Shown here piece after piece: positions 1 to 64,000 of a stretch of 64,000 nucleotides of DNA. Origin of the DNA: Pseudomonas frederiksbergensis (GTDB taxonomy: Bacteria > Pseudomonadota > Gammaproteobacteria > Pseudomonadales > Pseudomonadaceae); NCBI RefSeq assembly GCF_001952935.1, contig NZ_CP018319.1, positions 2,159,501-2,223,500 on the forward strand, given 5' to 3'. The notes under the pieces were generated by a model, which saw only the letters and a program-made list of their open reading frames with translations, searched no databases and had not been told where the DNA came from. A program made the position numbers and the translations under genes. The first letter of the stretch is position 1, and every line of letters begins with the position of its first letter.

Positions 1-205
1 CATCAGCACCGAAATTTCCCTCGCCGCTGGCAGCACGCTGTTTGAACTGGCCGGCAGCCAGGCAACCCTGATCGAACATGGTCTGGATCGCCACTGGCGC
101 AACGCTCGGGTGCACACGCTGCACGACCCGGTGCGCTGGAAGTATCACGCGGTGGGCAACTACTACCTCAACGATGAAAACCCGCCACTGCGGGGGACCA
201 TCTGA
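1..205 (+). CDS. SfnB-like acyl-CoA dehydrogenase-type oxidoreductase, 3' end only
   Basis: Only the last 67 codons are in the window (frame starting at base 2, TGA at 203-205). The translated end carries the pattern HDPVRWKYHAVGNYYLN, which I recognise from the C-terminus of the SfnB/DszC branch of flavin-dependent acyl-CoA dehydrogenase-like monooxygenases used in organosulfur (sulfone, thiophene) breakdown. The stop overlaps the next start by one base (TGATG), so the two are translationally coupled, and the next gene is a two-component flavin monooxygenase followed by metQNI. The context therefore supports a sulfur-scavenging role. The family call rests on a short tail, so other acyl-CoA dehydrogenase relatives are possible. 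Confidence 0.7.
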   Translation, partial: ISTEISLAAGSTLFELAGSQATLIEHGLDRHWRNARVHTLHDPVRWKYHAVGNYYLNDENPPLRGTI

Positions 206-1557
206 TGGCGAAGAAAAAGATTTTGCTTAACGCGTTCAACATGAACTGCATCGGGCACATCAATCATGGTCTGTGGACGCACCCACGGGACACTTCAACC
301 CAGTACAAAACCATCGAATACTGGACCGAACTGGCGCAATTGCTGGAGCGTGGCCTGTTCGACGGATTGTTCATCGCCGACATCGTCGGGGTTTACGACG
401 TCTACCAAAACTCGGTGGACGTCCCGCTCAAAGAGTCGATCCAACTTCCGGTCAACGACCCGCTGCTGCTGGTCTCAGCCATGGCCGCGGTCACCAAAAA
501 CCTGGGCTTCGGCCTCACCGCCAACCTGACGTACGAACCGCCGTATCTGTTCGCCCGACGCATGTCCACCCTCGACCACCTGAGCCGTGGCCGGGTCGGC
601 TGGAACATCGTCACCGGCTACCTCGACAGCGCCGCCAAAGCCATGGGGCTGAGCGAACAGGTGGAACACGACCGTCGTTACGACCAGGCCGACGAATACC
701 TGCAAGTGCTCTACAAACTCTGGGAAGGCAGCTGGGAAAACGGCGCGGTGCTTAACGATCCGCAACAGCGGATCTACGCGCAGCCCGAGAAAGTGCACAA
801 GGTCGAGCACAAGGGCGAGTTCTATCAGGTCGAGGGTTATCACCTCTGCGAACCCTCGCCGCAGCGCACACCGGTGCTGTTCCAGGCCGGCAGTTCGGAT
901 CGCGGTTTGCTGTTCGCCGGCCGGCATGCCGAGTGCGTGTTCATCAGCGGCCAGAACAAACCGTCGACCAAGGTTCAAGTGGACAAGGTGCGCGCCAGCG
1001 CCGTCGAGGCCGGGCGCAACCCTGAGGACATCAAGGTGTTCATGGGGTTGAACGTGATTGTCGGCGAAACCGAAGAGGCAGCCTGGGCCAAGCACGCCGA
1101 GTACTTGAGCTACGCCAGTGCCGAGGCCGGCGTGGCGCATTTCTCGGCTTCCACCGGGATCGATTTTTCCGAGTACGACATCGACGAACCGATCCAGTAC
1201 GTGAAGAGCAACGCGATCCAGTCCGCTACCAAAAACCTGCAAAACAACGACTGGACCCGCCGCAAATTACTCGAGCAACACGCCCTAGGTGGTCGCTACA
1301 TCACCGTGGTGGGTTCGCCTGAGCAAGTCGCTGATGAGCTGGAATCGTGGATCGCCGAGACCGGGCTGGATGGCTTCAACCTGACGCGAATCGTCACGCC
1401 GGAGAGTTATGTGGATTTCATCGACCTGGTGATTCCGGAGTTGCAACGCCGAGGGTCGTACAAAACCGCTTACGACGACGGCAGCCTGCGAGAAAAGCTG
1501 TTTCACGGCGCGGCGCATTTGCCTGAGCAACATACCGGGTCCGATTACCGACACTAA
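205..1557 (+). CDS. LLM-class flavin-dependent monooxygenase (NtaA/SnaA/DszA family)
   Basis: A 450-residue luciferase-like monooxygenase of the NtaA/SnaA/DszA type, which uses reduced FMN from a separate reductase to oxidise organosulfur or aminocarboxylate substrates. Family hallmarks seen: an N-terminal KKKILLNAFNM strand, the region HLSRGRVGWNIVTGY near residue 130, RRYDQADEYLQVLYKLW, and PVLFQAGSSDRG near residue 225. Length is normal for the family. It begins on the stop codon of the SfnB-like gene, and metQNI follows after a REP element, so the natural reading is oxidation of an imported or internal organosulfur compound to release sulfite. The exact substrate cannot be read from sequence. 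No reductase gene is in view. Confidence 0.9.
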   Translation: MAKKKILLNAFNMNCIGHINHGLWTHPRDTSTQYKTIEYWTELAQLLERGLFDGLFIADIVGVYDVYQNSVDVPLKESIQLPVNDPLLLVSAMAAVTKNLGFGLTANLTYEPPYLFARRMSTLDHLSRGRVGWNIVTGYLDSAAKAMGLSEQVEHDRRYDQADEYLQVLYKLWEGSWENGAVLNDPQQRIYAQPEKVHKVEHKGEFYQVEGYHLCEPSPQRTPVLFQAGSSDRGLLFAGRHAECVFISGQNKPSTKVQVDKVRASAVEAGRNPEDIKVFMGLNVIVGETEEAAWAKHAEYLSYASAEAGVAHFSASTGIDFSEYDIDEPIQYVKSNAIQSATKNLQNNDWTRRKLLEQHALGGRYITVVGSPEQVADELESWIAETGLDGFNLTRIVTPESYVDFIDLVIPELQRRGSYKTAYDDGSLREKLFHGAAHLPEQHTGSDYRH

Positions 1558-1568
1558 CCCCTGTAACT

Positions 1569-1677
1569 GATCGTTCCCACGCTCTGCGTGGTAATGCCTC
1601 CCGGGACGCTCCGCGTCCCTGCGGCGGTGACGCAGAGCGTCACTGGCTGCATTCCCACGCGGAGCGTGGGAACGATC
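1569..1677. repeat. REP family A, four-hairpin element (copy 1)
   Basis: An imperfect palindrome bounded by GATCGTTCCCACGC and GCGTGGGAACGATC, with inner GACGCTCCGCGTC-type hairpins. It sits between the monooxygenase and metQ, inside what is probably one transcript. Confidence 0.9.
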
Positions 1678-1713
1678 GCCAATCCAATCCAATGCACTGA
1701 CTGGAAAATCATC

Positions 1714-2523
1714 ATGACCAAAAAACTATTCAGCCACCCAGTCAAAGCACTGGCCTTGGCCCTCGGCCTTTTCAGCTCCATCACCTTCGCCGCCGACGCG
1801 CCGCTGAAAGTCGGCACCACCGCCGCTTTCGCCATTCCCCTGGAAGCCGCCGTCGAGGAAGCCAGGAAACAAGGCCTGCAAGTCGACCTGGTGGAGTTCA
1901 GTGACTGGATCGCGCCCAACGTTAGCCTCGCCGCCGGCGACATCGACGTGAACTACTTCCAGCACGTCCCGTTCCTGGAAAACGCCAAGGCCGCCGCCGG
2001 TTTTGACCTGGTGCCGTTCGCACCGGGGATCATCAACAACGTCGGCCTCTACTCAAAGAAATACAAAAGCTTCGACGAACTGCCGGAAGGCGCCAGCGTG
2101 GCGATCGCCAACGACCCGATCAACAGCGGTCGTGGCTTGCAACTGTTGGCCAAGGCCGGGCTGATCACCCTAAAACCGGGTGTCGGCTACAAGGCCACCG
2201 AAGAAGACATCATCGCCAATCCGAAGAAGATCAAAATCCTTCAGGTCGAAGCCGTGCAACTGGTGCGCGCCTATGACGACGCCGATCTGGTCCAGGGTTA
2301 CCCGGCCTACATCCGTTTGTCGAAGACCTTCGATGCCAGCTCCGCCCTGCTGTTCGACGGCCTCGATCACAAGGAATACGTGATCCAGTTCGTGATCCAG
2401 CCGAAAAGCAAAACCGACCCGCGCCTGATCAAATTCGTCGACATCTACCAGCATTCGCCGGCCGTTCGTGCAGCGCTGGATAAAGCCCACGGCAAGCTCT
2501 ACCAAGCCGGTTGGGAAAGCTGA
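1714..2523 (+). CDS. metQ: MetQ/NlpA-family substrate-binding protein of a methionine-type ABC importer
   Basis: A 269-residue periplasmic binding protein. The start at 1714 is chosen because an in-frame upstream extension only reads the REP element, and [18 protein letters not shown] begins a clear signal peptide ending near [11 protein letters not shown]. There is no lipobox cysteine, so it is probably soluble rather than a lipoprotein. NlpA-family motifs seen: [22 protein letters not shown] and [23 protein letters not shown]. It is followed 2 bases later by metN and then metI, making a complete importer. Given the upstream sulfur-oxidising enzymes, it may carry a methionine derivative or another organosulfur compound instead of methionine itself. 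Confidence 0.9.
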
Positions 2524-2525
2524 AT

Positions 2526-3647
2526 ATGACGGCAGCCACGCAACTGCGACTGGAGATTCCAGAGCTCAAAAACGCTGAACAAACGGAACTGCACCCGAAC
2601 CTGAACCGTGCTCACGTGCGCTTCATTGGCCTGGGCAAAACCTACGACGGCCAGCAAGGTCCGGTCGCGGCGCTGCACGGCATCGACCTGGCGATCCAGC
2701 GCGGCGAGGTGTTCGGCATCATCGGTCGTAGCGGCGCCGGCAAGTCGTCGCTGATCCGCACCATCAACCGCCTGGAACAACCGAGCACGGGGCGCGTGCT
2801 GATCGATCAGGTCGACATCGGCGAGTTCGATGAAGACCGCCTGGTGGCGCTGCGTCGGCGCATTGGCATGATCTTCCAGCACTTCAACCTGATGTCGGCC
2901 AAGACAGTTTGGCAGAACGTCGAATTGCCGCTGAAAGTCGCCGGTGTGCCGAAGGAAAAACGCCAGCAGAAAGTCCGCGAATTGCTGGAACTGGTAGGTC
3001 TGCAAGAGAAACACAAGGCCTACCCGGCGCAGCTGTCCGGCGGGCAGAAACAGCGCGTCGGCATCGCCCGCGCCCTGGTGCATGACCCGGCGATTCTGCT
3101 GTGCGACGAAGCCACTTCGGCACTGGACCCGGAAACCACGCAATCGATCCTCGGCCTGCTGCGCGAGATCAACCAGCGCCTGGGCCTGACCATCGTGCTG
3201 ATCACCCACGAGATGGCGGTGATTCGCGATATCTGTGATCGGGTCGTGGTGCTGGAACACGGACGAATCGTCGAACAAGGGCCGGTCTGGGAAGTCTTCG
3301 GCAACCCGCAGCACGAGGTCAGCAAAACCTTGCTGGCGCCGTTGCAACACGGTTTGCCGGAAGAACTGCAAAGCCGCTTGCAGGCACATCCACAGTCCTC
3401 GGATGCCGCTGTTGTGCTGCGTTTGCAGTTCACCGGCAGCGCCAGCGACGAGCCTGACCTGGCCGCGTTGTTCAGTGCCCTCGGCGGTCGCGTGCGCTTG
3501 CTGCAAGGTGGCGTGGAACGGATTCAGGGCCATGCCCTCGGGCAACTGCTGCTGGCGGTGGCCGGTTCGTCCCTCGGCGCAGAGGAATTGCGTCAGCGCG
3601 CCGGCAACTGGGCGCAACAGGTGGAGGTGCTGGGTTATGTGGTTTGA
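2526..3647 (+). CDS. metN: MetN methionine-type ABC transporter ATPase
   Basis: A 373-residue cytoplasmic ATPase that powers the MetI permease. It has Walker [10 protein letters not shown] near residue 65, the ABC signature LSGGQKQR, Walker [15 protein letters not shown], and the H-loop ITHEMAV. The region after about residue 260 is the NIL-type regulatory domain of MetN proteins that senses substrate. The ATG at 2526 was preferred over an in-frame TTG 15 bases earlier, which would overlap metQ. Its 3' end overlaps metI by 11 bases. An N-terminal extension of about 30 residues precedes the usual MetN start, as seen in several Pseudomonas copies. Confidence 0.93.
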
Positions 3648-4281
3648 TCGCTTGCTGCAAGGCTTCATCGACACCTTCCTGATGGTCGGCGTGTCGTCAT
3701 TGATCGCACTGCTGGCGGGCATTCCGCTGGCGGTGATCCTGGTCACCAGCTCCAAGGGCGGCATCTACGAAGCACCGGCGCTGAACCGCGCGCTGGGCGC
3801 GTTCGTGAACCTGTTCCGTTCGATCCCGTTTCTGATTTTGATGGTGGCGCTGATTCCGTTTACCCGGTTGATCGTCGGCACCACGTACGGCGTTTGGGCC
3901 GCCGTGGTGCCGCTGACCATTGCCGCCACGCCGTTCTTTGCGCGCATTGCCGAAGTCAGTTTGCGTGAGGTGGATCACGGGTTGATCGAAGCGGCGCAGG
4001 CGATGGGTTGCCGACGCGGGCATATCGTTTGGCATGTGTTGTTGCCCGAGGCGCTGCCGGGAATTGTTGGCGGTTTCACGATTACGCTGGTGACGATGAT
4101 CAACTCGTCGGCCATGGCCGGGGCGATTGGTGCCGGTGGGTTGGGCGATATCGCCTATCGATACGGGTATCAACGCTTTGATAGCCAGATCATGTTGACG
4201 GTGATTGTGTTGCTGGTGGTGTTGGTGGCAGCAATTCAGTTGGGCGGGGATCGGTTGGCGCGGGGTTTGAACAAGCGCTGA
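3637..4281 (+). CDS. metI: MetI-type ABC transporter permease
   Basis: A 214-residue inner-membrane permease with about five hydrophobic segments, the usual MetI length. The EAA-type cytoplasmic loop that docks on MetN is visible as [25 protein letters not shown] near residue 120. The start MWFDRLLQ at 3637 overlaps the metN end by 11 bases, so the two are probably translationally coupled. It closes the metQNI operon and is followed by an inverted REP pair. Confidence 0.92.
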
Positions 4282-4317
4282 GTCTTGCTCAAGTCATTGG
4301 TTGTCAGCGATACCGCT

Positions 4318-4398
4318 TTCGCGAGCAAGCCCGCTCCCACATTCGACCGCGTTGCCCGGGCGGACGCGATCAAATGTGGGAGCGGGCTTGCTCGCGAA
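4318..4398. repeat. REP family B inverted pair (copy 1)
   Basis: Two 24-bp arms in inverted orientation, TTCGCGAGCAAGCCCGCTCC on the left and its complement on the right. It lies just downstream of metI, a typical position for Pseudomonas REPIN elements. Confidence 0.9.
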
Positions 4399-4466
4399 TG
4401 ACTGCGAAGCAGTCACCGACCTCATGGCGTATATTCGGCAAATCCCAATTGCCTGCGCAGCCGACC

Positions 4467-5093
4467 ATGAAACAGACCCCCACCGACCTCGAGCAGATCA
4501 CCTCCACCACCCTGGGCCATTACAACTCGGTGGCTGAAAGTTTTCGCGAAGGGACGCGCGATCATGATGTCAGCCAGAACATCGATGCGCTGTTGCGGCA
4601 TATTCAGGGTGAGGCGCCGTTCGACATCCTCGATTTTGGCTGCGGGCCGGGTCGTGATTTGCAAACCTTCACGCGCATGGGCCACACCGCCGTAGGGCTT
4701 GATGGTTCGGAGAAGTTTGCGCAGATGGCCCGACAGGACAGCGGCTGTGAGGTCTGGCAGCAGGATTTCCTGAAGCTGGATTTACCGGCCGAACGCTTTG
4801 ACGGGATCTTTGCCAATGCGGTGCTGTTTCATATTCCGCGCCAGGAACTGCCTCGGGTATTGAAGGAGTTGCGCGGGGCCTTGAAGCCGGGTGGCGTGCT
4901 GTTCAGTTCCAACCCGCGTGGCGAGAATCAGGAAGGCTGGAACGGGCCGCGTTATGGGGCGTACCACGATCTTGAGACGTGGCAGCAATTGCTGACGGCG
5001 GCGGGGTTTGTGGAGCTGGAGCATTACTACCGGCCGGCGGGGCTGCCGCGGGAGCAGCAGCCTTGGCTGGCGAGTGTCTGGCGTAAGGCCTAG
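4467..5093 (+). CDS. class I SAM-dependent methyltransferase
   Basis: A 208-residue Rossmann-fold methyltransferase. Motif I is ILDFGCGPGRDL near residue 52, the acidic end of strand 2 is VGLDGSEKF, and the motif following strand 4 is FDGIFANAVLFHIPRQELPRVL. The start at 4467 (MKQTPTDLEQ) is chosen over an upstream in-frame extension that only reads the REP element. Methyl acceptor unknown: the fold resembles small-molecule methyltransferases such as UbiE/Tam relatives. It stands alone between two repeat elements with no obvious operon partner. Confidence 0.85.
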   Translation: MKQTPTDLEQITSTTLGHYNSVAESFREGTRDHDVSQNIDALLRHIQGEAPFDILDFGCGPGRDLQTFTRMGHTAVGLDGSEKFAQMARQDSGCEVWQQDFLKLDLPAERFDGIFANAVLFHIPRQELPRVLKELRGALKPGGVLFSSNPRGENQEGWNGPRYGAYHDLETWQQLLTAAGFVELEHYYRPAGLPREQQPWLASVWRKA

Positions 5094-5098
5094 ACACT

Positions 5099-5200
5099 GA
5101 TCGTTCCCACGCTCCGCGTGGGAATGCAGCCCGTGACGCTCCGCGTCACTGGACGCGGAGCGTCCCTAGAGGCATTCCCACGCGGAGCGTGGGAACGATC
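5099..5200. repeat. REP family A element (copy 2)
   Basis: A four-hairpin palindrome between the convergent methyltransferase and triC ends. It is nearly identical to the copy at 11840-11941, including the centre, which indicates recent copying. Confidence 0.9.
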
Positions 5201-5201
5201 A

Positions 5202-8200
5202 TTACGCAGCGCCTTTTTTCGGTTCGCGGATTTTGTACCAGGCCACATAAAGCGCCGGCAAAAACAGCAACGTCAGCAACGTCGCAATAACAATCCCGCC
5301 AATCATCGCGTAGGCCATCGGCCCCCAGAACACTTCCCGTGCGATCGGAATCATCCCCAGGCTCGCCGCCGCTGCGGTCAACAGAATCGGCCGGCGACGA
5401 TGCTCCGTGGCTTGCACCACCGCATCCCACGGTGCATGGCCGTCCTTCTCCAGGGCTTCGATCTGCGTCACCAGAATCACCGAGTTGCGGATGATGATGC
5501 CGATCAGCGCCAGAATCCCCAGGATCGCCACAAAGCCCATCGGCGTGCCCGTCGGGATCAGCGCCAGCACCACGCCGATCAAGCCGAGCGGTGCGACGCT
5601 GGCCACCAGGAACAGCTTCTGCACGCTGTGCAACTGGATCATCAGGAAGGTCGCCATCAAAAACAGCATCAACGGCACAACCTTGGCAATCGGCCCCTGG
5701 GCCTTGGCGCTTTCCTCGACGGTGCCGCCCGTGGCGACCTTGTAGCCCACCGGCAGACTGGCGGCGAATTTATCGATGTCGGGTTGGAGTTGTTTCACCA
5801 GGTCGGTCGGCTGAATTTCATCACGCACCGCCGCCTTGATGGTGATGGTCGGTTTGCGGTCGCGGCGCCAGACCAGCGGCTGCTCAAGTTCATAGCGCAC
5901 GGAAGCGAACGCCAGCAGCGGAATCGACGTGCCGCCCGGCGTGACGATCTGCAGGTTCTGCAGGGTTTCCGGAGTGCCGCGCTCGGCGTCTACCGCACGC
6001 CCCACCACGTTGATCAGGTAGATATCGTCATCGACCTGAGTCACCGGCGCACCGACCACAATGCTGTTCATCAGGTTGGCCACGTCTTCCGACGACAGCC
6101 CCAATTGCCGCGCCTTGTCCTGCGCGATGTCGATGCGCAGGACTTTGCCCGGTTCGTTCCAGTCGTAAATGATCTCGCCGATGTGGGTGTTTTTATCCAG
6201 TTCGGTGGCCAGGGCGATAGCGTGCTTGCGCACCTGATCGATGTCCTTGCCGCTGACCCGGTACTGAATCGGCCGACCTACCGGCGGGCCCATTTCCAGC
6301 GCCTGGACGTAGCTGCCGACACCGACAAAATCCTTGCGCAGGCGCTCGCGCAAGCGTTGGCTCAGCGCGTTACGCGATTCCAGCCCTTTGCTGACGATCA
6401 CCAATTGCGCGTAGTACGGGTTCTGCAATTGCTGGTCGAGGGGCAGGTAAAAACGGATCGCACCTTCGCCGATGTAGGTGCTCCAGCGCACGATGTCCGG
6501 GTCGTCCTTGAGCGTCGCTTCGAGTTTGTCCACAGCCTTGCGGGTTTCGGCAATCGAGGCGTTTTGCGGCAGGTTCAGGTCGACGAGGATTTCCGGGCGA
6601 TCCGAGGACGGGAAGAACTGGTTCTGCACAAACTGCATGGAAAACACCGACGCCACGAACAGCGCGATCGTGATGCCGATCGCCCACCAACGATTGCGCA
6701 TGGCCCAGAGCATGCCGTAATTGAACGCCCGACCGATGCGCCCCGGTTCCGCGTCGTGAGGTTTCACATTGGCGCTGAGGATGTGCACGCCGATCACCGG
6801 GGCGAACAGCACCGCGACAACCCACGACACGATCATGGCCACCGCGATCACCGCGAACAGGGTGAAGGTGTACTCGCCGGCCGAGCTGGCGTTCAGGCCG
6901 ATGGGCACGAAACCGGCCACCGTCACCAACGTACCGGTGAGCATCGGGAACGCGGTCGAGGTGTAGGCGAACGTAGCGGCCTGCTCCTTGGTATCGCCCA
7001 GTTCCAGGCGCGTGACCATCATCTCGACGGTGATCATCGCGTCATCCACCAGCAGGCCGAGGGCGATGATCAACGCGCCGAGGGAAATCCGCTGCATGGT
7101 GATGCCGCTGTATTCCATGAAGACGAAGACCATCGCCAGCACCAGCGGAATCGAACACGCCACCACCAGCCCGGCACGGACGCCGAGGCTGATGAAGCTG
7201 ACGATCAGCACGATCACCACCGCTTCGAACAGCGCGCTGGTAAAGCCGCCGACGGCTTTTTCCACCACTTCGGCCTGGTCGGAAACGTTGTGCACGCCGA
7301 CGCCCACCGGCAGGTCGGCGGTCAGGTCGTTCATGCGCTGGTGCAGCGCGCTGCCGAACACCTGGATGTTGCCGCCCTTCTTCATCGCAATGGCGAGGCC
7401 GATGGCTGGTTGGCCGTTGAAGCGGAATTCCGGCGTTGACGGATCGACGTAACCACGGCTGATCTCGGCGACGTCGGCCAAGCGGTAGAAACGGTCGTTG
7501 AGCCGCAGGTTGACGTTTTCCAGGTCTTTCTCGGAGGCGAACTGCCCGGTCGTGCGCACGGAAATACGCTCGGGACCGGCCTCGATCACACCGGCCGGGG
7601 TCACCGCGTTTTGCGATTGCAGGCTCTGCACCACCTGACGCTGATCGATGCCCAGCGCCGCGAGTTTGCGGGTGGAGAAGTTCAGGTAGAGGACTTCATC
7701 CTGTTCGCCGACCATCTCGACCTTGCCCAGCCCCGGTACTTCGCGGATCTCGGCGCGGACTTGCTCGACGTAATCGCGCAATTGGCGCATCGACAAACCG
7801 TCAGCGGTGAAGGCGTACACCGAGCCGAACACATCACCGAATTCATCGTTGAATCCCGGCCCTTGCAGGCCTTGGGGGAAGTCGCCGCGAATGTCGTTGA
7901 TCTTCTTGCGCACCTGGTACCAGATTTCCGGGATGTCCTTGGCGCTGGTGGTATCACGCAAATTAACGAAGACCGTCGACTCGCCGGGGCGGGTGTAGCT
8001 TTTCACGTAGTCGAGCGAGTCGAGCTCTTCGAGTTTTTTCTCGATCCGGTCAGTGACCTGCTTGAGGGTTTCTTCCTGGGTCGCGCCCGGCCAGCGGGTC
8101 TGGATCACCATGGTTTTGATGGTGAACGACGGGTCTTCCTCGCGTCCCAGGTTCAGGTACGAGAACACGCCCATCAGCAGCGCGACGAACATCAAATACC

Positions 8201-8255
8201 AGACAAACGACTGATGCTTGAGGGCCCATTCGGATAAGTTGAAACTCCCTTTCAT
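5202..8255 (-). CDS. triC: RND efflux transporter, TriC type
   Basis: A 1017-residue inner-membrane proton antiporter of the RND superfamily. The proton-relay aspartates are present as GLLVDDAMITVEMM in the fourth membrane helix, and the N-terminus (NLSEWALKHQSFVWYLM, then GREEDPSFTIKTMVI) is characteristic of the TriC branch. In P. aeruginosa TriABC exports triclosan and needs two adaptor proteins plus the unlinked channel OpmH. Here the two adaptors lie directly upstream with 4-base overlaps (triA-triB-triC), so the pump is complete apart from the channel. The stop lies one base from a REP element, which may help terminate the transcript. Confidence 0.92.
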   Translation of the reverse strand: MKGSFNLSEWALKHQSFVWYLMFVALLMGVFSYLNLGREEDPSFTIKTMVIQTRWPGATQEETLKQVTDRIEKKLEELDSLDYVKSYTRPGESTVFVNLRDTTSAKDIPEIWYQVRKKINDIRGDFPQGLQGPGFNDEFGDVFGSVYAFTADGLSMRQLRDYVEQVRAEIREVPGLGKVEMVGEQDEVLYLNFSTRKLAALGIDQRQVVQSLQSQNAVTPAGVIEAGPERISVRTTGQFASEKDLENVNLRLNDRFYRLADVAEISRGYVDPSTPEFRFNGQPAIGLAIAMKKGGNIQVFGSALHQRMNDLTADLPVGVGVHNVSDQAEVVEKAVGGFTSALFEAVVIVLIVSFISLGVRAGLVVACSIPLVLAMVFVFMEYSGITMQRISLGALIIALGLLVDDAMITVEMMVTRLELGDTKEQAATFAYTSTAFPMLTGTLVTVAGFVPIGLNASSAGEYTFTLFAVIAVAMIVSWVVAVLFAPVIGVHILSANVKPHDAEPGRIGRAFNYGMLWAMRNRWWAIGITIALFVASVFSMQFVQNQFFPSSDRPEILVDLNLPQNASIAETRKAVDKLEATLKDDPDIVRWSTYIGEGAIRFYLPLDQQLQNPYYAQLVIVSKGLESRNALSQRLRERLRKDFVGVGSYVQALEMGPPVGRPIQYRVSGKDIDQVRKHAIALATELDKNTHIGEIIYDWNEPGKVLRIDIAQDKARQLGLSSEDVANLMNSIVVGAPVTQVDDDIYLINVVGRAVDAERGTPETLQNLQIVTPGGTSIPLLAFASVRYELEQPLVWRRDRKPTITIKAAVRDEIQPTDLVKQLQPDIDKFAASLPVGYKVATGGTVEESAKAQGPIAKVVPLMLFLMATFLMIQLHSVQKLFLVASVAPLGLIGVVLALIPTGTPMGFVAILGILALIGIIIRNSVILVTQIEALEKDGHAPWDAVVQATEHRRRPILLTAAAASLGMIPIAREVFWGPMAYAMIGGIVIATLLTLLFLPALYVAWYKIREPKKGAA

Positions 8256-9319
8256 TGCGGGCTGTCCTCATCGATTTTTACTTTCTGCCCCGGTTTCAGG
8301 CTGTTCACGCCGGCACTGACCACTCGCTCGCCGGACTTCACGCCGTTGGCCAGCACCATCGTTGAGCCAGTGCGGCTGATCAGGCTGACGTCTCGCGGAG
8401 AAACGGTTTGGGTCTGCGGGTCGACGACCCAGATCCGCGGTTTTCCATCGACTTCCTGGAGCGCGGTCAGGGGCAGTTCGATACGCGGTTTGATCGCGGA
8501 GCTGAGGGTCACGCTGATGGCTGTGCCCAGGCGAAAACCCGGTGGGGTGTCGGTCAATGTCAGGCGGGCGCGACGGGTGCGGGTCGCGCTTTGCGCCTGG
8601 GGCTCGATTTCGCGAATGATCGCGGTGCTGGTGATGCTCGGGTCGAGTTGGGCGGCAACCTGAAACACCACGTCATTCGGCAACTGGTCGACCAGGGTGT
8701 CCGGCAGGTCGATCACCGCTTCCTTGATGTTCGGCTGCGCCAGGGTCACCACTTGCTGGCCGGCGCTGACGACTTGCCCGGCTTCGGCGTTCCACGCGGT
8801 GACGATGGCTTGGTGATCGGCGCGAAGTTCGACGTAGTTGAGCTGGTCCTTGGCCTGATCGACCGCAGCCTTCGCTTGATCGAGGGAGGCCTGGGTGGTT
8901 TTGAGGTCTGTCTGTGCGATGTCGAGTTGCGCCTGGGCGCCCACGCCGCGATCGAACAACTCTTGCTGACGCCGGGCGTTGGCCTGGGCGTTGATGAGTT
9001 GCGCCTGGACATTGGCCAGATCACCCTGGGCGGAGCGCAACTGGTTCTGCTGATCGGTGGGGTCGAGGGTTGCGAGTAACGCCCCCTGATCGACTTCGGC
9101 ACCGACATCCACATGACGGCTGGCGATACGCCCTGACACCCGGAAGCCGACATTGCTTTCATACCGGGCCTGGATGCTGCCGGCGAAGCGGCCCAGGCTT
9201 TCTTCGTCCAGGGACTGGACCTTGATGGACAACACCGGACGCACAGGCTCCGGCGGCGATTCCTTTTCCGAGCAGGCCACCAGCATCACACCGGCGCATA
9301 CCAGTAACAGACGCTTCAT
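8252..9319 (-). CDS. triB: RND efflux periplasmic adaptor, TriB type (lipoprotein)
   Basis: A 355-residue membrane fusion protein. The lipoprotein signal MKRLLLVCAGVMLVAC gives a lipobox cysteine at 16. Next come a beta-barrel/lipoyl half (GRIASRHVDVGAEVDQGALLA), a long alpha-hairpin rich in Ala, Gln and Asp from about residue 85 to 150, and the second lipoyl half ending VSAGQQVV. It overlaps both neighbours by 4 bases. In the TriABC system both adaptors are required and are not interchangeable. This is the second of the pair. Confidence 0.9.
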   Translation of the reverse strand: MKRLLLVCAGVMLVACSEKESPPEPVRPVLSIKVQSLDEESLGRFAGSIQARYESNVGFRVSGRIASRHVDVGAEVDQGALLATLDPTDQQNQLRSAQGDLANVQAQLINAQANARRQQELFDRGVGAQAQLDIAQTDLKTTQASLDQAKAAVDQAKDQLNYVELRADHQAIVTAWNAEAGQVVSAGQQVVTLAQPNIKEAVIDLPDTLVDQLPNDVVFQVAAQLDPSITSTAIIREIEPQAQSATRTRRARLTLTDTPPGFRLGTAISVTLSSAIKPRIELPLTALQEVDGKPRIWVVDPQTQTVSPRDVSLISRTGSTMVLANGVKSGERVVSAGVNSLKPGQKVKIDEDSPQ

Positions 9320-10416
9320 GGCTGGGCTCCCGCGGCTAAATCCTTAGAGGTGTCTTCGGCGATTTCCACCTTCACGCCAGGGTGCAGCAACTGGCCGCCG
9401 GCAATGACCACTTTTTCACCGCCCTTCAGGCCGGCGCTGACGATCACTTTGCCCGTCAAGTAGCGGCCGACCGTGACGTTGTGCAGCTGTGCCTTGCCCT
9501 CGCCGTCCACCAGCCACACCGCCGGCTCGCTGAGATTTTTGGTCAGTGCCGACCAGGGCAGTTCGACCGCCGACTTGCCTGGCGTCTGGGCCGTGGCACT
9601 CACCACCGAACCGAGCTGCATGCCTTCCGGTAGTCCTTTGAGCGTGACTTTGACCTGCACCGTGCCAGTCTGCGCGGAGACGGCCGGGGTGATTTCCCGA
9701 ACGGTGCCGGTGGTTTTCACCTCAGGTTTGTCGATCAGGCTGACGACCACCGTTTTCCCCTCTGGTGGCTCTGTCAGCAGCGATTCGTAGACGTTGAACA
9801 CGGCGTCGCGCTCACCGTCCCTGGCCAGGCTGAAAATCGGCACGGTGGCCTGCACCACTTGGCCGACTTCGGCCTGCCGCGCGGTAATCACCCCCGGCGC
9901 GTCGGCGACCAACGCGGTGTAGCCCAGTTGTTCCCGGGCGTTGGCCAGTTGCGCCTGGGCAGCCGTCAGGGCGCTTTGGCTGCTGCGCAAGGCGGCTTGG
10001 GCGGAATCGTATTCACTTTGGCTGGTATAGCCCTTGGGCAGGAGTTTTTGCTGGCGAACGAAGGCGGCGGCGGTCTGTTTGACTCGGGCCTGCTCGGCAA
10101 CAACTTGCGCCTGGGCCGAGTCGACGCTGGTTTGCAGGTCCTTGGGATCGAGCCTGGCCAGAACCTGTTTAGCCGAAACCCGGTCACCGACATCGACTGT
10201 ACGCTGGATGATCTTGCCGCCCACGCGGAACGACAGATCGGTCTGGACCCGCGCCTGAACATCACCGGTCAGGGTCACTGTCGCCGCGTAATCCGCAGGT
10301 TTTACTTCTTGAACGAATACCCGCGGACGGTCCTTTTCGACCGGTTTTTCATCGCCACAGGCGCTCAGCAGAACAAGGAGGCTCAGGCCAACCACTGTTT
10401 TCAATCCGGGACCCAC
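9316..10416 (-). CDS. triA: RND efflux periplasmic adaptor, TriA type (lipoprotein)
   Basis: A 366-residue membrane fusion protein, first gene of triABC. It starts with GTG at 10416, preceded at 8 bases by a strong AAGGAG ribosome site. The signal peptide ends in LLSACGDEK, a lipobox with cysteine near 20. The lipoyl halves flank an alpha-hairpin (about residues 95-160), and the barrel domain follows. The promoter must lie in the 100 bases between this start and the REP element at 10519-10622. No regulator gene is adjacent. Confidence 0.9.
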   Translation of the reverse strand: MGPGLKTVVGLSLLVLLSACGDEKPVEKDRPRVFVQEVKPADYAATVTLTGDVQARVQTDLSFRVGGKIIQRTVDVGDRVSAKQVLARLDPKDLQTSVDSAQAQVVAEQARVKQTAAAFVRQQKLLPKGYTSQSEYDSAQAALRSSQSALTAAQAQLANAREQLGYTALVADAPGVITARQAEVGQVVQATVPIFSLARDGERDAVFNVYESLLTEPPEGKTVVVSLIDKPEVKTTGTVREITPAVSAQTGTVQVKVTLKGLPEGMQLGSVVSATAQTPGKSAVELPWSALTKNLSEPAVWLVDGEGKAQLHNVTVGRYLTGKVIVSAGLKGGEKVVIAGGQLLHPGVKVEIAEDTSKDLAAGAQP

Positions 10417-10518
10417 TATGCAGACTCCTTTGCGTTGTACGAACGTGCAGATGGCGATACGACTGTGAGCTTAGAACAGGGTTCCACGTCCGCACGAGCA
10501 ATCCTTATACTCCCTCTC

Positions 10519-10622
10519 GATTGTTCCCACGCTCTGCGTGGTAACACCGCCATGGACGCTCCGCGTCCGCTGTGACGCGGAGCGTCACCGGATGCATTCC
10601 CACGCAGAGCGTGGGAACGATC
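10519..10622. repeat. REP family A element (copy 3)
   Basis: A four-hairpin palindrome (first arm slightly degenerate, GATTGTTCCCACGC) in the divergent region between triA and the ATPase gene. Its end lies 12 bases before the ATPase start codon, so it forms most of that gene's 5' region. Confidence 0.9.
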
Positions 10623-10634
10623 AGTGAGAGAGTA

Positions 10635-11831
10635 ATGCTCAAAACCCTTGCGGTGGCCAATTACCGCTCGATCAATAAATTGGTGATTCCTCTGGGTCGG
10701 TTGAACCTGATCACCGGTCCGAATGGCAGCGGCAAATCCAACCTCTACCGCGCGTTGCGCCTGCTGGCGGAAACCGCTCAGGGCGGCGTGGTCAATGCGC
10801 TGGCCCGCGAGGGTGGGCTGGATTCGACATTCTGGGCCGGCCCGGAAAACATCAGCCGGCGAATGCGTAATGGCGAAGTCCCGATCGAGGCGAGCGTACG
10901 ACACGGTGCCAAACGCCTGCGACTGGGGTTTGCCGGTGAGGACTTCGGATACTCGATCAGCCTCGGACTACCCGACTCCAACGGCCACTTCATGCTCCCC
11001 GGACACAGTTCACCCATTGCGTCACGTTTCAGCCTTGACCCGCAAATCAAACGCGAATGCGTCTGGGCCGGGCCGTTTTATCGTCCGGCGAGCCTGCTGG
11101 TGGATCGCGACGGACCTATGATCCGCGCCCGAGCCAATCGCAGCTGGGAGGTGCTGGCCCAGCACACACCGACTTTTGACAGCCTGTTCGACCAGGTCGG
11201 CAGCTTGCGTACTTCGCCGGAAGTTCTGCAAATGCGCGAGTTTATCCGGCGCTGGCGCTTCTACGATCACTTTCGCAGTGACGCCGATGCCCCCGTGCGC
11301 CAACCACAACTCGGCACCCGCACGCCGGTGCTGCACCACGACGGTCGCGACCTGGCGGCAGCCTTGCAGACCATCATCGAAATCGGCGACCCCGAGGCGC
11401 TGTGGGCGGCCATCAGCGACGCCTTCCCCGGCGCGAGACTGAACATCGAATCGCTGCCCGGTGGACGCTTTGCCATCGAGTTTTATCAGGAAGGCTTGTT
11501 GAGGCCCTTGTCGGCGGCCGAGTTGTCGGACGGGACGTTGCGCTATTTGCTGCTGGTCGCGGCGCTGCTGACACCTCGGCCGCCGACGCTGATGGTGTTG
11601 AACGAGCCGGAGACCAGTTTGCACCCGGACCTGTTGCCGGCGTTGGCGCGGTTGATTATTTGCGCATCCGAGCAGTGTCAGGTGTGGGTGGTTTCGCATG
11701 CACGGCGGTTGATCTCGGCGTTGCAGGAGGACCCGGAGTGCAATTGCATTGTGCTGGAGAAAAACCTGGGCCAGACCGGGATTGTCGGGCAGCGGATGCT
11801 GGATGAGCCCGCGTGGTATTGGCCGGACTGA
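10635..11831 (+). CDS. RecF/SMC-like AAA ATPase of unknown function
   Basis: A 398-residue soluble ATPase. Walker A is GPNGSGKSN at about residues 28-36 right after an N-terminal strand typical of AAA_21/RecF-like proteins (LAVANYRSINKLVIPLGRLNLI). An ABC-like signature LSAAELSDGTLRYLLL lies near 295, Walker B is LMVLNEPETSLHPD near 325, and a switch histidine VVSHARRL near 357. No TOPRIM nuclease domain follows, unlike OLD proteins, and no partner nuclease or defence gene is adjacent, so a defence role is not supported. ATG at 10635 has a GAGAG site just after the REP end. REP elements bracket the gene on both sides. Confidence 0.85.
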   Translation: MLKTLAVANYRSINKLVIPLGRLNLITGPNGSGKSNLYRALRLLAETAQGGVVNALAREGGLDSTFWAGPENISRRMRNGEVPIEASVRHGAKRLRLGFAGEDFGYSISLGLPDSNGHFMLPGHSSPIASRFSLDPQIKRECVWAGPFYRPASLLVDRDGPMIRARANRSWEVLAQHTPTFDSLFDQVGSLRTSPEVLQMREFIRRWRFYDHFRSDADAPVRQPQLGTRTPVLHHDGRDLAAALQTIIEIGDPEALWAAISDAFPGARLNIESLPGGRFAIEFYQEGLLRPLSAAELSDGTLRYLLLVAALLTPRPPTLMVLNEPETSLHPDLLPALARLIICASEQCQVWVVSHARRLISALQEDPECNCIVLEKNLGQTGIVGQRMLDEPAWYWPD

Positions 11832-11839
11832 GGTACACA

Positions 11840-11941
11840 GATCGTTCCCACGCTCTGCGTGGTAATGCAGCCCGTGACGCTCCGCGTCACTGGACGCGGA
11901 GCGTCCCTAGAGGCATTCCCACGCGGAGCGTGGGAACGATC
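11840..11941. repeat. REP family A element (copy 4)
   Basis: A four-hairpin palindrome immediately after the ATPase gene. It differs from the copy at 5099-5200 at only two positions that I can see. Confidence 0.9.
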
Positions 11942-12137
11942 ATGATCAGCGTCTGACACGCTCCCACAGTTGACCGGGTTGTCTCGGCCAAAAAACTGTC
12001 CTGCGCATTTGCCGGGGCAACGGAAGACGACTATTTTTCTTTGCGCTGTAGGAAGGATCTTTTTTTCAGAGTCCCCCTCCAAGGATGCACAGCTTTTGGT
12101 CAGACTCCCCCGGCCAAACCATCACAAGGAAGAGAAA

Positions 12138-12233
12138 ATGGCTGACGTAAAAGTGCCACAGCGGCTGGATCCGCAGGACATCGTAAAGTTGTTGATGGCG
12201 TTGCGCAGGGCGTTGAAGGCGCGGGTGGCCTAA
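12138..12233 (+). CDS. 31-residue small protein, unknown function
   Basis: A short reading frame, ATG at 12138 to TAA at 12233, with a good AAGGAAGAG ribosome site spaced 4-5 bases upstream. The product MADVKVPQRLDPQDIVKLLM and following residues is predicted to be one basic amphipathic helix (DIVKLLMALRRALKARVA). No family is recognised. The 190 bases upstream hold the repeated phrases AGAGTCCCCCTCC and AGACTCCCCCGGCC but no other gene. It ends directly at a REP element. The ribosome site and helix pattern favour a real gene, but the length alone cannot prove it. Confidence 0.5.
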   Translation: MADVKVPQRLDPQDIVKLLMALRRALKARVA

Positions 12234-12236
12234 GAC

Positions 12237-12347
12237 GATCGTTCCCACGCTCTGCGTGGGAATGCCTCAACGGACGCTCCGCGTTCGGCTCTCGATGGGA
12301 CGCGGAGCGTCCCGGGCTGCATTCCCACGCGGAGCGTGGGAACGATC
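12237..12347. repeat. REP family A element (copy 5)
   Basis: A four-hairpin palindrome between the small gene and the convergent metQ-like gene. Its centre (CTCAACGGACGCTCCGCGTT) matches the copy at 15141-15252. Confidence 0.9.
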
Positions 12348-12405
12348 ACGCCGACGCTGTATCAGCCGTCGGCGTTTGAAACCTTGAAGGGGTTTGCCTC
12401 GCGAA

Positions 12406-13188
12406 TCAGAACGCCGGCAATACCGCGCCGCTGTACTTCTTCTCGATGAATGCTTTCACTTCAGGACTGGTTAACGCCTTGGCCAGTTTCTGGATGGCTA
12501 CGCTGTCCTTGTTGTCCGGACGAGCCACCAGGAAGTTCACGTAAGGCGAATCTGCGCCTTCGATTATCAGCGCGTCTTTAGCCGGGTTCAGACCTGCTTC
12601 CAGCGCGTAGTTGGTATTGATCATGTCCAGGTCGACCTGGTCCAGAACACGCGGCAGCATGGCCGACTCCAGTTCCTTGAACTTGAAATTGTGCGGGTTC
12701 TTGGCGATGTCTTTCGGTGTAGCCAAGGCGTTTTTCGGGTCTTTCAACTCGATCAGGCCAGCCTTCTGCAACAGGATCAAGGCACGGCCGCTATTGCTGC
12801 CTTCGTTCGGGATCGCGATGGTTGCGCCGTCTTTCAGCTCAGCCAGGGTTTTGACTTTCTTCGAGTAGCCGCCGAAGGGTTCGACGTGCACGCCGATCAC
12901 AGTCACCAGGTTAGTGCCTTTGCCTTCGTTGAAGCTTTTCAGGTACGGCAGGGTCTGGAAGTAGTTGGCGTCCAGACGCTTCTGGTCAACCTGCACGTTC
13001 GGCTGAACGTAGTCGGTGAAGACTTTGATTTCCAGGTCCACGCCTTCTTTGGCGAGGGTTGGCTTGATCAGCTCCAGAATCTCGGCGTGTGGAACCGGGG
13101 TCGCCGCCACTACCAGTTTCTCGCCAGCCTGGGCCAGGCCCGCGGTCAGGGCAGCCGCCAATGCGGTGAACAACAGAACCTTTTTCAT
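12406..13188 (-). CDS. orphan MetQ/NlpA-family substrate-binding protein
   Basis: A 260-residue periplasmic binding protein with signal peptide MKKVLLFTALAAALTAGLAQAG and no lipobox. Typical NlpA motifs: FTDYVQPNVQVDQKRLDANYFQ, IAIPNEGSNSGRALILLQKAG and YVNFLVARPDNKD. It probably binds methionine or a related sulfur compound. No ATPase or permease gene is adjacent, so it must share the MetNI parts of another locus, possibly metNI at 2.5-4.3 kb in this window. It differs clearly from the MetQ at 1714. The upstream gap holds an 18-bp inverted repeat (13285-13302) and a REP pair, and a sigma-54 activator gene lies beyond. Confidence 0.88.
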   Translation of the reverse strand: MKKVLLFTALAAALTAGLAQAGEKLVVAATPVPHAEILELIKPTLAKEGVDLEIKVFTDYVQPNVQVDQKRLDANYFQTLPYLKSFNEGKGTNLVTVIGVHVEPFGGYSKKVKTLAELKDGATIAIPNEGSNSGRALILLQKAGLIELKDPKNALATPKDIAKNPHNFKFKELESAMLPRVLDQVDLDMINTNYALEAGLNPAKDALIIEGADSPYVNFLVARPDNKDSVAIQKLAKALTSPEVKAFIEKKYSGAVLPAF

Positions 13189-13284
13189 GCAGTGTCCTTA
13201 TCGAAAATCACGGTCGTCATCGACGACGGCTTGTTTAGTACGAGTGCCAGTGAAGTGCTATCGCTGGCGAGACGCGGACAATAC

Positions 13285-13302
13285 CGGGATTTTTTATTCC
13301 CG
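13285..13302. promoter_or_regulatory. AT-centred inverted repeat upstream of the orphan metQ
   Basis: CGGGA and TCCCG arms flank an AT-only centre, about 97 bases before the metQ-like start. The form fits a regulator site but none is proven. Confidence 0.3.
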
Positions 13303-13368
13303 AACAATATCTTTTATTCACTTTCATATTCCATTTTGTTCATACAGCTCTAACTTACGCCTCTACCC

Positions 13369-13446
13369 GTAGGAGCAAAGCTTGCTCGCGATTCTGGCGA
13401 CGCGGTCTGTCTGGAAAACCCTATCGCGGGCAAGCCTTGCTCCTAC
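13369..13446. repeat. REP family B inverted pair, diverged (copy 2)
   Basis: GTAGGAGCAAAGCTTGCTCG on the left and its approximate complement on the right, overlapping the last few bases of the sigma-54 activator gene. The rest of 13189-13442 is AT-rich promoter sequence for the metQ-like gene. Confidence 0.75.
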
Positions 13447-14372
13447 AAAAGCGCGGTGTTTTTGAGGAGTTGTTTGAGGGCTTCTTTCTCGGCGGCGGAG
13501 CCGTTGCCGAGGATTTTTTTGAAATGCTGTTCGATCTGAAGCAGCGATAGCGATGCCTCGGGCAAATTCAAATGCTCCGGCAAAATCTCCTCACCGGTAC
13601 TGACCAGCAACGCAAAGTGAATGACGTTTTCCAACTCCCGGGTATTACCCGGCCAACTGTGTTGCTCTAACAAATGCTGCGCGGCTTCGCTGATCAGCGG
13701 CACCGGCAGGCCCAGACGCTGGCTATAGATGCCGAGGAAATATTCGGACAGCGAAAGAATATCCCCCACCCGTTCGCGCAAGGCCGGCAGTTCGAGCTGG
13801 CCTTCGCTGAGGTAGTGGTAGAGCCGCTCATGAAATTTGCCGGCGGCCACCGCTTGGGCCAGGTCAATGCTGGTTGCCGCCACCAAGCGCACGTCCACCG
13901 GGCTTGGTTGGTGAGCGCCGACACGGGTGACTTCGTGGTTTTCCAGCGCCGCGAGCAATTTTGTCTGGATCGGTAGGGGCAAGTCGCCGATCTCATCCAG
14001 ATAGAGCGTCCCGCCATTGGCAGAACCGAACCAGCCGGCGCGGCTGCTGGCCGAACCGCTGTAACTGCCAGCGGCATACCCGAACAATTCCGCATCGGCG
14101 TAAGTCGGGCTGATCGCGCCGCAGTTGACCGAGACGAACAACCCGCCGCGATCACTCTCACGATGGATGTGCCGCGCAAGCAACTCCTTGCCGCTGCCGG
14201 TTTCGCCACGGATCAACACCGAGATCGAGCGCGGCGCCAATAGCTCCAGCTCCTGGCGTAATTGACGCGAACGCGAATCGACAAACACCAGCGCCTTGGC
14301 GCGAATGCTCAGGGGACTTTTTTCTGCATCGGGGAAGGTCAGCAGCGGCTGACCGAAGGCTTCAAAACTCAT
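13443..14372 (-). CDS. sigma-54 interacting AAA activator (SfnR-like), no recognisable HTH
   Basis: A 309-residue protein that is almost entirely a sigma-54 activator AAA+ domain. Walker A GETGSGKE is near residue 56, Walker B GGTLYLDEIGDLP near 120, and sensor II WPGNTRELENVI near 235. No N-terminal sensory domain is present, as in SfnR, the sulfone-utilisation activator of Pseudomonas; the phrase SRAGWFGSANGG also fits that branch. Two oddities: the sigma-54 contact loop GAFTGA reads GSYSGS, and after residue 275 there is no Fis-type helix-turn-helix, only a short charged helix ending LLKNTALL. It may need a DNA-binding partner or act negatively. A metQ-like gene and a hydrolase flank it. 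Confidence 0.82.
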   Translation of the reverse strand: MSFEAFGQPLLTFPDAEKSPLSIRAKALVFVDSRSRQLRQELELLAPRSISVLIRGETGSGKELLARHIHRESDRGGLFVSVNCGAISPTYADAELFGYAAGSYSGSASSRAGWFGSANGGTLYLDEIGDLPLPIQTKLLAALENHEVTRVGAHQPSPVDVRLVAATSIDLAQAVAAGKFHERLYHYLSEGQLELPALRERVGDILSLSEYFLGIYSQRLGLPVPLISEAAQHLLEQHSWPGNTRELENVIHFALLVSTGEEILPEHLNLPEASLSLLQIEQHFKKILGNGSAAEKEALKQLLKNTALL

Positions 14373-14443
14373 GGCAGACTCCCGCCCAAAACCGCCGGGA
14401 GACGGGGGCGTTGTTTAAAAAACAAAAGCAAAAAAGAAAAGGT

Positions 14444-15025
14444 TCAAGCGCGGCGCAGGGCGTGGTGTTCCATTCGGTTTTGCAGGCGATAGAGATAGGC
14501 AAAACCCTGCTCCCAGCGTTGGTGACCGGACTTCACGTTGATGTGCCCGGCACCCGACAAAATCCCCGCTTCGGCACCCCAGTTGCGCGCCAGTTCCATC
14601 GCACGCGGCGCGCTGACGGCGCTGTCGTTGTCGGAGCTGACAACCTGGCTCGGGAATGGCAGAAGGTGGGTTGGAATCGGTGCGAAATTGCGCAGAGCCG
14701 GTGCGCAGGCCGGACGCTCGACGTCCGCCGGGGCGACCAGCAAGGCGCCGCGTACCTGACGCAAAAACTGCGCGGGCGCCGTGGCCGCCCAATGCGCGAC
14801 AGTGATGCAACCCAGGCTATGGGCGATCAGGATCACCGGCGTGCTGTCGGCGGCAATCGCCTCAGCCAGCGCCGCGACCCAGTCTTCACGGCGCGGCGTC
14901 AGCCAGTCGGCCTGCTCCACCCGTGCGCTGTTCGGCAGGCTGTTCTGCCAATGGCTTTGCCAATGATCTTCTGGCGATCCTTGCCAGCCCGGCACAATCA
15001 GGTAGCGAATTGATTCGTTGCGCAT
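14444..15025 (-). CDS. RBBP9/YdeN-family alpha/beta hydrolase
   Basis: A 193-residue serine hydrolase of the RBBP9/YdeN family. The N-terminal strand and oxyanion region is RYLIVPGWQGSPEDHWQ, the nucleophile elbow is VILIAHSLGCITVAHW near residue 68, the acid is in VVSSDNDSAVS near 130, and the histidine in GAGHINVKSGH near 160. The catalytic triad is therefore intact and the length normal. Substrate unknown. It lies 71 bases upstream of the sigma-54 activator on the same strand and could be its operon partner. The 115 bases upstream hold a 15-16-bp inverted repeat. Confidence 0.87.
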   Translation of the reverse strand: MRNESIRYLIVPGWQGSPEDHWQSHWQNSLPNSARVEQADWLTPRREDWVAALAEAIAADSTPVILIAHSLGCITVAHWAATAPAQFLRQVRGALLVAPADVERPACAPALRNFAPIPTHLLPFPSQVVSSDNDSAVSAPRAMELARNWGAEAGILSGAGHINVKSGHQRWEQGFAYLYRLQNRMEHHALRRA

Positions 15026-15071
15026 GGGGGAACTCTCCTGCTGCGTGTCTGTTCCTGAGCGAGTATAGGGA

Positions 15072-15137
15072 GGAGAGTTATATTCGTTAAGGAATAAGAA
15101 GCTATTTATTAAGATCCATATGGAATATTAACTCTCC
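15072..15137. promoter_or_regulatory. spaced inverted repeat upstream of the hydrolase/sigma-54 activator genes
   Basis: The left arm GGAGAGTTATATTC (15072-15085) matches the complement of the right arm GGAATATTAACTCTCC (15122-15137) except for one inserted base. The arms lie about 47 and 97 bases upstream of the hydrolase start, in AT-rich DNA. This is the usual layout of an operator or activator site, possibly autoregulatory. Confidence 0.45.
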
Positions 15138-15140
15138 ACT

Positions 15141-15252
15141 GATCGTTCCCATGCTCCGCGTGGGAATGCCTCAACGGACGCTCCGCGTTCGGCTCTTGAT
15201 GGGACGCAGAGCGTCCCGGGCTGCTTTCCCACGCAGGAGTGTGGGAACGATC
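15141..15252. repeat. REP family A element (copy 6)
   Basis: A four-hairpin palindrome, with the right outer arm degenerate (CCCACGCAGGAGTGTGGGAA). The following 250 bases to the desaturase end contain no convincing gene. Confidence 0.88.
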
Positions 15253-15498
15253 ACTTTACTGAAGACAAAAAAAGGGACCGCACCCTGCCAAGGAGACGGC
15301 CCCGGAAACTCAACATTTGATAGCGCGATGATTGGCCCGAAAGGGTTATCCGATAAAGGAATATTTAATTCCTTTGTTAGATCCAAAACACATATACCCA
15401 TCAGCACCAAACACCCCTGCTTGCGTCATAACGTATCGCCCTTTTGGGTCAGATTGATGACGGCCGCCTTTGCCGTTTTGAGTTTCCGGACACATCGA

Positions 15499-16572
15499 TC
15501 AAGCCTGAGCGGCACGCACCTCCTGTGCCTCTGTTGCTTGCATGCGCACAAACCGGTTCGCCCGCCCAAACGTCCCGAAATCATTGAACCGCACGCCCAT
15601 CTCACGCATCACTTTATGCGCCACCGGCACCGTCATCTGGCGGATGTAAAACGGTTCCTTCACCACAAAATGATGAATCCCGTGACTGCTGCCGAAGTTG
15701 AAGCAGAACGCCTGCAACGGCCACATCCACCAAGGGTTCAGCACCTGGGTCTGCTGGATGACATTGCCCGGCTCCAAGTCACCGTAGTAGTGCATGTTCG
15801 AGCTGACGAAATGCAGACAAAAAGTACGCAACACGTTCGGGCCGATGATCACCACGGCCGCGATGTCGATCACCTGCATCACCGCCAAAGTAGTCGCCGA
15901 CCATTCGATGGGCGCCCCGAGCAGATGCGCGATGCCGTTAGCGGTGTGAAAACCGAGGAACACGTACCAGGCTCCCCAATGCGCCAACGCCAGCGGTGCG
16001 TAAACCTTCAGAAAACGTTTGATGATGCTGAATTTATGCGCCCAAGTCCTGGCCCGCAGCATACGGATGAAGGCCGACATCACGTTGTCGCCGACCATCA
16101 ACAGCCGCGCGAAACCCCAGGGTTCGCCGTTGGTGATCGCCCGTTCTTCCATGTCGGCTTCGGTGCCGGAGACCTTGTGGTGATTGAGGTGCAGATGCCG
16201 GCGAATCCACGGATTGATCGTGCTCGGCCGCGCCAGCCACACCAGGCCCATCATCAGGTTGTGCGGTACGCGCTGTTTGCGGAAGTACATGCTATGAATC
16301 AGGTCGTGTTCCAGCTCGTGAGTCAGCGAGGCAAAAAATGCGTTGAGCAACAGGCACGCCCACCACGCCATCTGCCCGGTCATGTAGAGCGTCGCCGAGC
16401 CGATCATGCCGGCCAGGGCCAACGTCAGAATAGTCGCGCCGATAGCGTCCTGATGATTGAGTATCGGGTAGCGCTGACGCAGTTCGACCCCCTTGGCCAG
16501 CACCACTTGGCGAATATGCGCTGATCGCTGAGCGGCATTCAGTCGCTGGGGACTTGCAGAAGTACCGTGCAT
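15499..16572 (-). CDS. membrane fatty acid desaturase
   Basis: A 357-residue integral membrane di-iron desaturase. The three histidine boxes are complete: HELEHD near residue 86, HLHLNHH near 126, and HGIHHF near 304. Hydrophobic pairs at about 45-85 and 185-240 fit four membrane spans. It introduces a double bond into an acyl chain or hydroxylates a related lipid; the regiospecificity cannot be read. It is separate from the DesA homologue at 27.6 kb, which is frameshifted, so this gene could partly cover for it. An AraC regulator is transcribed divergently 100 bases away and is the likely controller. Confidence 0.88.
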   Translation of the reverse strand: MHGTSASPQRLNAAQRSAHIRQVVLAKGVELRQRYPILNHQDAIGATILTLALAGMIGSATLYMTGQMAWWACLLLNAFFASLTHELEHDLIHSMYFRKQRVPHNLMMGLVWLARPSTINPWIRRHLHLNHHKVSGTEADMEERAITNGEPWGFARLLMVGDNVMSAFIRMLRARTWAHKFSIIKRFLKVYAPLALAHWGAWYVFLGFHTANGIAHLLGAPIEWSATTLAVMQVIDIAAVVIIGPNVLRTFCLHFVSSNMHYYGDLEPGNVIQQTQVLNPWWMWPLQAFCFNFGSSHGIHHFVVKEPFYIRQMTVPVAHKVMREMGVRFNDFGTFGRANRFVRMQATEAQEVRAAQA

Positions 16573-16672
16573 GCTTCCATCCTCTGGTTATTGATGTTCG
16601 CATCCTGCCTTGTGAACCCTCGCAACGCGGTAGCCGTGAACGCCAACCTGTTGACCGGAAGCGCCAATCAGC

Positions 16673-17677
16673 ATGACTGAACCGACCTCCCTCGCCAGCT
16701 GGACCCGTGCCCTGCGCAAGCAACTCGATGCGTTGGGCCTCGACAGCACCGCCCTGTGCCAACAGGCGGGGCTCGACCCGCAACTGATGGACGACCCGAA
16801 CGCCCGTTACCCGTTGTCGGGCACCACGCGGCTGTGGGAAATCGCAGTGCAGGTCAGCGGCGACCCGGCGATTGGTTTGCGGGTATCGCGCTTCGTCAGC
16901 CCCACCACGTTTCACGCCCTCGGTTATGCGCTGGTGGCCAGCGGCAGCCTGCGAGAAGTGTTCGAGCGCATCGTGCGTTACCACCAGGTGGTCAGCGATG
17001 CCCTGGACCTGGAACTGACTCGCACCGAGGACCGCTACCGCTTCCGCCTGAAAATCCCGCCAGGCAATCCGGCCCCGGCCTTCGAAGCCATCGACGCCTT
17101 CACAGCGATTTACGTTCGCACCTGCCGCAATCGCCTGGGCCGCGATTACGCCCCGTTGGCGGTGTACCTGCGTCGCCCGGAGCCGGCAGACCCGCATCAA
17201 TGGCACAAGGTCTTCCGCTCGCCGGTGTATTTCAACGCCGATGAAGATCGATTGGAGTTCGCTCTGCTGGATTTCGACAGCCACCTGGACGACGCCAACC
17301 CGGAACTGGCCGAGCACAACGAAACCGTGCTCAAACGCACCCTCGCGCAACTCAAACCCCTGACCTGGGAACGCAAGGTGCGCGACGCCATCGAGGAGCA
17401 ATTGCCGGAAGGCGAGCCCAGCGCCGAACACATCGCCCAGGCTTTGCACCTGAGTTTGCGCAGTCTGCAACGGCATCTGGCGGACGAGGGTTGTCGGTTC
17501 GATACGCTGCTCAACGAGAGTCGCGAGAACCTGGCGCTGCTGCATCTGCGCGACCCGCAATGCTCATTGAGCGAGATCAGCTATCTGCTGGGATTTGCCG
17601 ACACGAGCAGCTTCAGCCGCGCATTCAAGCGCTGGACGGGGATGACGCCGGGGCAGTTTCGGGATGGGTTGCGGTAA
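16673..17677 (+). CDS. AraC-family transcriptional regulator
   Basis: A 334-residue regulator with an N-terminal arabinose-binding-like ligand domain (about 20-200) and a C-terminal AraC double helix-turn-helix: LSLRSLQRHLADEGCRFDTLL and ISYLLGFADTSSFSRAFKRW, ending in the family signature GMTPGQFR. The layout matches the OruR/ArgR-like group of AraC proteins rather than the short cupin type. It is divergent from the desaturase with a 100-base shared promoter gap, which makes the desaturase its probable target. Its stop abuts the convergent hipA stop. Confidence 0.88.
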   Translation: MTEPTSLASWTRALRKQLDALGLDSTALCQQAGLDPQLMDDPNARYPLSGTTRLWEIAVQVSGDPAIGLRVSRFVSPTTFHALGYALVASGSLREVFERIVRYHQVVSDALDLELTRTEDRYRFRLKIPPGNPAPAFEAIDAFTAIYVRTCRNRLGRDYAPLAVYLRRPEPADPHQWHKVFRSPVYFNADEDRLEFALLDFDSHLDDANPELAEHNETVLKRTLAQLKPLTWERKVRDAIEEQLPEGEPSAEHIAQALHLSLRSLQRHLADEGCRFDTLLNESRENLALLHLRDPQCSLSEISYLLGFADTSSFSRAFKRWTGMTPGQFRDGLR

Positions 17678-18910
17678 TCAGCTTTTGACCAAGCTGCGGA
17701 CTACACCTGATTCCCACTGCTCGATCATCGCTTCGCCAACCATGGCAAAGGCGCCATTTCCCCTGATGTAATCAACCATTTCCGCCTTCGCGACATCAAT
17801 TCCATGAGCGACTTGCTGCAGCAGTTCATTGCACCGTCCCTCGGTCAGGTTGCAAGCCGACCGACCAAAACGCATCAACATTTTGTATTTGGGCCACGCC
17901 TTTGAACCGCCTAACAGCAACGCCATGCTGTCTGCCTTGATGTAGACCGAAGTCGTGACGATGTCATAGGCCGGAGCCAGTCTGATTTGCGCATCAGCCC
18001 CGCAATGTTCGTACAGCACACCGAAGTTCTTGAGGTGAGCATCGCCATTCTTCAGAGCGGACGACAACGCCACTATTTTGAAAAAAGACTCCAGGGCGTC
18101 ATTGAGCAATGGCGGGGAGACAAACTCCTTGATCTGCCTCGCAGCACCTTCGTACGAACCATCGTATTTGGCCTTCGAAGGCCAGGCATTGAGCACGCAG
18201 AAATCCTCAAAGCCCAGATAACCTCTTTCATTCAGATCGAAACGTTCGACGACCAGAAACTTACCGTGATCGCTCAGTTCGAAAACCGGCACTTCAAGAC
18301 CCGAATGCCGTGCAGCCCTCATGCAGAAGTATTCGTTGGCAGCGAGCTCTGGGTACTCCTCTGGCCGAAACGATTTGACCAGATGCGTTGCCCCTCGATG
18401 GGTCAATCGGTCGACAGTGGTTGCACTGTCACGGATAAGCACCTTCGGCTGCACCCCGGAAACGCCCGAATACTGGCCATAGGTGTGCAGCAAATCTTCG
18501 AACAAACCTTGCGCACCGTCATGAACCAGCAGATCGGCGAGACTGGTTTCAGGTAGCCGGTCACTTGCGTCTTGCGCGTTTTTAATCCCCACTCGCCCAA
18601 GCTGGTGCGGGCCAACGATCGCCAGCATCGCGAAATCGTCAAACCCTCGAATCACTTTGCTGAAGCGACGAGTCAATTCATCGCGCAGAGAACCTTCCGG
18701 TAGATTCATTTCAAAAACCGGCGGTACACCTCGCTCCCACGTGTAGCTCTCGAGGCGAGCGGGCATGGTCAACGAGACCGCGTTTTCTTCCAGCGCGTCT
18801 TCGGCGTAGGCAAACACTGAATCAATGCGAGACTGACCACGGCCGAGGGTTCCGACCGTTGTGCCGGAAACACTGATGTGCAGCCGGTCCTTTTCCTGCT
18901 GCTCACCCAT
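17678..18910 (-). CDS. hipA: HipA-type serine/threonine kinase toxin
   Basis: A 410-residue HipA-family kinase. The N-terminal subdomain carries LPEGSLRDELTRRF, the phosphate-binding loop is SGVSGVQPKVLI near residue 150, the catalytic loop is SSALKNGDAHLKNFGVLY near 300 with the base aspartate and asparagine, and the metal-binding motif APAYDIVTTS follows near 325. In E. coli HipA phosphorylates the glutamyl-tRNA synthetase and induces persistence. All kinase residues look intact. It overlaps hipB by 8 bases and its length is slightly below E. coli HipA. Confidence 0.92.
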   Translation of the reverse strand: MGEQQEKDRLHISVSGTTVGTLGRGQSRIDSVFAYAEDALEENAVSLTMPARLESYTWERGVPPVFEMNLPEGSLRDELTRRFSKVIRGFDDFAMLAIVGPHQLGRVGIKNAQDASDRLPETSLADLLVHDGAQGLFEDLLHTYGQYSGVSGVQPKVLIRDSATTVDRLTHRGATHLVKSFRPEEYPELAANEYFCMRAARHSGLEVPVFELSDHGKFLVVERFDLNERGYLGFEDFCVLNAWPSKAKYDGSYEGAARQIKEFVSPPLLNDALESFFKIVALSSALKNGDAHLKNFGVLYEHCGADAQIRLAPAYDIVTTSVYIKADSMALLLGGSKAWPKYKMLMRFGRSACNLTEGRCNELLQQVAHGIDVAKAEMVDYIRGNGAFAMVGEAMIEQWESGVVRSLVKS

Positions 18911-19151
18911 GGAAGTTCACCTTTTTGAGGGTGTCCAGTGTAGGACGCGTCGACCGCCGCGGCACGGCCGTCAGTTCGTACCCGAAGCCATTGAGGATCG
19001 CTTCAACCTTGCGCAGGCCAATTTCGGAAATGGTGTTGTTCTCGATACCCGAAATCGTGGAACGGCTCATGCCGTACTGCTTGGCCAGGTCTTGTTGAGA
19101 CAACTTTCGTTCTTTGCGCAGCAACCTGATCAATTCGCCGAGGTTTTCCAT
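18903..19151 (-). CDS. hipB: HipB-type antitoxin/repressor (XRE helix-turn-helix)
   Basis: An 82-residue XRE-family DNA-binding protein: helix-turn-helix LSQQDLAKQYGMSRSTISGIE, followed by GLRKVEAILNGFGYEL, typical of HipB. The ATG at 19151 has a GGTGG site and gives the usual length. An in-frame ATG at 19205 would add 18 residues of no family character. It is cotranscribed with hipA, and the overlap keeps antitoxin first. It should bind HipA and repress its own promoter, and palindromes lie just upstream. Confidence 0.9.
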   Translation of the reverse strand: MENLGELIRLLRKERKLSQQDLAKQYGMSRSTISGIENNTISEIGLRKVEAILNGFGYELTAVPRRSTRPTLDTLKKVNFHG

Positions 19152-19200
19152 TCCACCCACCCGCACCCTATACAGTGCATATTTACTGAAATTACCTATT

Positions 19201-19218
19201 TGCATTGTATTTAATGCA
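19201..19218. promoter_or_regulatory. candidate HipB operator palindrome
   Basis: TGCATT and AATGCA arms with a 6-base centre, 50 bases before the hipB start. A second shorter inverted repeat CAGT/ACTG lies nearer the gene at about 19173-19188. The position and AT-richness fit autoregulation. Confidence 0.4.
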
Positions 19219-19261
19219 TGAACAAGTCGAAGTCTAGCTCATTGATTGATCGGAACCGGTC

Positions 19262-19627
19262 TCAGCGCCCCCGATCCCGCCGCAACAACTTGCGCACCCG
19301 CTTCACCAGTTCACTCACGGCAAACGGCTTGAGCAGGTAATCATCTTCATGCAATTCCAGCCCGCGCAGCCGGTCTTCGATGCCGTCCTTGGTGGTGAGG
19401 AGGAGCACCGGCGTATCACCGAGCTTGCGGATCTGCTGCAGCAACTGCCAGCCATTGAGCCCGGGCAGCATCACGTCGAGGATGATCAGCTCGTATTCGC
19501 CAGACTCGATGAAACGACGGCCGTCCATGCCGTTGACGGCCACATCGACTGAGTAACTTGCCTCGTTCAGACCTTTAGCCAGGAGTTTGGCGGTCTCAGG
19601 TTCGTCTTCCACTAACAGCACACGCAT
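19262..19627 (-). CDS. stand-alone OmpR-type receiver domain
   Basis: A 121-residue response-regulator receiver. The acidic pocket EDE is near residue 8, the phosphoacceptor is in LIILDVMLPGLNGW near 51, the switch threonine in LLLTTKDGIEDRLRGLEL near 79, and the lysine in DDYLLKPFAVSEL near 101. Sequence and the ending KRVRKLLRRDRGR are those of an OmpR/CopR-family regulator exactly where the linker to the winged helix begins, but the frame stops there and I find no DNA-binding domain downstream. It is either a truncated regulator or a single-domain receiver. No histidine kinase is adjacent. Confidence 0.85.
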   Translation of the reverse strand: MRVLLVEDEPETAKLLAKGLNEASYSVDVAVNGMDGRRFIESGEYELIILDVMLPGLNGWQLLQQIRKLGDTPVLLLTTKDGIEDRLRGLELHEDDYLLKPFAVSELVKRVRKLLRRDRGR

Positions 19628-19697
19628 GGCACACCTCGATTGTCGTCATCACAGGCTAGGCGCCTTCGCGTCCAAAGCCCACCACTAATGCCGGGTT

Positions 19698-20384
19698 TCA
19701 GATAATCGCCAACATTCGCAATCGTTGCGCATCCAGAATCTCGATCTCGCCATACTTGAGATTCAGTATTCCTTGCCCCTGCAAATCCTTGAGGAGCTGG
19801 TTGGTGGTCTGGCGCGACAACGACAACATCGACGCCAGTTGCTCCTGAGGCAATTGCAGAACACGGCGCGGCGGATCTATTTCGCCGTAACCCTCGGCGA
19901 TCATCAGCAAGCGATGAGCCAGGCGCGCCGGGGCTGGCATCAGGCTGAGCTGTTCGAGGTTGATGAAAGTAAGGCGCAGTTTATGGCTCATCAGCAATGC
20001 CAGTTGCCGCCAGTAAACCGGTTGTTGGTCGAGCAACTTCAGCAGCGTCGCCTGCGGGATGTGCAACAGGCTGCACTGGCCAACGGCATAAGCATCGTGG
20101 GTTCGCGGCTGGCCATCGAACAGGCAGATTTCGCCGAACCAGTGCGGCGACTCCACCAGGCTCAGCAACGCCTCCTTGCCCTGTTCGCTCACCGCGCCAA
20201 TGCGTACCGCCCCTTCAAGGACTGCATACAGCCCGCACGGCGGATCACCGCGTTTGAAGAGTAATTGCCCCGACGCCAGGCGCCGAACCCGGGCCACAGC
20301 CAGCAGACTATCCTTTAAGGGAACAGGTAAATGGCTGAACCACTGCCCCGTCTCCAGGCGCGAACGCCAAACCTGCATGCCCAT
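19698..20384 (-). CDS. Crp/Fnr-family transcriptional regulator
   Basis: A 228-residue regulator: cyclic-nucleotide-binding-like barrel (LASGQLLFKRGDPPCGLYAVLEG at about 35-57, WFGEICLFDGQPRTHDAYA near 85) and a C-terminal winged helix LPQEQLASMLSLSRQTTNQLLKDL. The start at 20384 is chosen because it follows AGGAG at 6 bases; a longer in-frame ATG at 20444 would run into the divergent promoter. There is no cysteine cluster like Fnr, and the effector is unknown. It is divergent from the Mpo1-like gene, 85 bases apart. Confidence 0.87.
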   Translation of the reverse strand: MGMQVWRSRLETGQWFSHLPVPLKDSLLAVARVRRLASGQLLFKRGDPPCGLYAVLEGAVRIGAVSEQGKEALLSLVESPHWFGEICLFDGQPRTHDAYAVGQCSLLHIPQATLLKLLDQQPVYWRQLALLMSHKLRLTFINLEQLSLMPAPARLAHRLLMIAEGYGEIDPPRRVLQLPQEQLASMLSLSRQTTNQLLKDLQGQGILNLKYGEIEILDAQRLRMLAII

Positions 20385-20469
20385 GAAAACTCCTGGAAAT
20401 TGTCGTCTGGCTGACAGAGCGAGAGATGAAACCCGGGGCATCATCCATCACCCTACAGGAGGAATAACA

Positions 20470-20988
20470 ATGAAAAGCCTCGTTGACCATCTCAGTCAAT
20501 ACGCCGCCTACCACCGTGACCCGCGCAATATTGCCAGCCACTTTATCGGGATTCCGCTGATTGTAGTGGCGGTTGCGGTATTGCTGTCTCGGCCGCAATG
20601 GGGCGCAGGCTGGGTTTCGCCGGCGGTGCTGGTCGCGATGGCATCGGCGTGGTTTTACCTGCGCCTGGAGATTCGTCTCGGGCTGTTGATGACCGTGTTA
20701 CTCGGTCTGTGCATTTGGGCGGGTCAGGTTCTTGCGCAGCAAAGCACGCTGGTCTGGCTGGCGAGCGGCATCGGGATGTTTGTGCTGGGGTGGGCGATTC
20801 AGTTTGTCGGACATCACTACGAAGGACGCAAACCGGCGTTTGTGGATGATGTGACCGGGTTGATTGTCGGGCCATTGTTTGTGGTGGTTGAGCTGGCGTT
20901 TTTGCTGGGGTTGCGGCGGGAGCTGAAAGAGCAGATCGAGGCGCGGGTGGGTGGTGTGCGTTTGCGTCAGAAAAACGCTGCGGCGTAA
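20470..20988 (+). CDS. Mpo1/YGL010w-family (DUF962) membrane protein
   Basis: A 172-residue membrane protein with about four hydrophobic segments. Conserved histidines are seen in YAAYHRDPRNIASHFIGIPL (residues 11-30) and FVGHHYEGRKPA (near 113-124), matching the DUF962 family. Yeast Mpo1 is an iron-dependent dioxygenase for 2-hydroxy fatty acids; the bacterial role is unproven. The start has a strong AGGAGGAATAACA ribosome site. It is divergent from a Crp-type regulator that may control it. Confidence 0.87.
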   Translation: MKSLVDHLSQYAAYHRDPRNIASHFIGIPLIVVAVAVLLSRPQWGAGWVSPAVLVAMASAWFYLRLEIRLGLLMTVLLGLCIWAGQVLAQQSTLVWLASGIGMFVLGWAIQFVGHHYEGRKPAFVDDVTGLIVGPLFVVVELAFLLGLRRELKEQIEARVGGVRLRQKNAAA

Positions 20989-21006
20989 GACGCGATGCTT
21001 TTGATT

Positions 21007-21108
21007 GATCGTTCCCACGCTCTGCGTGGGAATGCATACCGTGACGCTCTGCGTCACTGGACGCGGAGCGTCCCATGAGGCATTCCCACGCAGAACGTGG
21101 GAACGATC
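21007..21108. repeat. REP family A element (copy 7)
   Basis: A four-hairpin palindrome between the convergent Mpo1-like gene and cysA, and the only terminator-like structure for either gene. Confidence 0.9.
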
Positions 21109-21119
21109 AGCTGGAGGGG

Positions 21120-22109
21120 TTAAATATTGGCGAGTTTCTGCCAGACCTTTGGCTTGAAGAACAGCGTCTCGCCCTTCGCCAACCCGATCAGGCTGTCGTG
21201 ATCTTTCACCACTTCAGCTTCGATCAATTCGCTCTGGCCTTCGACCTTCAGCGTCACCCGTGTCGTCGCGCCCAACGGGCGAATATCCCGCACCTCGGCC
21301 GCGTGGTGATCCTCCAGCTCGTGACGCGACAGCGACACTTCGTGTGGACGGAACAGCACATGGTTGTCATCACCCAGATGCAGCCGGTTCGAGTCACCCA
21401 GGAAGTGATAAACGAAATCGCTGGCCGGGTTTTCGTAGACGTCGCCCGGTGAGCCGATCTGCTCGATCACGCCCTTGTTCATCACCACGATGCGGTCGGC
21501 GACTTCCATCGCTTCTTCCTGGTCGTGCGTCACGAACACCGAGGTCAGGTTGATGTCTTCGTGCAGACGCGCGAGCCAGCGACGCAGTTCTTTACGGACC
21601 TTGGCGTCGAGGGCGCCGAAGGGTTCGTCGAGCAGCAGGACTTTCGGCTCCACCGCCAAGGCGCGAGCCAAGGCAATACGTTGGCGCTGACCGCCGGAAA
21701 GTTGTTCCGGATAACGATCCGACAGCCAATCCAGCTGCACCATGTTCAGCAGCTCGTGGACTTTCACCGCGATCTGGCTTTCGCTCGGGCGCTGGTTTTT
21801 CGGCTTCATGCGCAGGCCGAAAGCGACGTTGTCGAACACGGTCATGTGGCGGAATAGCGCGTAGTGCTGGAACACGAAACCGACGTTGCGATCACGCACA
21901 TCGTGGCCGGAGACGTCTTCTCCGTGGAACACGATGTTGCCCTGATCCGGGGTTTCCAGACCGGCGATGATCCGCAGCAATGTGGTTTTACCGCAACCCG
22001 AGGGGCCCAGCAGCGCCACGAGTTCGCCGCTTTGAATGTCCAGGCTGATGTTGTCCAGCGCCTTGAACGCGTGAAAGTTCTTGCTGACGTTACGCACTTC
22101 GATCGACAT
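21120..22109 (-). CDS. cysA: CysA sulfate/thiosulfate ABC transporter ATPase
   Basis: A 329-residue ATPase of the sulfate importer. Walker A is [12 protein letters not shown] near residue 35, the signature [20 protein letters not shown] near 135, Walker [13 protein letters not shown] near 155, the H-loop [14 protein letters not shown], and a C-terminal TOBE-type region (LFRPHEVSL) near 250. It is the last gene of a cysT-cysW-cysA run, 3 bases after cysW. In P. aeruginosa the equivalent genes follow sbp in the same order. Confidence 0.95.
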
Positions 22110-22112
22110 GAC

Positions 22113-22982
22113 TTATTCCTCCGCGGCGCTGGCGCGCAGGCGGTTAATACGGTTTTCGCTCCACTGCTTGAGCAGCAGGATGAAGAGCGCCAGGATCAGC
22201 AACAGGCTCGCCACGGCGAACGCGGCCACGTGGTTGTATTCGTTGTAGAGGATCTCGACGTGCAGCGGCAGGGTGTTGGTCACCCCGCGAATGTGCCCGG
22301 AAACCACCGACACCGCACCGAACTCACCCATGGCCCGCGCCGTACACAGCACCACGCCGTAGATCAGGCCCCATTTGATGTTGGGAACGGTGACGTGCCA
22401 GAACATCTGCCAGCCATTGGCCCCGAGCAGACGCGCGGCCTCTTCTTCCTGCGTGCCTTGTTCCTGCATCAGCGGGATCAGCTCGCGCGCCACGAACGGC
22501 ACGGTGACGAAGATCGTCGCCAGCACGATGCCCGGCAAGGCAAAGACGATCTGGATGTCGTGGTCCTGCAGCCACGGCCCGAACAAGCCCTGAGCACCGA
22601 ACATCAGCACGTAGACCAGACCGGCGATGACCGGCGACACCGAGAACGGCAGGTCGATCAGCGTGACCAGCATACTTTTGCCACGGAACGAGTACTTGCT
22701 CACGCACCATGCAGCGCTGACGCCGAACACCAGGTTCAGCGGCACCGAAATCAGCACGGCGATCACCGTGAGTTTCAGGGCCGACAACGCGTCGGGCTCG
22801 AAGATCGCGGTGAAGAACGCACCGATTCCGAGCTTCAGGCCCTGAGACACCACGATCACCAGCGGCAGTAACAGGAACAGGGCGAACACCAGCCAGCCGA
22901 GGCCGATCAAGATTCGCCGCGATGAAGCACTGCCACGGCGGGCGGCGTTCGAGGAAGCAGCAGCAATAGACGATTGGGACAT
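22113..22982 (-). CDS. cysW: CysW sulfate ABC transporter permease
   Basis: A 289-residue inner-membrane permease with about six hydrophobic segments. The EAA loop that contacts CysA is visible as [27 protein letters not shown] near residue 175, preceded by [13 protein letters not shown]. The ending with LRASAAEE is slightly variable in the family. It pairs with CysT to form the membrane channel for sulfate and thiosulfate, and is separated from cysT by 12 bases. Confidence 0.94.
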
Positions 22983-22994
22983 TTCTGCGCCTCC

Positions 22995-23813
22995 TTATGG
23001 GGTTTCGATGCGCCGCTGCAGCAAGTTGATCAGCAGCAACAGGACGAAGGAAACCACCAGCATCAGTACACCAATGGACGTGGCGCCGGTGTAATCGTAC
23101 TGGTCGAGCTTGACCATGATCAGCAGCGGCAGGATCTCGGTTTTCATCGGCATGTTACCGGCAATGAAAATCACTGAACCGTACTCGCCGACCCCGCGGG
23201 CAAAGGCCAGCGCGAAACCGGTCAGCCAGGCTGGCAACAGTGCAGGTACCAGAATATGGCGGAAAACCTGTAGTGGTTTTGCACCCAGGCACGCCGCCGC
23301 TTCTTCCACTTCACGAGGGATATCGGCCAATACTGGCTGTACGGTACGTACTACGAATGGAAGTGTCACAAAAGTGAGGGCAAGGGTGATGCCGAGGGGG
23401 GTATACGCGATCTTGAAGCCCAGGTCCGCTGCAAACTGACCCACCCAACCATTGGGCGCGTAGAGCGCAGTCAGCGCGATACCGGCCACGGCGGTGGGCA
23501 ATGCGAAGGGTAAGTCGATCATCGCATCGATGACTTTGCGTCCAGGGAAGGTATAGCGCACCAGCACCCAGGCCAGCAGCGTGCCGATGATGCCGTTGAT
23601 GATCGCGGCATAGAGCGCGGTGCCGAAGCTGAGCTTCAACGCCGCCAGCACCCGTGGCGCCGAGATAATCGCCCAGAACTGGTCCCAGGTAAGTTGAGCG
23701 GCATGCACGAACATCGCCGCCAGTGGAATGAGCACAATCAGGCTGAGGTACACCAAGGTGTAACCCAGCGTCAGCCCGAAGCCGGGTATGACGGGGGAGA
23801 TACGACGCGACAT
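22995..23813 (-). CDS. cysT: CysT (CysU) sulfate ABC transporter permease
   Basis: A 272-residue permease with six likely membrane helices. The opening SRRISPVIPGFGLTLGYTL is typical of Pseudomonas CysT, and the EAA loop reads EVEEAAACLGAKPLQVFRHILVPALLP near residue 175. It is the first gene of the cysTWA part; an inverted REP pair (23901-23990) separates it from sbp. Whether sbp and cysT share one transcript depends on read-through of that structure. Confidence 0.94.
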   Translation of the reverse strand: MSRRISPVIPGFGLTLGYTLVYLSLIVLIPLAAMFVHAAQLTWDQFWAIISAPRVLAALKLSFGTALYAAIINGIIGTLLAWVLVRYTFPGRKVIDAMIDLPFALPTAVAGIALTALYAPNGWVGQFAADLGFKIAYTPLGITLALTFVTLPFVVRTVQPVLADIPREVEEAAACLGAKPLQVFRHILVPALLPAWLTGFALAFARGVGEYGSVIFIAGNMPMKTEILPLLIMVKLDQYDYTGATSIGVLMLVVSFVLLLLINLLQRRIETP

Positions 23814-23900
23814 AAAAGTCCTTGGTTGATAACGCGCTAAGCCCCGACGGTGAAATCGGGGCCTGTTTAGCCAATGCCAGCCACTTAAGCGCTAAACCTG

Positions 23901-23990
23901 TGTGGGAGCGGGCTTGCTCGCGAAGGCGGTGTCTCAGGCGACATCAAAGTTGACTGTGTCGCCGTCTTCGCGAGCAAGCCCGCTCCCACA
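23901..23990. repeat. REP family B inverted pair (copy 3)
   Basis: TGTGGGAGCGGGCTTGCTCG and its complement, between sbp and cysT. In this position it could lower cysTWA expression relative to sbp. Confidence 0.9.
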
Positions 23991-24021
23991 TGGATTGCAC
24001 ATTGGCAGGTCTATTTACAGG

Positions 24022-25035
24022 TTATTGCGCCTGGTAAATCTGGTCGAACACGCCACCGTCGTTGAAGAATTTCGGCTGAGCGGTTTTCCAGCCGCCGAAG
24101 TCCTTGTCGATGGTCACCAGGTCCAGTGTCGGGAACTGTTTGGCGTACTTGGCGGCGACATCCTTGTCACGTGGACGATAGAAGTTTTTTGCCGCAATTT
24201 CCTGGCCGGCCGGGCTGTAAAGGTGCTTGAGGTACGCTTCGGCGATCTCGGTGTTGCCCTTTTTCTCGGCATTCTTGTCGACCACGGCGACCGGAGGTTC
24301 GGCGAGGATCGACAACGAAGGCACGACAATGTCGAACTTGTCAGCACCGCCGTCTTCTTTCAGCGCCAGGAAGGCTTCGTTTTCCCAGGCCAGCAACACG
24401 TCGCCCTGACCGTTGTTGACGAAGGTAATGGTCGAACCGCGAGCACCGGTGTCCAGCACAGGAACGTGTTTGAACAGGGCTTGCACGTATTCCTTGGCTT
24501 TCGCTTCGTCACCGCCATTGGCTTTCAGGCCATAGGCCCACGCCGCGAGGAAGTTCCAGCGGGCGCCGCCGGAGGTTTTCGGGTTCGGGGTGATGACTTC
24601 CACGCCGTTCTTGATCAGGTCGCCCCAGTCCTTGATGCCCTTGGGGTTGCCCTTGCGCACCAGGAACACGATGGTCGAGGTGTAAGGCGTGCTCGCTTGC
24701 GGCAGACGCTGCTGCCAATCCGCCGGCAAGGTTTTGCCGAGCTTGGCGATTTCATCGATGTCACCGGCCAGGGCCAGGGTCACCACGTCGGCACGCAGAC
24801 CGTCGATCACAGCTCGCCCCTGCTTGCCCGAACCACCGTGGGACTGCTGGATTTTCACGTTGTCGCCGGCATGATCTTTCTGCCAGAACTTGACGAATTC
24901 GGCGTTGTAGTCCTGATACAGCTCGCGAGTCGGGTCGTACGACACGTTGAGCAGTTCGTAATCCTTGGCAACCGCAGAACCAGCAAAAAGGGCGCTGGCC
25001 AGGGCGGCCAAAGCGAAATGACGAATCGACGACAT
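24022..25035 (-). CDS. sbp: periplasmic sulfate-binding protein
   Basis: A 337-residue periplasmic protein with signal peptide [25 protein letters not shown]. Sulfate-binding family signatures seen: [19 protein letters not shown] right after the signal, [19 protein letters not shown] near 66, and [18 protein letters not shown] near 155. It delivers sulfate to CysTWA. It lies 70 bases downstream of oscA, in the conserved Pseudomonas order oscA-sbp-cysT-cysW-cysA, and should be induced by sulfur limitation through CysB. Confidence 0.95.
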
Positions 25036-25105
25036 GGTGAAAGCTCCTGGAATTCTGATTGTGTTGGCTTTTTCTTATGGTGTGCTGGTATCGGCTTGCC
25101 GGTTT

Positions 25106-25288
25106 TTAACTCGGTTTGTTGCCCGGGTTCTGCAACCGGAATTTCTCTTTGCGTTCAATCTGGACCACTTGGGCGTTATGCACGGTGATTTCCACTGCGC
25201 CAAAACGCAGATCGCGCAAGGCGCTCTGGATCTCACGCAAAATGGTTGCTTCGTCCTGGCCGTCAACGCTGCGTAGGGATGCGCTCAT
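25106..25288 (-). CDS. oscA: OscA, small sulfur-starvation response protein
   Basis: A 60-residue protein matching OscA: SLRSVDGQDEATILREIQSA, then VEITVHNAQVVQIERKEKFR. OscA was described in P. corrugata as needed for sulfate use under chromate stress and is conserved next to sbp in Pseudomonas. The start has AAGGAG 8 bases upstream. It is likely cotranscribed with sbp from the promoter region at 25289-25420, which holds a perfect 9-bp-arm inverted repeat. Confidence 0.92.
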   Translation of the reverse strand: MSASLRSVDGQDEATILREIQSALRDLRFGAVEITVHNAQVVQIERKEKFRLQNPGNKPS

Positions 25289-25369
25289 GATGCTGCTCCT
25301 TCAACTAGAGGTTGCCTGGCAGTGGCGGGACTGCTTGCGGCGTGAGGCCAATAGTAGATAAGCGCAGAT

Positions 25370-25394
25370 ATTCTTAAAAAGACTATTTAAGAAT
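25370..25394. promoter_or_regulatory. perfect inverted repeat in the oscA-sbp promoter region
   Basis: ATTCTTAAA, a 7-base spacer, then TTTAAGAAT, about 82 bases upstream of oscA in strongly AT-rich DNA. It is a good candidate for a CysB or other LysR-type site controlling sulfate uptake. Confidence 0.5.
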
Positions 25395-25421
25395 GTTTAT
25401 ATAACCAAAATATAGTTAACG

Positions 25422-25532
25422 GCTCGCTCCCACGCTCTGCGTGGGAATGCATCCTGTGACGCTCTGCGTCACGCTTGAGAAGGAACGCGGAACGTCCCGG
25501 GCGGCATTACCACGCAGAGCGTGGCAACGATC
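25422..25532. repeat. REP family A element, degenerate (copy 8)
   Basis: Both outer arms carry mismatches (GCTCGCTCCCACGC, GTGGCAACGATC). It overlaps the last base pair of the c-di-GMP gene stop region. Confidence 0.8.
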
Positions 25533-27468
25533 AGTGCTGGAGAATCTGTGGAGTCCGGTCCCAATCCAGCTGCTGCGCCGGCACCGGACGTCCAAACCAG
25601 TACCCCTGCCCCAGGTCGCAGCCGTGTTCGAGCAAAAAGCTCGCCTGCTCGACCTGCTCGATCCCCTCGGCATGAACCTGCATCCCCATGCTCTGGGCCA
25701 GCGCAATGATCACCCGCACAATCGCCGCGTCATCTTCATCCCATGGCAGCCCCGCCACGAAGCCCTGATCGATCTTGAGTTTCTGAACCGGCATCCGCTT
25801 GAGGCGCAGCAACGACGAATAGCCTGTACCAAAGTCATCGATGGCCAGCCGAACGCCTAGTTCACGCAATCTGTGCATCTGCTCCAGCGCGACTTCCGGA
25901 TCATCCATCACAGCGCTCTCAGTGACTTCCAGCTCCAGACAGGCAGGGTCCAGCCCGGTTTCGTGCAGCACCTTCGCCACCTGCCCAAACAGCTCACGGC
26001 GGGCGAACAGCCGGGAAGAAACATTCACCGCGACAAACGACACCACCACCCCGGCCTGCTGCCACCGGCACATCTGCTCACACGCCTGGCGCATCACCCA
26101 GGCATCAATTTCGGCGATCAGACCGGTGCGCTCGGCAATGGGAATGAATTCTGCCGGCGACACCAACCCTCGCTGCGGATGCTCCCAGCGCACCAATGCC
26201 TCGACGCCGATCAGGCGGCTGGTCTTGAGGTCGTGAACCGGCTGGTAATAAACCCGCAACTCCTGCTGCTCCAGCGCACGGCGCAATTGGAATGCAGTCT
26301 CGACCCGTTGCTGGGCATGGGCGGTCAATTCTTCGGTATAGAGGGCGTAGCCGTTGCGGCCGGCACTCTTGGCCTTGAACAGTGCCGAGTCGGAGTTGCG
26401 CAACAGCTGCTCGGCGCTCAGGGCGTCACCGGGGAACAAGCTGATGCCGACGCTGATATTGACAAACAACTGATGCCCGTCGATCTGGAACGGTTCTCTG
26501 AGGCCATCGATGATCCGCTGAGCCAGCGCCGCCGCGTGCACCATTTGCGGACAGCTTTCAGCCAGCACCGCGAACTCGTCACCGCCAAGGCGCGCCAGGG
26601 TGATTCCCGGACCGACCATCGCGTTCAAACGCTCGGCCACACCCTTGAGCAACTGGTCGCCAATGCTATGCCCGAGGCTGTCGTTGATCATCTTGAAGTG
26701 ATCAAGGTCGATCATCAGCAACGCGCAGCCGCGCTTGTGGGTCTGCGCCGAAGCCAGGGCCTGCTCGGTGCGGTCGGTAAACAGCAAGCGGTTGGGGAGG
26801 TCGGTCAGCGGATCGTAGTGAGCCAGACGTGTCAGCTCATGTTCGGAGTTCTTGATGGCGCTGATGTCGGAAAACACTGCAACGTAATGACTGGGCCGCC
26901 GTCGGTCGTCGTGAATGATGCGGATAGTCTGCCATTGCGGGTAAATCTCGCCGCTTTTGCGGCGGTTCCAGATTTCTCCGCTCCACTCGCCCGTGCTGTT
27001 GAGTGTCGCGAACATCGCTTGATAGAAAGCCGGCGGGTGATGGCCGGACTTGAACAGACTGGGTCGATGACCCAGCACTTCCTCACTCTGATAACCGGTG
27101 ATTTGCATGAAGGCCCGGTTCACATGAACGATCAGGCCCTGACTATCAGTGACCAGCACCCCTTCACGGGTGCAATCGAAGACCGCCGCCGCCTGACGCA
27201 AGCGTTCACGGTCTTCAGTGCGCTCACGCAACTTGGCGCCGATTCCCAGGCAACGGAACAATCGCGCCCGAGCGAGAAAAATCAAACCGGCACTGAACAC
27301 CACCCAGGCATAACCGTTGATCAGTTGCCAACGCATTAGCTCGGCAGAGCTATCGAAGAAACTGTTCAATAAATGGCCACTGAACTGCAGCCAACCGACA
27401 GAAACCAGAAGATAAAGCAGCGCTGCACGCAGAGCATCGCGGTAGGTAGCAGCCATTAGGTCGTCCAT
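25531..27468 (-). CDS. membrane PAS-GGDEF-EAL c-di-GMP enzyme (PA0285/PipA-like)
   Basis: A 645-residue protein: two N-terminal membrane helices (about 12-35 and 48-70), a PAS domain (AAAVFDCTREGVLVTD to FSDISAIKN, about 92-210), a GGDEF domain with the intact motif RLGGDEFAVL near 295, and an EAL domain with EALVRW near 425, NVSS, and DDFGTGYSSL near 560. Both catalytic motifs are preserved, so it could make or degrade c-di-GMP; the P. aeruginosa homologue in the same position (PA0285, PipA) acts as a phosphodiesterase. It sits between oscA and desA exactly as there. The divergent gap to desA is 135 bases. Confidence 0.92.
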   Translation of the reverse strand: MDDLMAATYRDALRAALLYLLVSVGWLQFSGHLLNSFFDSSAELMRWQLINGYAWVVFSAGLIFLARARLFRCLGIGAKLRERTEDRERLRQAAAVFDCTREGVLVTDSQGLIVHVNRAFMQITGYQSEEVLGHRPSLFKSGHHPPAFYQAMFATLNSTGEWSGEIWNRRKSGEIYPQWQTIRIIHDDRRRPSHYVAVFSDISAIKNSEHELTRLAHYDPLTDLPNRLLFTDRTEQALASAQTHKRGCALLMIDLDHFKMINDSLGHSIGDQLLKGVAERLNAMVGPGITLARLGGDEFAVLAESCPQMVHAAALAQRIIDGLREPFQIDGHQLFVNISVGISLFPGDALSAEQLLRNSDSALFKAKSAGRNGYALYTEELTAHAQQRVETAFQLRRALEQQELRVYYQPVHDLKTSRLIGVEALVRWEHPQRGLVSPAEFIPIAERTGLIAEIDAWVMRQACEQMCRWQQAGVVVSFVAVNVSSRLFARRELFGQVAKVLHETGLDPACLELEVTESAVMDDPEVALEQMHRLRELGVRLAIDDFGTGYSSLLRLKRMPVQKLKIDQGFVAGLPWDEDDAAIVRVIIALAQSMGMQVHAEGIEQVEQASFLLEHGCDLGQGYWFGRPVPAQQLDWDRTPQILQH

Positions 27469-27603
27469 GTCCCTTAAAAGTGGATGGAATTATAGTTTAA
27501 AGAAACATCCGGCCACTCTTATCTGAAAGGGCGACTGGTTTTATCTGTGGGCTCAGTGATAATGCAACGGCTGTTTTTTTCTTTATCGAGGGCCCAATAG
27601 CCT

Positions 27604-28790
27604 ATGTGGTACGAAGGTTTTCTCGGCTTGTCGCCCTGGTCACTGGTGGCAGTCACCCTGCTGATGACCCACGTGACGATCATCGGCGTCACGGTCTATC
27701 TGCATCGTTATTCAGCCCATCGCTCGCTTGAGCTCAATGCTGGCCTGAAACATTTCTTCCGCTTCTGGCTGTGGCTGACCACGGCACAGAACACCCGCGA
27801 GTGGACCGCTATCCACCGCAAGCACCACGCCAAATGCGAAACCGTCGATGACCCGCACAGCCCGGTCATCAAGGGCCTGTCCACCGTTCTGCGCAAAGGC
27901 GCCGAGCTGTACCGCGCCGAGGCGGAAAACCCCGAGACCCTGCGCATCTACGGCAAGAACTGCCCGAAGACTGGATCGAACGCAACCTGTACAGCCGTTT
28001 CCCGCTGCTGGGCGTGGCGATCATGGGCGTCATCGACCTGCTGCTGTTCGGCACCATCGGCATCACCATCTGGGCGATCCAGATGATGTGGATCCCGGTC
28101 TGGGCCGCCGGCGTGGTCAATGGCCTGGGCCATGCCATCGGCTACCGCAACTTCGAATGCCGCGATGCGGCAACCAATCTGGTGCCGTGGGGCATCCTGA
28201 TCGGCGGCGAAGAACTGCATAACAACCATCACACCTACCCTAATTCGGCAAAACTGTCGGTGAAGAAGTGGGAATTCGATCTCGGCTGGGCCTGGATCCA
28301 GGTCTTCAGCTTCCTGCGCCTGGCCAAGGTTCAGCGTGTTGCACCTATCGCCCATCGGGTCGAAGGCAAAGGCAACCTGGACATGGACACCGCCATGGCG
28401 ATCCTCAACAACCGCTTCCAGATCATGGCCCAGTACCGCAAATTGGTGATCGCACCGCTGGTCAAGCAAGAGCTGGAAAAGGTCGATCACTCGGTCCGCC
28501 ACCAGTTCCACCGCGCCAAGCGCCTGCTCTCGCGGGAAACCAGCCTGCTGGATGACAAACACCACGTTCGCATCCAGACCATGCTCGAGCACAGTCAGGC
28601 GCTGAAGGTAATTTACGAGAAACGCCTGGCCTTGCAGCAGATCTGGGTCAAGACCAGTTCAAATGGTCACGACATGCTGGCCGCCATCAAGGATTGGGTA
28701 CACGAAGCCGAAGCCAGCGGGATTCAATCCCTGCGCGACTTCGCCGATCAGTTGAAAACCTACTCCCTGCGCCCTGCCGCTGCAGTCTGA
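27604..28790 (+). pseudogene. desA: desA acyl-lipid delta-9 desaturase, interrupted by a one-base frameshift
   Basis: Two overlapping frames together encode a full DesA of about 395 residues. The first (from ATG 27604) gives MWYEGFLGLSPWSLVAV, histidine boxes HRYSAHR and HRKHH, then reads IYGKNCP and leaves frame. The second resumes at GAA 27966 with EDWIERNLYSRFPLLG, then the third box HNNHHTYPNSAK. One base is missing near 27964-27966. As given, the product would lack the third histidine box and be inactive. In P. aeruginosa DesA desaturates acyl chains of membrane phospholipids and sits next to the PA0285 homologue, as here. Everything else in the gene is well preserved, so this is either a very recent mutation or a sequencing error. 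Confidence 0.9.
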
Positions 28791-28791
28791 C

Positions 28792-28910
28792 TGTGGCGAG
28801 GGAGCTTGCTCCCGCGTGACTGCGCAGCAGTCGCAAAACCTGGCGACGCGTTCTTTCATTGAAAAACGCGTCGCCAGTACCGCCCGGCGGGAGCAAGCTC
28901 CCTCACCACA
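28792..28910. repeat. REP family B-like inverted pair, GAGGGAGCTTGCTCCC type (copy 4)
   Basis: TGTGGCGAGGGAGCTTGCTC left and its complement right, around a secondary inverted repeat GGCGACGCG/CGCGTCGCC. It is located just after desA. Confidence 0.85.
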
Positions 28911-29028
28911 TAAGGCGGGAACTTCGCTCAAAATCCCCTATCTCAAAGACACTTCGCCATTCAGGCGGGTTCTGGTATTGGCCGCTTTCGAACCTCGAGC
29001 GGCACACGCCCTTTGAGATTTTGTGTCT

Positions 29029-30018
29029 ATGGTCAATAAAAGCCTACAAGACTCATCCCTCCCGCAGTGGCCCGAGGCTGCGCAAACCCTGCTGGCGCTA
29101 ATGCATGCACAAGGCGAAGTGGCACGCCTGAGCGAGCGCGAACAACTGTTCAGCACTCTGCTGGTGAGCGTCAATGCGGTGCTTTGGGCCTTCGACTGGG
29201 AATCTCGCCGGGTGCTCTATGTCAGCCCGGCGTATGAACGGATTTTCGGCCGCTCCGCAGGCTTGTTACTGTCCGACTACAACCAATGGCGCGACAGCAT
29301 TTACCCCGACGATCTGGACTATGCCGAACGCAGCCTGGCCGAAGTATTGGTCAAAGGCGCCGTTGAAGACCGTGAGTACCGAATCATTACCGCCGACGGC
29401 CAGGTCCGCTGGCTCAGTGACAAGTGCTTCATCAACCGCCAGGTCGAGCCAGGGCAGCCGGTGATCATTGTCGGCATTGCCGAAGACATTACGGACAAGA
29501 AGCAGATGGAAACCGAGCTGCAACGCCTGGCCACCACCGACGTGCTGACCCAAAGCAGCAACCGCCGACACTTCTTCGACTGCGCCCACCGTGAATTCGA
29601 ACAGGCACTGCACCAACGCACGCCGCTGGCCTTCCTGCTGCTGGACATCGATGACTTCAAAGTGATCAACGATACCTACGGCCACCAGGAAGGCGACAAC
29701 GTGCTGCAACGAATCGCCGAGTGCGGCCGCGCGACGTTGCGGCGAGGCGATGTGTTCGGGCGAATTGGTGGCGAGGAATTCGCCGCGGTGTTTCCCGGCT
29801 GTGCGCCAGACATGGCCATGCAAGTGGCTGAGCGCCTGCAACGGGAGATTCAGCGATTACGTTTCAGCCATGGCGACCAGACGTTCGGCATCACCGTCAG
29901 CCAGGGCCTGACCAGCCTCACCGCCGAGGACGAAAGCGTCGACAACCTGTTTGCCCGCGCAGATGCGGCAATGTATCAAGCCAAACACCAGGGCAAGAAC
30001 CGCATCGTCTCATCCTGA
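29029..30018 (+). CDS. PAS-GGDEF diguanylate cyclase
   Basis: A 329-residue soluble protein: a PAS domain (about 40-160: LLVSVNAVLWAFDWESRRVL through IIVGIAEDITDKKQ, with the PAC end) and a GGDEF domain with active site RIGGEEFAAVFPG near 245. GGEEF is a catalytically competent variant. No membrane segment and no EAL domain, so it should synthesise c-di-GMP in response to a PAS-sensed signal. ATG 29029 is preferred; GTG at 29023 is in frame but neither has a strong ribosome site. It lies next to the desA/PA0285 block, as does a similar gene (PA0290) in P. aeruginosa. Confidence 0.88.
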   Translation: MVNKSLQDSSLPQWPEAAQTLLALMHAQGEVARLSEREQLFSTLLVSVNAVLWAFDWESRRVLYVSPAYERIFGRSAGLLLSDYNQWRDSIYPDDLDYAERSLAEVLVKGAVEDREYRIITADGQVRWLSDKCFINRQVEPGQPVIIVGIAEDITDKKQMETELQRLATTDVLTQSSNRRHFFDCAHREFEQALHQRTPLAFLLLDIDDFKVINDTYGHQEGDNVLQRIAECGRATLRRGDVFGRIGGEEFAAVFPGCAPDMAMQVAERLQREIQRLRFSHGDQTFGITVSQGLTSLTAEDESVDNLFARADAAMYQAKHQGKNRIVSS

Positions 30019-30024
30019 GCCCAT

Positions 30025-30055
30025 GATCGTTCCCACGCTCTGCGTGGGAACGATC
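30025..30055. repeat. minimal REP family A hairpin / likely bidirectional terminator
   Basis: Only the outer hairpin remains: GATCGTTCCCACGC followed directly by GCGTGGGAACGATC. It lies between two convergent genes. Confidence 0.85.
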
Positions 30056-30063
30056 TCCCTGCG

Positions 30064-31278
30064 TTATTTCTTGCGTAAGCGCATCAGCTCCGGCAATCCG
30101 ATCTTGAGCAACCGCGCCGTCCGGCTCTTCGCCAGGTCTTCAATGCCCTCATGCTCGGTCAGGCGCGCCAGTTGCGCAGCCATGTTCATCACCAGCGCTT
30201 CGCGGGAGTAAACCCCGCCACCGAACTGGTAGACCGCCGCAATCAGCTCTCGCAGCTCCAGCGGCAGGCGCCAGCGAGTGCGAAGCGCCGAACCATAAGC
30301 CGCGCCGAACTCGGCCAGCGCCTCGCCGACTTCCTCCCATTCATCCAGCTCGCCCCCGGCCTGCTTCCACTCCTGCAAACACCGCAACAACGCAAGATCG
30401 CCGAGGCGATGCAGCATGCCGGCGCAATAACAACGCTCCTGATCCAGATCCAGCAAGCGCGCCAGGGTCCGGCCATACTCAGCAGTGCGCAGCGACAGCT
30501 CCCAATAGCGCTCGGCATAATCGGCCAGAAACGGATCGCTGAGTCGGGCACTGCGCTTGAGGGCCAGCCCCAGAATCAGGTTCATGCTTTGCCCGGTGCC
30601 GAGGCGGTGCAGCGCCTGGGACAGGGTTTGTACGGCGGCGCCGTGGTGCTGGGCCGCGCTGTTGGCAGCGGCGATCAGCACAGCGGTCACTTGCGGATCG
30701 GTACGGATCTCGTCATGCAGCAGTGTCAGGTCGAGGCCATTGGGATTGAGGCTGCGCTTGACCGCCAACTGTACGTCGGTCATCAGTGGAGCACCGTCGG
30801 CCAGCTCACGCCGACGCTCCAGGTAAACCGCCAACGTCATGCCTGGCGATAGCAAAGGCGTTTCGCAAGACACCTCTTCACCGGCATTCAACAGCAAATC
30901 CTGCAGGCGCTGAGTCAGGCTTTCCATGTTCAGGGGTTTGGTCAGGTACGCCGCAGGCGTCAGCGGCAGAACTTCGCGAACGCTGGCGCTGTCGTTGCGG
31001 CTACTCATGAGGATGAACGGCAGCGGCGGGTTGCGTTTGCGCTGACGGACATTGCGCAAGACATTCAAACCATCGACGCCGGGCAGCTCCCAGTCGACGA
31101 TTACCAGGTCGTAAGGATTTTCCGCCAACAGGTGCAGCGCCTCCTGACCATCGGCACACAGATCCAGCCGCGCGTCACAGCGCACATTCAACAAAACCTG
31201 CTTGAGCAGGTCGCGGGACCATGGATCGGCCTCGGCAATCAGCACACGCGGCGCAGCGGGTAACACAACAGCAGTCAT
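30064..31278 (-). CDS. response regulator with HDOD output domain
   Basis: A 404-residue protein: an N-terminal receiver (about 10-130) with phosphoacceptor LVIVDWELPGVDG near 58 and the lysine in AYLTKPLNMESL near 112, then a HDOD domain (about 165-360: VQLAVKRSLNPNGLDLTLLHDEIRTDP, YCAGMLHRLGDLALL). HDOD proteins often sit in signalling pathways with c-di-GMP; the neighbour is a diguanylate cyclase, convergent. It has no DNA-binding domain. Partner kinase not in view. Confidence 0.87.
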   Translation of the reverse strand: MTAVVLPAAPRVLIAEADPWSRDLLKQVLLNVRCDARLDLCADGQEALHLLAENPYDLVIVDWELPGVDGLNVLRNVRQRKRNPPLPFILMSSRNDSASVREVLPLTPAAYLTKPLNMESLTQRLQDLLLNAGEEVSCETPLLSPGMTLAVYLERRRELADGAPLMTDVQLAVKRSLNPNGLDLTLLHDEIRTDPQVTAVLIAAANSAAQHHGAAVQTLSQALHRLGTGQSMNLILGLALKRSARLSDPFLADYAERYWELSLRTAEYGRTLARLLDLDQERCYCAGMLHRLGDLALLRCLQEWKQAGGELDEWEEVGEALAEFGAAYGSALRTRWRLPLELRELIAAVYQFGGGVYSREALVMNMAAQLARLTEHEGIEDLAKSRTARLLKIGLPELMRLRKK

Positions 31279-31361
31279 TTACACACTCCAGAGTCGTGCT
31301 TGCACCTTAGTCAATGATGGCCATTCGATACAGCGCATTTGCTATCAATGGGTTCCATGGA

Positions 31362-31394
31362 CACAAAAAAACCCGCCGAAGCGGGTTTTTTTGT
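31362..31394. terminator. bidirectional intrinsic terminator
   Basis: ACCCGCC and its complement around GAA, with an A-run on one side and a T-run on the other (AAAAAAACCCGCC...GCGGGTTTTTTT). It serves gabT, which ends at 31428 on the minus strand. Confidence 0.9.
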
Positions 31395-31427
31395 CGATCA
31401 GTTCACAAATCGATCAGAGCCTGGGGA

Positions 31428-32705
31428 TCACAGCTCAGAGAAGCACTCTTCGATGATTGCCAGACCTTTGTCCAGTTGCTCGTCCGGCGAAGTCAGTGGT
31501 ACCAGGACGCGCAGAACGTTGCCGTAAGTGCCGCAGGACAGCAGGATCAGACCCTTGTCACGCGCCTTGGCCACAACCGATGCCACAGCAGCAGCGTTCG
31601 GCTTGTGGCTGTCGCCATCAACAAACAGCTCGACCGCGATCATCGCGCCAAGGGCACGGACTTCGCCGATCACCGGGTATTTGGCCTGAATGGCTTTCAG
31701 GCCAGTCACCAGACGCTCGCCGACCGCTTTGCAACGGTCCAGCAGGTGCTCTTCTTCGAACACTTCCATCACGGCCAGGGCCGCGGCGCAAGCGATCGGG
31801 CTACCGGCATAAGTGCCGCCCAGGCCGCCTGGAGCAATGGCGTCCATGTATTCGGCCTTGCCGCACACACCGGCCAACGGGAAGCCGCCAGCGATGGATT
31901 TGGCGAAGGTGGTCAGGTCAGCAGCAACGCCCATCTGTTCCATGGCGAAGAAAGTACCGGTACGGCCAGCGCCGGTTTGTACTTCGTCAGCGATCAGCAG
32001 GATGCCGTGCTGGTCGCACAGCGCGCGCAGACGCTTCATGAACTCTTTAGGCGCGACGTAGAAACCGCCTTCGCCCTGAACCGGCTCGATGATGATGGCA
32101 GCGATGTCACGCGGCTCGGCGTCGTTCTTGAAGATGCGTTCGATGCTCGCGATCGAATCGTCGATGCTCACACCGTGCAGTTCGTTCGGGTACAGCGCGC
32201 GGAAGATGCCGCCTGGCATCAGGCCCATGCCGGCCGAGTAAGGCACGACTTTGCCGGTCAGGCCCAGGGTCATCATGGTGCGGCCGTGGTAAGCGCCAGT
32301 GAACGCGATCACGCCGGCACGGCCAGTGGCGGCACGGGCGATCTTGATGGAGTTTTCCACGGCTTCGGAGCCGGTGGTCACCAGCAGGGTTTTCTTGGCG
32401 AAATCACCCGGCACCTTGGCGTTGATTTTTTCGCACACTTCTACGTACGGTTCGTAAGCCAGCACCTGGAAGCACGTGTGGGTCAGCTTGTTCAGTTGCT
32501 CGGTCACGGCGGCGATGATTTTCGGGTGCACGTGGCCGGTGTTCAGCACGGCGATACCGCCGGCGAAGTCGATGAACTCGCGACCTTCAACGTCGGTCAC
32601 GGTGGCGTTCTTCGCGGACTCGGCGAAGATCGGGTGAATCTGGCCAACACCGCGTGGTACAGCGGCTTCGCGGCGTTTCATCAGGGATGCGTTAGTCTTG
32701 CTCAT
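31428..32705 (-). CDS. gabT: 4-aminobutyrate aminotransferase
   Basis: A 425-residue class III PLP-dependent aminotransferase converting GABA and 2-oxoglutarate to succinate semialdehyde and glutamate. Seen: FIDFAGGIAVLNTGHVHPK near 45, TTGSEAVENSIKIARAATGR, the PLP aspartate in LLIADEVQTGAGRTG near 240, and the Schiff-base lysine in TTFAKSIAGGFPLAGV near 268. The start MSKTNASLMKRR at 32705 gives the usual length; an in-frame codon 15 bases upstream is less likely. It lies 197 bases downstream of gabD, with a strong hairpin in the gap. Confidence 0.95.
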   Translation of the reverse strand: MSKTNASLMKRREAAVPRGVGQIHPIFAESAKNATVTDVEGREFIDFAGGIAVLNTGHVHPKIIAAVTEQLNKLTHTCFQVLAYEPYVEVCEKINAKVPGDFAKKTLLVTTGSEAVENSIKIARAATGRAGVIAFTGAYHGRTMMTLGLTGKVVPYSAGMGLMPGGIFRALYPNELHGVSIDDSIASIERIFKNDAEPRDIAAIIIEPVQGEGGFYVAPKEFMKRLRALCDQHGILLIADEVQTGAGRTGTFFAMEQMGVAADLTTFAKSIAGGFPLAGVCGKAEYMDAIAPGGLGGTYAGSPIACAAALAVMEVFEEEHLLDRCKAVGERLVTGLKAIQAKYPVIGEVRALGAMIAVELFVDGDSHKPNAAAVASVVAKARDKGLILLSCGTYGNVLRVLVPLTSPDEQLDKGLAIIEECFSEL

Positions 32706-32832
32706 AAAGTCCTCATTCACCGCTCATCGGGCGGCGTGGTTCAAGGAAAATGCGGCGGGGAGGCAACTACGGCAGCATGCGATGATCGACTGCCACAGCT
32801 TTCCCGACCACAGAGAAAATTCCGTTTGAAGC

Positions 32833-32866
32833 ACGCAAAGGGACAGCGCTCTCGTGCCCTTTGCGT
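32833..32866. promoter_or_regulatory. perfect 10-bp hairpin between gabD and gabT
   Basis: ACGCAAAGGG, a 14-base loop, CCCTTTGCGT. No T-run follows on the gabT-reading strand, so it is more likely an RNA processing or stabilising structure, or a site uncoupling the two genes, than a full terminator. A direct repeat CGTTTGAAGCA flanks it. Confidence 0.5.
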
Positions 32867-32902
32867 TTGAAGCAATGCCCTGCCGGGCTTATCCCTTCGA
32901 GC

Positions 32903-34345
32903 TTAGATGCCCAGGCAGAGGTATTTGATTTCCAGGTAATCTTCAATGCCGTACTTGGAGCCTTCACGGCCCAGGCCCGACGCCTTGATGCCGCCGAACG
33001 GCGCGACTTCGTTGGAGATCAGACCGGTGTTGACGCCGACCATGCCGTATTCCAGGGCTTCAGCCACGCGGAACACACGACCCAGGTCGCGAGCATAGAA
33101 GTACGAAGCCAGACCGAACTCGGTGTCGTTGGACATCGCGATCACGTCGGCTTCGTCTTTGAAACGGAACAACGGCGCCAATGGACCGAAGGTTTCTTCC
33201 TTGGCCACGGCAGCGTTGTTCGGCACGTTGGTCAGAATGGTCGGCTCGAAGAAGTTGCCTTCCATGACCTTGCCACCCGCCAGAACGGTTGCGCCTTTGC
33301 TGATCGCGTCAGCAATGTGCTCTTGAACCTTGGCCACGGCTTTTCCGTCGATCAGCGGGCCAGTGGTGGTGCCGTCATCCAGACCGTTACCGATCTTGAG
33401 TTTGGCCACGGCCACTTTCAGTTTTTCGGCGAACGCGTCGTAGACCGAATCCTGAATGTACAGACGGTTGGCGCAGACGCAGGTCTGGCCGTTGTTGCGG
33501 TACTTGGAAATGATCGCGCCTTCGACGGCCTTATCCAGGTCAGCGTCGTCGAACACGATGAACGGCGCGTTGCCGCCCAGTTCCAGGGACACTTTCTTGA
33601 TGTCCTTGGCGCATTCAGCCATCAGCTGGCGACCGATTTCGGTCGAGCCGGTGAAGGACAGTTTGCGCACGATCGGGTTGCTGGTCAGCTCGCTGCCGAT
33701 GTCGCCGGCACTGCCAGTTACCACGCTGAACACACCGGCAGGAATGCCGGCACGTTGGGCCAGTTCGGCCAGGGCGAATGCGGAAAACGGAGTTTGCGAA
33801 GCAGGCTTGAGCACCATGGTGCAACCGGCGGCCAGGGCCGGGCCGGCTTTACGGGTGATCATCGCGGCCGGGAAGTTCCACGGGGTGATTGCAGCGGTCA
33901 CGCCGATTGGCTGCTTGATCACGATCAGGCGCTTGTCTGGCTGGTGACCCGGAATCACATCCCCGTAGATGCGCTTGGCTTCTTCGGCGAACCACTCGAT
34001 AAAGGAAGCGGCGTAAACGATTTCGCCCTTGGCTTCGGCCAATGGCTTGCCTTGTTCGAGGGTCATCAGGCGAGCCAGGTCGTCCTGGTTCTCGATGATC
34101 AGTTCGAACCAGCGACGCAGCTTGTTGGCGCGGTCCTTGGCGGTCAGTGCACGCCAGGCCGGCAGCGCTTTGTCAGCGGCTTCGATTGCACGGCGGGTTT
34201 CGGCAGCGCCCATTTTCGGCACGGTGCCCAGAATTTCGCCCGTTGCCGGGTTGTTGACCTTGATCGTCTGACCATTGTCCGCATCAACCCAAGCGCCATC
34301 GATAAAGGCTTGCTGGCGGAACAACTGGGTGTCTTTAAGCTGCAT
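32903..34345 (-). CDS. gabD: succinate-semialdehyde dehydrogenase (NADP+)
   Basis: A 480-residue aldehyde dehydrogenase oxidising succinate semialdehyde to succinate, completing GABA breakdown with GabT. Family motifs: TPWNFPAAMITRKAGPALAAGC near 155, FTGSTEIGRQLM near 230, the general base glutamate in LELGGNAPFIVFDDAD near 255, and the catalytic cysteine in RNNGQTCVCANRLY near 290. The start MQLKDTQLFRQQ at 34345 is preferred; an in-frame extension upstream adds 7 residues. It is first gene of the gabDT pair. The region upstream to the tRNA holds its promoter but no further gene. Confidence 0.95.
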   Translation of the reverse strand: MQLKDTQLFRQQAFIDGAWVDADNGQTIKVNNPATGEILGTVPKMGAAETRRAIEAADKALPAWRALTAKDRANKLRRWFELIIENQDDLARLMTLEQGKPLAEAKGEIVYAASFIEWFAEEAKRIYGDVIPGHQPDKRLIVIKQPIGVTAAITPWNFPAAMITRKAGPALAAGCTMVLKPASQTPFSAFALAELAQRAGIPAGVFSVVTGSAGDIGSELTSNPIVRKLSFTGSTEIGRQLMAECAKDIKKVSLELGGNAPFIVFDDADLDKAVEGAIISKYRNNGQTCVCANRLYIQDSVYDAFAEKLKVAVAKLKIGNGLDDGTTTGPLIDGKAVAKVQEHIADAISKGATVLAGGKVMEGNFFEPTILTNVPNNAAVAKEETFGPLAPLFRFKDEADVIAMSNDTEFGLASYFYARDLGRVFRVAEALEYGMVGVNTGLISNEVAPFGGIKASGLGREGSKYGIEDYLEIKYLCLGI

Positions 34346-34695
34346 GTCGGCTTTCCTTAACAGCACCGCGGCAAGCGCGGAGCGAATTATGATTGTAGAA
34401 AGGCGCCTTAAAGGCTGCCGTCAGGGAAATCATTCACCGGGCTGAAGCACATAAATAGCGCACTGATTGAAACTCGTGCGGTTCAGCACCCAGACAAGAG
34501 CGTTTGAAATCTCAAACGAATCCTAGGATCAAAGGGGGTAAAGGACAATAGCCTGTTCGAAAAAAAGAACGAAAACGCCGCATTTGCCTAATTTTTCTGA
34601 TCAACGTAGCAAACACAGGTTACGCTTTGGAAAACCGCAGGCGATTCAGCAGCATGGACGCCCGCAGTGCATATGAGTATCATGGCGCCCGCATT

Positions 34696-34772
34696 GCACC
34701 AGTAGCTCAGCTGGATAGAGTACTGCCCTCCGAAGGCAGTGGTCGTGGGTTCGAATCCCGCCTGGTGCACCA
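34696..34772 (+). tRNA. tRNA-Arg (anticodon CCG)
   Basis: A complete 77-base cloverleaf with encoded CCA: acceptor arms GCACCAG/CTGGTGC, D arm GCTCAGCTGGATAGAGT, anticodon stem CTGCC/GGCAG with loop CTCCGAA (anticodon CCG), and T arm GTGGGTTCGAATCCCGC. The 350-base gap between gabD and this gene has no other feature apart from AT-rich promoter sequence. Confidence 0.97.
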
Positions 34773-34787
34773 TACGTAGAAACGAGA

Positions 34788-34819
34788 AAGCCTCAGATCT
34801 TAGGGTCTGGGGCTTTTTT
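34788..34819 (+). terminator. intrinsic terminator of tRNA-Arg
   Basis: AAGCCTCAGA and TCTGGGGCTT form a 10-bp stem with one GU pair, followed by TTTTTT. Confidence 0.88.
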
Positions 34820-34893
34820 GTGGGTGTTGCTTCGTCCTGAATAAGGTTTACACCTTCTGGCTTTCTTTTCAGGAAGGTGCAATTGCACAGTAG

Positions 34894-35226
34894 TCAGGCA
34901 TGCACCTCACGATCAAGAACGTCAGCTACCCACTGATTGATACTCTTGTGGGCTAGCTGCGCTTTTACGGCGACAGTTGCGTGGAGTGCCGGCGCTAAAC
35001 GCAGACTAAGGTGGCCAGAATAGGGCTTCTGCGGCGTGCGCCCGAGCTTGGAGCAAGTTTCCAGATAATCAGTAACGGCCTCTTCAAATGCATCTCGAAG
35101 CTCCTGCACTGACTCGCCATGAAACCCAACAATATCTCTGATACCAGCAATATGGCCGATAAACAGGCCATCTTCCTCGCTGTATTCAATTCGGGCGGCA
35201 TAGCCTTTGTAATTCATTACGCTCAT
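34894..35226 (-). CDS. hicB: HicB-type antitoxin
   Basis: A 110-residue antitoxin. The N-terminal degraded RNase H-like fold is visible in YKGYAARIEYSEEDGLFIGHIAGIRDIVGFHGESVQEL, and a C-terminal ribbon-helix-helix/arc-like segment (HLSLRLAPALHATVAVKAQL, INQWVADVLDREV) should bind operator DNA. It overlaps the hicA stop by 4 bases and is second in the operon, the usual order. It neutralises the HicA mRNA interferase. Confidence 0.92.
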   Translation of the reverse strand: MSVMNYKGYAARIEYSEEDGLFIGHIAGIRDIVGFHGESVQELRDAFEEAVTDYLETCSKLGRTPQKPYSGHLSLRLAPALHATVAVKAQLAHKSINQWVADVLDREVHA

Positions 35227-35477
35227 GGGGTGACTCCTGCTTGTTCAAGGAAAGCCCGAGCATCACGAACCTGGTAGGGCTTTGCTTCTTTGTCCGGGTG
35301 TGGTCGGTGAAAGGTGGCGACCACACCGTTCAGCTCAAAGCGCACCCGGGACCCATTACCTTCAATGGTCTTGGCGCCAGCGGCACCGAATAAAGACTCG
35401 ATACGGGCCCACTCCAGCGTAGCTGGGGTCGGCCTTGAGAATACTGTTTTCAGGGTGCTGAGCTGCTTGTTATTCAT
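35223..35477 (-). CDS. hicA: HicA-type mRNA interferase toxin
   Basis: An 84-residue double-stranded RNA-binding-fold toxin. The conserved core GAAGAKTIEGNGSRVRFELN followed by VVATFHRPHPDKEAKPYQVRDARAFLEQAGV contains the catalytic histidine region typical of the longer HicA proteins. It cleaves mRNA and is first gene of the hicAB pair. The start MNNKQLSTLKTVF at 35477 gives a standard length. Located 700 bases from tRNA-Arg in a short AT-richer stretch, suggesting acquired DNA. Confidence 0.92.
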   Translation of the reverse strand: MNNKQLSTLKTVFSRPTPATLEWARIESLFGAAGAKTIEGNGSRVRFELNGVVATFHRPHPDKEAKPYQVRDARAFLEQAGVTP

Positions 35478-35654
35478 GGTATGAAATTATGATACCGCGC
35501 AAAAGAAAGCAACCGTGAATCCTGACTCATTGCCCAATCCACACCCAAGCGCGTGGCGGCCAATTGATGCTCCCAGCTGGAAGATGGCCTCGGACGATGG
35601 AAGCGACTTAGACTGACGGAAACGCGACCGATAAGACGGACAAATCCTAGGCAA

Positions 35655-35684
35655 TAAAAACCCCCTAAGCGGGCTGAAGGGGCA
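35655..35684 (-). terminator. intrinsic terminator, minus strand
   Basis: On the minus strand CCCCT and AGGGG close a hairpin followed by GTTTTTATT. It lies downstream of the decayed toxin-antitoxin remnant and upstream of hicA. Confidence 0.6.
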
Positions 35685-35689
35685 GTGAT

Positions 35690-36004
35690 TGTTGTTGTGG
35701 TGAAAGTGCCGGCCCCATGACTAACGTCACGCAATAGAAACCACAGGAATGAGGCAAACAACCAAATTGCAGTTTCTGATTTTGTCGGGATCTGCAATAT
35801 GAAGATTAGCGCGTCCTACGAGCCGCATTGCTCTGCGTCAATGTCATTAATGAGCGCATCAATCTCAGCAAAAACTGTTTCGGCAGAAGTATCAGGACGT
35901 GAATCGTTACGGCTAGCTGCAATGGCCTCAATAATCTCTGAAGCTAGCAACCGATCCCGCTGTGAGCCCGTGTCATGGCCGGAAACGGACTCAGCGCGGT
36001 TTTT
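35690..36004 (-). pseudogene. decayed stability-determinant (RelB/StbD-like) antitoxin and toxin start
   Basis: On the minus strand the frame ending at TAG 35816-35818 reads RLLASEIIEAIAASRNDSRP then TSAETVFAEIDALINDI, resembling the C-terminus of the stability-determinant antitoxins that pair with RelE/ParE toxins (pattern DPRPxIPHDEVxAEhDAII). It has no normal start: the only in-frame sequence upstream is the stop codon of the 36005-36214 gene. About 20 bases downstream a frame opens with LQIPTKSETAIWL, similar to the start of RelE-like toxins (IxxTETFxxWL), then degenerates. A terminator follows at 35655-35684. I infer a broken antitoxin-toxin pair; the family match is from memory of the pattern and is uncertain. 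Confidence 0.35.
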
Positions 36005-36214
36005 TCATTCAGTCGTCCAGTCGAACTCGTCGTACTCATCATCGTCTTCTTCATCCTCGACCACCTCATCATCAAGAACGTCTTCCTCAAACGCTTCTTC
36101 TGCCTGCTTCGCCAGCAGAAACTCCTTACGACTCTCAGTCACCGCGCGCCGTAATTCCTCACCCTTCTCCGGGCAGTTGAGCATTTGGGCGATGCGGTCG
36201 ATTTTTTTTGCCAT
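36005..36214 (-). CDS. small protein with acidic C-terminal tail, unknown function
   Basis: A 69-residue protein. ATG at 36214 has a near-perfect GGAGG ribosome site 5-6 bases upstream, so it is preferred over an in-frame ATG at 36274. The first half is a charged helix (MAKKIDRIAQMLNCPEKGEE, ELRRAVTESRKEFLLAKQAE), and the last 25 residues are almost all Asp and Glu (DEVVEDEEDDDEYDEFDW). No family recognised. The acidic tail could mimic nucleic acid or act as an inhibitor/antitoxin-like module, but this is speculation. The decayed antitoxin frame continues directly after its stop. Confidence 0.6.
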   Translation of the reverse strand: MAKKIDRIAQMLNCPEKGEELRRAVTESRKEFLLAKQAEEAFEEDVLDDEVVEDEEDDDEYDEFDWTTE

Positions 36215-36295
36215 GGCTTCCTCCAACGCATCGGCTATGGGCCGATAGTGCGCGCTTTCGGGTGTCGATGCCAAATTTGCCGACCGCTGTTCCCC

Positions 36296-36919
36296 TCATT
36301 CCTTCTGCAAATCCTTGAGTCTGGCGGTGAGATTTTCCTTGGGAAAGCGTTTGTGCAAGGTCGCCATCAGGTCAGCGGCCGCTTGAGCCTGACCAGCCTT
36401 TTGCAGGCGGATCACTTCCCTTAATTGATCGTCGACAAACGTGGCCGGAGCTATCGCCGAGCGTTTGCTGACCTTCGCTTCATCGGCCATTTCAGCGTTG
36501 ATCGATTCGCTCTGCGCTGGGGCAGCAAGATCGGCCATTGGCGCCGCAGGCGCGGGGGCGGACAAGGCGCCGGTCGGGGCAGCCATGGAACGCGCAACCG
36601 ATGACGATGCTTCTTTTTTGGCGGCCGGTGCAGACGCCTTAGGTGCAGGCGCGAAGTCGTAACTCGGCGGTTGCTCCTCGGTGCGTTGCACCAGTGCAAG
36701 CATCAGGGCCACACCGACGAGGCTGGCAAATGCGACCTGCCAACGGGGTTTCTGGCAGGCCTGGACCCAGCGTTTCCACAGACCTGGTTTCTGCACGGGG
36801 ACTTCGCGCTGTGCGGTAGCCAGGAGGAACGCGTCGAGATGGGACGGCGGTTCGCCGGTCGTGTGTTCACGATAGTGCTTCAACACTTGGTCTTCTGGCG
36901 TAGGACGGGCGTCAGTCAT
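36296..36919 (-). CDS. probable anti-sigma factor, single-pass membrane protein
   Basis: A 207-residue protein. It has a short N-terminal cytoplasmic part (MTDARPTPEDQVLKHYREHT), one membrane helix near residues 60-80 (WQVAFASLVGVALMLALVQ), then an Ala/Pro-rich periplasmic linker and a helical end VDDQLREVIRLQKAGQAQAA. It starts on the stop of the ECF sigma gene with a 4-base overlap. Position, topology and coupling to a sigma factor make it the likely anti-sigma factor, though no zinc-binding anti-sigma motif is visible. The periplasmic end could sense the VWA lipoprotein encoded upstream. Confidence 0.75.
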   Translation of the reverse strand: MTDARPTPEDQVLKHYREHTTGEPPSHLDAFLLATAQREVPVQKPGLWKRWVQACQKPRWQVAFASLVGVALMLALVQRTEEQPPSYDFAPAPKASAPAAKKEASSSVARSMAAPTGALSAPAPAAPMADLAAPAQSESINAEMADEAKVSKRSAIAPATFVDDQLREVIRLQKAGQAQAAADLMATLHKRFPKENLTARLKDLQKE

Positions 36920-37482
36920 GTCAGTACCTCCTCGGCCAGCAGCCGACGCAGTTTTTGCTGGGCGTAGCGCAAGCGGCTTTTGACGGTTTCCAGCGGTGTT
37001 TCGGTGAGGGTCGCGATCTGCGGCAGGTCGAGATCGCCGTGGGCGCGCAGCAGGAACACTTCGCGCTGGTCAGCGGGCAGGTTTTGCAGGGCCGCTTCGA
37101 GGCGCTGGCTGTCGCGGCTCAGGCTCAGAAGTTGTTCGGGATCGGCAGCGTCATCGCTCAGGGCGTGGATCTGTTCGTCATAGCTGTCGTGCAAGGGGTT
37201 GTGGATTCCGTGTTTGCGCCAGTGATCGATCAGTCGATTGCGGGCAATCTGATAGAGCCAGGTACGAAAATTCGCCCGGCCTTGTGGCTGACTGGTGCTG
37301 CGGATCAGGCTCAGCCAGGTGTCCTGGTAAACCTCTTCCGCCAGTTCGGACTTGCCGCTCAGGCCGAGCAGGAATCGGTAGAGTCCTTGGCGGTGGCGGG
37401 CGTACAAAATCTCGAACGCCGGCCCGTCGCCTGCGCGATAACGGGCCAGCAGCGATTCGTCGCTCGATTCAGGCGCTGACAT
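36916..37482 (-). CDS. ECF-type RNA polymerase sigma factor
   Basis: A 188-residue ECF sigma factor. Region 2 reads FEILYARHRQGLYRFLLG then EEVYQDTWLSLIRS and FRTWLYQIARNRLIDHWRK; region 4 reads LPADQREVFLLRAHGDLDLPQIATLTETPLETVKSRLRYAQQKLR. The start at 37482 (MSAPESSDESL) has AAGGAGG about 11 bases upstream, inside the end of the VWA gene, whose stop is one base away. A longer frame to 37608 overlaps that gene and has no sigma character. The order VWA-sigma-membrane protein indicates an envelope-stress or surface signalling unit. Target promoters unknown. Confidence 0.92.
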   Translation of the reverse strand: MSAPESSDESLLARYRAGDGPAFEILYARHRQGLYRFLLGLSGKSELAEEVYQDTWLSLIRSTSQPQGRANFRTWLYQIARNRLIDHWRKHGIHNPLHDSYDEQIHALSDDAADPEQLLSLSRDSQRLEAALQNLPADQREVFLLRAHGDLDLPQIATLTETPLETVKSRLRYAQQKLRRLLAEEVLT

Positions 37483-37483
37483 T

Positions 37484-39187
37484 TCAGTTGTAGCCTCCTT
37501 TAAGCGGCTCACTGTTCGAGGCGGTCGTGGTTCGCAGACTTTGCGCCAACTCCACCAATTGCACGAACTCTGCCCGCAGACCAAATCGATCTTCGCCCCG
37601 CGCACCACGCGCCAAAGCCTCGGTGTCCTTCAGGCTGAAATCACCGATGTAACGCCCGTCCTTGAGCTGCTGGGAAAACGCCGCCACGGCTGCGGCAAAT
37701 CGCAGGTCTTCACTGGCTGGCGCAGCACTGTCAGTGATCGGCCGCTCGATCAAGCGACTGTTCCCACCTTCGGGCAACTGATATCGCACGCGCAGTATGG
37801 CCATTTCCCCAGATTTCCCGGAAGTAACTGCCCCGGAGTTGCCATACCGCAGCGGCTCCAGCCAACCCTTCTCGCCCTTGGGCACAATTTCATACAACGC
37901 CGTCACCGTATGCCCTGCGCCGATTTCACCGGCATCGACCTTGTCGTTGCTGAAATCCTCACGCTTCAACGCACGATTTTCATACCCCAACAGCCGATAT
38001 TCACTGACCTGTGCCGGGTTGAACTCCACTTGCAACTTCACATTCTTCGCCACAACCGCGAGGGTTGAGCCGAGTTGATCCACCAGCACCTTGCGCGCCT
38101 CGCGCAGGTTGTCGATGTAGGCATAGTTGCCGTCGCCAGCATCAGCCAACTGTTCCATCAGGTGTTCATTGTAGTTATCCACACCAAAACCCAATGTGGT
38201 CAGGGAAACGCCGGTCTTGCGTTTATCCACAGCCATTTGCTTGAGGCTGTCGAAGTCGCTGATGCCGACGTTGAAGTCACCATCGGTGGCCAGCAGGATG
38301 CGGTTGATGCCCTTGGGAATAAACGCCTGCTGCGCCATCTGATAGGCCAGTTCGATGCCTGACGCCCCGGCAGTTGATCCACCCGCGGTTAATTGATCGA
38401 TGGCTGTACGAATTTTCGCTTTTTCGCGTCCAGACGTTGGCTCCAGCACTACACGCGAATCGCCGGCATAGACGACCAATGAAACCCGGTCCTGCTCGCG
38501 CAATTGATCGACCAGCAATTTCAGGGTGCTTTTGACCAGCGGTAAACCCTCGCGTCGGTCCATCGAGCCGGACACGTCCACCAGAAACACCAGGTTCGCC
38601 GGGGCCAGTTGCGCAACTGCACGGTCCGAGGCCTTGATGCCGATGCGCAGCAATCGGGTATGCGGGTTCCACGGCGACGGCGCCAGCTCTGTGGTCACGC
38701 CGAAGGGCGAGCCATCGGAGGGCAATGCGTAATCGTAGGGAAAGTAATTGACCATCTCCTCCAGTCGCACCGCACCCTCCGGTGGCAGGCGCCCTTGATT
38801 GAGCAAGCGGCGGACGTTGGCGTAGGCGCCAGTGTCGACGTCGGCGCTGAAGGTCGAGACGGGCGCTTCGGCCACGCTGTGAATCGGGTTATCCGCCAGC
38901 GCTCGATACTGCTCCCGCTGCTCATCCTGATAGCCCTGCGGATACGCCTCGCTCGCGGGCAGCGGCGCATAGCTTGGTGCCGGGCGAACGCTGCGTTTGG
39001 CCATCGAGGTGTCGGCCATGACAGCCTCGCTGCGCACCAGTGTTTCAGCCGATAGCGCGCCCTTAGCCGGCGGCGCAGCCGAGGCGGAATCAGGCTTGGA
39101 TGAAACGCCGCAACCGGCGATGGCCAGCAGCAACCCGGCGGCGAAACCCTGGGCGGCGGGGCGGAGGAAATGCAGAGGGAGGGACAT
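37484..39187 (-). CDS. von Willebrand factor A-domain lipoprotein (YfbK-like)
   Basis: A 567-residue exported lipoprotein: signal peptide ending LLLAIAGCGVSSK (lipobox Cys near 26), an N-terminal conserved region before the VWA domain (VSTFSADVDTGAYANVRRLL, VRLEEMVNYFPYDY), a VWA domain from about 190 to 370 with an intact metal-ion-dependent adhesion motif LVFLVDVSGSMDRR, and a C-terminal DUF3520-like domain. It probably binds a protein ligand in the periplasm. It is followed one base later by the ECF sigma gene, so the three genes form a coupled operon. Confidence 0.88.
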   Translation of the reverse strand: MSLPLHFLRPAAQGFAAGLLLAIAGCGVSSKPDSASAAPPAKGALSAETLVRSEAVMADTSMAKRSVRPAPSYAPLPASEAYPQGYQDEQREQYRALADNPIHSVAEAPVSTFSADVDTGAYANVRRLLNQGRLPPEGAVRLEEMVNYFPYDYALPSDGSPFGVTTELAPSPWNPHTRLLRIGIKASDRAVAQLAPANLVFLVDVSGSMDRREGLPLVKSTLKLLVDQLREQDRVSLVVYAGDSRVVLEPTSGREKAKIRTAIDQLTAGGSTAGASGIELAYQMAQQAFIPKGINRILLATDGDFNVGISDFDSLKQMAVDKRKTGVSLTTLGFGVDNYNEHLMEQLADAGDGNYAYIDNLREARKVLVDQLGSTLAVVAKNVKLQVEFNPAQVSEYRLLGYENRALKREDFSNDKVDAGEIGAGHTVTALYEIVPKGEKGWLEPLRYGNSGAVTSGKSGEMAILRVRYQLPEGGNSRLIERPITDSAAPASEDLRFAAAVAAFSQQLKDGRYIGDFSLKDTEALARGARGEDRFGLRAEFVQLVELAQSLRTTTASNSEPLKGGYN

Positions 39188-39275
39188 GGGGGCTGACCTC
39201 AGGAGGAAATTGATCCATTCATCCTCTGAGACGAGCCCCTTTTCAGGTTCGGGTTAAACCGGCCGAAAATTAATT

Positions 39276-39836
39276 TCAGCGGTGATAACGCCGCACCACA
39301 CTGCTGTTTTTCAGCACATGGCCTTTGATTTTTTCCAGTAGCTGCGCGCGCGTCAGGCCGGCGGGCAAAGCTTGCGGCGCCAGATCCAGGGCGTAGAGCT
39401 GGATGATGTAGTGGTGCGCGCTGTCGCCGACCGGCGGACAAGGGCCGACATAACCGGTGGTGCCTTTGCTGTTGGTACCACCGACGCCTTCAAGGGCGGA
39501 TTTTGCGCCAACACCAGCGGCAATCTGATGAGTCGTGGCTTTGATGCCGTAATGCACCCAGTGATCGACGCCTTGGCCTTTTTGGCCGTCAGGATCGTGC
39601 ATGACGATGGCATAACTCAACGTGCCCGCCGGCCCGGCGTTCCAGTTCAGTGCCGGTGACGCGTTATGCCCGCCACAACCCGGAGCATCGCTGGCGGCGG
39701 CGACCGTGAACAGTCGGTCATCGGAAACACCTGGGATGTTCAGGGTAAAACGTTCTTGGGCCTGCGCCGGAAACTGCACGCAAAGGGCGACTGCAATGGC
39801 CGCCAGCCAAGGGTTCAGAGAGGTCAAACGGGTCAT
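39276..39836 (-). CDS. YbhB/YbcL-family (Raf kinase inhibitor-like) periplasmic protein
   Basis: A 186-residue PEBP-fold protein. The start at 39836 (MTRLTSLNPW) leads straight into a signal peptide ending CVQFPAQAQER. Family motifs: the ligand pocket SPALNWNAGPAGTLSYAIVMHDPDG near 65-90, VDHWVHYGI near 95, and the long-loop CPPVGDSAHHYIIQLYALD near 140. The bacterial homologues are stable periplasmic proteins of unclear function. An upstream in-frame extension is antisense to the Rieske gene promoter and is discarded. Confidence 0.85.
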   Translation of the reverse strand: MTRLTSLNPWLAAIAVALCVQFPAQAQERFTLNIPGVSDDRLFTVAAASDAPGCGGHNASPALNWNAGPAGTLSYAIVMHDPDGQKGQGVDHWVHYGIKATTHQIAAGVGAKSALEGVGGTNSKGTTGYVGPCPPVGDSAHHYIIQLYALDLAPQALPAGLTRAQLLEKIKGHVLKNSSVVRRYHR

Positions 39837-39975
39837 ACCGGAGCACCTTGTGCGGGTGGGGCCGTCGTCGGCGGGCAAACTATAGCCGGACCGTTCATTC
39901 GGTGGCAGCGGCAATTGGCTGAACCTCAAGATAAGCGCCAAACTCTTAAGTGAAACGCTTGCCTGGAGAGCGATC

Positions 39976-41505
39976 ATGGCACTGCACCGCGTCGCCCGTT
40001 TCGCCGATGTGCCCGAAAACCGGGGCCTTGAAGTCCAGATCGCGGACACGAAAATTGTCCTGCTGCGGGTAGGTGATCATCTGCGCGCCTTTCAGGGCGA
40101 ATGCCCCCATGCCGGGGCACCGCTGGCCGAAGGCGCTCTGTGCCACGGACGGTTGATCTGCCCGTGGCACAAGGCGGCGTATCGGATCGAGGACGGTGCG
40201 CTGTGTGAACCGCCGTCTTTGGACAGCCTCAAGCGCTATCGGCTGGAAATACTCGATGACGAGGTCTGGGTCGACGATCAGCCCATGTCCGACCCTCATA
40301 CCCCTCCGGCGGACGACGAGCGAACGTTTGTGATCATCGGTGCCGGCGCAGCAGGCACGGCGTGCGCGGCGGCGTTGCGCGAAAAGGGCTTCGGTGGCCG
40401 GGTGCTGTTGATCGACCGTGAAACCGGCGCCGGTTACGACCGTACGGTCTTGAGCAAATTCGTGATTGCCGGGGAGATGCCGCCAGAAGAAGTCCCGCCG
40501 TTGCGTGATGAAGACTTTTACCGCGAACAGCGTATTGAACGAATAAACGCCGAAGTGGCGAGCCTGGACGCGGCGAACAAAACGTTGCGCCTGGCTGATG
40601 GTCAATCCCTGAGCTACGACGCTGCGCTGCTCGCCACCGGTGGCACACCCAACCCGCTTACGCTGCCTGGCGCCGAGCTGCCGCAGGTGTTCGTGCTGCG
40701 TTCGAAGGATCAGGCGCAGCGGATTCTGGGTTCGGCAAAACCAGGCCAACGAGCGGTGATCATCGGCGACAGCTTCATCGCCATGGAATCCGCGTCCTCC
40801 CTGCGTCAATACGGCCTGGACGTCACCGTTCTGGCCCGCCACGCCGTGCCTTTTGCCAAACAGTTTGGCGAGGCCGTCGGCAAGGCGATTCGTGCCCTGC
40901 ACGAGGCCAATGGCGTGGTGTTTCATACGGATGGCAACGCAACGCACATCGAAGGAACCGCCAGGGTCGAAGCGGTGCGCCTGGACAATGGTCAACGTTT
41001 ACCGGCGGATCTGGTGTTGGTCGGCATTGGCGTCAGCCCGGCAACCGGTGCATTTACCGGCCTTCCCCTGGAAAAAGATCAGTCGCTGAAGGTCGACGGC
41101 GGGATGCGCGTGACCGATGGGCTTTGGGCCGCCGGCGATATCGCGACCTTCCCGCTCAACGGCCAGCCCCAACGGATCGAACATTGGCGCCTGGCACAGC
41201 AACAGGCACGGATCGCGGCGATGAACATGCTCGGCGGCGACGAGCATTACCTCGACGTGCCTTATTTCTGGACCTGGCACTTCGGTAAAAACTACGACTA
41301 CCTCGGCCACGCCGCGACCTGGGACGAGGTCGAGCTCAAAGGCGACCCTGACCATCCCCCTTTTATCGGCCTGTTCGGCAAGGACGGATTGGTCGTCGCC
41401 GCGGTGGCATGCGATGAAGAACGCGCAATAGCGCTGCTCGCCGAACGGATGAAACAGCCGTTGTCGGTGGATGAGGCGTGGCGGTTGGTTCGGGACTTGA
41501 ATTAA
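39976..41505 (+). CDS. Rieske/FAD-NAD-dependent reductase fusion (AIFM3-like)
   Basis: A 509-residue protein that fuses an N-terminal Rieske [2Fe-2S] domain with a ferredoxin-reductase-like flavoprotein. Rieske ligands are CPH and CPWH at about residues 42-44 and 61-64 (ECPHAGAPLAEGALCHGRLI). FAD-binding GxGxxG is VIIGAGAAGTACAAAL near 117, the NAD-binding strand AVIIGDSFIAMESASSL near 260, and the second FAD motif GLWAAGDIATFPL near 380. It should move electrons from NAD(P)H to the Rieske cluster or a partner oxygenase. The domain order is that of animal AIFM3. It stands alone, with a GGAGAG ribosome site. Confidence 0.9.
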   Translation: MALHRVARFADVPENRGLEVQIADTKIVLLRVGDHLRAFQGECPHAGAPLAEGALCHGRLICPWHKAAYRIEDGALCEPPSLDSLKRYRLEILDDEVWVDDQPMSDPHTPPADDERTFVIIGAGAAGTACAAALREKGFGGRVLLIDRETGAGYDRTVLSKFVIAGEMPPEEVPPLRDEDFYREQRIERINAEVASLDAANKTLRLADGQSLSYDAALLATGGTPNPLTLPGAELPQVFVLRSKDQAQRILGSAKPGQRAVIIGDSFIAMESASSLRQYGLDVTVLARHAVPFAKQFGEAVGKAIRALHEANGVVFHTDGNATHIEGTARVEAVRLDNGQRLPADLVLVGIGVSPATGAFTGLPLEKDQSLKVDGGMRVTDGLWAAGDIATFPLNGQPQRIEHWRLAQQQARIAAMNMLGGDEHYLDVPYFWTWHFGKNYDYLGHAATWDEVELKGDPDHPPFIGLFGKDGLVVAAVACDEERAIALLAERMKQPLSVDEAWRLVRDLN

Positions 41506-41532
41506 CGGGATGTGGGAGTCCTTCGGCCTCCA

Positions 41533-41556
41533 GCGGGAGCAAGCTCCCTCGCCACA
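41533..41556. repeat. solo REP family B-like arm
   Basis: A single GCGGGAGCAAGCTCCCTCGC arm after the Rieske gene, with no partner arm nearby. Confidence 0.75.
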
Positions 41557-41566
41557 AGCCAGACAG

Positions 41567-41605
41567 CAAAACGCCCGGTGCCTGCGTTGTGCAGAGGCCG
41601 GGCGT
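41567..41605 (-). terminator. intrinsic terminator of the YdgA-family gene
   Basis: On the minus strand ACGCCCGG and CCGGGCGT pair across a 19-base loop, followed by TTTT. Confidence 0.7.
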
Positions 41606-41624
41606 CGGTGTGTAAGCCCTGGGT

Positions 41625-43130
41625 TTACTCGACGGCGACATTCCCGCCGAATTTGCTCATGACAAACCCGACAAACTCTTCGACGGTCATCTTCTGGCCG
41701 TTGAATTCCACCTGATTATTGGCGTAATGCAGTGTGGAAACGATGTTGTTGCCATCCAGTTTTGCCAACTGCGTACCGACGGCCATGCTGCCAAACATGT
41801 CGGCGGTGGCGGTGGCCTGATCGGCGATGAGCTTGGCGTCGGTCTGACCGTCGATTTGTGACTGCACGCTCAGCAGGTCAACGAGCATTGGCTTGGACAC
41901 TTTCACGTTGACGTCCAGCAGCGCGATCAGTTGTTGGGTCAACTGGTCCGGCGGCAGGTCCATGGATTGTGGCTTGGTCAGGTTGAGCACCAGATTGGCG
42001 CGGCTTTCGCCATTAGCGGTGTTGAACGACAGGTTCTCCAGGGCGACCTGCGGACCGGCGGCCAGCAGTTTCTCCAGGTCGGTTTTGACCTGCGCCTCTT
42101 CGGCCGGGGTCAGGACCAGCTCTGGCGCCGGTTCACCCGCAGCCACGGCCTCGGCGGCGGCCCTCTCGTACGGTTGCAGTTTGGTCTGGTAAATCTGCAT
42201 CAGCGACATGGTTGCCGGGATGTCGAGGTTCTTCAGGCTCATCGCCATCTGTGCAGACCCGACAGCCTTGCCGTTCAGGGACACCTCACCCACCTTGTAA
42301 TCGGCACGCCCCGAAGCGCTGGTGCCGGATTCCTCGGTCTGGTTTTTCATTTCAAATTTCTTGAAGCCCAAGACCGACTGCTTGGCGCCGAAGGTGGTCT
42401 TGCTGTCGGTCAGCTCGACGGTGTTCTCGCCGGTGTAGTAGCCGTAAGTGCTTTTTGTCAGGTTGCTGGCCACGGTCAGGCCATGCAGTTCAACCTTCAC
42501 CGGCGTCTGATCTTCAGCCACCGTGCTCAGTGTCAGGCTGTCCATGTAACCGTTGGCCTTGACCTTCTGCGCTTGAGCGCTGGCGGCGACATCGAGGTTC
42601 AGCCCGGAGAATTTCAGGTTGGACTTGTCGTCAAGCGCCACGTCCAGCGGCAGCAATTGCAGGGTGCCGTTGGTGGCATTGTCGTAACCGATGTTGACCA
42701 CGCCCGTGAGTGGCGATTTGTCCTTGGCGGCGACGAACCACTTCTCGGTGGTCGGGGTTCTTTCCAGTTCGTAGTGACTGGTGGCCAGGACCGGCAGCCA
42801 CTTCAGCGACACCAGGCGCGAAAACGGCAGCGGGCCGTGTTCGATGCGATCGACGAACAGCAACTCCACCGGTGCTTCACCGAACATCTCGCCTTCGCCC
42901 TTGAGGCGGTAGTGCGCGGTGCTGCTGAACACATGGCGCTCCAGCGACACCAGCTCCAGCGACGCCGTGCCGTTGGAACCGACCAGCGCAGCTTGCAGCT
43001 CTTTGTTGGCGTCGGCGATGGAGGTGTTCAGCACACCTTCGAGTTTGGTGCCGGTGTACCAGGCACCGCCGGCGCTGATTGCGCCGATGGCAACGACGAT
43101 TCCAAGAAGCACGCCTGCTGATTTATTCAT
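41625..43130 (-). CDS. YdgA-family (DUF945) exported protein
   Basis: A 501-residue protein with one N-terminal membrane anchor or uncleaved signal (MNKSAGVLLGIVVAIGAISA) and a long periplasmic beta-rich region typical of YdgA/DUF945. Family length is about 480-500. The repeated amphipathic strands (LSLTLSTVAEDQ-like phrases, LDIPATMSLMQIYQTKL) resemble AsmA-like lipid-transfer folds, but the function is not known. The start at 43130 is preferred; the upstream in-frame extension has no protein character. Monocistronic, with a terminator at 41567. Confidence 0.82.
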   Translation of the reverse strand: MNKSAGVLLGIVVAIGAISAGGAWYTGTKLEGVLNTSIADANKELQAALVGSNGTASLELVSLERHVFSSTAHYRLKGEGEMFGEAPVELLFVDRIEHGPLPFSRLVSLKWLPVLATSHYELERTPTTEKWFVAAKDKSPLTGVVNIGYDNATNGTLQLLPLDVALDDKSNLKFSGLNLDVAASAQAQKVKANGYMDSLTLSTVAEDQTPVKVELHGLTVASNLTKSTYGYYTGENTVELTDSKTTFGAKQSVLGFKKFEMKNQTEESGTSASGRADYKVGEVSLNGKAVGSAQMAMSLKNLDIPATMSLMQIYQTKLQPYERAAAEAVAAGEPAPELVLTPAEEAQVKTDLEKLLAAGPQVALENLSFNTANGESRANLVLNLTKPQSMDLPPDQLTQQLIALLDVNVKVSKPMLVDLLSVQSQIDGQTDAKLIADQATATADMFGSMAVGTQLAKLDGNNIVSTLHYANNQVEFNGQKMTVEEFVGFVMSKFGGNVAVE

Positions 43131-43340
43131 GAATGACCCGATCAATGTCCGTTGTTTGGAGGTGTGGTCGTCTTCCCTGAACCCTGACGGGTTACGGTCA
43201 CGACTGCGTAAAAGTGCGGTGCAGATTAGCATCAGGCGCACCGGGCGACCCAATGATTAAAGGTGAAAGAGTGTCTATGGGATGTCGCTGCTTGTGGACA
43301 ACTGGCAGGGGGTGAGAGTTTCAGTGCTCATTAGATCGCC

Positions 43341-43433
43341 TTCGCGAGCAAGCCCGCTCCCACATTAGATCGGTGGCGAACACAGAATTTGTGAACGCCT
43401 GAGATTCAATGTGGGAGCGGGCTTGCTCGCGAA
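43341..43433. repeat. REP family B inverted pair (copy 5)
   Basis: TTCGCGAGCAAGCCCGCTCC left and its complement right, between the YdgA gene promoter and the end of the next minus-strand gene. Confidence 0.9.
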
Positions 43434-43457
43434 GGCGTCAGTACAGGCAACATAAAT

Positions 43458-44096
43458 TCAGGAATACTGAACCTCAATCTCATCAAGCTGATGATCAAAA
43501 CTCTTGAGCCGTGCGGTCCATGTATAGACCAGCACTTCGAAGTCGCGATTGATCACCGCCGTGCCGCTGGGGGATTCCGAGCGCGGGTCGCAGAAGTCCA
43601 GTTGATAGCGTTCGCGGGCCATGGCGGTGGCGACATCGGAGAGTTCACGGGCGTTATTGAACCAGTGCCAGCCCTCCTCGGCCACTTGCTTGTCCAGCGC
43701 CTGGCATTGTTTTTTCAGGGTTTCGAGGCTTTTTTCCAGCGGTGTGCCGGTCAGTTCGCCCATGACTTCCTGGAACGTACGGCCCGGTTGCCAGTAACTG
43801 CCCCAGAAATACCGATCGAACACCGTTTCGACACGGCGCAGCGCGACCTTGGTGTCCCAGATCAGCACCAGGGTCTTGCCTTGTTCGAGCTGTCTTTTCT
43901 TGATGCGCTGACCCTGGACCGACGCCCAGGCCACCACCACGATGGCCATCACGGCAATCAATGCCGCGGCGCTGTCGAGGAACACCAGCGCCGTGTCGAT
44001 CTGGTGGGCCAGCATGATGCCGTAGAAATAGGTGGCCGACAGCAACACCAATGCCGCTATAGCGCACCAGAAGCCGGGAGCATAAGGGTTTTTCAT
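43458..44096 (-). CDS. membrane-anchored hypothetical protein
   Basis: A 212-residue protein with two N-terminal membrane helices (about 8-30 and 42-65: FWCAIAALVLLSATYFYG, ALIAVMAIVVVAWASV) and a soluble helical cytoplasmic region rich in charged residues (TKVALRRVETVFDRYFWGSY, LETLKKQCQALDKQVAEEGW). No family recognised. ATG 44096 (MKNPYAPGFW) is chosen because the upstream in-frame GTG adds only seven residues before it. The neighbours on both sides are separated by more than 80 bases. Confidence 0.7.
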   Translation of the reverse strand: MKNPYAPGFWCAIAALVLLSATYFYGIMLAHQIDTALVFLDSAAALIAVMAIVVVAWASVQGQRIKKRQLEQGKTLVLIWDTKVALRRVETVFDRYFWGSYWQPGRTFQEVMGELTGTPLEKSLETLKKQCQALDKQVAEEGWHWFNNARELSDVATAMARERYQLDFCDPRSESPSGTAVINRDFEVLVYTWTARLKSFDHQLDEIEVQYS

Positions 44097-44178
44097 TATT
44101 GGAATCCCCATGACCAACGCGAGCCTTGATTGATGAGGTCAACGCGCGACCTCATCAAGTCAAAGCATAGCAACGGCT

Positions 44179-44508
44179 TCAGGGTTTGCCGGAGTTCGGG
44201 CCTTGCGTTCGTCCGCTTTCCCAGCTGCCACGTTTCTTGGCTCGATCATAAACAGCGCTGCGCTCACGCTTACCCACCGCCACCACGGAAACGACTACAC
44301 GCTCATCAATAACCTCATACACCAACCTGTACCCCGATGACCGCAGCTTGATTTTGTAGCAGTCAGGCATTCCATGGAGTGAATCTGAGGGCACTCGCGG
44401 GAGTTCAAGTCGCTCTGCCAGTTTCTTTTTGAATTGCTCGCGCAATGTATGACCCAGTTTGTCCCACTCCTTGCGTGCAGACGGCAGGAATTCGAGCTTA
44501 TAGGTCAT
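44179..44508 (-). CDS. relE: RelE-family mRNA interferase toxin
   Basis: A 109-residue RelE/ParE-superfamily toxin: opening MTYKLEFLPSARKEWDKLG, then LHGMPDCYKIKLRSSGYRLVYEVIDERVVVSVVAVGKRE, in which the basic residues used for ribosome-dependent mRNA cleavage are conserved. A C-terminal extension of about 20 residues after KRERSAVYDRA is longer than E. coli RelE. It overlaps the antitoxin gene by 11 bases. Confidence 0.92.
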   Translation of the reverse strand: MTYKLEFLPSARKEWDKLGHTLREQFKKKLAERLELPRVPSDSLHGMPDCYKIKLRSSGYRLVYEVIDERVVVSVVAVGKRERSAVYDRAKKRGSWESGRTQGPNSGKP

Positions 44509-44743
44509 CCAGATTTACCGGGACCGGCGTTTCATGCCTGCGCGAGCGAACGATTTCTGCCAATTCAAGGTCATCGAGGCGTTCCATCATGGCCTCGAAA
44601 ACATCGGCCGGGACCATGTAGCCCATTACTCGATTGTGATTCAGCACTGCAACGGGCCCACCATGGGCGCCGCTCAAAACCGCAGATGGGTTTTTCTTCA
44701 GCTCAGACACACTGACAGCCAGGTCGGCCAGAACATTTTGCAT
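44498..44743 (-). CDS. relB: Phd/YefM- or RelB-type antitoxin
   Basis: An 81-residue antitoxin. The opening VLADLAVSVSELKKNPSAVL then GPVAVLNHNRVMGYMVPADVFEAMM is the Phd/YefM DNA-binding fold, and the acidic C-terminal LELAEIVRSRRHETPVPVNLDDL should wrap the toxin. It is first in the operon, so antitoxin precedes toxin. The symbol relB follows common annotation for this pairing; by fold it is nearer Phd/StbD. Confidence 0.9.
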   Translation of the reverse strand: MQNVLADLAVSVSELKKNPSAVLSGAHGGPVAVLNHNRVMGYMVPADVFEAMMERLDDLELAEIVRSRRHETPVPVNLDDL

Positions 44744-44854
44744 AATTAAGACCTCAATTCAGGTCACGATTCTGGTCCATTCATGCTTTATGAGCAACCT
44801 GGAAAAAACTCTAAAACTGTATTTGCATTCGAATTATTTACCGCTAACCCGTTT

Positions 44855-45100
44855 TTACACCCCCCGCCCCTTCCTCAGCAGCACATCCAACTGATCCACC
44901 ACCTCCGCCCAATCGGCGTCATCCAGAATGTCGTCGCGCAGGAATTCCGCCTGGCTCTGGGTCCAGAAAAACGCATCCGCCAGGTGCAGTTCGGGTTTGA
45001 GCGGGGAATGGGTGGCGATGAATTTGTCGATGCTTTCGGCGTCGTCGGGCAGGCCGAGTTGTTTGAACAGGTTGGGAAGGCTGTGGATTGGGGATTCCAT
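44855..45100 (-). CDS. DUF2789-family small protein
   Basis: An 81-residue protein; ATG at 45100 follows GGAG at 7 bases. The sequence SLPNLFKQLGLPDDAESIDKFIATHSPL, then ADAFFWTQSQAEFLRDDILDDADWAEVVDQLD, is the DUF2789 pattern, an all-helical family common in gammaproteobacteria with no known function. Two upstream in-frame ATGs lack ribosome sites. A REP pair lies just upstream. Confidence 0.85.
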   Translation of the reverse strand: MESPIHSLPNLFKQLGLPDDAESIDKFIATHSPLKPELHLADAFFWTQSQAEFLRDDILDDADWAEVVDQLDVLLRKGRGV

Positions 45101-45150
45101 GGTGGGCTCCTTTTTCATGGCAAATGATTGGGTGACTGCTGCGCAGTCAA

Positions 45151-45212
45151 TCGCGAGCAGGCTCGCTCCCACATGGAATCGCGCTCAACTGTGGGAGCGA
45201 GCCTGCTCGCGA
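45151..45212. repeat. REP family B inverted pair (copy 6)
   Basis: TCGCGAGCAGGCTCGCTCCC left and its complement right, with the shortest spacer of the window copies, between the DUF2789 and YbaK genes. Confidence 0.88.
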
Positions 45213-45237
45213 TGGCGATGAAACTGACGCCGAGAAT

Positions 45238-45699
45238 CTACTGACTCAACTCACACACTTCAGCATGCGGCACCATTTTCAGGAATTCCGGCACGCTCAT
45301 GTGCACCAGGTTGTTGTGGTTACCCGCCTCCAGGTAGATGTCTTTTTGCCGGGTCAGCAGTGGGTCGATGACCATGTCCAGGCCATAGGATTCGCCCAAC
45401 GCAGGCACGGCGCCGCGTTCGCAATCCTGGAACAGATGCGCCAGGGTGCTTTCCCGGGTGATCTGCCATTCGCCACTGCCGCGTACTTTGCTCAGGTCCA
45501 GGTGACGGCTCGCTGGCAGCACAGCCATCAGGTAATGGCCGTGGTGGTCGTCGAGGATCACCGATTTGGCCACCCGCTCGGCAGGAATGCCTGCGACCCG
45601 CGCCGTTTCAAGGCTGCTGGCCGAGTGCGGATGGGTGACGACGTCAAATTCGCATTGAGCCTTGTCCAGGCTGTCCTGCACTGTTCTTGCCATACGCAT
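45238..45699 (-). CDS. YbaK/ProX-type aminoacyl-tRNA deacylase domain protein
   Basis: A 153-residue stand-alone editing domain. Family features: EFDVVTHPHSASSLETARVAGIP near 15-37, the substrate-lysine region AERVAKSVILDD, MAVLPASRHLDLSKV near 60, and the conserved GAVPALGESYGLDMVID near 100. Such proteins hydrolyse mischarged tRNAs, for example Ala- or Cys-tRNAPro. ATG 45699 has GAGGTG 5 bases upstream; MARTV six bases later is the other possible start. Confidence 0.87.
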   Translation of the reverse strand: MRMARTVQDSLDKAQCEFDVVTHPHSASSLETARVAGIPAERVAKSVILDDHHGHYLMAVLPASRHLDLSKVRGSGEWQITRESTLAHLFQDCERGAVPALGESYGLDMVIDPLLTRQKDIYLEAGNHNNLVHMSVPEFLKMVPHAEVCELSQ

Positions 45700-45896
45700 G
45701 ATGCACCTCGGTGTCCGCAACAACGTTTCGCGGACGATGGTTAAACCTTTCTCACCACTAAAAGTCTAGGCCCGCTGACGCCAGCGCGCGGGAAATCTGC
45801 CCGCCGGAACACGGTCAACAACTGATCAAAATTCGTACAGCTGAGCGCTCAGCTAGACTGTATAAAGAACCATCAATGACTCTCCCGGAGGGTCAC

Positions 45897-46427
45897 GTGA
45901 ACACTCGTTGTTTTACGGTTGCGCTGCTGTGGGCTCTATGCGGATCGGTTTTCGCGGCGGACACCGTTGTCCTGTTGGTGCCCAATCCCATCGGGATCTG
46001 GCTGATCACGTTCGGCATCGCGTTTCTGATCGCCGAGGCGGCCCTGCCCAATTACGGCGTGATCGGTCTGGGTGGCATTGTGATGTTCGTAATCGGGGCG
46101 GTGATTCTGACCAACACCGAAGTGCCGGTTCCGTTGATGATCGGCCTGGGACTGATCAGCGCCCTGCTGTTGATTTTCCTGCTGATCCGCGCCCTCAAAA
46201 CACGACCGCGCGAAAACGTCAGTGGCGATGCAGGGCTGGTGGGCAGCGTGACACAAGTGATGTCGCTGGCCGGCAATGCCTACAACGGTTGGGTGCACCT
46301 GCAAGGAGAAAAGTGGCAAGTGCTCAGCGCCACGCCGCTGCAACCCGGGCAAAGTGTCCGGGTGGTGGCACGCAAGGGATTATTGCTGGAAGTGGCCGCG
46401 GCTGACGCGGCGCCGGGTGGAGAATAA
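45897..46427 (+). CDS. NfeD-like membrane protein, short form
   Basis: A 176-residue protein. The start is GTG at 45897, directly after a strong GGAGGG site at 45887-45892, rather than the ATG at 45876 which lies before that site. A signal sequence ([13 protein letters not shown]) precedes three or four membrane helices with the NfeD pattern [21 protein letters not shown], then a C-terminal OB-fold ([31 protein letters not shown]). The N-terminal ClpP-like protease part of long NfeD is missing, as normal for this form. It partners the slipin gene two bases downstream. Confidence 0.88.
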
Positions 46428-46429
46428 CC

Positions 46430-47188
46430 ATGGGCTTGCAACTGGGTTTCGCCGCGCTGCTGTTATTGGTGATTGCACTGGCGGGGTCGACCTTCCGCAT
46501 CCTGCGCGAATACGAACGCGGGGTGGTCTTCCAGCTCGGGCGCTTCTGGCAGGTCAAAGGCCCTGGCTTGATCCTGCTGATTCCGGTGGTGCAGCAAATG
46601 GTTCGCGTCGACTTGCGCACGGTGGTCCTCGACGTGCCGCCACAAGACGTGATCACCCGCGACAACGTCTCGGTCAAGGTCAACGCAGTGTTGTATTTCC
46701 GCGTCCTCGATCCGCAGAAGGCGATTATTCAGGTCGAAGACTTTCTCATGGCCACCAGCCAATTGGCCCAGACCACGTTGCGGGCGGTGCTCGGTAAACA
46801 TGAACTCGATGAGCTGCTGGCCGAGCGTGAGCGGTTGAACATCGACATCCAGCAAGTGCTCGACGCCCAGACCGATGCGTGGGGCATCAAGGTCGCCAAC
46901 GTCGAGATCAAGCACGTGGACCTCAACGAATCGATGATCCGCGCCATCGCCAAACAGGCCGAAGCCGAACGGGAACGCCGGGCCAAGGTGATCCACGCCG
47001 AAGGCGAATTGCAGGCCTCGGAAAAACTCATGCAGGCCGCCGAAATGCTCGGGCGCCAGCCGGGGGCCATGCAGCTGCGGTACATGCAGACGTTGAGTTC
47101 GATTGCCGGGGACAAGAGTTCGACGATTGTCTTTCCGCTGCCGATCGAGTTGCTCAAGGGCATGGCGGATTTGTCGTCCAAATCCTGA
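46430..47188 (+). CDS. slipin / stomatin-family SPFH protein
   Basis: A 252-residue protein with an N-terminal membrane anchor ([20 protein letters not shown]) and an SPFH domain: [21 protein letters not shown], then [22 protein letters not shown] near 75, and the coiled segment [21 protein letters not shown] near 185. It forms membrane-associated oligomers with NfeD, affecting membrane microdomains. It is the second gene of the nfeD-slipin operon; 105 residues of low complexity seen in some slipins are absent. The following 350 bases hold the leader described next. Confidence 0.92.
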
Positions 47189-47260
47189 CCTTTCCTACAG
47201 GCGCCAACGTCCGGTAACCGCGTCGGAGATTTCCTTCAAGTTGTAGCGGCGTTGGTGAAC

Positions 47261-47289
47261 TTGTTCCGGTCCGAAGCCGGGTCTAGTCT
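47261..47289 (+). promoter_or_regulatory. candidate promoter for the DUF6124-type gene leader
   Basis: TTGTTC and TAGTCT separated by 17 bases. The predicted transcription start near 47296 would coincide with the first hairpin of the leader. Confidence 0.45.
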
Positions 47290-47295
47290 GGCTTT

Positions 47296-47544
47296 GTCAC
47301 TGAATAAACGGTGACACGGACGTGCAAGTCCGGGTAAAAGCACCATCAATACCTAGCCTATAGGCATTCATCGGGCGTTCTGTGCTCGTTGTCTTCGCTT
47401 TATGGCGGCTGTGTGCGGGAGATCTTCGGGTCTGCCGAGGTTTTGATGGTGGTCTTCCTACTCGGTCTTGCACCCCGCACATAGCTGCCACCTTTATTCG
47501 CGTGCAAGCGAACTGGTTCAGCTTCCCATTTTGAGGAAACTACT
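47296..47544 (+). ncRNA. strongly structured 5' leader of the DUF6124-type gene
   Basis: Nested complementary arms can be read by eye: GTCAC/GTGAC hairpin (47296-47315); CGGAC/GTCCG hairpin with loop GTGCAA (47317-47332); palindrome GCCTATAGGC near 47356; a 17-bp long-range stem with two GU pairs, 47403-47419 with 47474-47490, enclosing a cTTCGg tetraloop hairpin (47420-47433) and a GCCGAG/CTCGGT stem (47434-47439 with 47461-47466); then TTCGC/GCGAA with the same GTGCAA loop (47497-47512). Near the start codon TTCC (47523-47526) can pair with the GGAA of the ribosome site GAGGAA, hiding it. The leader has no open frame of note. It behaves like a cis-regulatory RNA, riboswitch-like or a processed small RNA. 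Structure is deduced from one sequence; no comparative support was possible. Confidence 0.65.
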
Positions 47545-47928
47545 ATGTTCAAGCCTACGCCTAATCCACCAGATAACTCTGGTGCCCCGTCCGAAGATCC
47601 ACTCGAAGCCGAAAAACTCAAAGAAGCCGCCGACCGCGCCTTCGCCCACTACTTCCCCCCGACCACCGAAAAGCCGCCCAGGCACCGCAAAGGCCACCTC
47701 TTCACCGTCGCCCCCGAGGTCAACACCGAAACCCTGCTGGCCAACGCCGCCGAAGACCTGCTGTCCATCAGCGCCATCGCGGCCAATCTGGCAGACGAAG
47801 TGGACGGGACACGGCGCTCCGTAGCCCTGGCGCTCAGCCGCATGGCCGATGGCGTGCAGTTGCTCGTAGAGCGAGTGCAGGATCATTGGGATGAGTCGGA
47901 GGTCATGCAGGCTCGGGTCAAGGTTTAG
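47545..47928 (+). CDS. DUF6124-type small protein
   Basis: A 127-residue soluble protein. The opening MFKPTPNPPDNSGAPSEDPL then EKLKEAADRAFAHYFPP and, later, FTVAPEVNTETLLANAAEDLLSISAIAANLADEVDGTRRSVALAL is a pattern I recognise from DUF6124/DUF3077-like proteins that occur several times per genome in fluorescens-group Pseudomonas. Function unknown. The ribosome site GAGGAA is 6-7 bases from ATG and may be sequestered by the leader upstream. The protein is mostly helical with a flexible Pro-rich start. Confidence 0.82.
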   Translation: MFKPTPNPPDNSGAPSEDPLEAEKLKEAADRAFAHYFPPTTEKPPRHRKGHLFTVAPEVNTETLLANAAEDLLSISAIAANLADEVDGTRRSVALALSRMADGVQLLVERVQDHWDESEVMQARVKV

Positions 47929-47959
47929 CCGGTAGATTTATGGTGAATTGACCACCGCT

Positions 47960-48024
47960 TTCGCGAGCAAGCCCGCTCCCACAGGGGACCGCATTCCAAC
48001 TGTGGGAGCGGGCTTGCTCGCGAA
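47960..48024. repeat. REP family B inverted pair (copy 7)
   Basis: TTCGCGAGCAAGCCCGCTCC left and its complement right, just after the DUF6124-type gene. Confidence 0.9.
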
Positions 48025-48049
48025 GGCGTCGGCACGGTCAATGAATGAA

Positions 48050-48289
48050 TCAGCGGTTATCACGGCGATCTTTTTCCAATGCTTCATAAGGCCCTCGCGC
48101 CCACCGTTCCACACGTTCGTGTAAAAGCACCGAGGCTTCGCTGCGCTTGTCATCGCTGTCCCCGACAAACACCTCTGAAGGCCGTTTGGCATGCTGCCCC
48201 ACCGCCGCAAACACTTGCTTACGCTGAACGTCATCCAATCCCAAAAAATCAGCCAACCGCCCGCGCGCCGAGGCGTTTGACCGTGGCAT
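48050..48289 (-). CDS. uncertain hypothetical protein
   Basis: An open frame of 79 codons: RGRLADFLGLDDVQRKQVFA, then SEASVLLHERVERWARGPYE. The composition is protein-like (charged helices) but there is no ribosome site at the chosen ATG. An overlapping minus-strand frame from ATG 48353 encodes MARLKPGQTFSFVPDETGQP and stops after 34 residues within this gene, so an old frameshift joining the two is possible. No family recognised. The gap from 48290 to the NYN gene holds otherwise only the terminator at 48597. Confidence 0.35.
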   Translation of the reverse strand: MPRSNASARGRLADFLGLDDVQRKQVFAAVGQHAKRPSEVFVGDSDDKRSEASVLLHERVERWARGPYEALEKDRRDNR

Positions 48290-48596
48290 CCAGTGGCTGA
48301 CCGGTTTCATCGGGAACAAAACTGAAGGTCTGGCCAGGCTTGAGCCGAGCCATCTAGCTGTTGCTAGCCCTGCATCACGTCTTACCTTCTGCCGTAACAA
48401 TCATTAACAGATGAGGCAATTCACGCCTTGACCCTCGCCCCGGCAACTGCACAAAACTGGCTCGCCGGAGCTGGAAAAGATCCAGTTGAGCGGAGCCTTG
48501 ATGACTCGATGGTTGACGTGCGTAATGCACTCAATTTAGGATCAGCGCACTACTCAACCCCGTACGCAGAGATTCAGTTCTCTGGCAGTTGGGGTG

Positions 48597-48622
48597 AAAA
48601 AACCGGCTTCGGCCGGTTTTTT
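48597..48622. terminator. strong intrinsic terminator just upstream of the NYN gene
   Basis: AAAAAACCGGC, TTCG loop, GCCGGTTTTTT: a near-perfect palindrome with A- and T-runs on both sides. It ends only 21 bases before the NYN start codon, so any promoter for that gene must either lie within those bases or read through this structure, as in attenuation. Confidence 0.85.
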
Positions 48623-48642
48623 CGTTTCTGAGGATTGGATTT

Positions 48643-49331
48643 GTGCGCACTGCATTCTTTGTTGATGGTTACAACGTGTTCTACGGGTTGCTGGCAGACA
48701 CACCTTACAAATGGCTAAATCTGCCGCAGTTACTGGCGCATATCGCCCATATTGAAAATCCTCAGAGCTCGCTAGCCTCAATTGACTACTTCACATCCTC
48801 GGTTAAACCAGAGCTGGCTACTCGCGGCATCGTTTCCAAAGAGGCACAAGACACTTACGTCCGTGCCCTGAGGGCTCACAATGTTGCCGTTCATTATGGT
48901 CGCCACCAACTTGAACCTGCGCGCGCACCCCGATTTATCAACAAGAAGATCGGCGCCTCACGCCAAGATACAACTGCCATATGGAAGCTCGAGGAAAAGG
49001 AAACCGACGTCCATATTGCAATAAGCATGTATCGCGCAGCAGCCAGACAAGCCAAGGTCAATGGTGCTGAAGGCATCCAACAACTGGTTTTAGTTTCCGG
49101 GGATACAGACATGGCCCCCGCGCTGAGAGCTATCCGAGAAGACTTTCCCCAAATGACAGTGGGTGTCGTTCTTCCTTACAGAACAGGGTTCAAACGAACC
49201 CCACCAGGCTGCTGAAGGAACATTCCCATTGGATGCGTCGAGTCATCTCGGCAGAAGAGCTGCGGTCACACCAGTTTCCAGACAAGGTACCTACCCGTAA
49301 GACTCCGGCGATCAAACCGGATTATTGGTAA
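48643..49331 (+). pseudogene. NYN-domain protein, frameshifted near the 3' end
   Basis: The first frame (GTG 48643 with GAGGAT upstream) encodes a PIN-like NYN nuclease domain: FFVDGYNVFYGLL with the first metal-binding aspartate, DYFTSS near 46, KEKETDVHIAISMYRAAA-type second acidic site (EEKETDVHIAISMY near 125), and LVLVSGDTDMAPAL near 148. It stops early at 49215 after GFKRTPPGC. Two frames away the sequence continues RLLKEHSHWMRRVISAEELR and ends PAIKPDYW at TAA 49331, the expected C-terminus for this family. The shift is within about 49185-49205, probably two small insertions. The catalytic core is intact. The restored end overlaps the convergent efflux gene by 20 bases. Confidence 0.75.
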
Positions 49332-50892
49332 CAATATCCGCCAACGGATACACCGACTCCCATCCCCCACCCAACGCCTTGTACAACCCGACCATCGCCA
49401 GCGACACCCCGGTCGAACTCTCCACAAACTGCTCCTGAGTCGCCAACAGCGCGCCTTGCACCGTCAGCACGTTAACGAAATCCACCACCCCTTCCACATA
49501 TTGCTGTTGCGCGGTGCGCAGGGCGATCTGGTTCTGGCGGACGGCTTCGGCAAGGCTGTCGCGGCGCAGTTGGCTGGCGTTGTAGGCGGTCAGTTGATCG
49601 TCGATTTCATGCCAGGCGCGCAGCACGGTTTGCTGGTAGGCGATGGCGGCTTCCTGTTGTTGCGCTTCACGCAAGTGCAGCACGCCGCGCAGACGTCCGC
49701 CGTCAAACAACGGCAGGCTGAATTGCGGGCCGACACCGAAAGACCGCGAGCCCCAGGAGCCGAAATCGCTGAGTTGCATGGCTTGCGAACCGATGTTGCC
49801 CGACAAGGTGATTCGCGGATAGAAATCACCCTTGGCCACACCGATGTTCGCGGTCGCGGCATGCAGGCGGGCTTCGGCCTGGCGGATGTCCGGGCGGCGT
49901 TCGGCCAGTTGCGACGGCAGACCGATGGCAACCTGGCGCGGGGTTTGCGGCACCGGGGCGTCTGTGGATAACTCGGCAGACAGCGCTTGCGGCGGCTCGC
50001 CCATCAGCAGGCTCAAGGCGTTGATCAGTTGCGACTGGCGCTGTTCCAGCGCGGGTAGGCGCGATTCGATGGCCGCTACCTGGGCGGCGGCTTCGGCGAC
50101 ATCCAGGTCGGTGGCGACACCGTCGGCCAGGCGCAGCTGCGAGAGTTTCAGGCTGTGGCGGGCGACGTCGAGGTTCTCCTCGGTGACGGCTCGGGTACTT
50201 TGCACACCGCGCAGTTGAATGTAGTCCTGGGCGGTCTCGGCGAGCACCGACAACAGCACGCCGCGCCGGTCGTTTTCCGCGACTTCCAGGGTCGCGTCAG
50301 CCGCTTCGGTTTCACGGCGCACACGGCCCCAGAAATCCAGTTCCCAGGACGCGGAGAAGCCTGCATCCCACAGGTTGTAAGCCGAGTCACCGTTGTGTCC
50401 CGACGGATCGTTCAAGCCTTCGCCGCTGTTGCGTTTCCGCCCGTAGCTGCCAGTGGCGGCGGTGTTCGGGTAGCGGTTGGCGGTGATCACCTGACGCACG
50501 GCGCGGCTTTGTTGCAAACGGCTGCTGGCGAGTTTCAGGTCGAGGTTGTCGGTCAGGGCGCGTTGAGTCAGGGCCGAGAGTTTTGGATCGTGGAAGACGT
50601 CCCACCAATGTTCGTCCATGGTTTCGGCGATGGCTTGGCTGGCGGCGGACCTGGATGGTTTCGACCACTCGGTGATTTGCCGGGGTTGAGGCTTTTGGAA
50701 ATCAGGGCCGACGGTGCAGGCGTTCAGTGAAAACAGACTCAACACAATAGCTACTGAAGGAAAGCGGCTCTTGTGGCGAGGGGGCTTGCCCCCGTTCGAG
50801 TGCGAAGCGCTCGCAGCTTTTGGGGCCGCTTCGCGGCCCAACGGGGGCAAGCCCCCTCGCCACAGGGATGGATGTCTACCGAAAATAATCAC
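49312..50892 (-). CDS. RND/MFS efflux outer-membrane factor lipoprotein (OprM/NodT family)
   Basis: A 526-codon frame. The mature protein begins at the lipobox VLSLFSLNACTVGPDF and shows OMF repeats: PQRIAEWSKP-like linker, ASRLQQSRAVRQVITANRYP near 135, and DIRQAEARLHAATANIGVAKGDFYP near 345. It forms the outer-membrane channel of the tripartite pump with the adaptor and MFS genes upstream. The frame starts at GTG 50892, overlapping the adaptor stop as GTGA, but the first 40 or so codons are the REP element at 50772-50864 (phrases LWRGGLPPLGREAAPK and GGKPPRHK). No other start codon gives a normal lipoprotein signal, so the true N-terminus is unclear. Confidence 0.85.
   Translation of the reverse strand: MIIFGRHPSLWRGGLPPLGREAAPKAASASHSNGGKPPRHKSRFPSVAIVLSLFSLNACTVGPDFQKPQPRQITEWSKPSRSAASQAIAETMDEHWWDVFHDPKLSALTQRALTDNLDLKLASSRLQQSRAVRQVITANRYPNTAATGSYGRKRNSGEGLNDPSGHNGDSAYNLWDAGFSASWELDFWGRVRRETEAADATLEVAENDRRGVLLSVLAETAQDYIQLRGVQSTRAVTEENLDVARHSLKLSQLRLADGVATDLDVAEAAAQVAAIESRLPALEQRQSQLINALSLLMGEPPQALSAELSTDAPVPQTPRQVAIGLPSQLAERRPDIRQAEARLHAATANIGVAKGDFYPRITLSGNIGSQAMQLSDFGSWGSRSFGVGPQFSLPLFDGGRLRGVLHLREAQQQEAAIAYQQTVLRAWHEIDDQLTAYNASQLRRDSLAEAVRQNQIALRTAQQQYVEGVVDFVNVLTVQGALLATQEQFVESSTGVSLAMVGLYKALGGGWESVYPLADIVTNNPV
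50772..50864. repeat. REP inverted pair within the OMF gene 5' end (GAGGGGGCTTGCCCCC type)
   Basis: TGTGGCGAGGGGGCTTGCCC left and its complement right, with an inner GCCGCTTCGCGGC hairpin. It lies between the adaptor stop and the OMF lipobox and is open in the OMF reading frame. Confidence 0.88.
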
Positions 50893-51953
50893 CGTTGAAC
50901 AACCTCACGCTTATCGGCACTGGCAGTATCAATCCTCGCCTCCACCGACATCCCAACCCGCAACCGCTCCGCCAATGCCTGACCCGGATCAAGGACGATT
51001 TTCACCGGAATCCGCTGCACCACCTTGGTGAAGTTGCCGGTGGCGTTGTCCGGTTTGATCGAGGCGAACGTCACGCCCGTGGCCGGTGCGATGCTCTCGA
51101 CACGACCGCGCAGCGCCTCGCCGCCGAGGCTGTCGACACGCACTTGCACGCCCTGCCCCGGCTGCACGTCGGTGAGTTGGGTCTCCTGAAAATTGGCGAT
51201 CACATAGGCTTGCGCAAGCGGCACCACCGCGAGGATTTTGCTCCCCGGCGTGACATAGGCGCCGACCCGAACGGCGCGCTCGCCGACCATACCGTCCTGA
51301 GGCGCGACGATGCGTGTGTAGGAGAGCTCGTAGCTGGCCATTTCCAGCGCCGCTTGCGCCCGTTTCAATCCGCCTTCCGCCGCGTCACGCTGGGCGGTGA
51401 GGATCTCCACCTGCTTGCGTTCCGCCGCCAGCACCGCCGTCACGTTAGCCAGCCGCGCGGTGGCCTGATCGATGCGGGTCCGCGCTTGTTGAGCGTTCTG
51501 CACCGTACCGGCGCCCACTCCGGCGAGATGGTTGTAGCGGTTCAATTCATGCTCGGCAAAGGCCATTTCAGCCTTGGCCGACACCACTGAGGCCTGGGCC
51601 TGAGCGATCACCGAAGCCTGGCGTTCAAGGGTCGCACGGGCATTTTGCAGTTGCGCCCTGGCCACCAGGGTTTCGGCGTCTGCCGCTTGGGCGGCGGCAC
51701 GCAAATCCCGGTCATCAATCAACGCCAGCAACTGCCCGGCCTTGACCTGCTGGTTGTCCTCCACCAGCACTTCCTTGATGAACCCGGCCACGCGCGGCAC
51801 CACCAGGGTGAAGTCCGCCGAGACAAAGGCGTCATTGGTGTTCTGTTGCGTGCGTTTGCCGAACAGGCCGGGCGCCAGCCAATACACCAGCACCCCGAGC
51901 GCCATTACTGCGGCGATGCCAACGGCCACTTTTTGCTTTGATTGAGTCGTCAT
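50889..51953 (-). CDS. EmrA/HlyD-type membrane fusion protein
   Basis: A 354-residue adaptor with one N-terminal membrane helix (VAVGIAAVMALGVLVYWLAPG), a lipoyl half FIKEVLVEDNQQVKAGQLLALIDD, a long coiled coil about residues 95-200, and the second half YTRIVAPQDGMVGERAVRVG. The start MTTQSKQKVA at 51953 is preferred over an upstream extension. It bridges the MFS pump and the outer-membrane factor. Its stop overlaps the next start. Confidence 0.9.
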   Translation of the reverse strand: MTTQSKQKVAVGIAAVMALGVLVYWLAPGLFGKRTQQNTNDAFVSADFTLVVPRVAGFIKEVLVEDNQQVKAGQLLALIDDRDLRAAAQAADAETLVARAQLQNARATLERQASVIAQAQASVVSAKAEMAFAEHELNRYNHLAGVGAGTVQNAQQARTRIDQATARLANVTAVLAAERKQVEILTAQRDAAEGGLKRAQAALEMASYELSYTRIVAPQDGMVGERAVRVGAYVTPGSKILAVVPLAQAYVIANFQETQLTDVQPGQGVQVRVDSLGGEALRGRVESIAPATGVTFASIKPDNATGNFTKVVQRIPVKIVLDPGQALAERLRVGMSVEARIDTASADKREVVQR

Positions 51954-51979
51954 GAAAACCTTCTGTTTCAGTGAAGCAT

Positions 51980-53515
51980 TCAAGTCGGCGCGCGCGGCGG
52001 ATAGATCCGCGTCGGCAGCCAGAAAATCAGCAGGATCAGCGCCAGCGCGACACCGGCCATGCACAGATAAAGATCCGAGGCCGTCAGCACCACGGCCTGT
52101 TCATGCAGCCGGTGGGCAAGGCCTGCGCTATCGCTGTCGACCAGGGGTGAGTTGCCGAGGTTGTCCACCAGCATCATCGAGTGGAAGTGCAGCCTTGAGG
52201 TGGTCAACGCCTCCAGCACACCGGTAGCGATCACCGCCGCCAGGCCTTTTACGGTGTTGAACCAGGCTGAAGCGAAGGGCCCTTCCATCGGGCTGATGCT
52301 GCCGGTGGAGAGCATCAACAGCGGCAGCACCGCCATCGGCTGACCGAAGATTTGCAGCAGTTGCAGCACATAGAAGTCGTCGCGTATCCACACCGACGTC
52401 AGCTGCGACCCACCGATGCAGGACAGCGTCAGCATGCTCAGGCCGATCCCCAGCACCCAGCGGCAATCGACCCAACGCAGGTTGCATAACGCCGCCACCA
52501 ACGGCAGTGCGATCAACTGCGGCAGCGCTGCCAGCAACATGATGGGTGCGGTCTGAACCGGGCGATAACCCTGTACTTGCGCCAGGTAGCTGGACGGAAT
52601 AATGATCACCGCCAGCAGCACCACCAACACCCCGGCCAGGGTCAGCAAGGCGAACGACAGGTTGCGGATGCCGAGCATCTGCAGCTTGAAAAACGGCAGC
52701 GGTTGCGACCATTCGTTGATCAGGAACAGCACCAACAGCAACAACCCACCGCCGAGCAATCCGCAGATCAGGCTCGACTCGAACCAGTCCAGTCGATTGC
52801 CTTGCAAAATGCCGATCACCAGCATGCAGATCGCCGGAAAACCCAGCAGCAAGCCGCGCCAGTTGAATTGTTTGAAGCGCTCCAGGCGCAACGGGTCCTG
52901 GGGTAAGCCATACGCAACCGCGACCATGGCGATCAGGCACGGTGCGATGATTTGCCAGAAGGTCCACTGCCATCCGACGTGTTCGGTCCACATCCCGGCC
53001 AGCGGAGTGCCGAGCCCCGGGCCGAACGTCGCGGTCAGGGCGTAACCGGCCAGACCATATAGCTTCACGTTGGCCGGCAAAAAACGCAGCGCCACGGTCA
53101 TCAGCATCGGCGGCAATGCGCCGCCCGCCAGGCCTTGCAAGGTGCGCATGACCAGCAGGCTTTCATAGTCTGGCGCGAACGGGCACAACGCGCCTAACAG
53201 GGTGAATGCGCTGATGGCGCAGAGGGTGAAGCGCCGCAACGAGAACGTCACCGAGCACCACGGCGCGAAGGCCATGGCGGCCACCGAGGTCGCGGTGTAA
53301 CTGGCGACCAGCCAGGTGCCTTCGTCGTAGCCGATGGCCAATGCGCCGCGGATGTCGGCCAGGGCAACCTTGGTCACCATCTCGTTCAGGCCCGACACCA
53401 GCACTGCCAACAACACGCCCACCAGGCCGATGATGATCCGCGGACCAAAGACCGGTGACGTGATGGCAGTCGGGCTGGCCGCGGCGAGAGGTGCCGTGAC
53501 CGTGAGGGAAGTCAT
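51980..53515 (-). CDS. DHA2-family MFS drug exporter (EmrB type)
   Basis: A 511-residue inner-membrane antiporter with about 14 hydrophobic segments, the DHA2 number. Visible motifs: ALAIGYDEGTWLVASYTATS near helix 2, RTLQGLAGGALPPMLMTVAL near 115 (motif with the conserved Arg), and GLGTPLAGMWTEHVGWQWTFW near 155 (antiporter motif C region). It is the first gene of an EmrB-EmrA-OMF operon exporting hydrophobic drugs or metabolites. LysR gene lies upstream on the same strand. Confidence 0.9.
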   Translation of the reverse strand: MTSLTVTAPLAAASPTAITSPVFGPRIIIGLVGVLLAVLVSGLNEMVTKVALADIRGALAIGYDEGTWLVASYTATSVAAMAFAPWCSVTFSLRRFTLCAISAFTLLGALCPFAPDYESLLVMRTLQGLAGGALPPMLMTVALRFLPANVKLYGLAGYALTATFGPGLGTPLAGMWTEHVGWQWTFWQIIAPCLIAMVAVAYGLPQDPLRLERFKQFNWRGLLLGFPAICMLVIGILQGNRLDWFESSLICGLLGGGLLLLVLFLINEWSQPLPFFKLQMLGIRNLSFALLTLAGVLVVLLAVIIIPSSYLAQVQGYRPVQTAPIMLLAALPQLIALPLVAALCNLRWVDCRWVLGIGLSMLTLSCIGGSQLTSVWIRDDFYVLQLLQIFGQPMAVLPLLMLSTGSISPMEGPFASAWFNTVKGLAAVIATGVLEALTTSRLHFHSMMLVDNLGNSPLVDSDSAGLAHRLHEQAVVLTASDLYLCMAGVALALILLIFWLPTRIYPPRAPT

Positions 53516-53627
53516 GACTGCAAGCTCCGGGGTTTGAACACCGAAGCATTTTAAGAAGCGCGAGGCCTTACGAAAATTGACTTATTGGCAGCTTATAAGT
53601 GCGTTTGATGCAGTAATACAAAACCCC

Positions 53628-53717
53628 TGTGGGAGCGGGCTTGCTCGCGAAAGCGGTGTATCAGTCGCCATAGATGTTGCATGTGATGGCCCCTTCGCGA
53701 GCAAGCCCGCTCCCACA
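53628..53717. repeat. REP family B inverted pair (copy 8)
   Basis: TGTGGGAGCGGGCTTGCTCG left and its complement right; the palindrome extends outward to CCCC/GGGG. It separates the LysR gene end from the MFS promoter. Confidence 0.9.
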
Positions 53718-53728
53718 GGGGTCAGTGA

Positions 53729-54655
53729 TCAACTTGAGTTTGGTTGCGAAGCCAGCCACGTCTCGTCGCAACAGGCTTTCAGGGTTTCGCGCAGCCAGCG
53801 ATGAGCCGGATCCTTGTCGAAGCGTGGGTGCCAGGACTGGGTCAGCATAAGGGTCGGCAGCGGAATCGGCAGCGTGAAGGACCGCAGCTTCAGGCCCAGG
53901 CGCTGGACACTCAGCAATGCCTCTTTGGGCACCGGCAGAATCAAATCGGAATCAGGCAAGGCAAACATCGCCGCATGGAAACTCGGCGCAATCACCGCCA
54001 CCCGCCGCTCCAGCCCCAAGGCGTTGAGCGCGGTATCGATCGGGCCTCGGGCGATGCCGCGACGGGACATGCTGATATGGGAAAACCCGGCGTAACGCTC
54101 GGCGGTGATCTCCTCATCGAACAGCGGGTGGTCTTCGCGAACCAGGCCGACGAAATGAGTAGAGAACAGGTTCTGAATCTTCACTTCCGGAGTCAGCGGT
54201 CGGGTATTGCTGATGCTCAGGTCGATCCGCCCTTCGCGCAACGCTTCGTCATCGCCGTCGCCTTCCGGCACAAAACGCAGCTCGCAGTGCGGCGCCTGGC
54301 GATCCAGGGTGTCGAAGAGTTTTCCACCGTAAACACCGACGAAAAAGTCATTGGCGCGAATGTTGAACCGACGGCGCAACGTGCCCAGTTCCACCGCATC
54401 GGCCGAGCGAAACAACAGCGCGGCCTGCTCCACCACGTCACGTACTTGCTCGCGCAACGCCAACGCCTTGGGCGTTGGTACCAAACCACGACCGGCGCGC
54501 ACCAGGATCGGATCGCCGAGGGCCTCGCGAATGCGCGTCAGCGTCCGGCTCATCGCCGCCGGGCTGAGGTTCATCCGCCGCGCGGCGCCCACCACACTGC
54601 CCTCGTCGAGCAAGGCGTCGAGGGCGACCAACAAATTCATATCCGGGAGTTGCAT
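53729..54655 (-). CDS. LysR-family transcriptional regulator
   Basis: A 308-residue LTTR: winged helix LDALLDEGSVVGAARRMNLSPAAMSRTLTRIREALGDPILVRAGRG at residues 15-60, and an effector-binding domain with LRRRFNIRANDFFVG near 100. The start MQLPDMNLL at 54655 is preferred; three further codons upstream have no support. It may regulate the efflux operon directly downstream, though a REP pair and 213 bases separate them. Effector unknown. Confidence 0.9.
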   Translation of the reverse strand: MQLPDMNLLVALDALLDEGSVVGAARRMNLSPAAMSRTLTRIREALGDPILVRAGRGLVPTPKALALREQVRDVVEQAALLFRSADAVELGTLRRRFNIRANDFFVGVYGGKLFDTLDRQAPHCELRFVPEGDGDDEALREGRIDLSISNTRPLTPEVKIQNLFSTHFVGLVREDHPLFDEEITAERYAGFSHISMSRRGIARGPIDTALNALGLERRVAVIAPSFHAAMFALPDSDLILPVPKEALLSVQRLGLKLRSFTLPIPLPTLMLTQSWHPRFDKDPAHRWLRETLKACCDETWLASQPNSS

Positions 54656-54741
54656 ACAGAGCACTCGTGTCTGATCTGGATTGATTCAGACGCAATGCTA
54701 GCAAACATCTCTCAATTGATGTGTTGGCCGGACTGGCCCCT

Positions 54742-54832
54742 TCGCGAGCAAGCCCGCTCCCACATGGTTTTTTGCCATACATAAAATCTGCGAACCCTGA
54801 AGATCCCCTGTGGGAGCGGGCTTGCTCGCGAA
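54742..54832. repeat. REP family B inverted pair (copy 9)
   Basis: TTCGCGAGCAAGCCCGCTCC left and its complement right, between the LysR promoter and the end of the TauC-like permease gene. Confidence 0.9.
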
Positions 54833-54857
54833 GGGGCCGGAACAGACACCACAGAAT

Positions 54858-55724
54858 TTAGCGCTGCATCCCCCACCGCTTCACCGTCACCCGCTCCAAC
54901 GTGCTGAACACTAGGTTTTCCACCAGCAAGCCAATCAGGATCACCACCGCCAACCCGGCAAACACCTTGTCGGTGTACAACTCATTGCGATTCTGAAAGA
55001 TGTACCAACCCAAGCCGCCCTTGCCACTGGTAGCGCCGAACACCAATTCAGCGGCGATCAGCGTGCGCCAGGCGAAGGCCCAGCCGATTTTCAGTCCGGC
55101 GAGAATCGATGGCAGCGCAGCCGGGATCAGGATGAACAGCACGAAACGCATGCCTTTGAGGCCGTAATTGCGCCCGGCCATGCGAAGGGTTTCCGAGACA
55201 CCGAGAAACCCGGCATAAGTGTTCAACGCCAATGCCCAAAGCACCGAATGCACCAACACGAAAATCAGACTGTTCTGCCCCAGCCCAAACCACAGCAGCG
55301 CCAGCGGCAACAGCGCAATCGCCGGTAGGGGGTTGAACATCGAGGTCAACGTATTCAACAGATCGCGACCGAACTGCGTCGACACCGCCAGCGTGGTGAG
55401 GGCAAATGCCAGGACGATGCCGATCAGGTAACCCTTGAGCAATACCACCAGCGAAATCCACACCTTGCCCAGCAACTCGCCACTGAGCAAACCGTCGTAC
55501 AGCGCACTGCCGGTTTGCAGAAAACCCGGCAGCAGCAGGTCGTTGTTCTGAACGCGGGCAACCACCTCCCATAGGACCGCGAGCAAAATCAGGATCAGGC
55601 TTTTGCGTAACCAGCCTTGTTGCCACAGACGCTGAGCGAGCGGCAATTCACGCTCCAGCGGCACGCTCGTCAGCGGCTGCAACACCGTTTCAAATTCTTC
55701 ACGCGGGGATGATAAAAGGCTCAT
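54858..55724 (-). CDS. TauC/SsuC-family ABC transporter permease
   Basis: A 288-residue permease with about six membrane helices (GWLRKSLILILLAVLWEVV first). The EAA-type loop reads SETLRMAGRNYGLKGMRFVLFILIPAALPSILAGLKIG near residue 175. It is the last gene of the dioxygenase-importer unit and 20 bases downstream of the ATPase. Aliphatic sulfonate or taurine-like substrates are typical for this family. Confidence 0.9.
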   Translation of the reverse strand: MSLLSSPREEFETVLQPLTSVPLERELPLAQRLWQQGWLRKSLILILLAVLWEVVARVQNNDLLLPGFLQTGSALYDGLLSGELLGKVWISLVVLLKGYLIGIVLAFALTTLAVSTQFGRDLLNTLTSMFNPLPAIALLPLALLWFGLGQNSLIFVLVHSVLWALALNTYAGFLGVSETLRMAGRNYGLKGMRFVLFILIPAALPSILAGLKIGWAFAWRTLIAAELVFGATSGKGGLGWYIFQNRNELYTDKVFAGLAVVILIGLLVENLVFSTLERVTVKRWGMQR

Positions 55725-55744
55725 CGGGCACTCCTCTCAATGGC

Positions 55745-56605
55745 TCAATAAGCGATGCGGATGTCGGAGAAATCCAGCTCACGCACGGTTTGCGGGGACT
55801 GACCTTCATCGAACAACAACCGATGAATACGTCGCGCCGACTCCTGAAAGGCCACGCCGCCAAGGCTGTGCAAGTCGTATTGATGGCTGTGGACTTCCGC
55901 CCGCACCCGCCCCGGATGCGGCGACAGCAGCAGGATTCGATTGCCCACCACCAACGCTTCTTCGATGGAGTGCGTGACGAACAGCAGCGTGAAGCGCACT
56001 TCTTCCCAGAGCAGCAGCAATTCTTCCTGCATCTTGCGGCGGGTCAGTGCATCGAGGGCAGCGAAGGGTTCGTCCATCAAGAGGATTTTCGGCTGCATGG
56101 CCAATGCACGAGCAATCGCCACCCGCGCTTTCATGCCGCCGGACAAGGTATGCGGATAGGCATCGGCAAACGCCGCCAGACCGACCTTGTCCAGATAGTG
56201 CAGCGCCCGCTCCTCGGCCTCTTTGCGCTTGAGGGTTTTCGAGGCAAGCAGCGGAAACATCACGTTCTGTTTGACGGTTTTCCACGGCGGCAGTTGATCG
56301 AACTCCTGGAACACCACGATCCGGTCCGGCCCCGGGGCATGAACGGTTTGCCCCTGAAGACGAATCTCGCCTTCACACGGCTGGATGAACCCGGCGACTG
56401 CCTTGAGCAACGTTGATTTGCCGCAACCGGACGGACCGAGCAGCACAAAGCGGTCCGCCGGATCGATTTCAAAGCTGACCTGATGGGTCGCACGAACCAC
56501 ACGCTGAGGCGTGCGGTATTCGAGGCTGACGTTGTCGACCGACAGCAGCGCTTGGGCTGGCGCGATCGGTTTGCTGACCGTGTGGCCTTGCAAAGGGGCG
56601 TTCAT
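55745..56605 (-). CDS. TauB/SsuB-family ABC transporter ATPase
   Basis: A 286-residue ATPase: Walker [16 protein letters not shown] near 65, ABC signature LSGGMKARVAIARAL near 165, Walker B ILLMDEPFAALDAL near 185, H-loop FVTHSIEEAL near 218. GGMKARV instead of GGQRQRV is usual in nitrate/sulfonate/taurine transporters. It starts MNAPLQGHTVSK at 56605 and lies 5 bases after the binding-protein gene. Confidence 0.92.
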   Translation of the reverse strand: MNAPLQGHTVSKPIAPAQALLSVDNVSLEYRTPQRVVRATHQVSFEIDPADRFVLLGPSGCGKSTLLKAVAGFIQPCEGEIRLQGQTVHAPGPDRIVVFQEFDQLPPWKTVKQNVMFPLLASKTLKRKEAEERALHYLDKVGLAAFADAYPHTLSGGMKARVAIARALAMQPKILLMDEPFAALDALTRRKMQEELLLLWEEVRFTLLFVTHSIEEALVVGNRILLLSPHPGRVRAEVHSHQYDLHSLGGVAFQESARRIHRLLFDEGQSPQTVRELDFSDIRIAY

Positions 56606-56610
56606 CTCGG

Positions 56611-57636
56611 TCAGCTCCCTTGCAGCGGTTTGGCGTCCTGGAAGAAGTAGTCCTTCCACGAATCCGGTTTGTTTTTGATCGCGCCAACGCGATAAAGGAA
56701 TTCGGCCAGCGGGTAAGTATTTTTCGGCGTGACGCTGAATTCGAACTGCGGGTTATCGATGATTTTCAGCAGCGCAGCGCGGTCGATTTTCGCCTTGGTG
56801 ACGCGGATGTACGTGTCCGCCGCCGCGCCTTTATCGTTCTGGGCGAACTCGGCCGCCTCGGTCAGTGCCTGGACGAACGCCTTATAGGTTTTCGGGTTCT
56901 CGTCGCGGAATTTCTCGGTAGCGAACAACACCGTTGGCGAATTCGGACCGAGCACGTCATTGGAATTGAGCACAACGTGGACGTTAGGGTTGGTCAGTTC
57001 CTGATCCTGGAACGGCGGATTGGAAAAGTGCCCGGTCAACTCGGTGCCGCCGGCAATCAGCGCCGCCGTGGCGTCGGGGTGCGGAACGGCGATGGTGTAC
57101 TTGTCGAGGCGATTGAATTCCTTGTCGCCCCACTGCTTGGCGGCCGCGTATTGCAGGATGCGCGATTGCACCGACACGCCGACCGCCGGCACCGCGATGC
57201 GGTCCTTCTCGGTGAAGTCGGCGATGGTTTTGACCTTGGGATTGTTGCTCACCAGGTAGTACGGGAAGTTGCCGAGGGACGCGACGGCTTTGACGTTTTG
57301 CTTGCCGTGAGTGCGGTCCCAGATGGTCAGCAGCGGACCGACGCCCGCACCGGCAATATCAATGGAACCGGAGAGCAATGCATCGTTGACCGCCGCACCG
57401 CCGGAGAGTTGGGTCCAGTCGACCTTGATGTCGATGCCTTCCTGCTTGCCGTACTTCTCGATCAGGTTCTGGTCGCGCACCACATTGAGCAACAGATAAA
57501 CAATGCCGAACTGCTCGGCGATGCGGATTTCACCTTCAGCATGGGCCACGGTCGGCGCCACCAGGCTGCCGGTGATCAGGCTGAAACCCAGGCCGATGGC
57601 CGCGGCCAACGGTGCAAATGGAAGACGTTTGGACAT
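56611..57636 (-). CDS. TauA/SsuA-type periplasmic substrate-binding protein
   Basis: A 341-residue periplasmic protein with signal peptide ending SLVAPTVAHAEGE. NMT1/SsuA-family features: IRIAEQFGIVYLLLNVVRDQNLIEKYG at the start of the mature protein, and SGSIDIAGAGVGPLLTIW near residue 90. It carries a sulfur compound such as a sulfonate or sulfate ester to the permease. It is preceded by the TauD-like gene; in P. aeruginosa the cluster PA2307-PA2310 has the same arrangement. Confidence 0.9.
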   Translation of the reverse strand: MSKRLPFAPLAAAIGLGFSLITGSLVAPTVAHAEGEIRIAEQFGIVYLLLNVVRDQNLIEKYGKQEGIDIKVDWTQLSGGAAVNDALLSGSIDIAGAGVGPLLTIWDRTHGKQNVKAVASLGNFPYYLVSNNPKVKTIADFTEKDRIAVPAVGVSVQSRILQYAAAKQWGDKEFNRLDKYTIAVPHPDATAALIAGGTELTGHFSNPPFQDQELTNPNVHVVLNSNDVLGPNSPTVLFATEKFRDENPKTYKAFVQALTEAAEFAQNDKGAAADTYIRVTKAKIDRAALLKIIDNPQFEFSVTPKNTYPLAEFLYRVGAIKNKPDSWKDYFFQDAKPLQGS

Positions 57637-57654
57637 GAGAGGTTCTCCGACAAA

Positions 57655-58551
57655 TCAGAAAGGCGCGTCGCCTTGAATGGTGGTGCGATACAACTTGCGG
57701 CGCAGGTAGCTTGGGCATCCTGCGGCAAGGTGGATCAGCGAACGGTTGTCCCAGAACACCAGGTCGTGGGCCTGCCATTGATGGCGGTAGATGTTTTGCG
57801 GCAGCACGCTGTGGGCGTAGAGCTCATCAAGCAGTTGCTTGCTTTCGTCTTGCGGCAAACCAACGATGCGCGTGGTGAAACCCTCGCTGACGAACAACGC
57901 CTTGCGACCGTTTTCCGGGTGAGTGCGAACAATCGGGTGGACCACTTCAGCCACCTGAGCCAGTTGCTCGGGCGTCAGCGTCGGGCGCCAGTTGCCTTCG
58001 AATTTGGTCTCGCTGTAGCGCGCGGTGTAGGAGTGCGCGGCCGAGCGACCTTCGACGGCTTTGCGCAGCGCTTCGGGCAGGTTGTCCCAGGCTTTGTGCA
58101 TGTCGGCGAAGAGCGTGTCGCCGCCCTCGGACGGCAGCTCCTGGGCGTGCAGCATCGAACCCAGGCTTGGCAGTTCTTTATAGGAAAGGTCGGAATGCCA
58201 GAACTTGCCGGCATCGCCGAGGCCGATGGATTGGCCGTTTTCGATGATGTTGGAAACGATGAGAATTTCCGGATGCCCGGCCAGCAGGAATTGCTTGAGC
58301 ACGTGGATCTGCAACACACCGAAACGGCGGCTAAATGCGATCTGCTGCTCGGGGGTAATGCGCTGGTCGCGGAACACCACGACGTGATGATCCAGGTGCG
58401 CGCGGTGGATGCGGGCGAAGTCCTGATCATTGATCGGGCGGGACAGGTCGAGGCCGATGATTTCGGCACCGACGGCGCCACTGAACGGGCGGATGTCGAA
58501 GGTTTGCGGCGCGATGTTCGCGGCGCTTGGGAAAGCCGTTGCTGCAGACAT
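57655..58551 (-). CDS. TauD/TfdA-family 2-oxoglutarate-dependent dioxygenase
   Basis: A 298-residue Fe(II)/2-oxoglutarate dioxygenase. Iron ligands: HSD at residues 119-121 (GKFWHSDLSY) and a later histidine in RSLIHLAAGCPSY; the 2-oxoglutarate arginine is in RRKLYRTTIQG. The family releases sulfite from taurine, alkyl sulfates (AtsK) or other sulfonates. First gene of the operon with its own ABC importer, so the cell takes up the substrate and desulfonates it inside. The upstream gap carries an inverted repeat typical of a LysR/CysB site. Confidence 0.9.
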   Translation of the reverse strand: MSAATAFPSAANIAPQTFDIRPFSGAVGAEIIGLDLSRPINDQDFARIHRAHLDHHVVVFRDQRITPEQQIAFSRRFGVLQIHVLKQFLLAGHPEILIVSNIIENGQSIGLGDAGKFWHSDLSYKELPSLGSMLHAQELPSEGGDTLFADMHKAWDNLPEALRKAVEGRSAAHSYTARYSETKFEGNWRPTLTPEQLAQVAEVVHPIVRTHPENGRKALFVSEGFTTRIVGLPQDESKQLLDELYAHSVLPQNIYRHQWQAHDLVFWDNRSLIHLAAGCPSYLRRKLYRTTIQGDAPF

Positions 58552-58704
58552 AAATCACTCCCACGCACGGCACGCTCAAGGGCGCGCGCGTCGATCAAGA
58601 AACTCACGGAGGTCCCGTGTTGGTTCGTGTCGTGCGGCGCGCCGATTGGTCGGCAGGTACGCAGGAGAATGACTTTATAGGTATAAGAACTGAAATTTAA
58701 ATAC

Positions 58705-58719
58705 CGTTAGCGAATAACG
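58705..58719. promoter_or_regulatory. inverted repeat in the TauD-operon promoter region
   Basis: CGTTA, 5-base spacer, TAACG, about 155 bases upstream of the TauD-like start within a very AT-rich stretch (58675-58735). Such spacing is common for LysR-type regulators like CysB and Cbl that sense sulfur starvation. Confidence 0.4.
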
Positions 58720-58761
58720 ATATGTTTTTTGGATGTGTTGTTCTTGAGGCCCAGCCGACAT

Positions 58762-60129
58762 CTAACGCTCGTGCAGCGCTTCGGCGCGGGCACGAATAAT
58801 CGGCTTGAGCAGGTAGCTGAGCACAGTCTTCTTGCCAGTAATGATGTCCACCGAAGCCACCATCCCCGGGATGATCAGCAGCGGCTTTTCATCCGTGCCC
58901 AAATGGCTGCGATCAGTGCGCAGCTTGATGATGTAGTAGGTGGTTTTCTTGTCTTCGTCGGTGATGGTGTCAGCACCGATCTGCTCGAGCCTGGCCTTCA
59001 GCCCACCATAAATGGTGTAGTCATACGCCGTGAACTTCACCGTCGCTTCCTGCCCCGGATGCAGGAAGGCGATGTCTTGCGGGCGAACTTTAGCTTCCAC
59101 CAGCAAGGTGTCGTCCAGCGGCACGATTTCTACCAGGTCGCTGCCCGGCTGGATCACGCCGCCAATGGTGTTGACCAGCAATTTGTTGACGATGCCGCGC
59201 ACCGGCGAGGTGACCAGCGTCCGGCTGACCCGGTCTTCCAGCGCCTTGCCGGTGGCCTGGGCCTTGTTCAGATCCGTGCGTGCTTCATTGAGTTGAGTCA
59301 GTGCTTCGCTGCGGAATTTGCCACGAGTCTCGTCAATTTTGCGCTGCACTTCCTTGATCGCCGATTGGGCGCGAGGAATGGCCAGGGTGGTCGCGTCGAG
59401 TTGCCCGCGGGTTTCAACCTCGGCGCGCTTGAGTCGCAGCACTTCAACCGGCGATACCGCGCCCTGGGCCACCAACGGCTCGGACATGTTGATTTCCTGA
59501 CGCTGCAACGCGAGCCCGTTACGGTACTGCGACTGCTTGGAAGTGAACTCGCGCAGCTCTTGCTGACGCTGGATCAACTGCTCCTCCAAACCGCCAATTT
59601 CATCGTGCAACTGCTGACGGCGACTGATGTACAGCGACTCCTCGCTGGCTGCCTGACCGGGGACGGCCTTGAGTACATCCGCCGGGAAGTTCAGCGGGCG
59701 GTCATCGACTTCCGCGCTCAAGCGTTCGACTCGCAGCAACATCGACAGCCGATCGGCCTCCGTTTCGCCGACGTTGGAGGCGAATCGCGTGTCGTCCAGG
59801 CGAATCAGCGGCGCGCCGGCTTCGACAATCTGCCCTTCGGTCACGAACAACTCGGAGACGATGCCGCCCTCCAGGTTCTGGATTTTCTGGATCTTGGACG
59901 AGGGAATCGCCTTGCCATCGCCCTTGGTGACTTCGTCGATCACGGCGAAGTTGGCCCAGAGCAACAGGAACACGAAGAAGCCAATGATCGCCCAGATGGT
60001 CAGCCGCACCACACGCGGGGCGTCTTCGATCAGCGCTTTGTTGACCTCGGGAAGTGGCTGGCCATGCAGCGAATCGGAGCCTTTGAAATAACGGCCGATC
60101 GAATTCTTTAAACCCGACTTAAGCAACAC
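58762..60129 (-). CDS. lapC: type I secretion membrane fusion protein, LapC-like
   Basis: A 455-residue HlyD-family protein: one membrane helix near residues 45-65 (LTIWAIIGFFVFLLLWANF), lipoyl half IQNLEGGIVSELFVTEGQIVEAGAPLIRLDD, a long coiled coil about 120-285, then VTSPVRGIVNKLLVNTIGGVIQPGSDLVEIVP. It links LapB to the outer-membrane LapE to export the giant biofilm adhesin LapA in P. fluorescens. It overlaps the lapB end by 11 bases and is the last gene of the unit. Confidence 0.88.
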   Translation of the reverse strand: MLLKSGLKNSIGRYFKGSDSLHGQPLPEVNKALIEDAPRVVRLTIWAIIGFFVFLLLWANFAVIDEVTKGDGKAIPSSKIQKIQNLEGGIVSELFVTEGQIVEAGAPLIRLDDTRFASNVGETEADRLSMLLRVERLSAEVDDRPLNFPADVLKAVPGQAASEESLYISRRQQLHDEIGGLEEQLIQRQQELREFTSKQSQYRNGLALQRQEINMSEPLVAQGAVSPVEVLRLKRAEVETRGQLDATTLAIPRAQSAIKEVQRKIDETRGKFRSEALTQLNEARTDLNKAQATGKALEDRVSRTLVTSPVRGIVNKLLVNTIGGVIQPGSDLVEIVPLDDTLLVEAKVRPQDIAFLHPGQEATVKFTAYDYTIYGGLKARLEQIGADTITDEDKKTTYYIIKLRTDRSHLGTDEKPLLIIPGMVASVDIITGKKTVLSYLLKPIIRARAEALHER

Positions 60130-62284
60130 TGATCTGCCCCTTTTTCAACGCTTCCATCACCGCGGCTTTCGGGCCGTCGGCGAGAATTTGCCCGCGGTCA
60201 ATGACGATCAGACGATCCACCAGCGACAACAGCGAAGCCCGGTGCGTTACCAGCACCACGGTTTTGTTTTCAATCACCACCGCGAGGCGTTGCTTGAGGC
60301 GTTCTTCGCCGGTGTTGTCCATGGCGCTGGTCGGCTCGTCGAGCAGCAGGATCGGCGGGTTGAGCAGTAACGCACGGGCCAGGGCGACGTTCTGGCGCTG
60401 ACCGCCAGACAGGTTCTGCCCACGCTCGCCCACTTGCAGCTCATAACCCTGTGGGTGCAGGCGGGCGAATTCGTGGACGCCGGCCAGTTCGGCAGCTTGC
60501 AGCACCATTTCGTCTTCGACATAGCGCGCGCCCGACACCAGGTTGTCGCGCAGGGTGCCGGCCAGCAGCTGGATGTCCTGGGCCACGTAGCCAATGTTGT
60601 GGCGCAATTCGCTGACGTCGATCTGACGGATATCGACGCCATCCACCAACAGGGCGCCATCGTCCGGCTGGTAGAGACCAACGAGCAGTTTGGCCAGGGA
60701 GCTTTTCCCCGAGCCGCTGCGCCCGATGATGCCGATCTTCTCGCCAGGCTTGATGGTCAGGTTGATGTTCTTCAGCGCCGCGTTCTGTTGGTTCGGGTAG
60801 GTGAAGTTCATCTGCCGGCATTCGATGGCGCCTTGCAGCACATTGCGGCTCAATGGACGTTCATCGAAGTTGCGCTCTTGCGGCAGCTCCATCATCTGAT
60901 CGACCGAGACCATGGTCACCCGCGCTTGCTGGTAACGCGTCAACAGGCCGGACAACGAGGCCAGCGGGCTGAGCGCGCGGCCGCTGAGCATGTAGCAAGC
61001 GATCAAACCGCCCATGCTCAGGTTACCGTCGATGATCTGGTACACGCCGAAGACGATCATGATCACCCCGGCCAGTTGCTGGATCAGCAAGGTGATGTTC
61101 ATTGCCAGACCGGAGAGCATTTTCACCCGCAGCTCGAGGCGGCTGAGGGTGCCGATGGTTTGCTCCCACTGATATTGGCGTTCGCTTTCGGCGTTGTTGA
61201 CCTTCACTGCGTCCAGGCCGGCGAGGGTTTCGATCAGGCTCGACTGCCGCTCGGCGCCCAGCGCCATGGTTCGCTCCATGGTCGCCACCAGCGGCTTCTG
61301 CAAGGCATAGCCGATCAGCAGGGCAATCGGAAACGCCAGCACTGTAATCCACACCAGATGCCCGCCGAGAATTGCGATGACCATGAAGATCAGCAGCGTA
61401 AACGGCAGGTCGATCAGGCTGGTGAGGGTCAGCGAAGCCAGGAAATCGCGCAGGCTCTGAAACTCATGGATGTTCTGGGCAAAGCTGCCGACCCGCGCCG
61501 GGCGGTACTTCATGGCCATGCCGACGATGCGCTCGAACAACGTGGCCGAGATGATCAGGTCGGTTTTCTTCCCGGCCAGGTCGAGGCAGAGACTGCGCAG
61601 GCTTTTGAGGATCAGGTCGAACAGGTAAGCCCCGGTGATGCCGATGGCCAACACCCACAGGGTCGATTCGGCCTGGTTCGGCACGACGCGGTCGTAGACG
61701 TTCATCACGAATAGCGGCGCGGCCATGGCAATGATGTTGATCAGGAAACTGGCGGCGATGGCGTCGGCGTACAGCCAGCGCGAACGCTTGAGGGTGTCAC
61801 GGAACCACGAGCGCGCGCGCGGGATCAGCGTGCCGTGATTGACGTCGAATTTGTGTTGGGGTTGAGCGAAGAACACTTTGCCGATGTAGTCATCGGCCAG
61901 CAGTTCGCGGCTGACGACACTTTCGCCGCCATCGCTTTCGCTGAGCAGCAGGCGCGCCTGGTCGTCACCGTGCCAACCAAGCAGGACGGCACTGCGACCA
62001 TCCTTGAGCAGCAACAGCGCCGGCATGGCAATCGCCGGAATCTGCTCCAGTTTGCGCACCAGCACCCGCCCTTGCAGGCCGGCGCGAGCGGCTGCGCGGG
62101 GCAGCAGTTCAACACTCAGGCGCTGCTTGGGCAACGGCAGGCCGGTGGTCAACATCGCGGCGCTGGCCGGTTTCTGATGCAGGACGCAAAGAGCCAGCAA
62201 GCCGTCCAGTAATGGATCGTCGTGCAGCGCGCGTGGATCATGAATGAGTTGAACTCGACTGACTTCTGATTCCACGCTCGGCAC
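60119..62284 (-). CDS. lapB: type I secretion ABC transporter, LapB-like
   Basis: A 721-residue fused permease-ATPase. The N-terminal C39-peptidase-like domain (about 1-135: DDPLLDGLLALCVLHQKPAS) lacks the catalytic cysteine and so is a substrate-docking domain, as expected for large RTX/LapA-type adhesins. The membrane domain spans about 160-440. The ATPase has Walker A GIIGRSGSGKSSLAKL near 510, signature NLSGGQRQNVALARAL near 615, and Walker B ILLLDEPTSAMDN. It energises adhesin export. It lies 34 bases downstream of the TolC-like gene. Confidence 0.92.
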   Translation of the reverse strand: MPSVESEVSRVQLIHDPRALHDDPLLDGLLALCVLHQKPASAAMLTTGLPLPKQRLSVELLPRAAARAGLQGRVLVRKLEQIPAIAMPALLLLKDGRSAVLLGWHGDDQARLLLSESDGGESVVSRELLADDYIGKVFFAQPQHKFDVNHGTLIPRARSWFRDTLKRSRWLYADAIAASFLINIIAMAAPLFVMNVYDRVVPNQAESTLWVLAIGITGAYLFDLILKSLRSLCLDLAGKKTDLIISATLFERIVGMAMKYRPARVGSFAQNIHEFQSLRDFLASLTLTSLIDLPFTLLIFMVIAILGGHLVWITVLAFPIALLIGYALQKPLVATMERTMALGAERQSSLIETLAGLDAVKVNNAESERQYQWEQTIGTLSRLELRVKMLSGLAMNITLLIQQLAGVIMIVFGVYQIIDGNLSMGGLIACYMLSGRALSPLASLSGLLTRYQQARVTMVSVDQMMELPQERNFDERPLSRNVLQGAIECRQMNFTYPNQQNAALKNINLTIKPGEKIGIIGRSGSGKSSLAKLLVGLYQPDDGALLVDGVDIRQIDVSELRHNIGYVAQDIQLLAGTLRDNLVSGARYVEDEMVLQAAELAGVHEFARLHPQGYELQVGERGQNLSGGQRQNVALARALLLNPPILLLDEPTSAMDNTGEERLKQRLAVVIENKTVVLVTHRASLLSLVDRLIVIDRGQILADGPKAAVMEALKKGQISVA

Positions 62285-62317
62285 TCTTGGCTAACAATTG
62301 AACAATGAAGGTTCTGC

Positions 62318-63670
62318 TCAGTTCATACCGGGCAGTTGAACCTTGGGCTTCACGTCGTTCTGCACAACGGATGCCAACGGTGCCACCACTCCCTGGCTTT
62401 TGAGCAACTCGCCCATGGTCGCCTTGATTCGGTACTGAGTAAATAACTGAATGTTCTTGATCTCTGCCAGACGGCGAGAAGCCGAGAATAGCTCGTTTTC
62501 ACTGTCGAGCAGGTCGAGCAAGGTGCGCTCACCCAGACTGAACTGCTTCTGATAGGCGATACGCACGCTGGTGCTGCGATCGACATATTGCTGGGCGATC
62601 GGTACTTGGGCGTTAGCGTTGTTCAAGGCATTCCAGGCCAGGCCCAGTTCTTCGTTCAACACACGCAGGGCGTTGTTGCGAATGTCCAGTGCCTGGTTGG
62701 ACAGGTAAGACTTGGCTTCCAGATCAGCCTTGTTGCTGCCGCCGGAATACAGGTTGAAGCGCATGCGCAACATGGCCTGCCATTCATTGCTGTGACCGTT
62801 CTGGCCGTCGATATCGTTGTCGGCAGAGCGGCCCAATTCGGCATCGAAACGCGGGTAGAAGGTCGACTTGGCGGCTGCGTACTGCTTCTCGGCAGCGGCG
62901 ATGTCCGACTCGGCGGAACGCAGGATAGGGCTGTTTTCCAGCATCTGGGCCCGGGCTTCATTCAGGTTGGCCGGCAATAGCGCCATGAAATCGGAAGGAC
63001 GCTCCAGCTGATCGGGCATCTGGCCGACGGCGCTGAGGAAGTTGGTCTCGGCGTCAGCCAGGTTGGTCTGTTCGGTGATCAGGTTGTTGCGAGCCTGGGC
63101 CATACGCGCTTCGGCTTGATCGAGGTCGGCGCCACTGCCCACGCCACGCTGGGTGCGCAACTTGATCTGGTCGAAAGTCCGTTCGTGGTTCTTCAGGTTG
63201 TCGGTCGCCAGACGCACGAACTCACGGCGGGTCAGCACGTCGAGATACACCTGGGCGACGGTGAGCGCGGTGCGTTCGGAGGTGCCCAGCAAGGAGTAAG
63301 CGCGGGAATTAACGGTGGCTTGTTGACGCCCCACTTCACTCGACGTCGCAAAACCGTCAAAAACCATTTGCGACAACCGCACGCTCGATTCACTGCGAGT
63401 CAGGGTTTCCCAGTGATTGTTGTTGCCGGCGCCACGGGTGGTGACGTTGTCAGTGCCTTCGCGACCATATCCGCCAAGCAGATCGACCTTTGGGAGGTAT
63501 CCCCCTTTTGCTGCCTTTAATTGATAATCCGCGGCCAATCGACTGTTAACGCCTGCCTGGATCTCCGGATGGACATCCAATGCCTGTTGCATGGCTTCCG
63601 GTAGGGACTGCGCCTGAACGAAACTGGCGGCAAGGGCGAAGGGTAAAGCCTTGAGCAGGTGCAAACGCAT
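62318..63670 (-). CDS. lapE: TolC-family type I secretion outer-membrane protein, LapE-like
   Basis: A 450-residue outer-membrane channel: signal peptide ending LAASFVQAQSLPEA, then the TolC repeats, for example YQLKAAKGGYLPKVDLLGGYG near 50, AQVYLDVLTRREFVRLATDN near 145, and YQKQFSLGERTLLDLLDSENELFSASRRLAEIK near 385. It lacks a lipobox, unlike OprM-type channels, in line with LapE/AggA. First gene of lapE-lapB-lapC. The adhesin gene is not in the window and would lie beyond 64000 or elsewhere. Confidence 0.9.
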   Translation of the reverse strand: MRLHLLKALPFALAASFVQAQSLPEAMQQALDVHPEIQAGVNSRLAADYQLKAAKGGYLPKVDLLGGYGREGTDNVTTRGAGNNNHWETLTRSESSVRLSQMVFDGFATSSEVGRQQATVNSRAYSLLGTSERTALTVAQVYLDVLTRREFVRLATDNLKNHERTFDQIKLRTQRGVGSGADLDQAEARMAQARNNLITEQTNLADAETNFLSAVGQMPDQLERPSDFMALLPANLNEARAQMLENSPILRSAESDIAAAEKQYAAAKSTFYPRFDAELGRSADNDIDGQNGHSNEWQAMLRMRFNLYSGGSNKADLEAKSYLSNQALDIRNNALRVLNEELGLAWNALNNANAQVPIAQQYVDRSTSVRIAYQKQFSLGERTLLDLLDSENELFSASRRLAEIKNIQLFTQYRIKATMGELLKSQGVVAPLASVVQNDVKPKVQLPGMN

Positions 63671-64000
63671 GGTTGGAATTTCCAGGATTTACTTGTCTTG
63701 AGTCACTGCAGATCGTGCCGCTGCATCGGATGATGACATCCGGAATGACCGTATGTCGGAAAGTTGCATTTTGGAACTGCATCACACTCTCTGGCACGTG
63801 CCAGCACTTAAATATCAATGTGACATTACGGAAGCGAGTGTTTAGGATGGCGGGCAAGAGGTCAATAGTTTGGCATAAAGTTTATATCGAAAAAATATAG
63901 CCAATTTATTGACTAATACCCGCGTCAAAGTTGTGCCTCTTATATCTTGAATGAACGTCCAGACTGTTTGGCAAACACGCCGCCAGATTCATGGAAGTCA
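63671..64000. other. intergenic region upstream of lapE
   Basis: 330 bases with no convincing gene. It is AT-rich between about 63860 and 63960, with a perfect 14-bp palindrome at 63792-63805 and a weaker inverted repeat GACAT/ATGTC near 63738-63754. It probably carries the lapEBC promoter and possibly that of a gene beyond the edge. Confidence 0.5.
63792..63805. promoter_or_regulatory. 14-bp perfect palindrome upstream of lapE
   Basis: CTGGCACGTGCCAG, about 122 bases before the lapE start. It is a plausible dimeric regulator site; no factor can be named. Confidence 0.4.

Follow-up and report, generated by a model that had tools for sequence, protein, structure and literature searches.

The antirepressor operon of the phages P1 and P7 is icd/ant. 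In both phages, C4 is an antisense repressor that is processed by RNase P and whose loops, a' and b', pair at target messages (PMC5320573). In Weinberg et al. 2010, both C4 and c4-a1b1 are listed for phages, together with Proteobacteria for the former and gamma-Proteobacteria for the latter (PMC2864571). Among bacteria, 21 C4-like Group 1 sRNAs are reported to be expressed and processed in one genome of Acinetobacter baumannii (PMC5320573), C4 of Burkholderia cenocepacia is reported to share a transcription unit with an isrK-like leader (PMC4603805), and for IsrK, activation of anrP translation in trans has been reported (PMC4825925). The C4 RNA family and its phage mechanism are thus already known.

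Here, we describe a chromosomal C4 locus of Pseudomonas. It lies in the window, the whole 64,000-nucleotide stretch of DNA that we analyzed, and the folded RNA before its gene is a C4 antisense RNA, not a new kind of leader. The RNA matches RF01695, a family whose definition also includes processing by RNase P to a free RNA of ~77 bases, across the whole model (1-87) and above the cut-off of 45 bits. The original prediction had held this RNA to be undescribed unless an Rfam family covered the leader; RF01695 does cover it, and that claim falls. The gene behind is of DUF6124 type, as proposed, with 84.3 bits against a Pfam cut-off of 27. P1 also carries RF01695 and, by eye, has the same order of parts: -10, leader hairpin, a1, b1, C4, a2, b2 and gene. 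Its -10 is TATAGT, and its ATG lies 47 bases after C4, compared with 49 in the window.

Table 1. Parts of the C4 cassette, in window coordinates.
Feature	Position	Strand	Basis
Candidate promoter TTGTTC-17-TAGTCT	47261-47289	+	sequence; -10 in register recurring before C4 leaders
c4-a1b1-like leader (RF03163, below cut-off)	47283-47336	+	26.3 bits, E 1.4e-4
Leader hairpin TGTCACTG...CGGTGACA	47295-47316	+	predicted fold
a1 GTGCAAG	47322-47328	+	exact complement of a' 47467-47473
b1 CACCATCAATACC	47341-47353	+	12/13 positions complementary to b' 47439-47451, by eye
C4 antisense RNA (RF01695)	47398-47495	+	67.3 bits, fold, covariation
C4 stem I	47403-47419 with 47474-47490	+	17 bp, predicted fold
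b' region	47439-47459	+	47439-47451 matches b1; 47448-47459 matches b2, one bulged C
a' CTTGCAC	47467-47473	+	complement of both a1 and a2
a2 GTGCAAG, a' target downstream of C4	47502-47508	+	sequence
b2 AGGAAACTACT, ribosome site and spacer, b' target	47534-47544	+	pairing across loci
DUF6124 gene, 127 aa, ATG start	47545-47928	+	PF19619

The 300 bases from 47261 to 47560 fold at -115.2 kcal/mol, compared with -94.2 kcal/mol for shuffled sequences (SD 5.1, z -4.10), and none of 200 shuffles folded as well, in line with the strong structure originally claimed before the gene. The long-range 17-bp stem of that claim is stem I of C4, with 17 of 17 pairs standard and two G-U pairs among them, and the cUUCGg hairpin that it encloses is stem II. 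Two points of the claim held in part. The pairs of the 17-bp stem are standard, but the stem is not in the minimum-energy fold: the lowest-energy predicted fold of the leader (-99.9 kcal/mol) has upstream a1 and b1 paired to the C4 loops, whereas forcing the stem gives -96.0 kcal/mol. The ribosome site, thought to be hidden by the last hairpin, is paired only in part in the predicted fold. The two mutually exclusive folds, ~4 kcal/mol apart by these modeled energies, suggest a switch. Stem I begins with GG, as at the cleavage site described in PMC5320573.

The three-stem fold of C4 is retained by compensatory change. Across 52 Pseudomonas C4 sequences, 96.6% of alignment cells were paired, falling to 33-44% when structures were slid along the alignment, and 125 cells carried double changes against a shuffle mean of 31.8. 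Double changes were seen in 14 of the 27 pairs of the fold, with 5/5 in stem II, 1/5 in stem III and 8/17 in stem I, where the original prediction had looked for them. The most variable part of C4 is the loop of stem III, which in the window carries b'.

The candidate -10 that had been proposed, TAGTCT at 47284-47289, sits in a register that recurs across C4 loci. A pattern search for the hairpin motif matched 83 of 116 Pseudomonas C4 loci, and the key -10 positions in these were T 57, A 66 and T 66 (n = 83; the first match was used, and some placements of the -10 may be wrong). By eye, hairpins resembling the leader hairpin of the window are found in sister cassettes and in P1.

We found 16 C4 matches in the genome that contains the window, 15 of them above cut-off; the remaining one (L016, 41.5 bits) was excluded from all counts for this genome. 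At each of the 15 loci, a small open reading frame starts 46-54 bases past C4, with ATG in 14 and TTG in one (L008). Eight of these frames encode DUF6124, one DUF3077 (L002) and six a protein without a family, and by position 8 of the 11 DUF6124 matches in this genome lie behind C4. C4 was present in 54 of 59 sampled Pseudomonas genomes, this one included, and above cut-off in 53, with 0 to 54 copies per genome, 1002 in total, and 10 or more copies in 37 genomes. The same 59 genomes hold 690 DUF6124 matches, with DUF6124 present in 47 and DUF3077 in 45. Copy counts of C4 and DUF6124 correlate (Spearman 0.88), in genomes that are related and with kinship uncorrected, such that neither this correlation nor the permutation figures given below represent independent events. 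Elsewhere, C4 occurred in 18 of 274 genomes of a class-wide sample, counting our own, with 1-6 copies in the other 17, and in 29 of 194 genomes of an order-wide sample, in which a second genus of this family reached 14 copies. From these low counts, we take the great expansion of C4 seen here to be one of Pseudomonas and its close kin. As the filters were stricter in searches over 40 genomes, the true copy counts may be higher.

The association also holds when approached from the protein. Of 40 DUF6124 loci from other Pseudomonas genomes, 32 have C4 upstream, as do, by a sequence-only profile, 68 of the best 80 of 335 DUF6124 loci from named Pseudomonas genomes; no upstream C4 was found at the other 8 and 12. 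This profile recovers 128 of 142 known C4, and all 14 misses are outside Pseudomonas. The 40 protein-first loci, like 40 of the C4-first loci, were picked by hand from the best-scoring matches listed and spread over genomes, and are not a random sample. Thus, leader and protein do form a repeated cassette, as had been suspected. Among the eight of 40 loci without a C4 found, one (L105) retains a c4-a1b1 match of 41.8 bits, below cut-off, and another (L076) retains, by eye, a leader hairpin and a GTGCAAG element, whereas no trace of leader parts was seen at the remaining six. L105 and L076 are possible cases of natural escape from C4 control.

The idea that DUF6124 always follows the leader did not hold. 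Pfam assigned 29 of 63 proteins behind C4 to DUF6124, 7 to DUF3077 and 4 to Bro-N, so that 23 have no match provided that no protein was assigned to two families. The 63 come from 69 C4-first Pseudomonas loci, less six (L020, L039, L041, L125, L132 and L151) in which our rule gave no start codon. DUF3077 is related to DUF6124 by profile alignment (95.3%, E 2.1e-8). Six small proteins of 90-107 aa behind C4 in our genome (L001, L004, L009, L012, L013 and L015) were aligned as a single set, although for three of them identity to L001 is as low as 22-27%. By profile, the set is not linked to DUF6124 (0.3%), and the proteins of L001, L009, L012 and L013 had no match in Pfam, PHROGs or NCBIfam. The window protein itself is predicted by AlphaFold2 to be mainly a helical hairpin (pLDDT 86.1, pTM 0.52). 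Its model had 0 Foldseek matches in the PDB and 0 among viral models at E up to 0.001, and its sequence had no match in PHROGs, NCBIfam or PADLOC. A tblastn search with it returned one phage record (EU982300, 39% identity) and no match among plasmids.

Many top-scoring Pseudomonas C4 copies (L018, L024, L030 and similar) are followed by proteins of 52-57 residues that share the pattern NPS...RA...ALAAL.A.SSL..RL.RYN. Downstream of C4 at L024 come a 52-residue frame, then a DUF3077-like gene (PHROG 36471, as is that of L002), then a gene that matches phage primase families weakly. At another locus, one Bro-N protein behind C4 matches PHROG anti-repressors. The gene order at L024, the Bro-N proteins behind C4 and the profile alignment of DUF6124 with DUF3077 together make a phage early operon the likely source of the cassettes.

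Complementarity of b' to the downstream ribosome site, a trait of C4, is found across loci and is modest for the window alone. Among 1000 shuffled targets, 2 equalled the a1 duplex of the window, 11 the b1 duplex, 44 the b2 duplex and 49 the a2 duplex, and the match at b2 has a longest perfect run of 5, extended through a bulge and G-U pairs. The window is thus a weaker example at b2 and a better one at b1 and a1. For the 15 loci of this genome, no more than 5% of shuffles equalled the duplex at b2 in 8, a2 in 4, b1 in 5 and a1 in 11. At L014, the loop has no convincing match at b2 (longest run 4, with 400/1000 shuffles as good), whereas a2 still matches (20/1000).

Such single-locus shuffles are weak because a long loop set against a segment of 24-75 bases gives low energies by chance. 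We therefore compared the pairing of each loop with its own target to its pairing with the targets of other loci, with coding-sequence segments as a negative control. Identical loops were counted once and short flanks dropped, which reduced 116 Pseudomonas loci to 97 (b') or 94 (a'), the 68 loci of named genomes to 41 or 37, and two sets from outside the genus from 26 to 25 (b') and from 24 to 23.

C4 loops, as a population, prefer the target of their own locus. For the 97 unique Pseudomonas loops, b' paired with its own ribosome-site segment at -16.76 kcal/mol and with others at -11.13 kcal/mol (z -22.8), a preference matched by none of 5000 permutations; the own site ranked first for 22 loops, in the top 5% for 50 and above the median for 93. 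Pairing of a' with the upstream segment gave z -22.3, a' with a2 z -12.1 and b' with the upstream segment z -10.2, with a stronger signal for b2 and a1 than for a2 and b1. The b' preference recurred in the named Pseudomonas genomes (41 unique loops, z -9.3) and outside Pseudomonas (z -11.0 for 25 unique loops and -8.8 for 23), and among the 15 loops of our genome (z -7.7, rank 1 in 7). The negative control, four tests on two coding-sequence segments, gave z of 1.2, -1.1, -0.3 and -0.4. In the roughly 25 bases before the start, the longest perfect complement averaged 7.46 for own and 4.29 for mismatched pairs, and reached at least 7 at 67 of 93 own loci against 3.9% of mismatched ones. In the same scoring, the C4 loop of P1 ranked its own ribosome site 1 of 144, with its own a2, b1 and a1 at 16, 52 and 45 of 144; the scoring is thus sharp for b2 and blunt for a2, b1 and a1. 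For 8 of the 15 C4 of our genome, that of the window included, some foreign ribosome site pairs as well or better, and orthogonality within the genome is therefore partial.

The gene upstream of the window cassette encodes a Band_7 protein, which we take to be a slipin. In 17 genomes with a Band_7 protein at least 96% identical, our own included, the Band_7 gene is followed by a C4 cassette of matching orientation in five and by another C4 cassette in reverse in one; in the other 11, C4 was not found within 1.5 kb of the Band_7 gene. The five same-site cassettes have a1 and a' in common and differ in b. The loop is GATGGTGGTCTTCC in the window, CCTAAACAGT in G046, G053 and G049, which have ACTGTTTAGG at b1 and b2 (with one change in b1 of G049; G046 also has one change in a2), and TTGGTCTGGC in G058, with GTCAGACCA before the start. 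Between G046 and the window, Band_7 is 100% identical over 251 residues and DUF6124 is 87% identical.

Loop and targets also change together among DUF6124 loci at large. Of 108 DUF6124 protein pairs with an identity of 90% or more, 61 have loops that are at least 5 edits apart; in 50 of these at b2, 55 at b1 and 44 at both, own pairing was better than swapped pairing by >2 kcal/mol, compared with 21 of 61 in a coding-sequence control. At 80% identity, 208 of 309 pairs differ in loop, with 170 at b2, 176 at b1, 147 at both and 76 in the control. A control rate of about one third means that the criterion is loose, and the evidence therefore lies in the excess and not in the raw count, which was made in frame on 70 of 73 loci, with pairs that share loci and are not independent. 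Judged from these sequences, the loop can differ between close relatives, in some cases at a shared chromosomal site, with both targets altered in step.

The surroundings of the window cassette show three further features. A Phd/YefM antitoxin and ParE toxin pair lies at 44179-44743 on the minus strand, and a gabT RNA (RF01738, 66.9 bits, cut-off 45) at 32751-32812, also on the minus strand. Directly behind the DUF6124 gene, at 47960-48024, there is an inverted repeat, GCGAGCAAGCCCGCTCCCACAG / CTGTGGGAGCGGGCTTGCTCGC, presumably of the Pseudomonas REP kind; similar repeats were seen behind two or more of the same-site cassettes, among them L233 and L238.

We think it likely that 47296-47928 form one transcription unit of leader, C4 and DUF6124 gene, and that an excised C4 pairs with a2 and b2 and blocks translation of DUF6124. 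C4 would be cut from the transcript, on its 5' side by RNase P as reported for P1, and a' would then pair with a2 and b' with b2 over the ribosome site. The upstream a1 and b1 may pair with the C4 loops in the second fold of nearly equal energy, which would hold C4 inactive; alternatively, a free leader RNA with a1 and b1 could mop up C4. As parallel cassettes each have their own loop and matching targets, each C4 should mainly control its own gene, and C4 in the window probably silences the gene directly behind it.

C4 might instead never be freed, with the a1/b1 fold and the C4 fold gating the ribosome site in cis, much as in an attenuator. The small energy gap between the two exclusive folds would suit this, as would a start codon 49 bases after C4, but C4 is reported as a processed RNA in P1 and Acinetobacter baumannii (PMC5320573). 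C4 also retains a fold of its own, and its loops are complementary to the ribosome site, as would fit an antisense RNA that acts separately; we consider control in cis alone unlikely, while giving it some weight. Action mainly on messages elsewhere, whether phage antirepressor genes or sister cassettes, is improbable in our view: the own target is favored in each b2 comparison, and loop and own targets change together. Consistent with such action, foreign ribosome sites are equal or better by energy for 8 of the 15 C4 of this genome, and Bro-N proteins behind 4 of 63 C4 copies place such targets in the genus.

Compensatory stem changes and the concerted change of loop and targets point to ongoing selection, which makes it very improbable that the cassette is a decaying prophage remnant with no present function. 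Copy numbers of up to 54 argue the same way, as do the 11 neighbors that we scanned, among which there is no phage gene, although a toxin-antitoxin pair is included. A remnant would accord with the phage origin of known C4 systems, with the 11 of 17 genomes that have near-identical Band_7 genes and no C4 found, and with the leader parts retained without C4 at L105 and, by eye, L076. We give almost no credence to a previously undescribed riboswitch or protein-binding leader, the suggestion of the original prediction. The strong structure is what one would expect of it, but the loop of stem III, where a ligand pocket should be conserved, is the most variable part. A riboswitch or new leader was rejected as a candidate, given an existing Rfam family above its cut-off.

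For antisense control of the adjacent gene, the findings name a likely regulator and its targets for DUF6124 and DUF3077, families that are common in Pseudomonas, and for C4 annotations elsewhere that have no target, the ribosome site of the next gene should be the first place to look. The many loop-target pairs that occur in nature also offer ready material for work on the evolution of antisense specificity and on how it is kept distinct from copy to copy. More speculatively, and we think rather doubtfully, a genome may hold dozens of private C4 locks whose code is under changing selection, with the proteins as a phage-sensing or counter-phage repertoire. Each cassette would silence one small protein, and loop and both targets would be swapped between relatives; the pressure could come from incoming phages or satellites that use C4, with the C4 or leader RNA of an invader matching a host cassette and setting it off or being blocked by it.

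In the open-licence literature that we searched, no paper on DUF6124 was found and DUF3077 appeared only in a listing. A link between C4 and DUF6124 was likewise not found there, supplements aside, which is weak evidence of absence, nor were targets of multicopy chromosomal C4 with concerted switching of specificity; the main text of PMC5320573 does not contain the term DUF. Among the described systems, A. baumannii Group 1 resembles Pseudomonas in having many C4 copies per bacterial genome, with varied targets suggested and, in the portions of that paper at hand, no ribosome site of an adjacent gene named (PMC5320573). The isrK-C4 unit of B. cenocepacia is like the window in that leader and C4 share one unit, as the order of parts suggests here, but it is listed as a single copy, and the available text of the report names no DUF6124 (PMC4603805). 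IsrK-orf45-anrP of Salmonella Gifsy-1 and CI/seqA/seqC of P4 also combine a leader, an antisense RNA and a downstream target (PMC4825925). Unlike the former, the window has no isrK match (RF01394; 47100-47620, E up to 1), and sister Pseudomonas cassettes match isrK below its cut-off. The c4-a1b1 family shares with the window a leader and target copies upstream of C4, but the window copy falls below its cut-off of 46.7 bits, a threshold passed by 13 of the 40 DUF6124 loci taken from other Pseudomonas genomes. Unlike C4 of P1 and P7, the window cassette is chromosomal and lies between host genes, has DUF6124 as its likely target where those phages have the antirepressor operon, and belongs to a genus with many parallel copies that differ in their loops. 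The 11 scanned neighbors are of host type (Band_7, NfeD, NYN, efflux and others), apart from the toxin-antitoxin pair. From the DUF6124 target and these neighbors, we conclude that the cassette probably works like a phage C4 system, but is not one.
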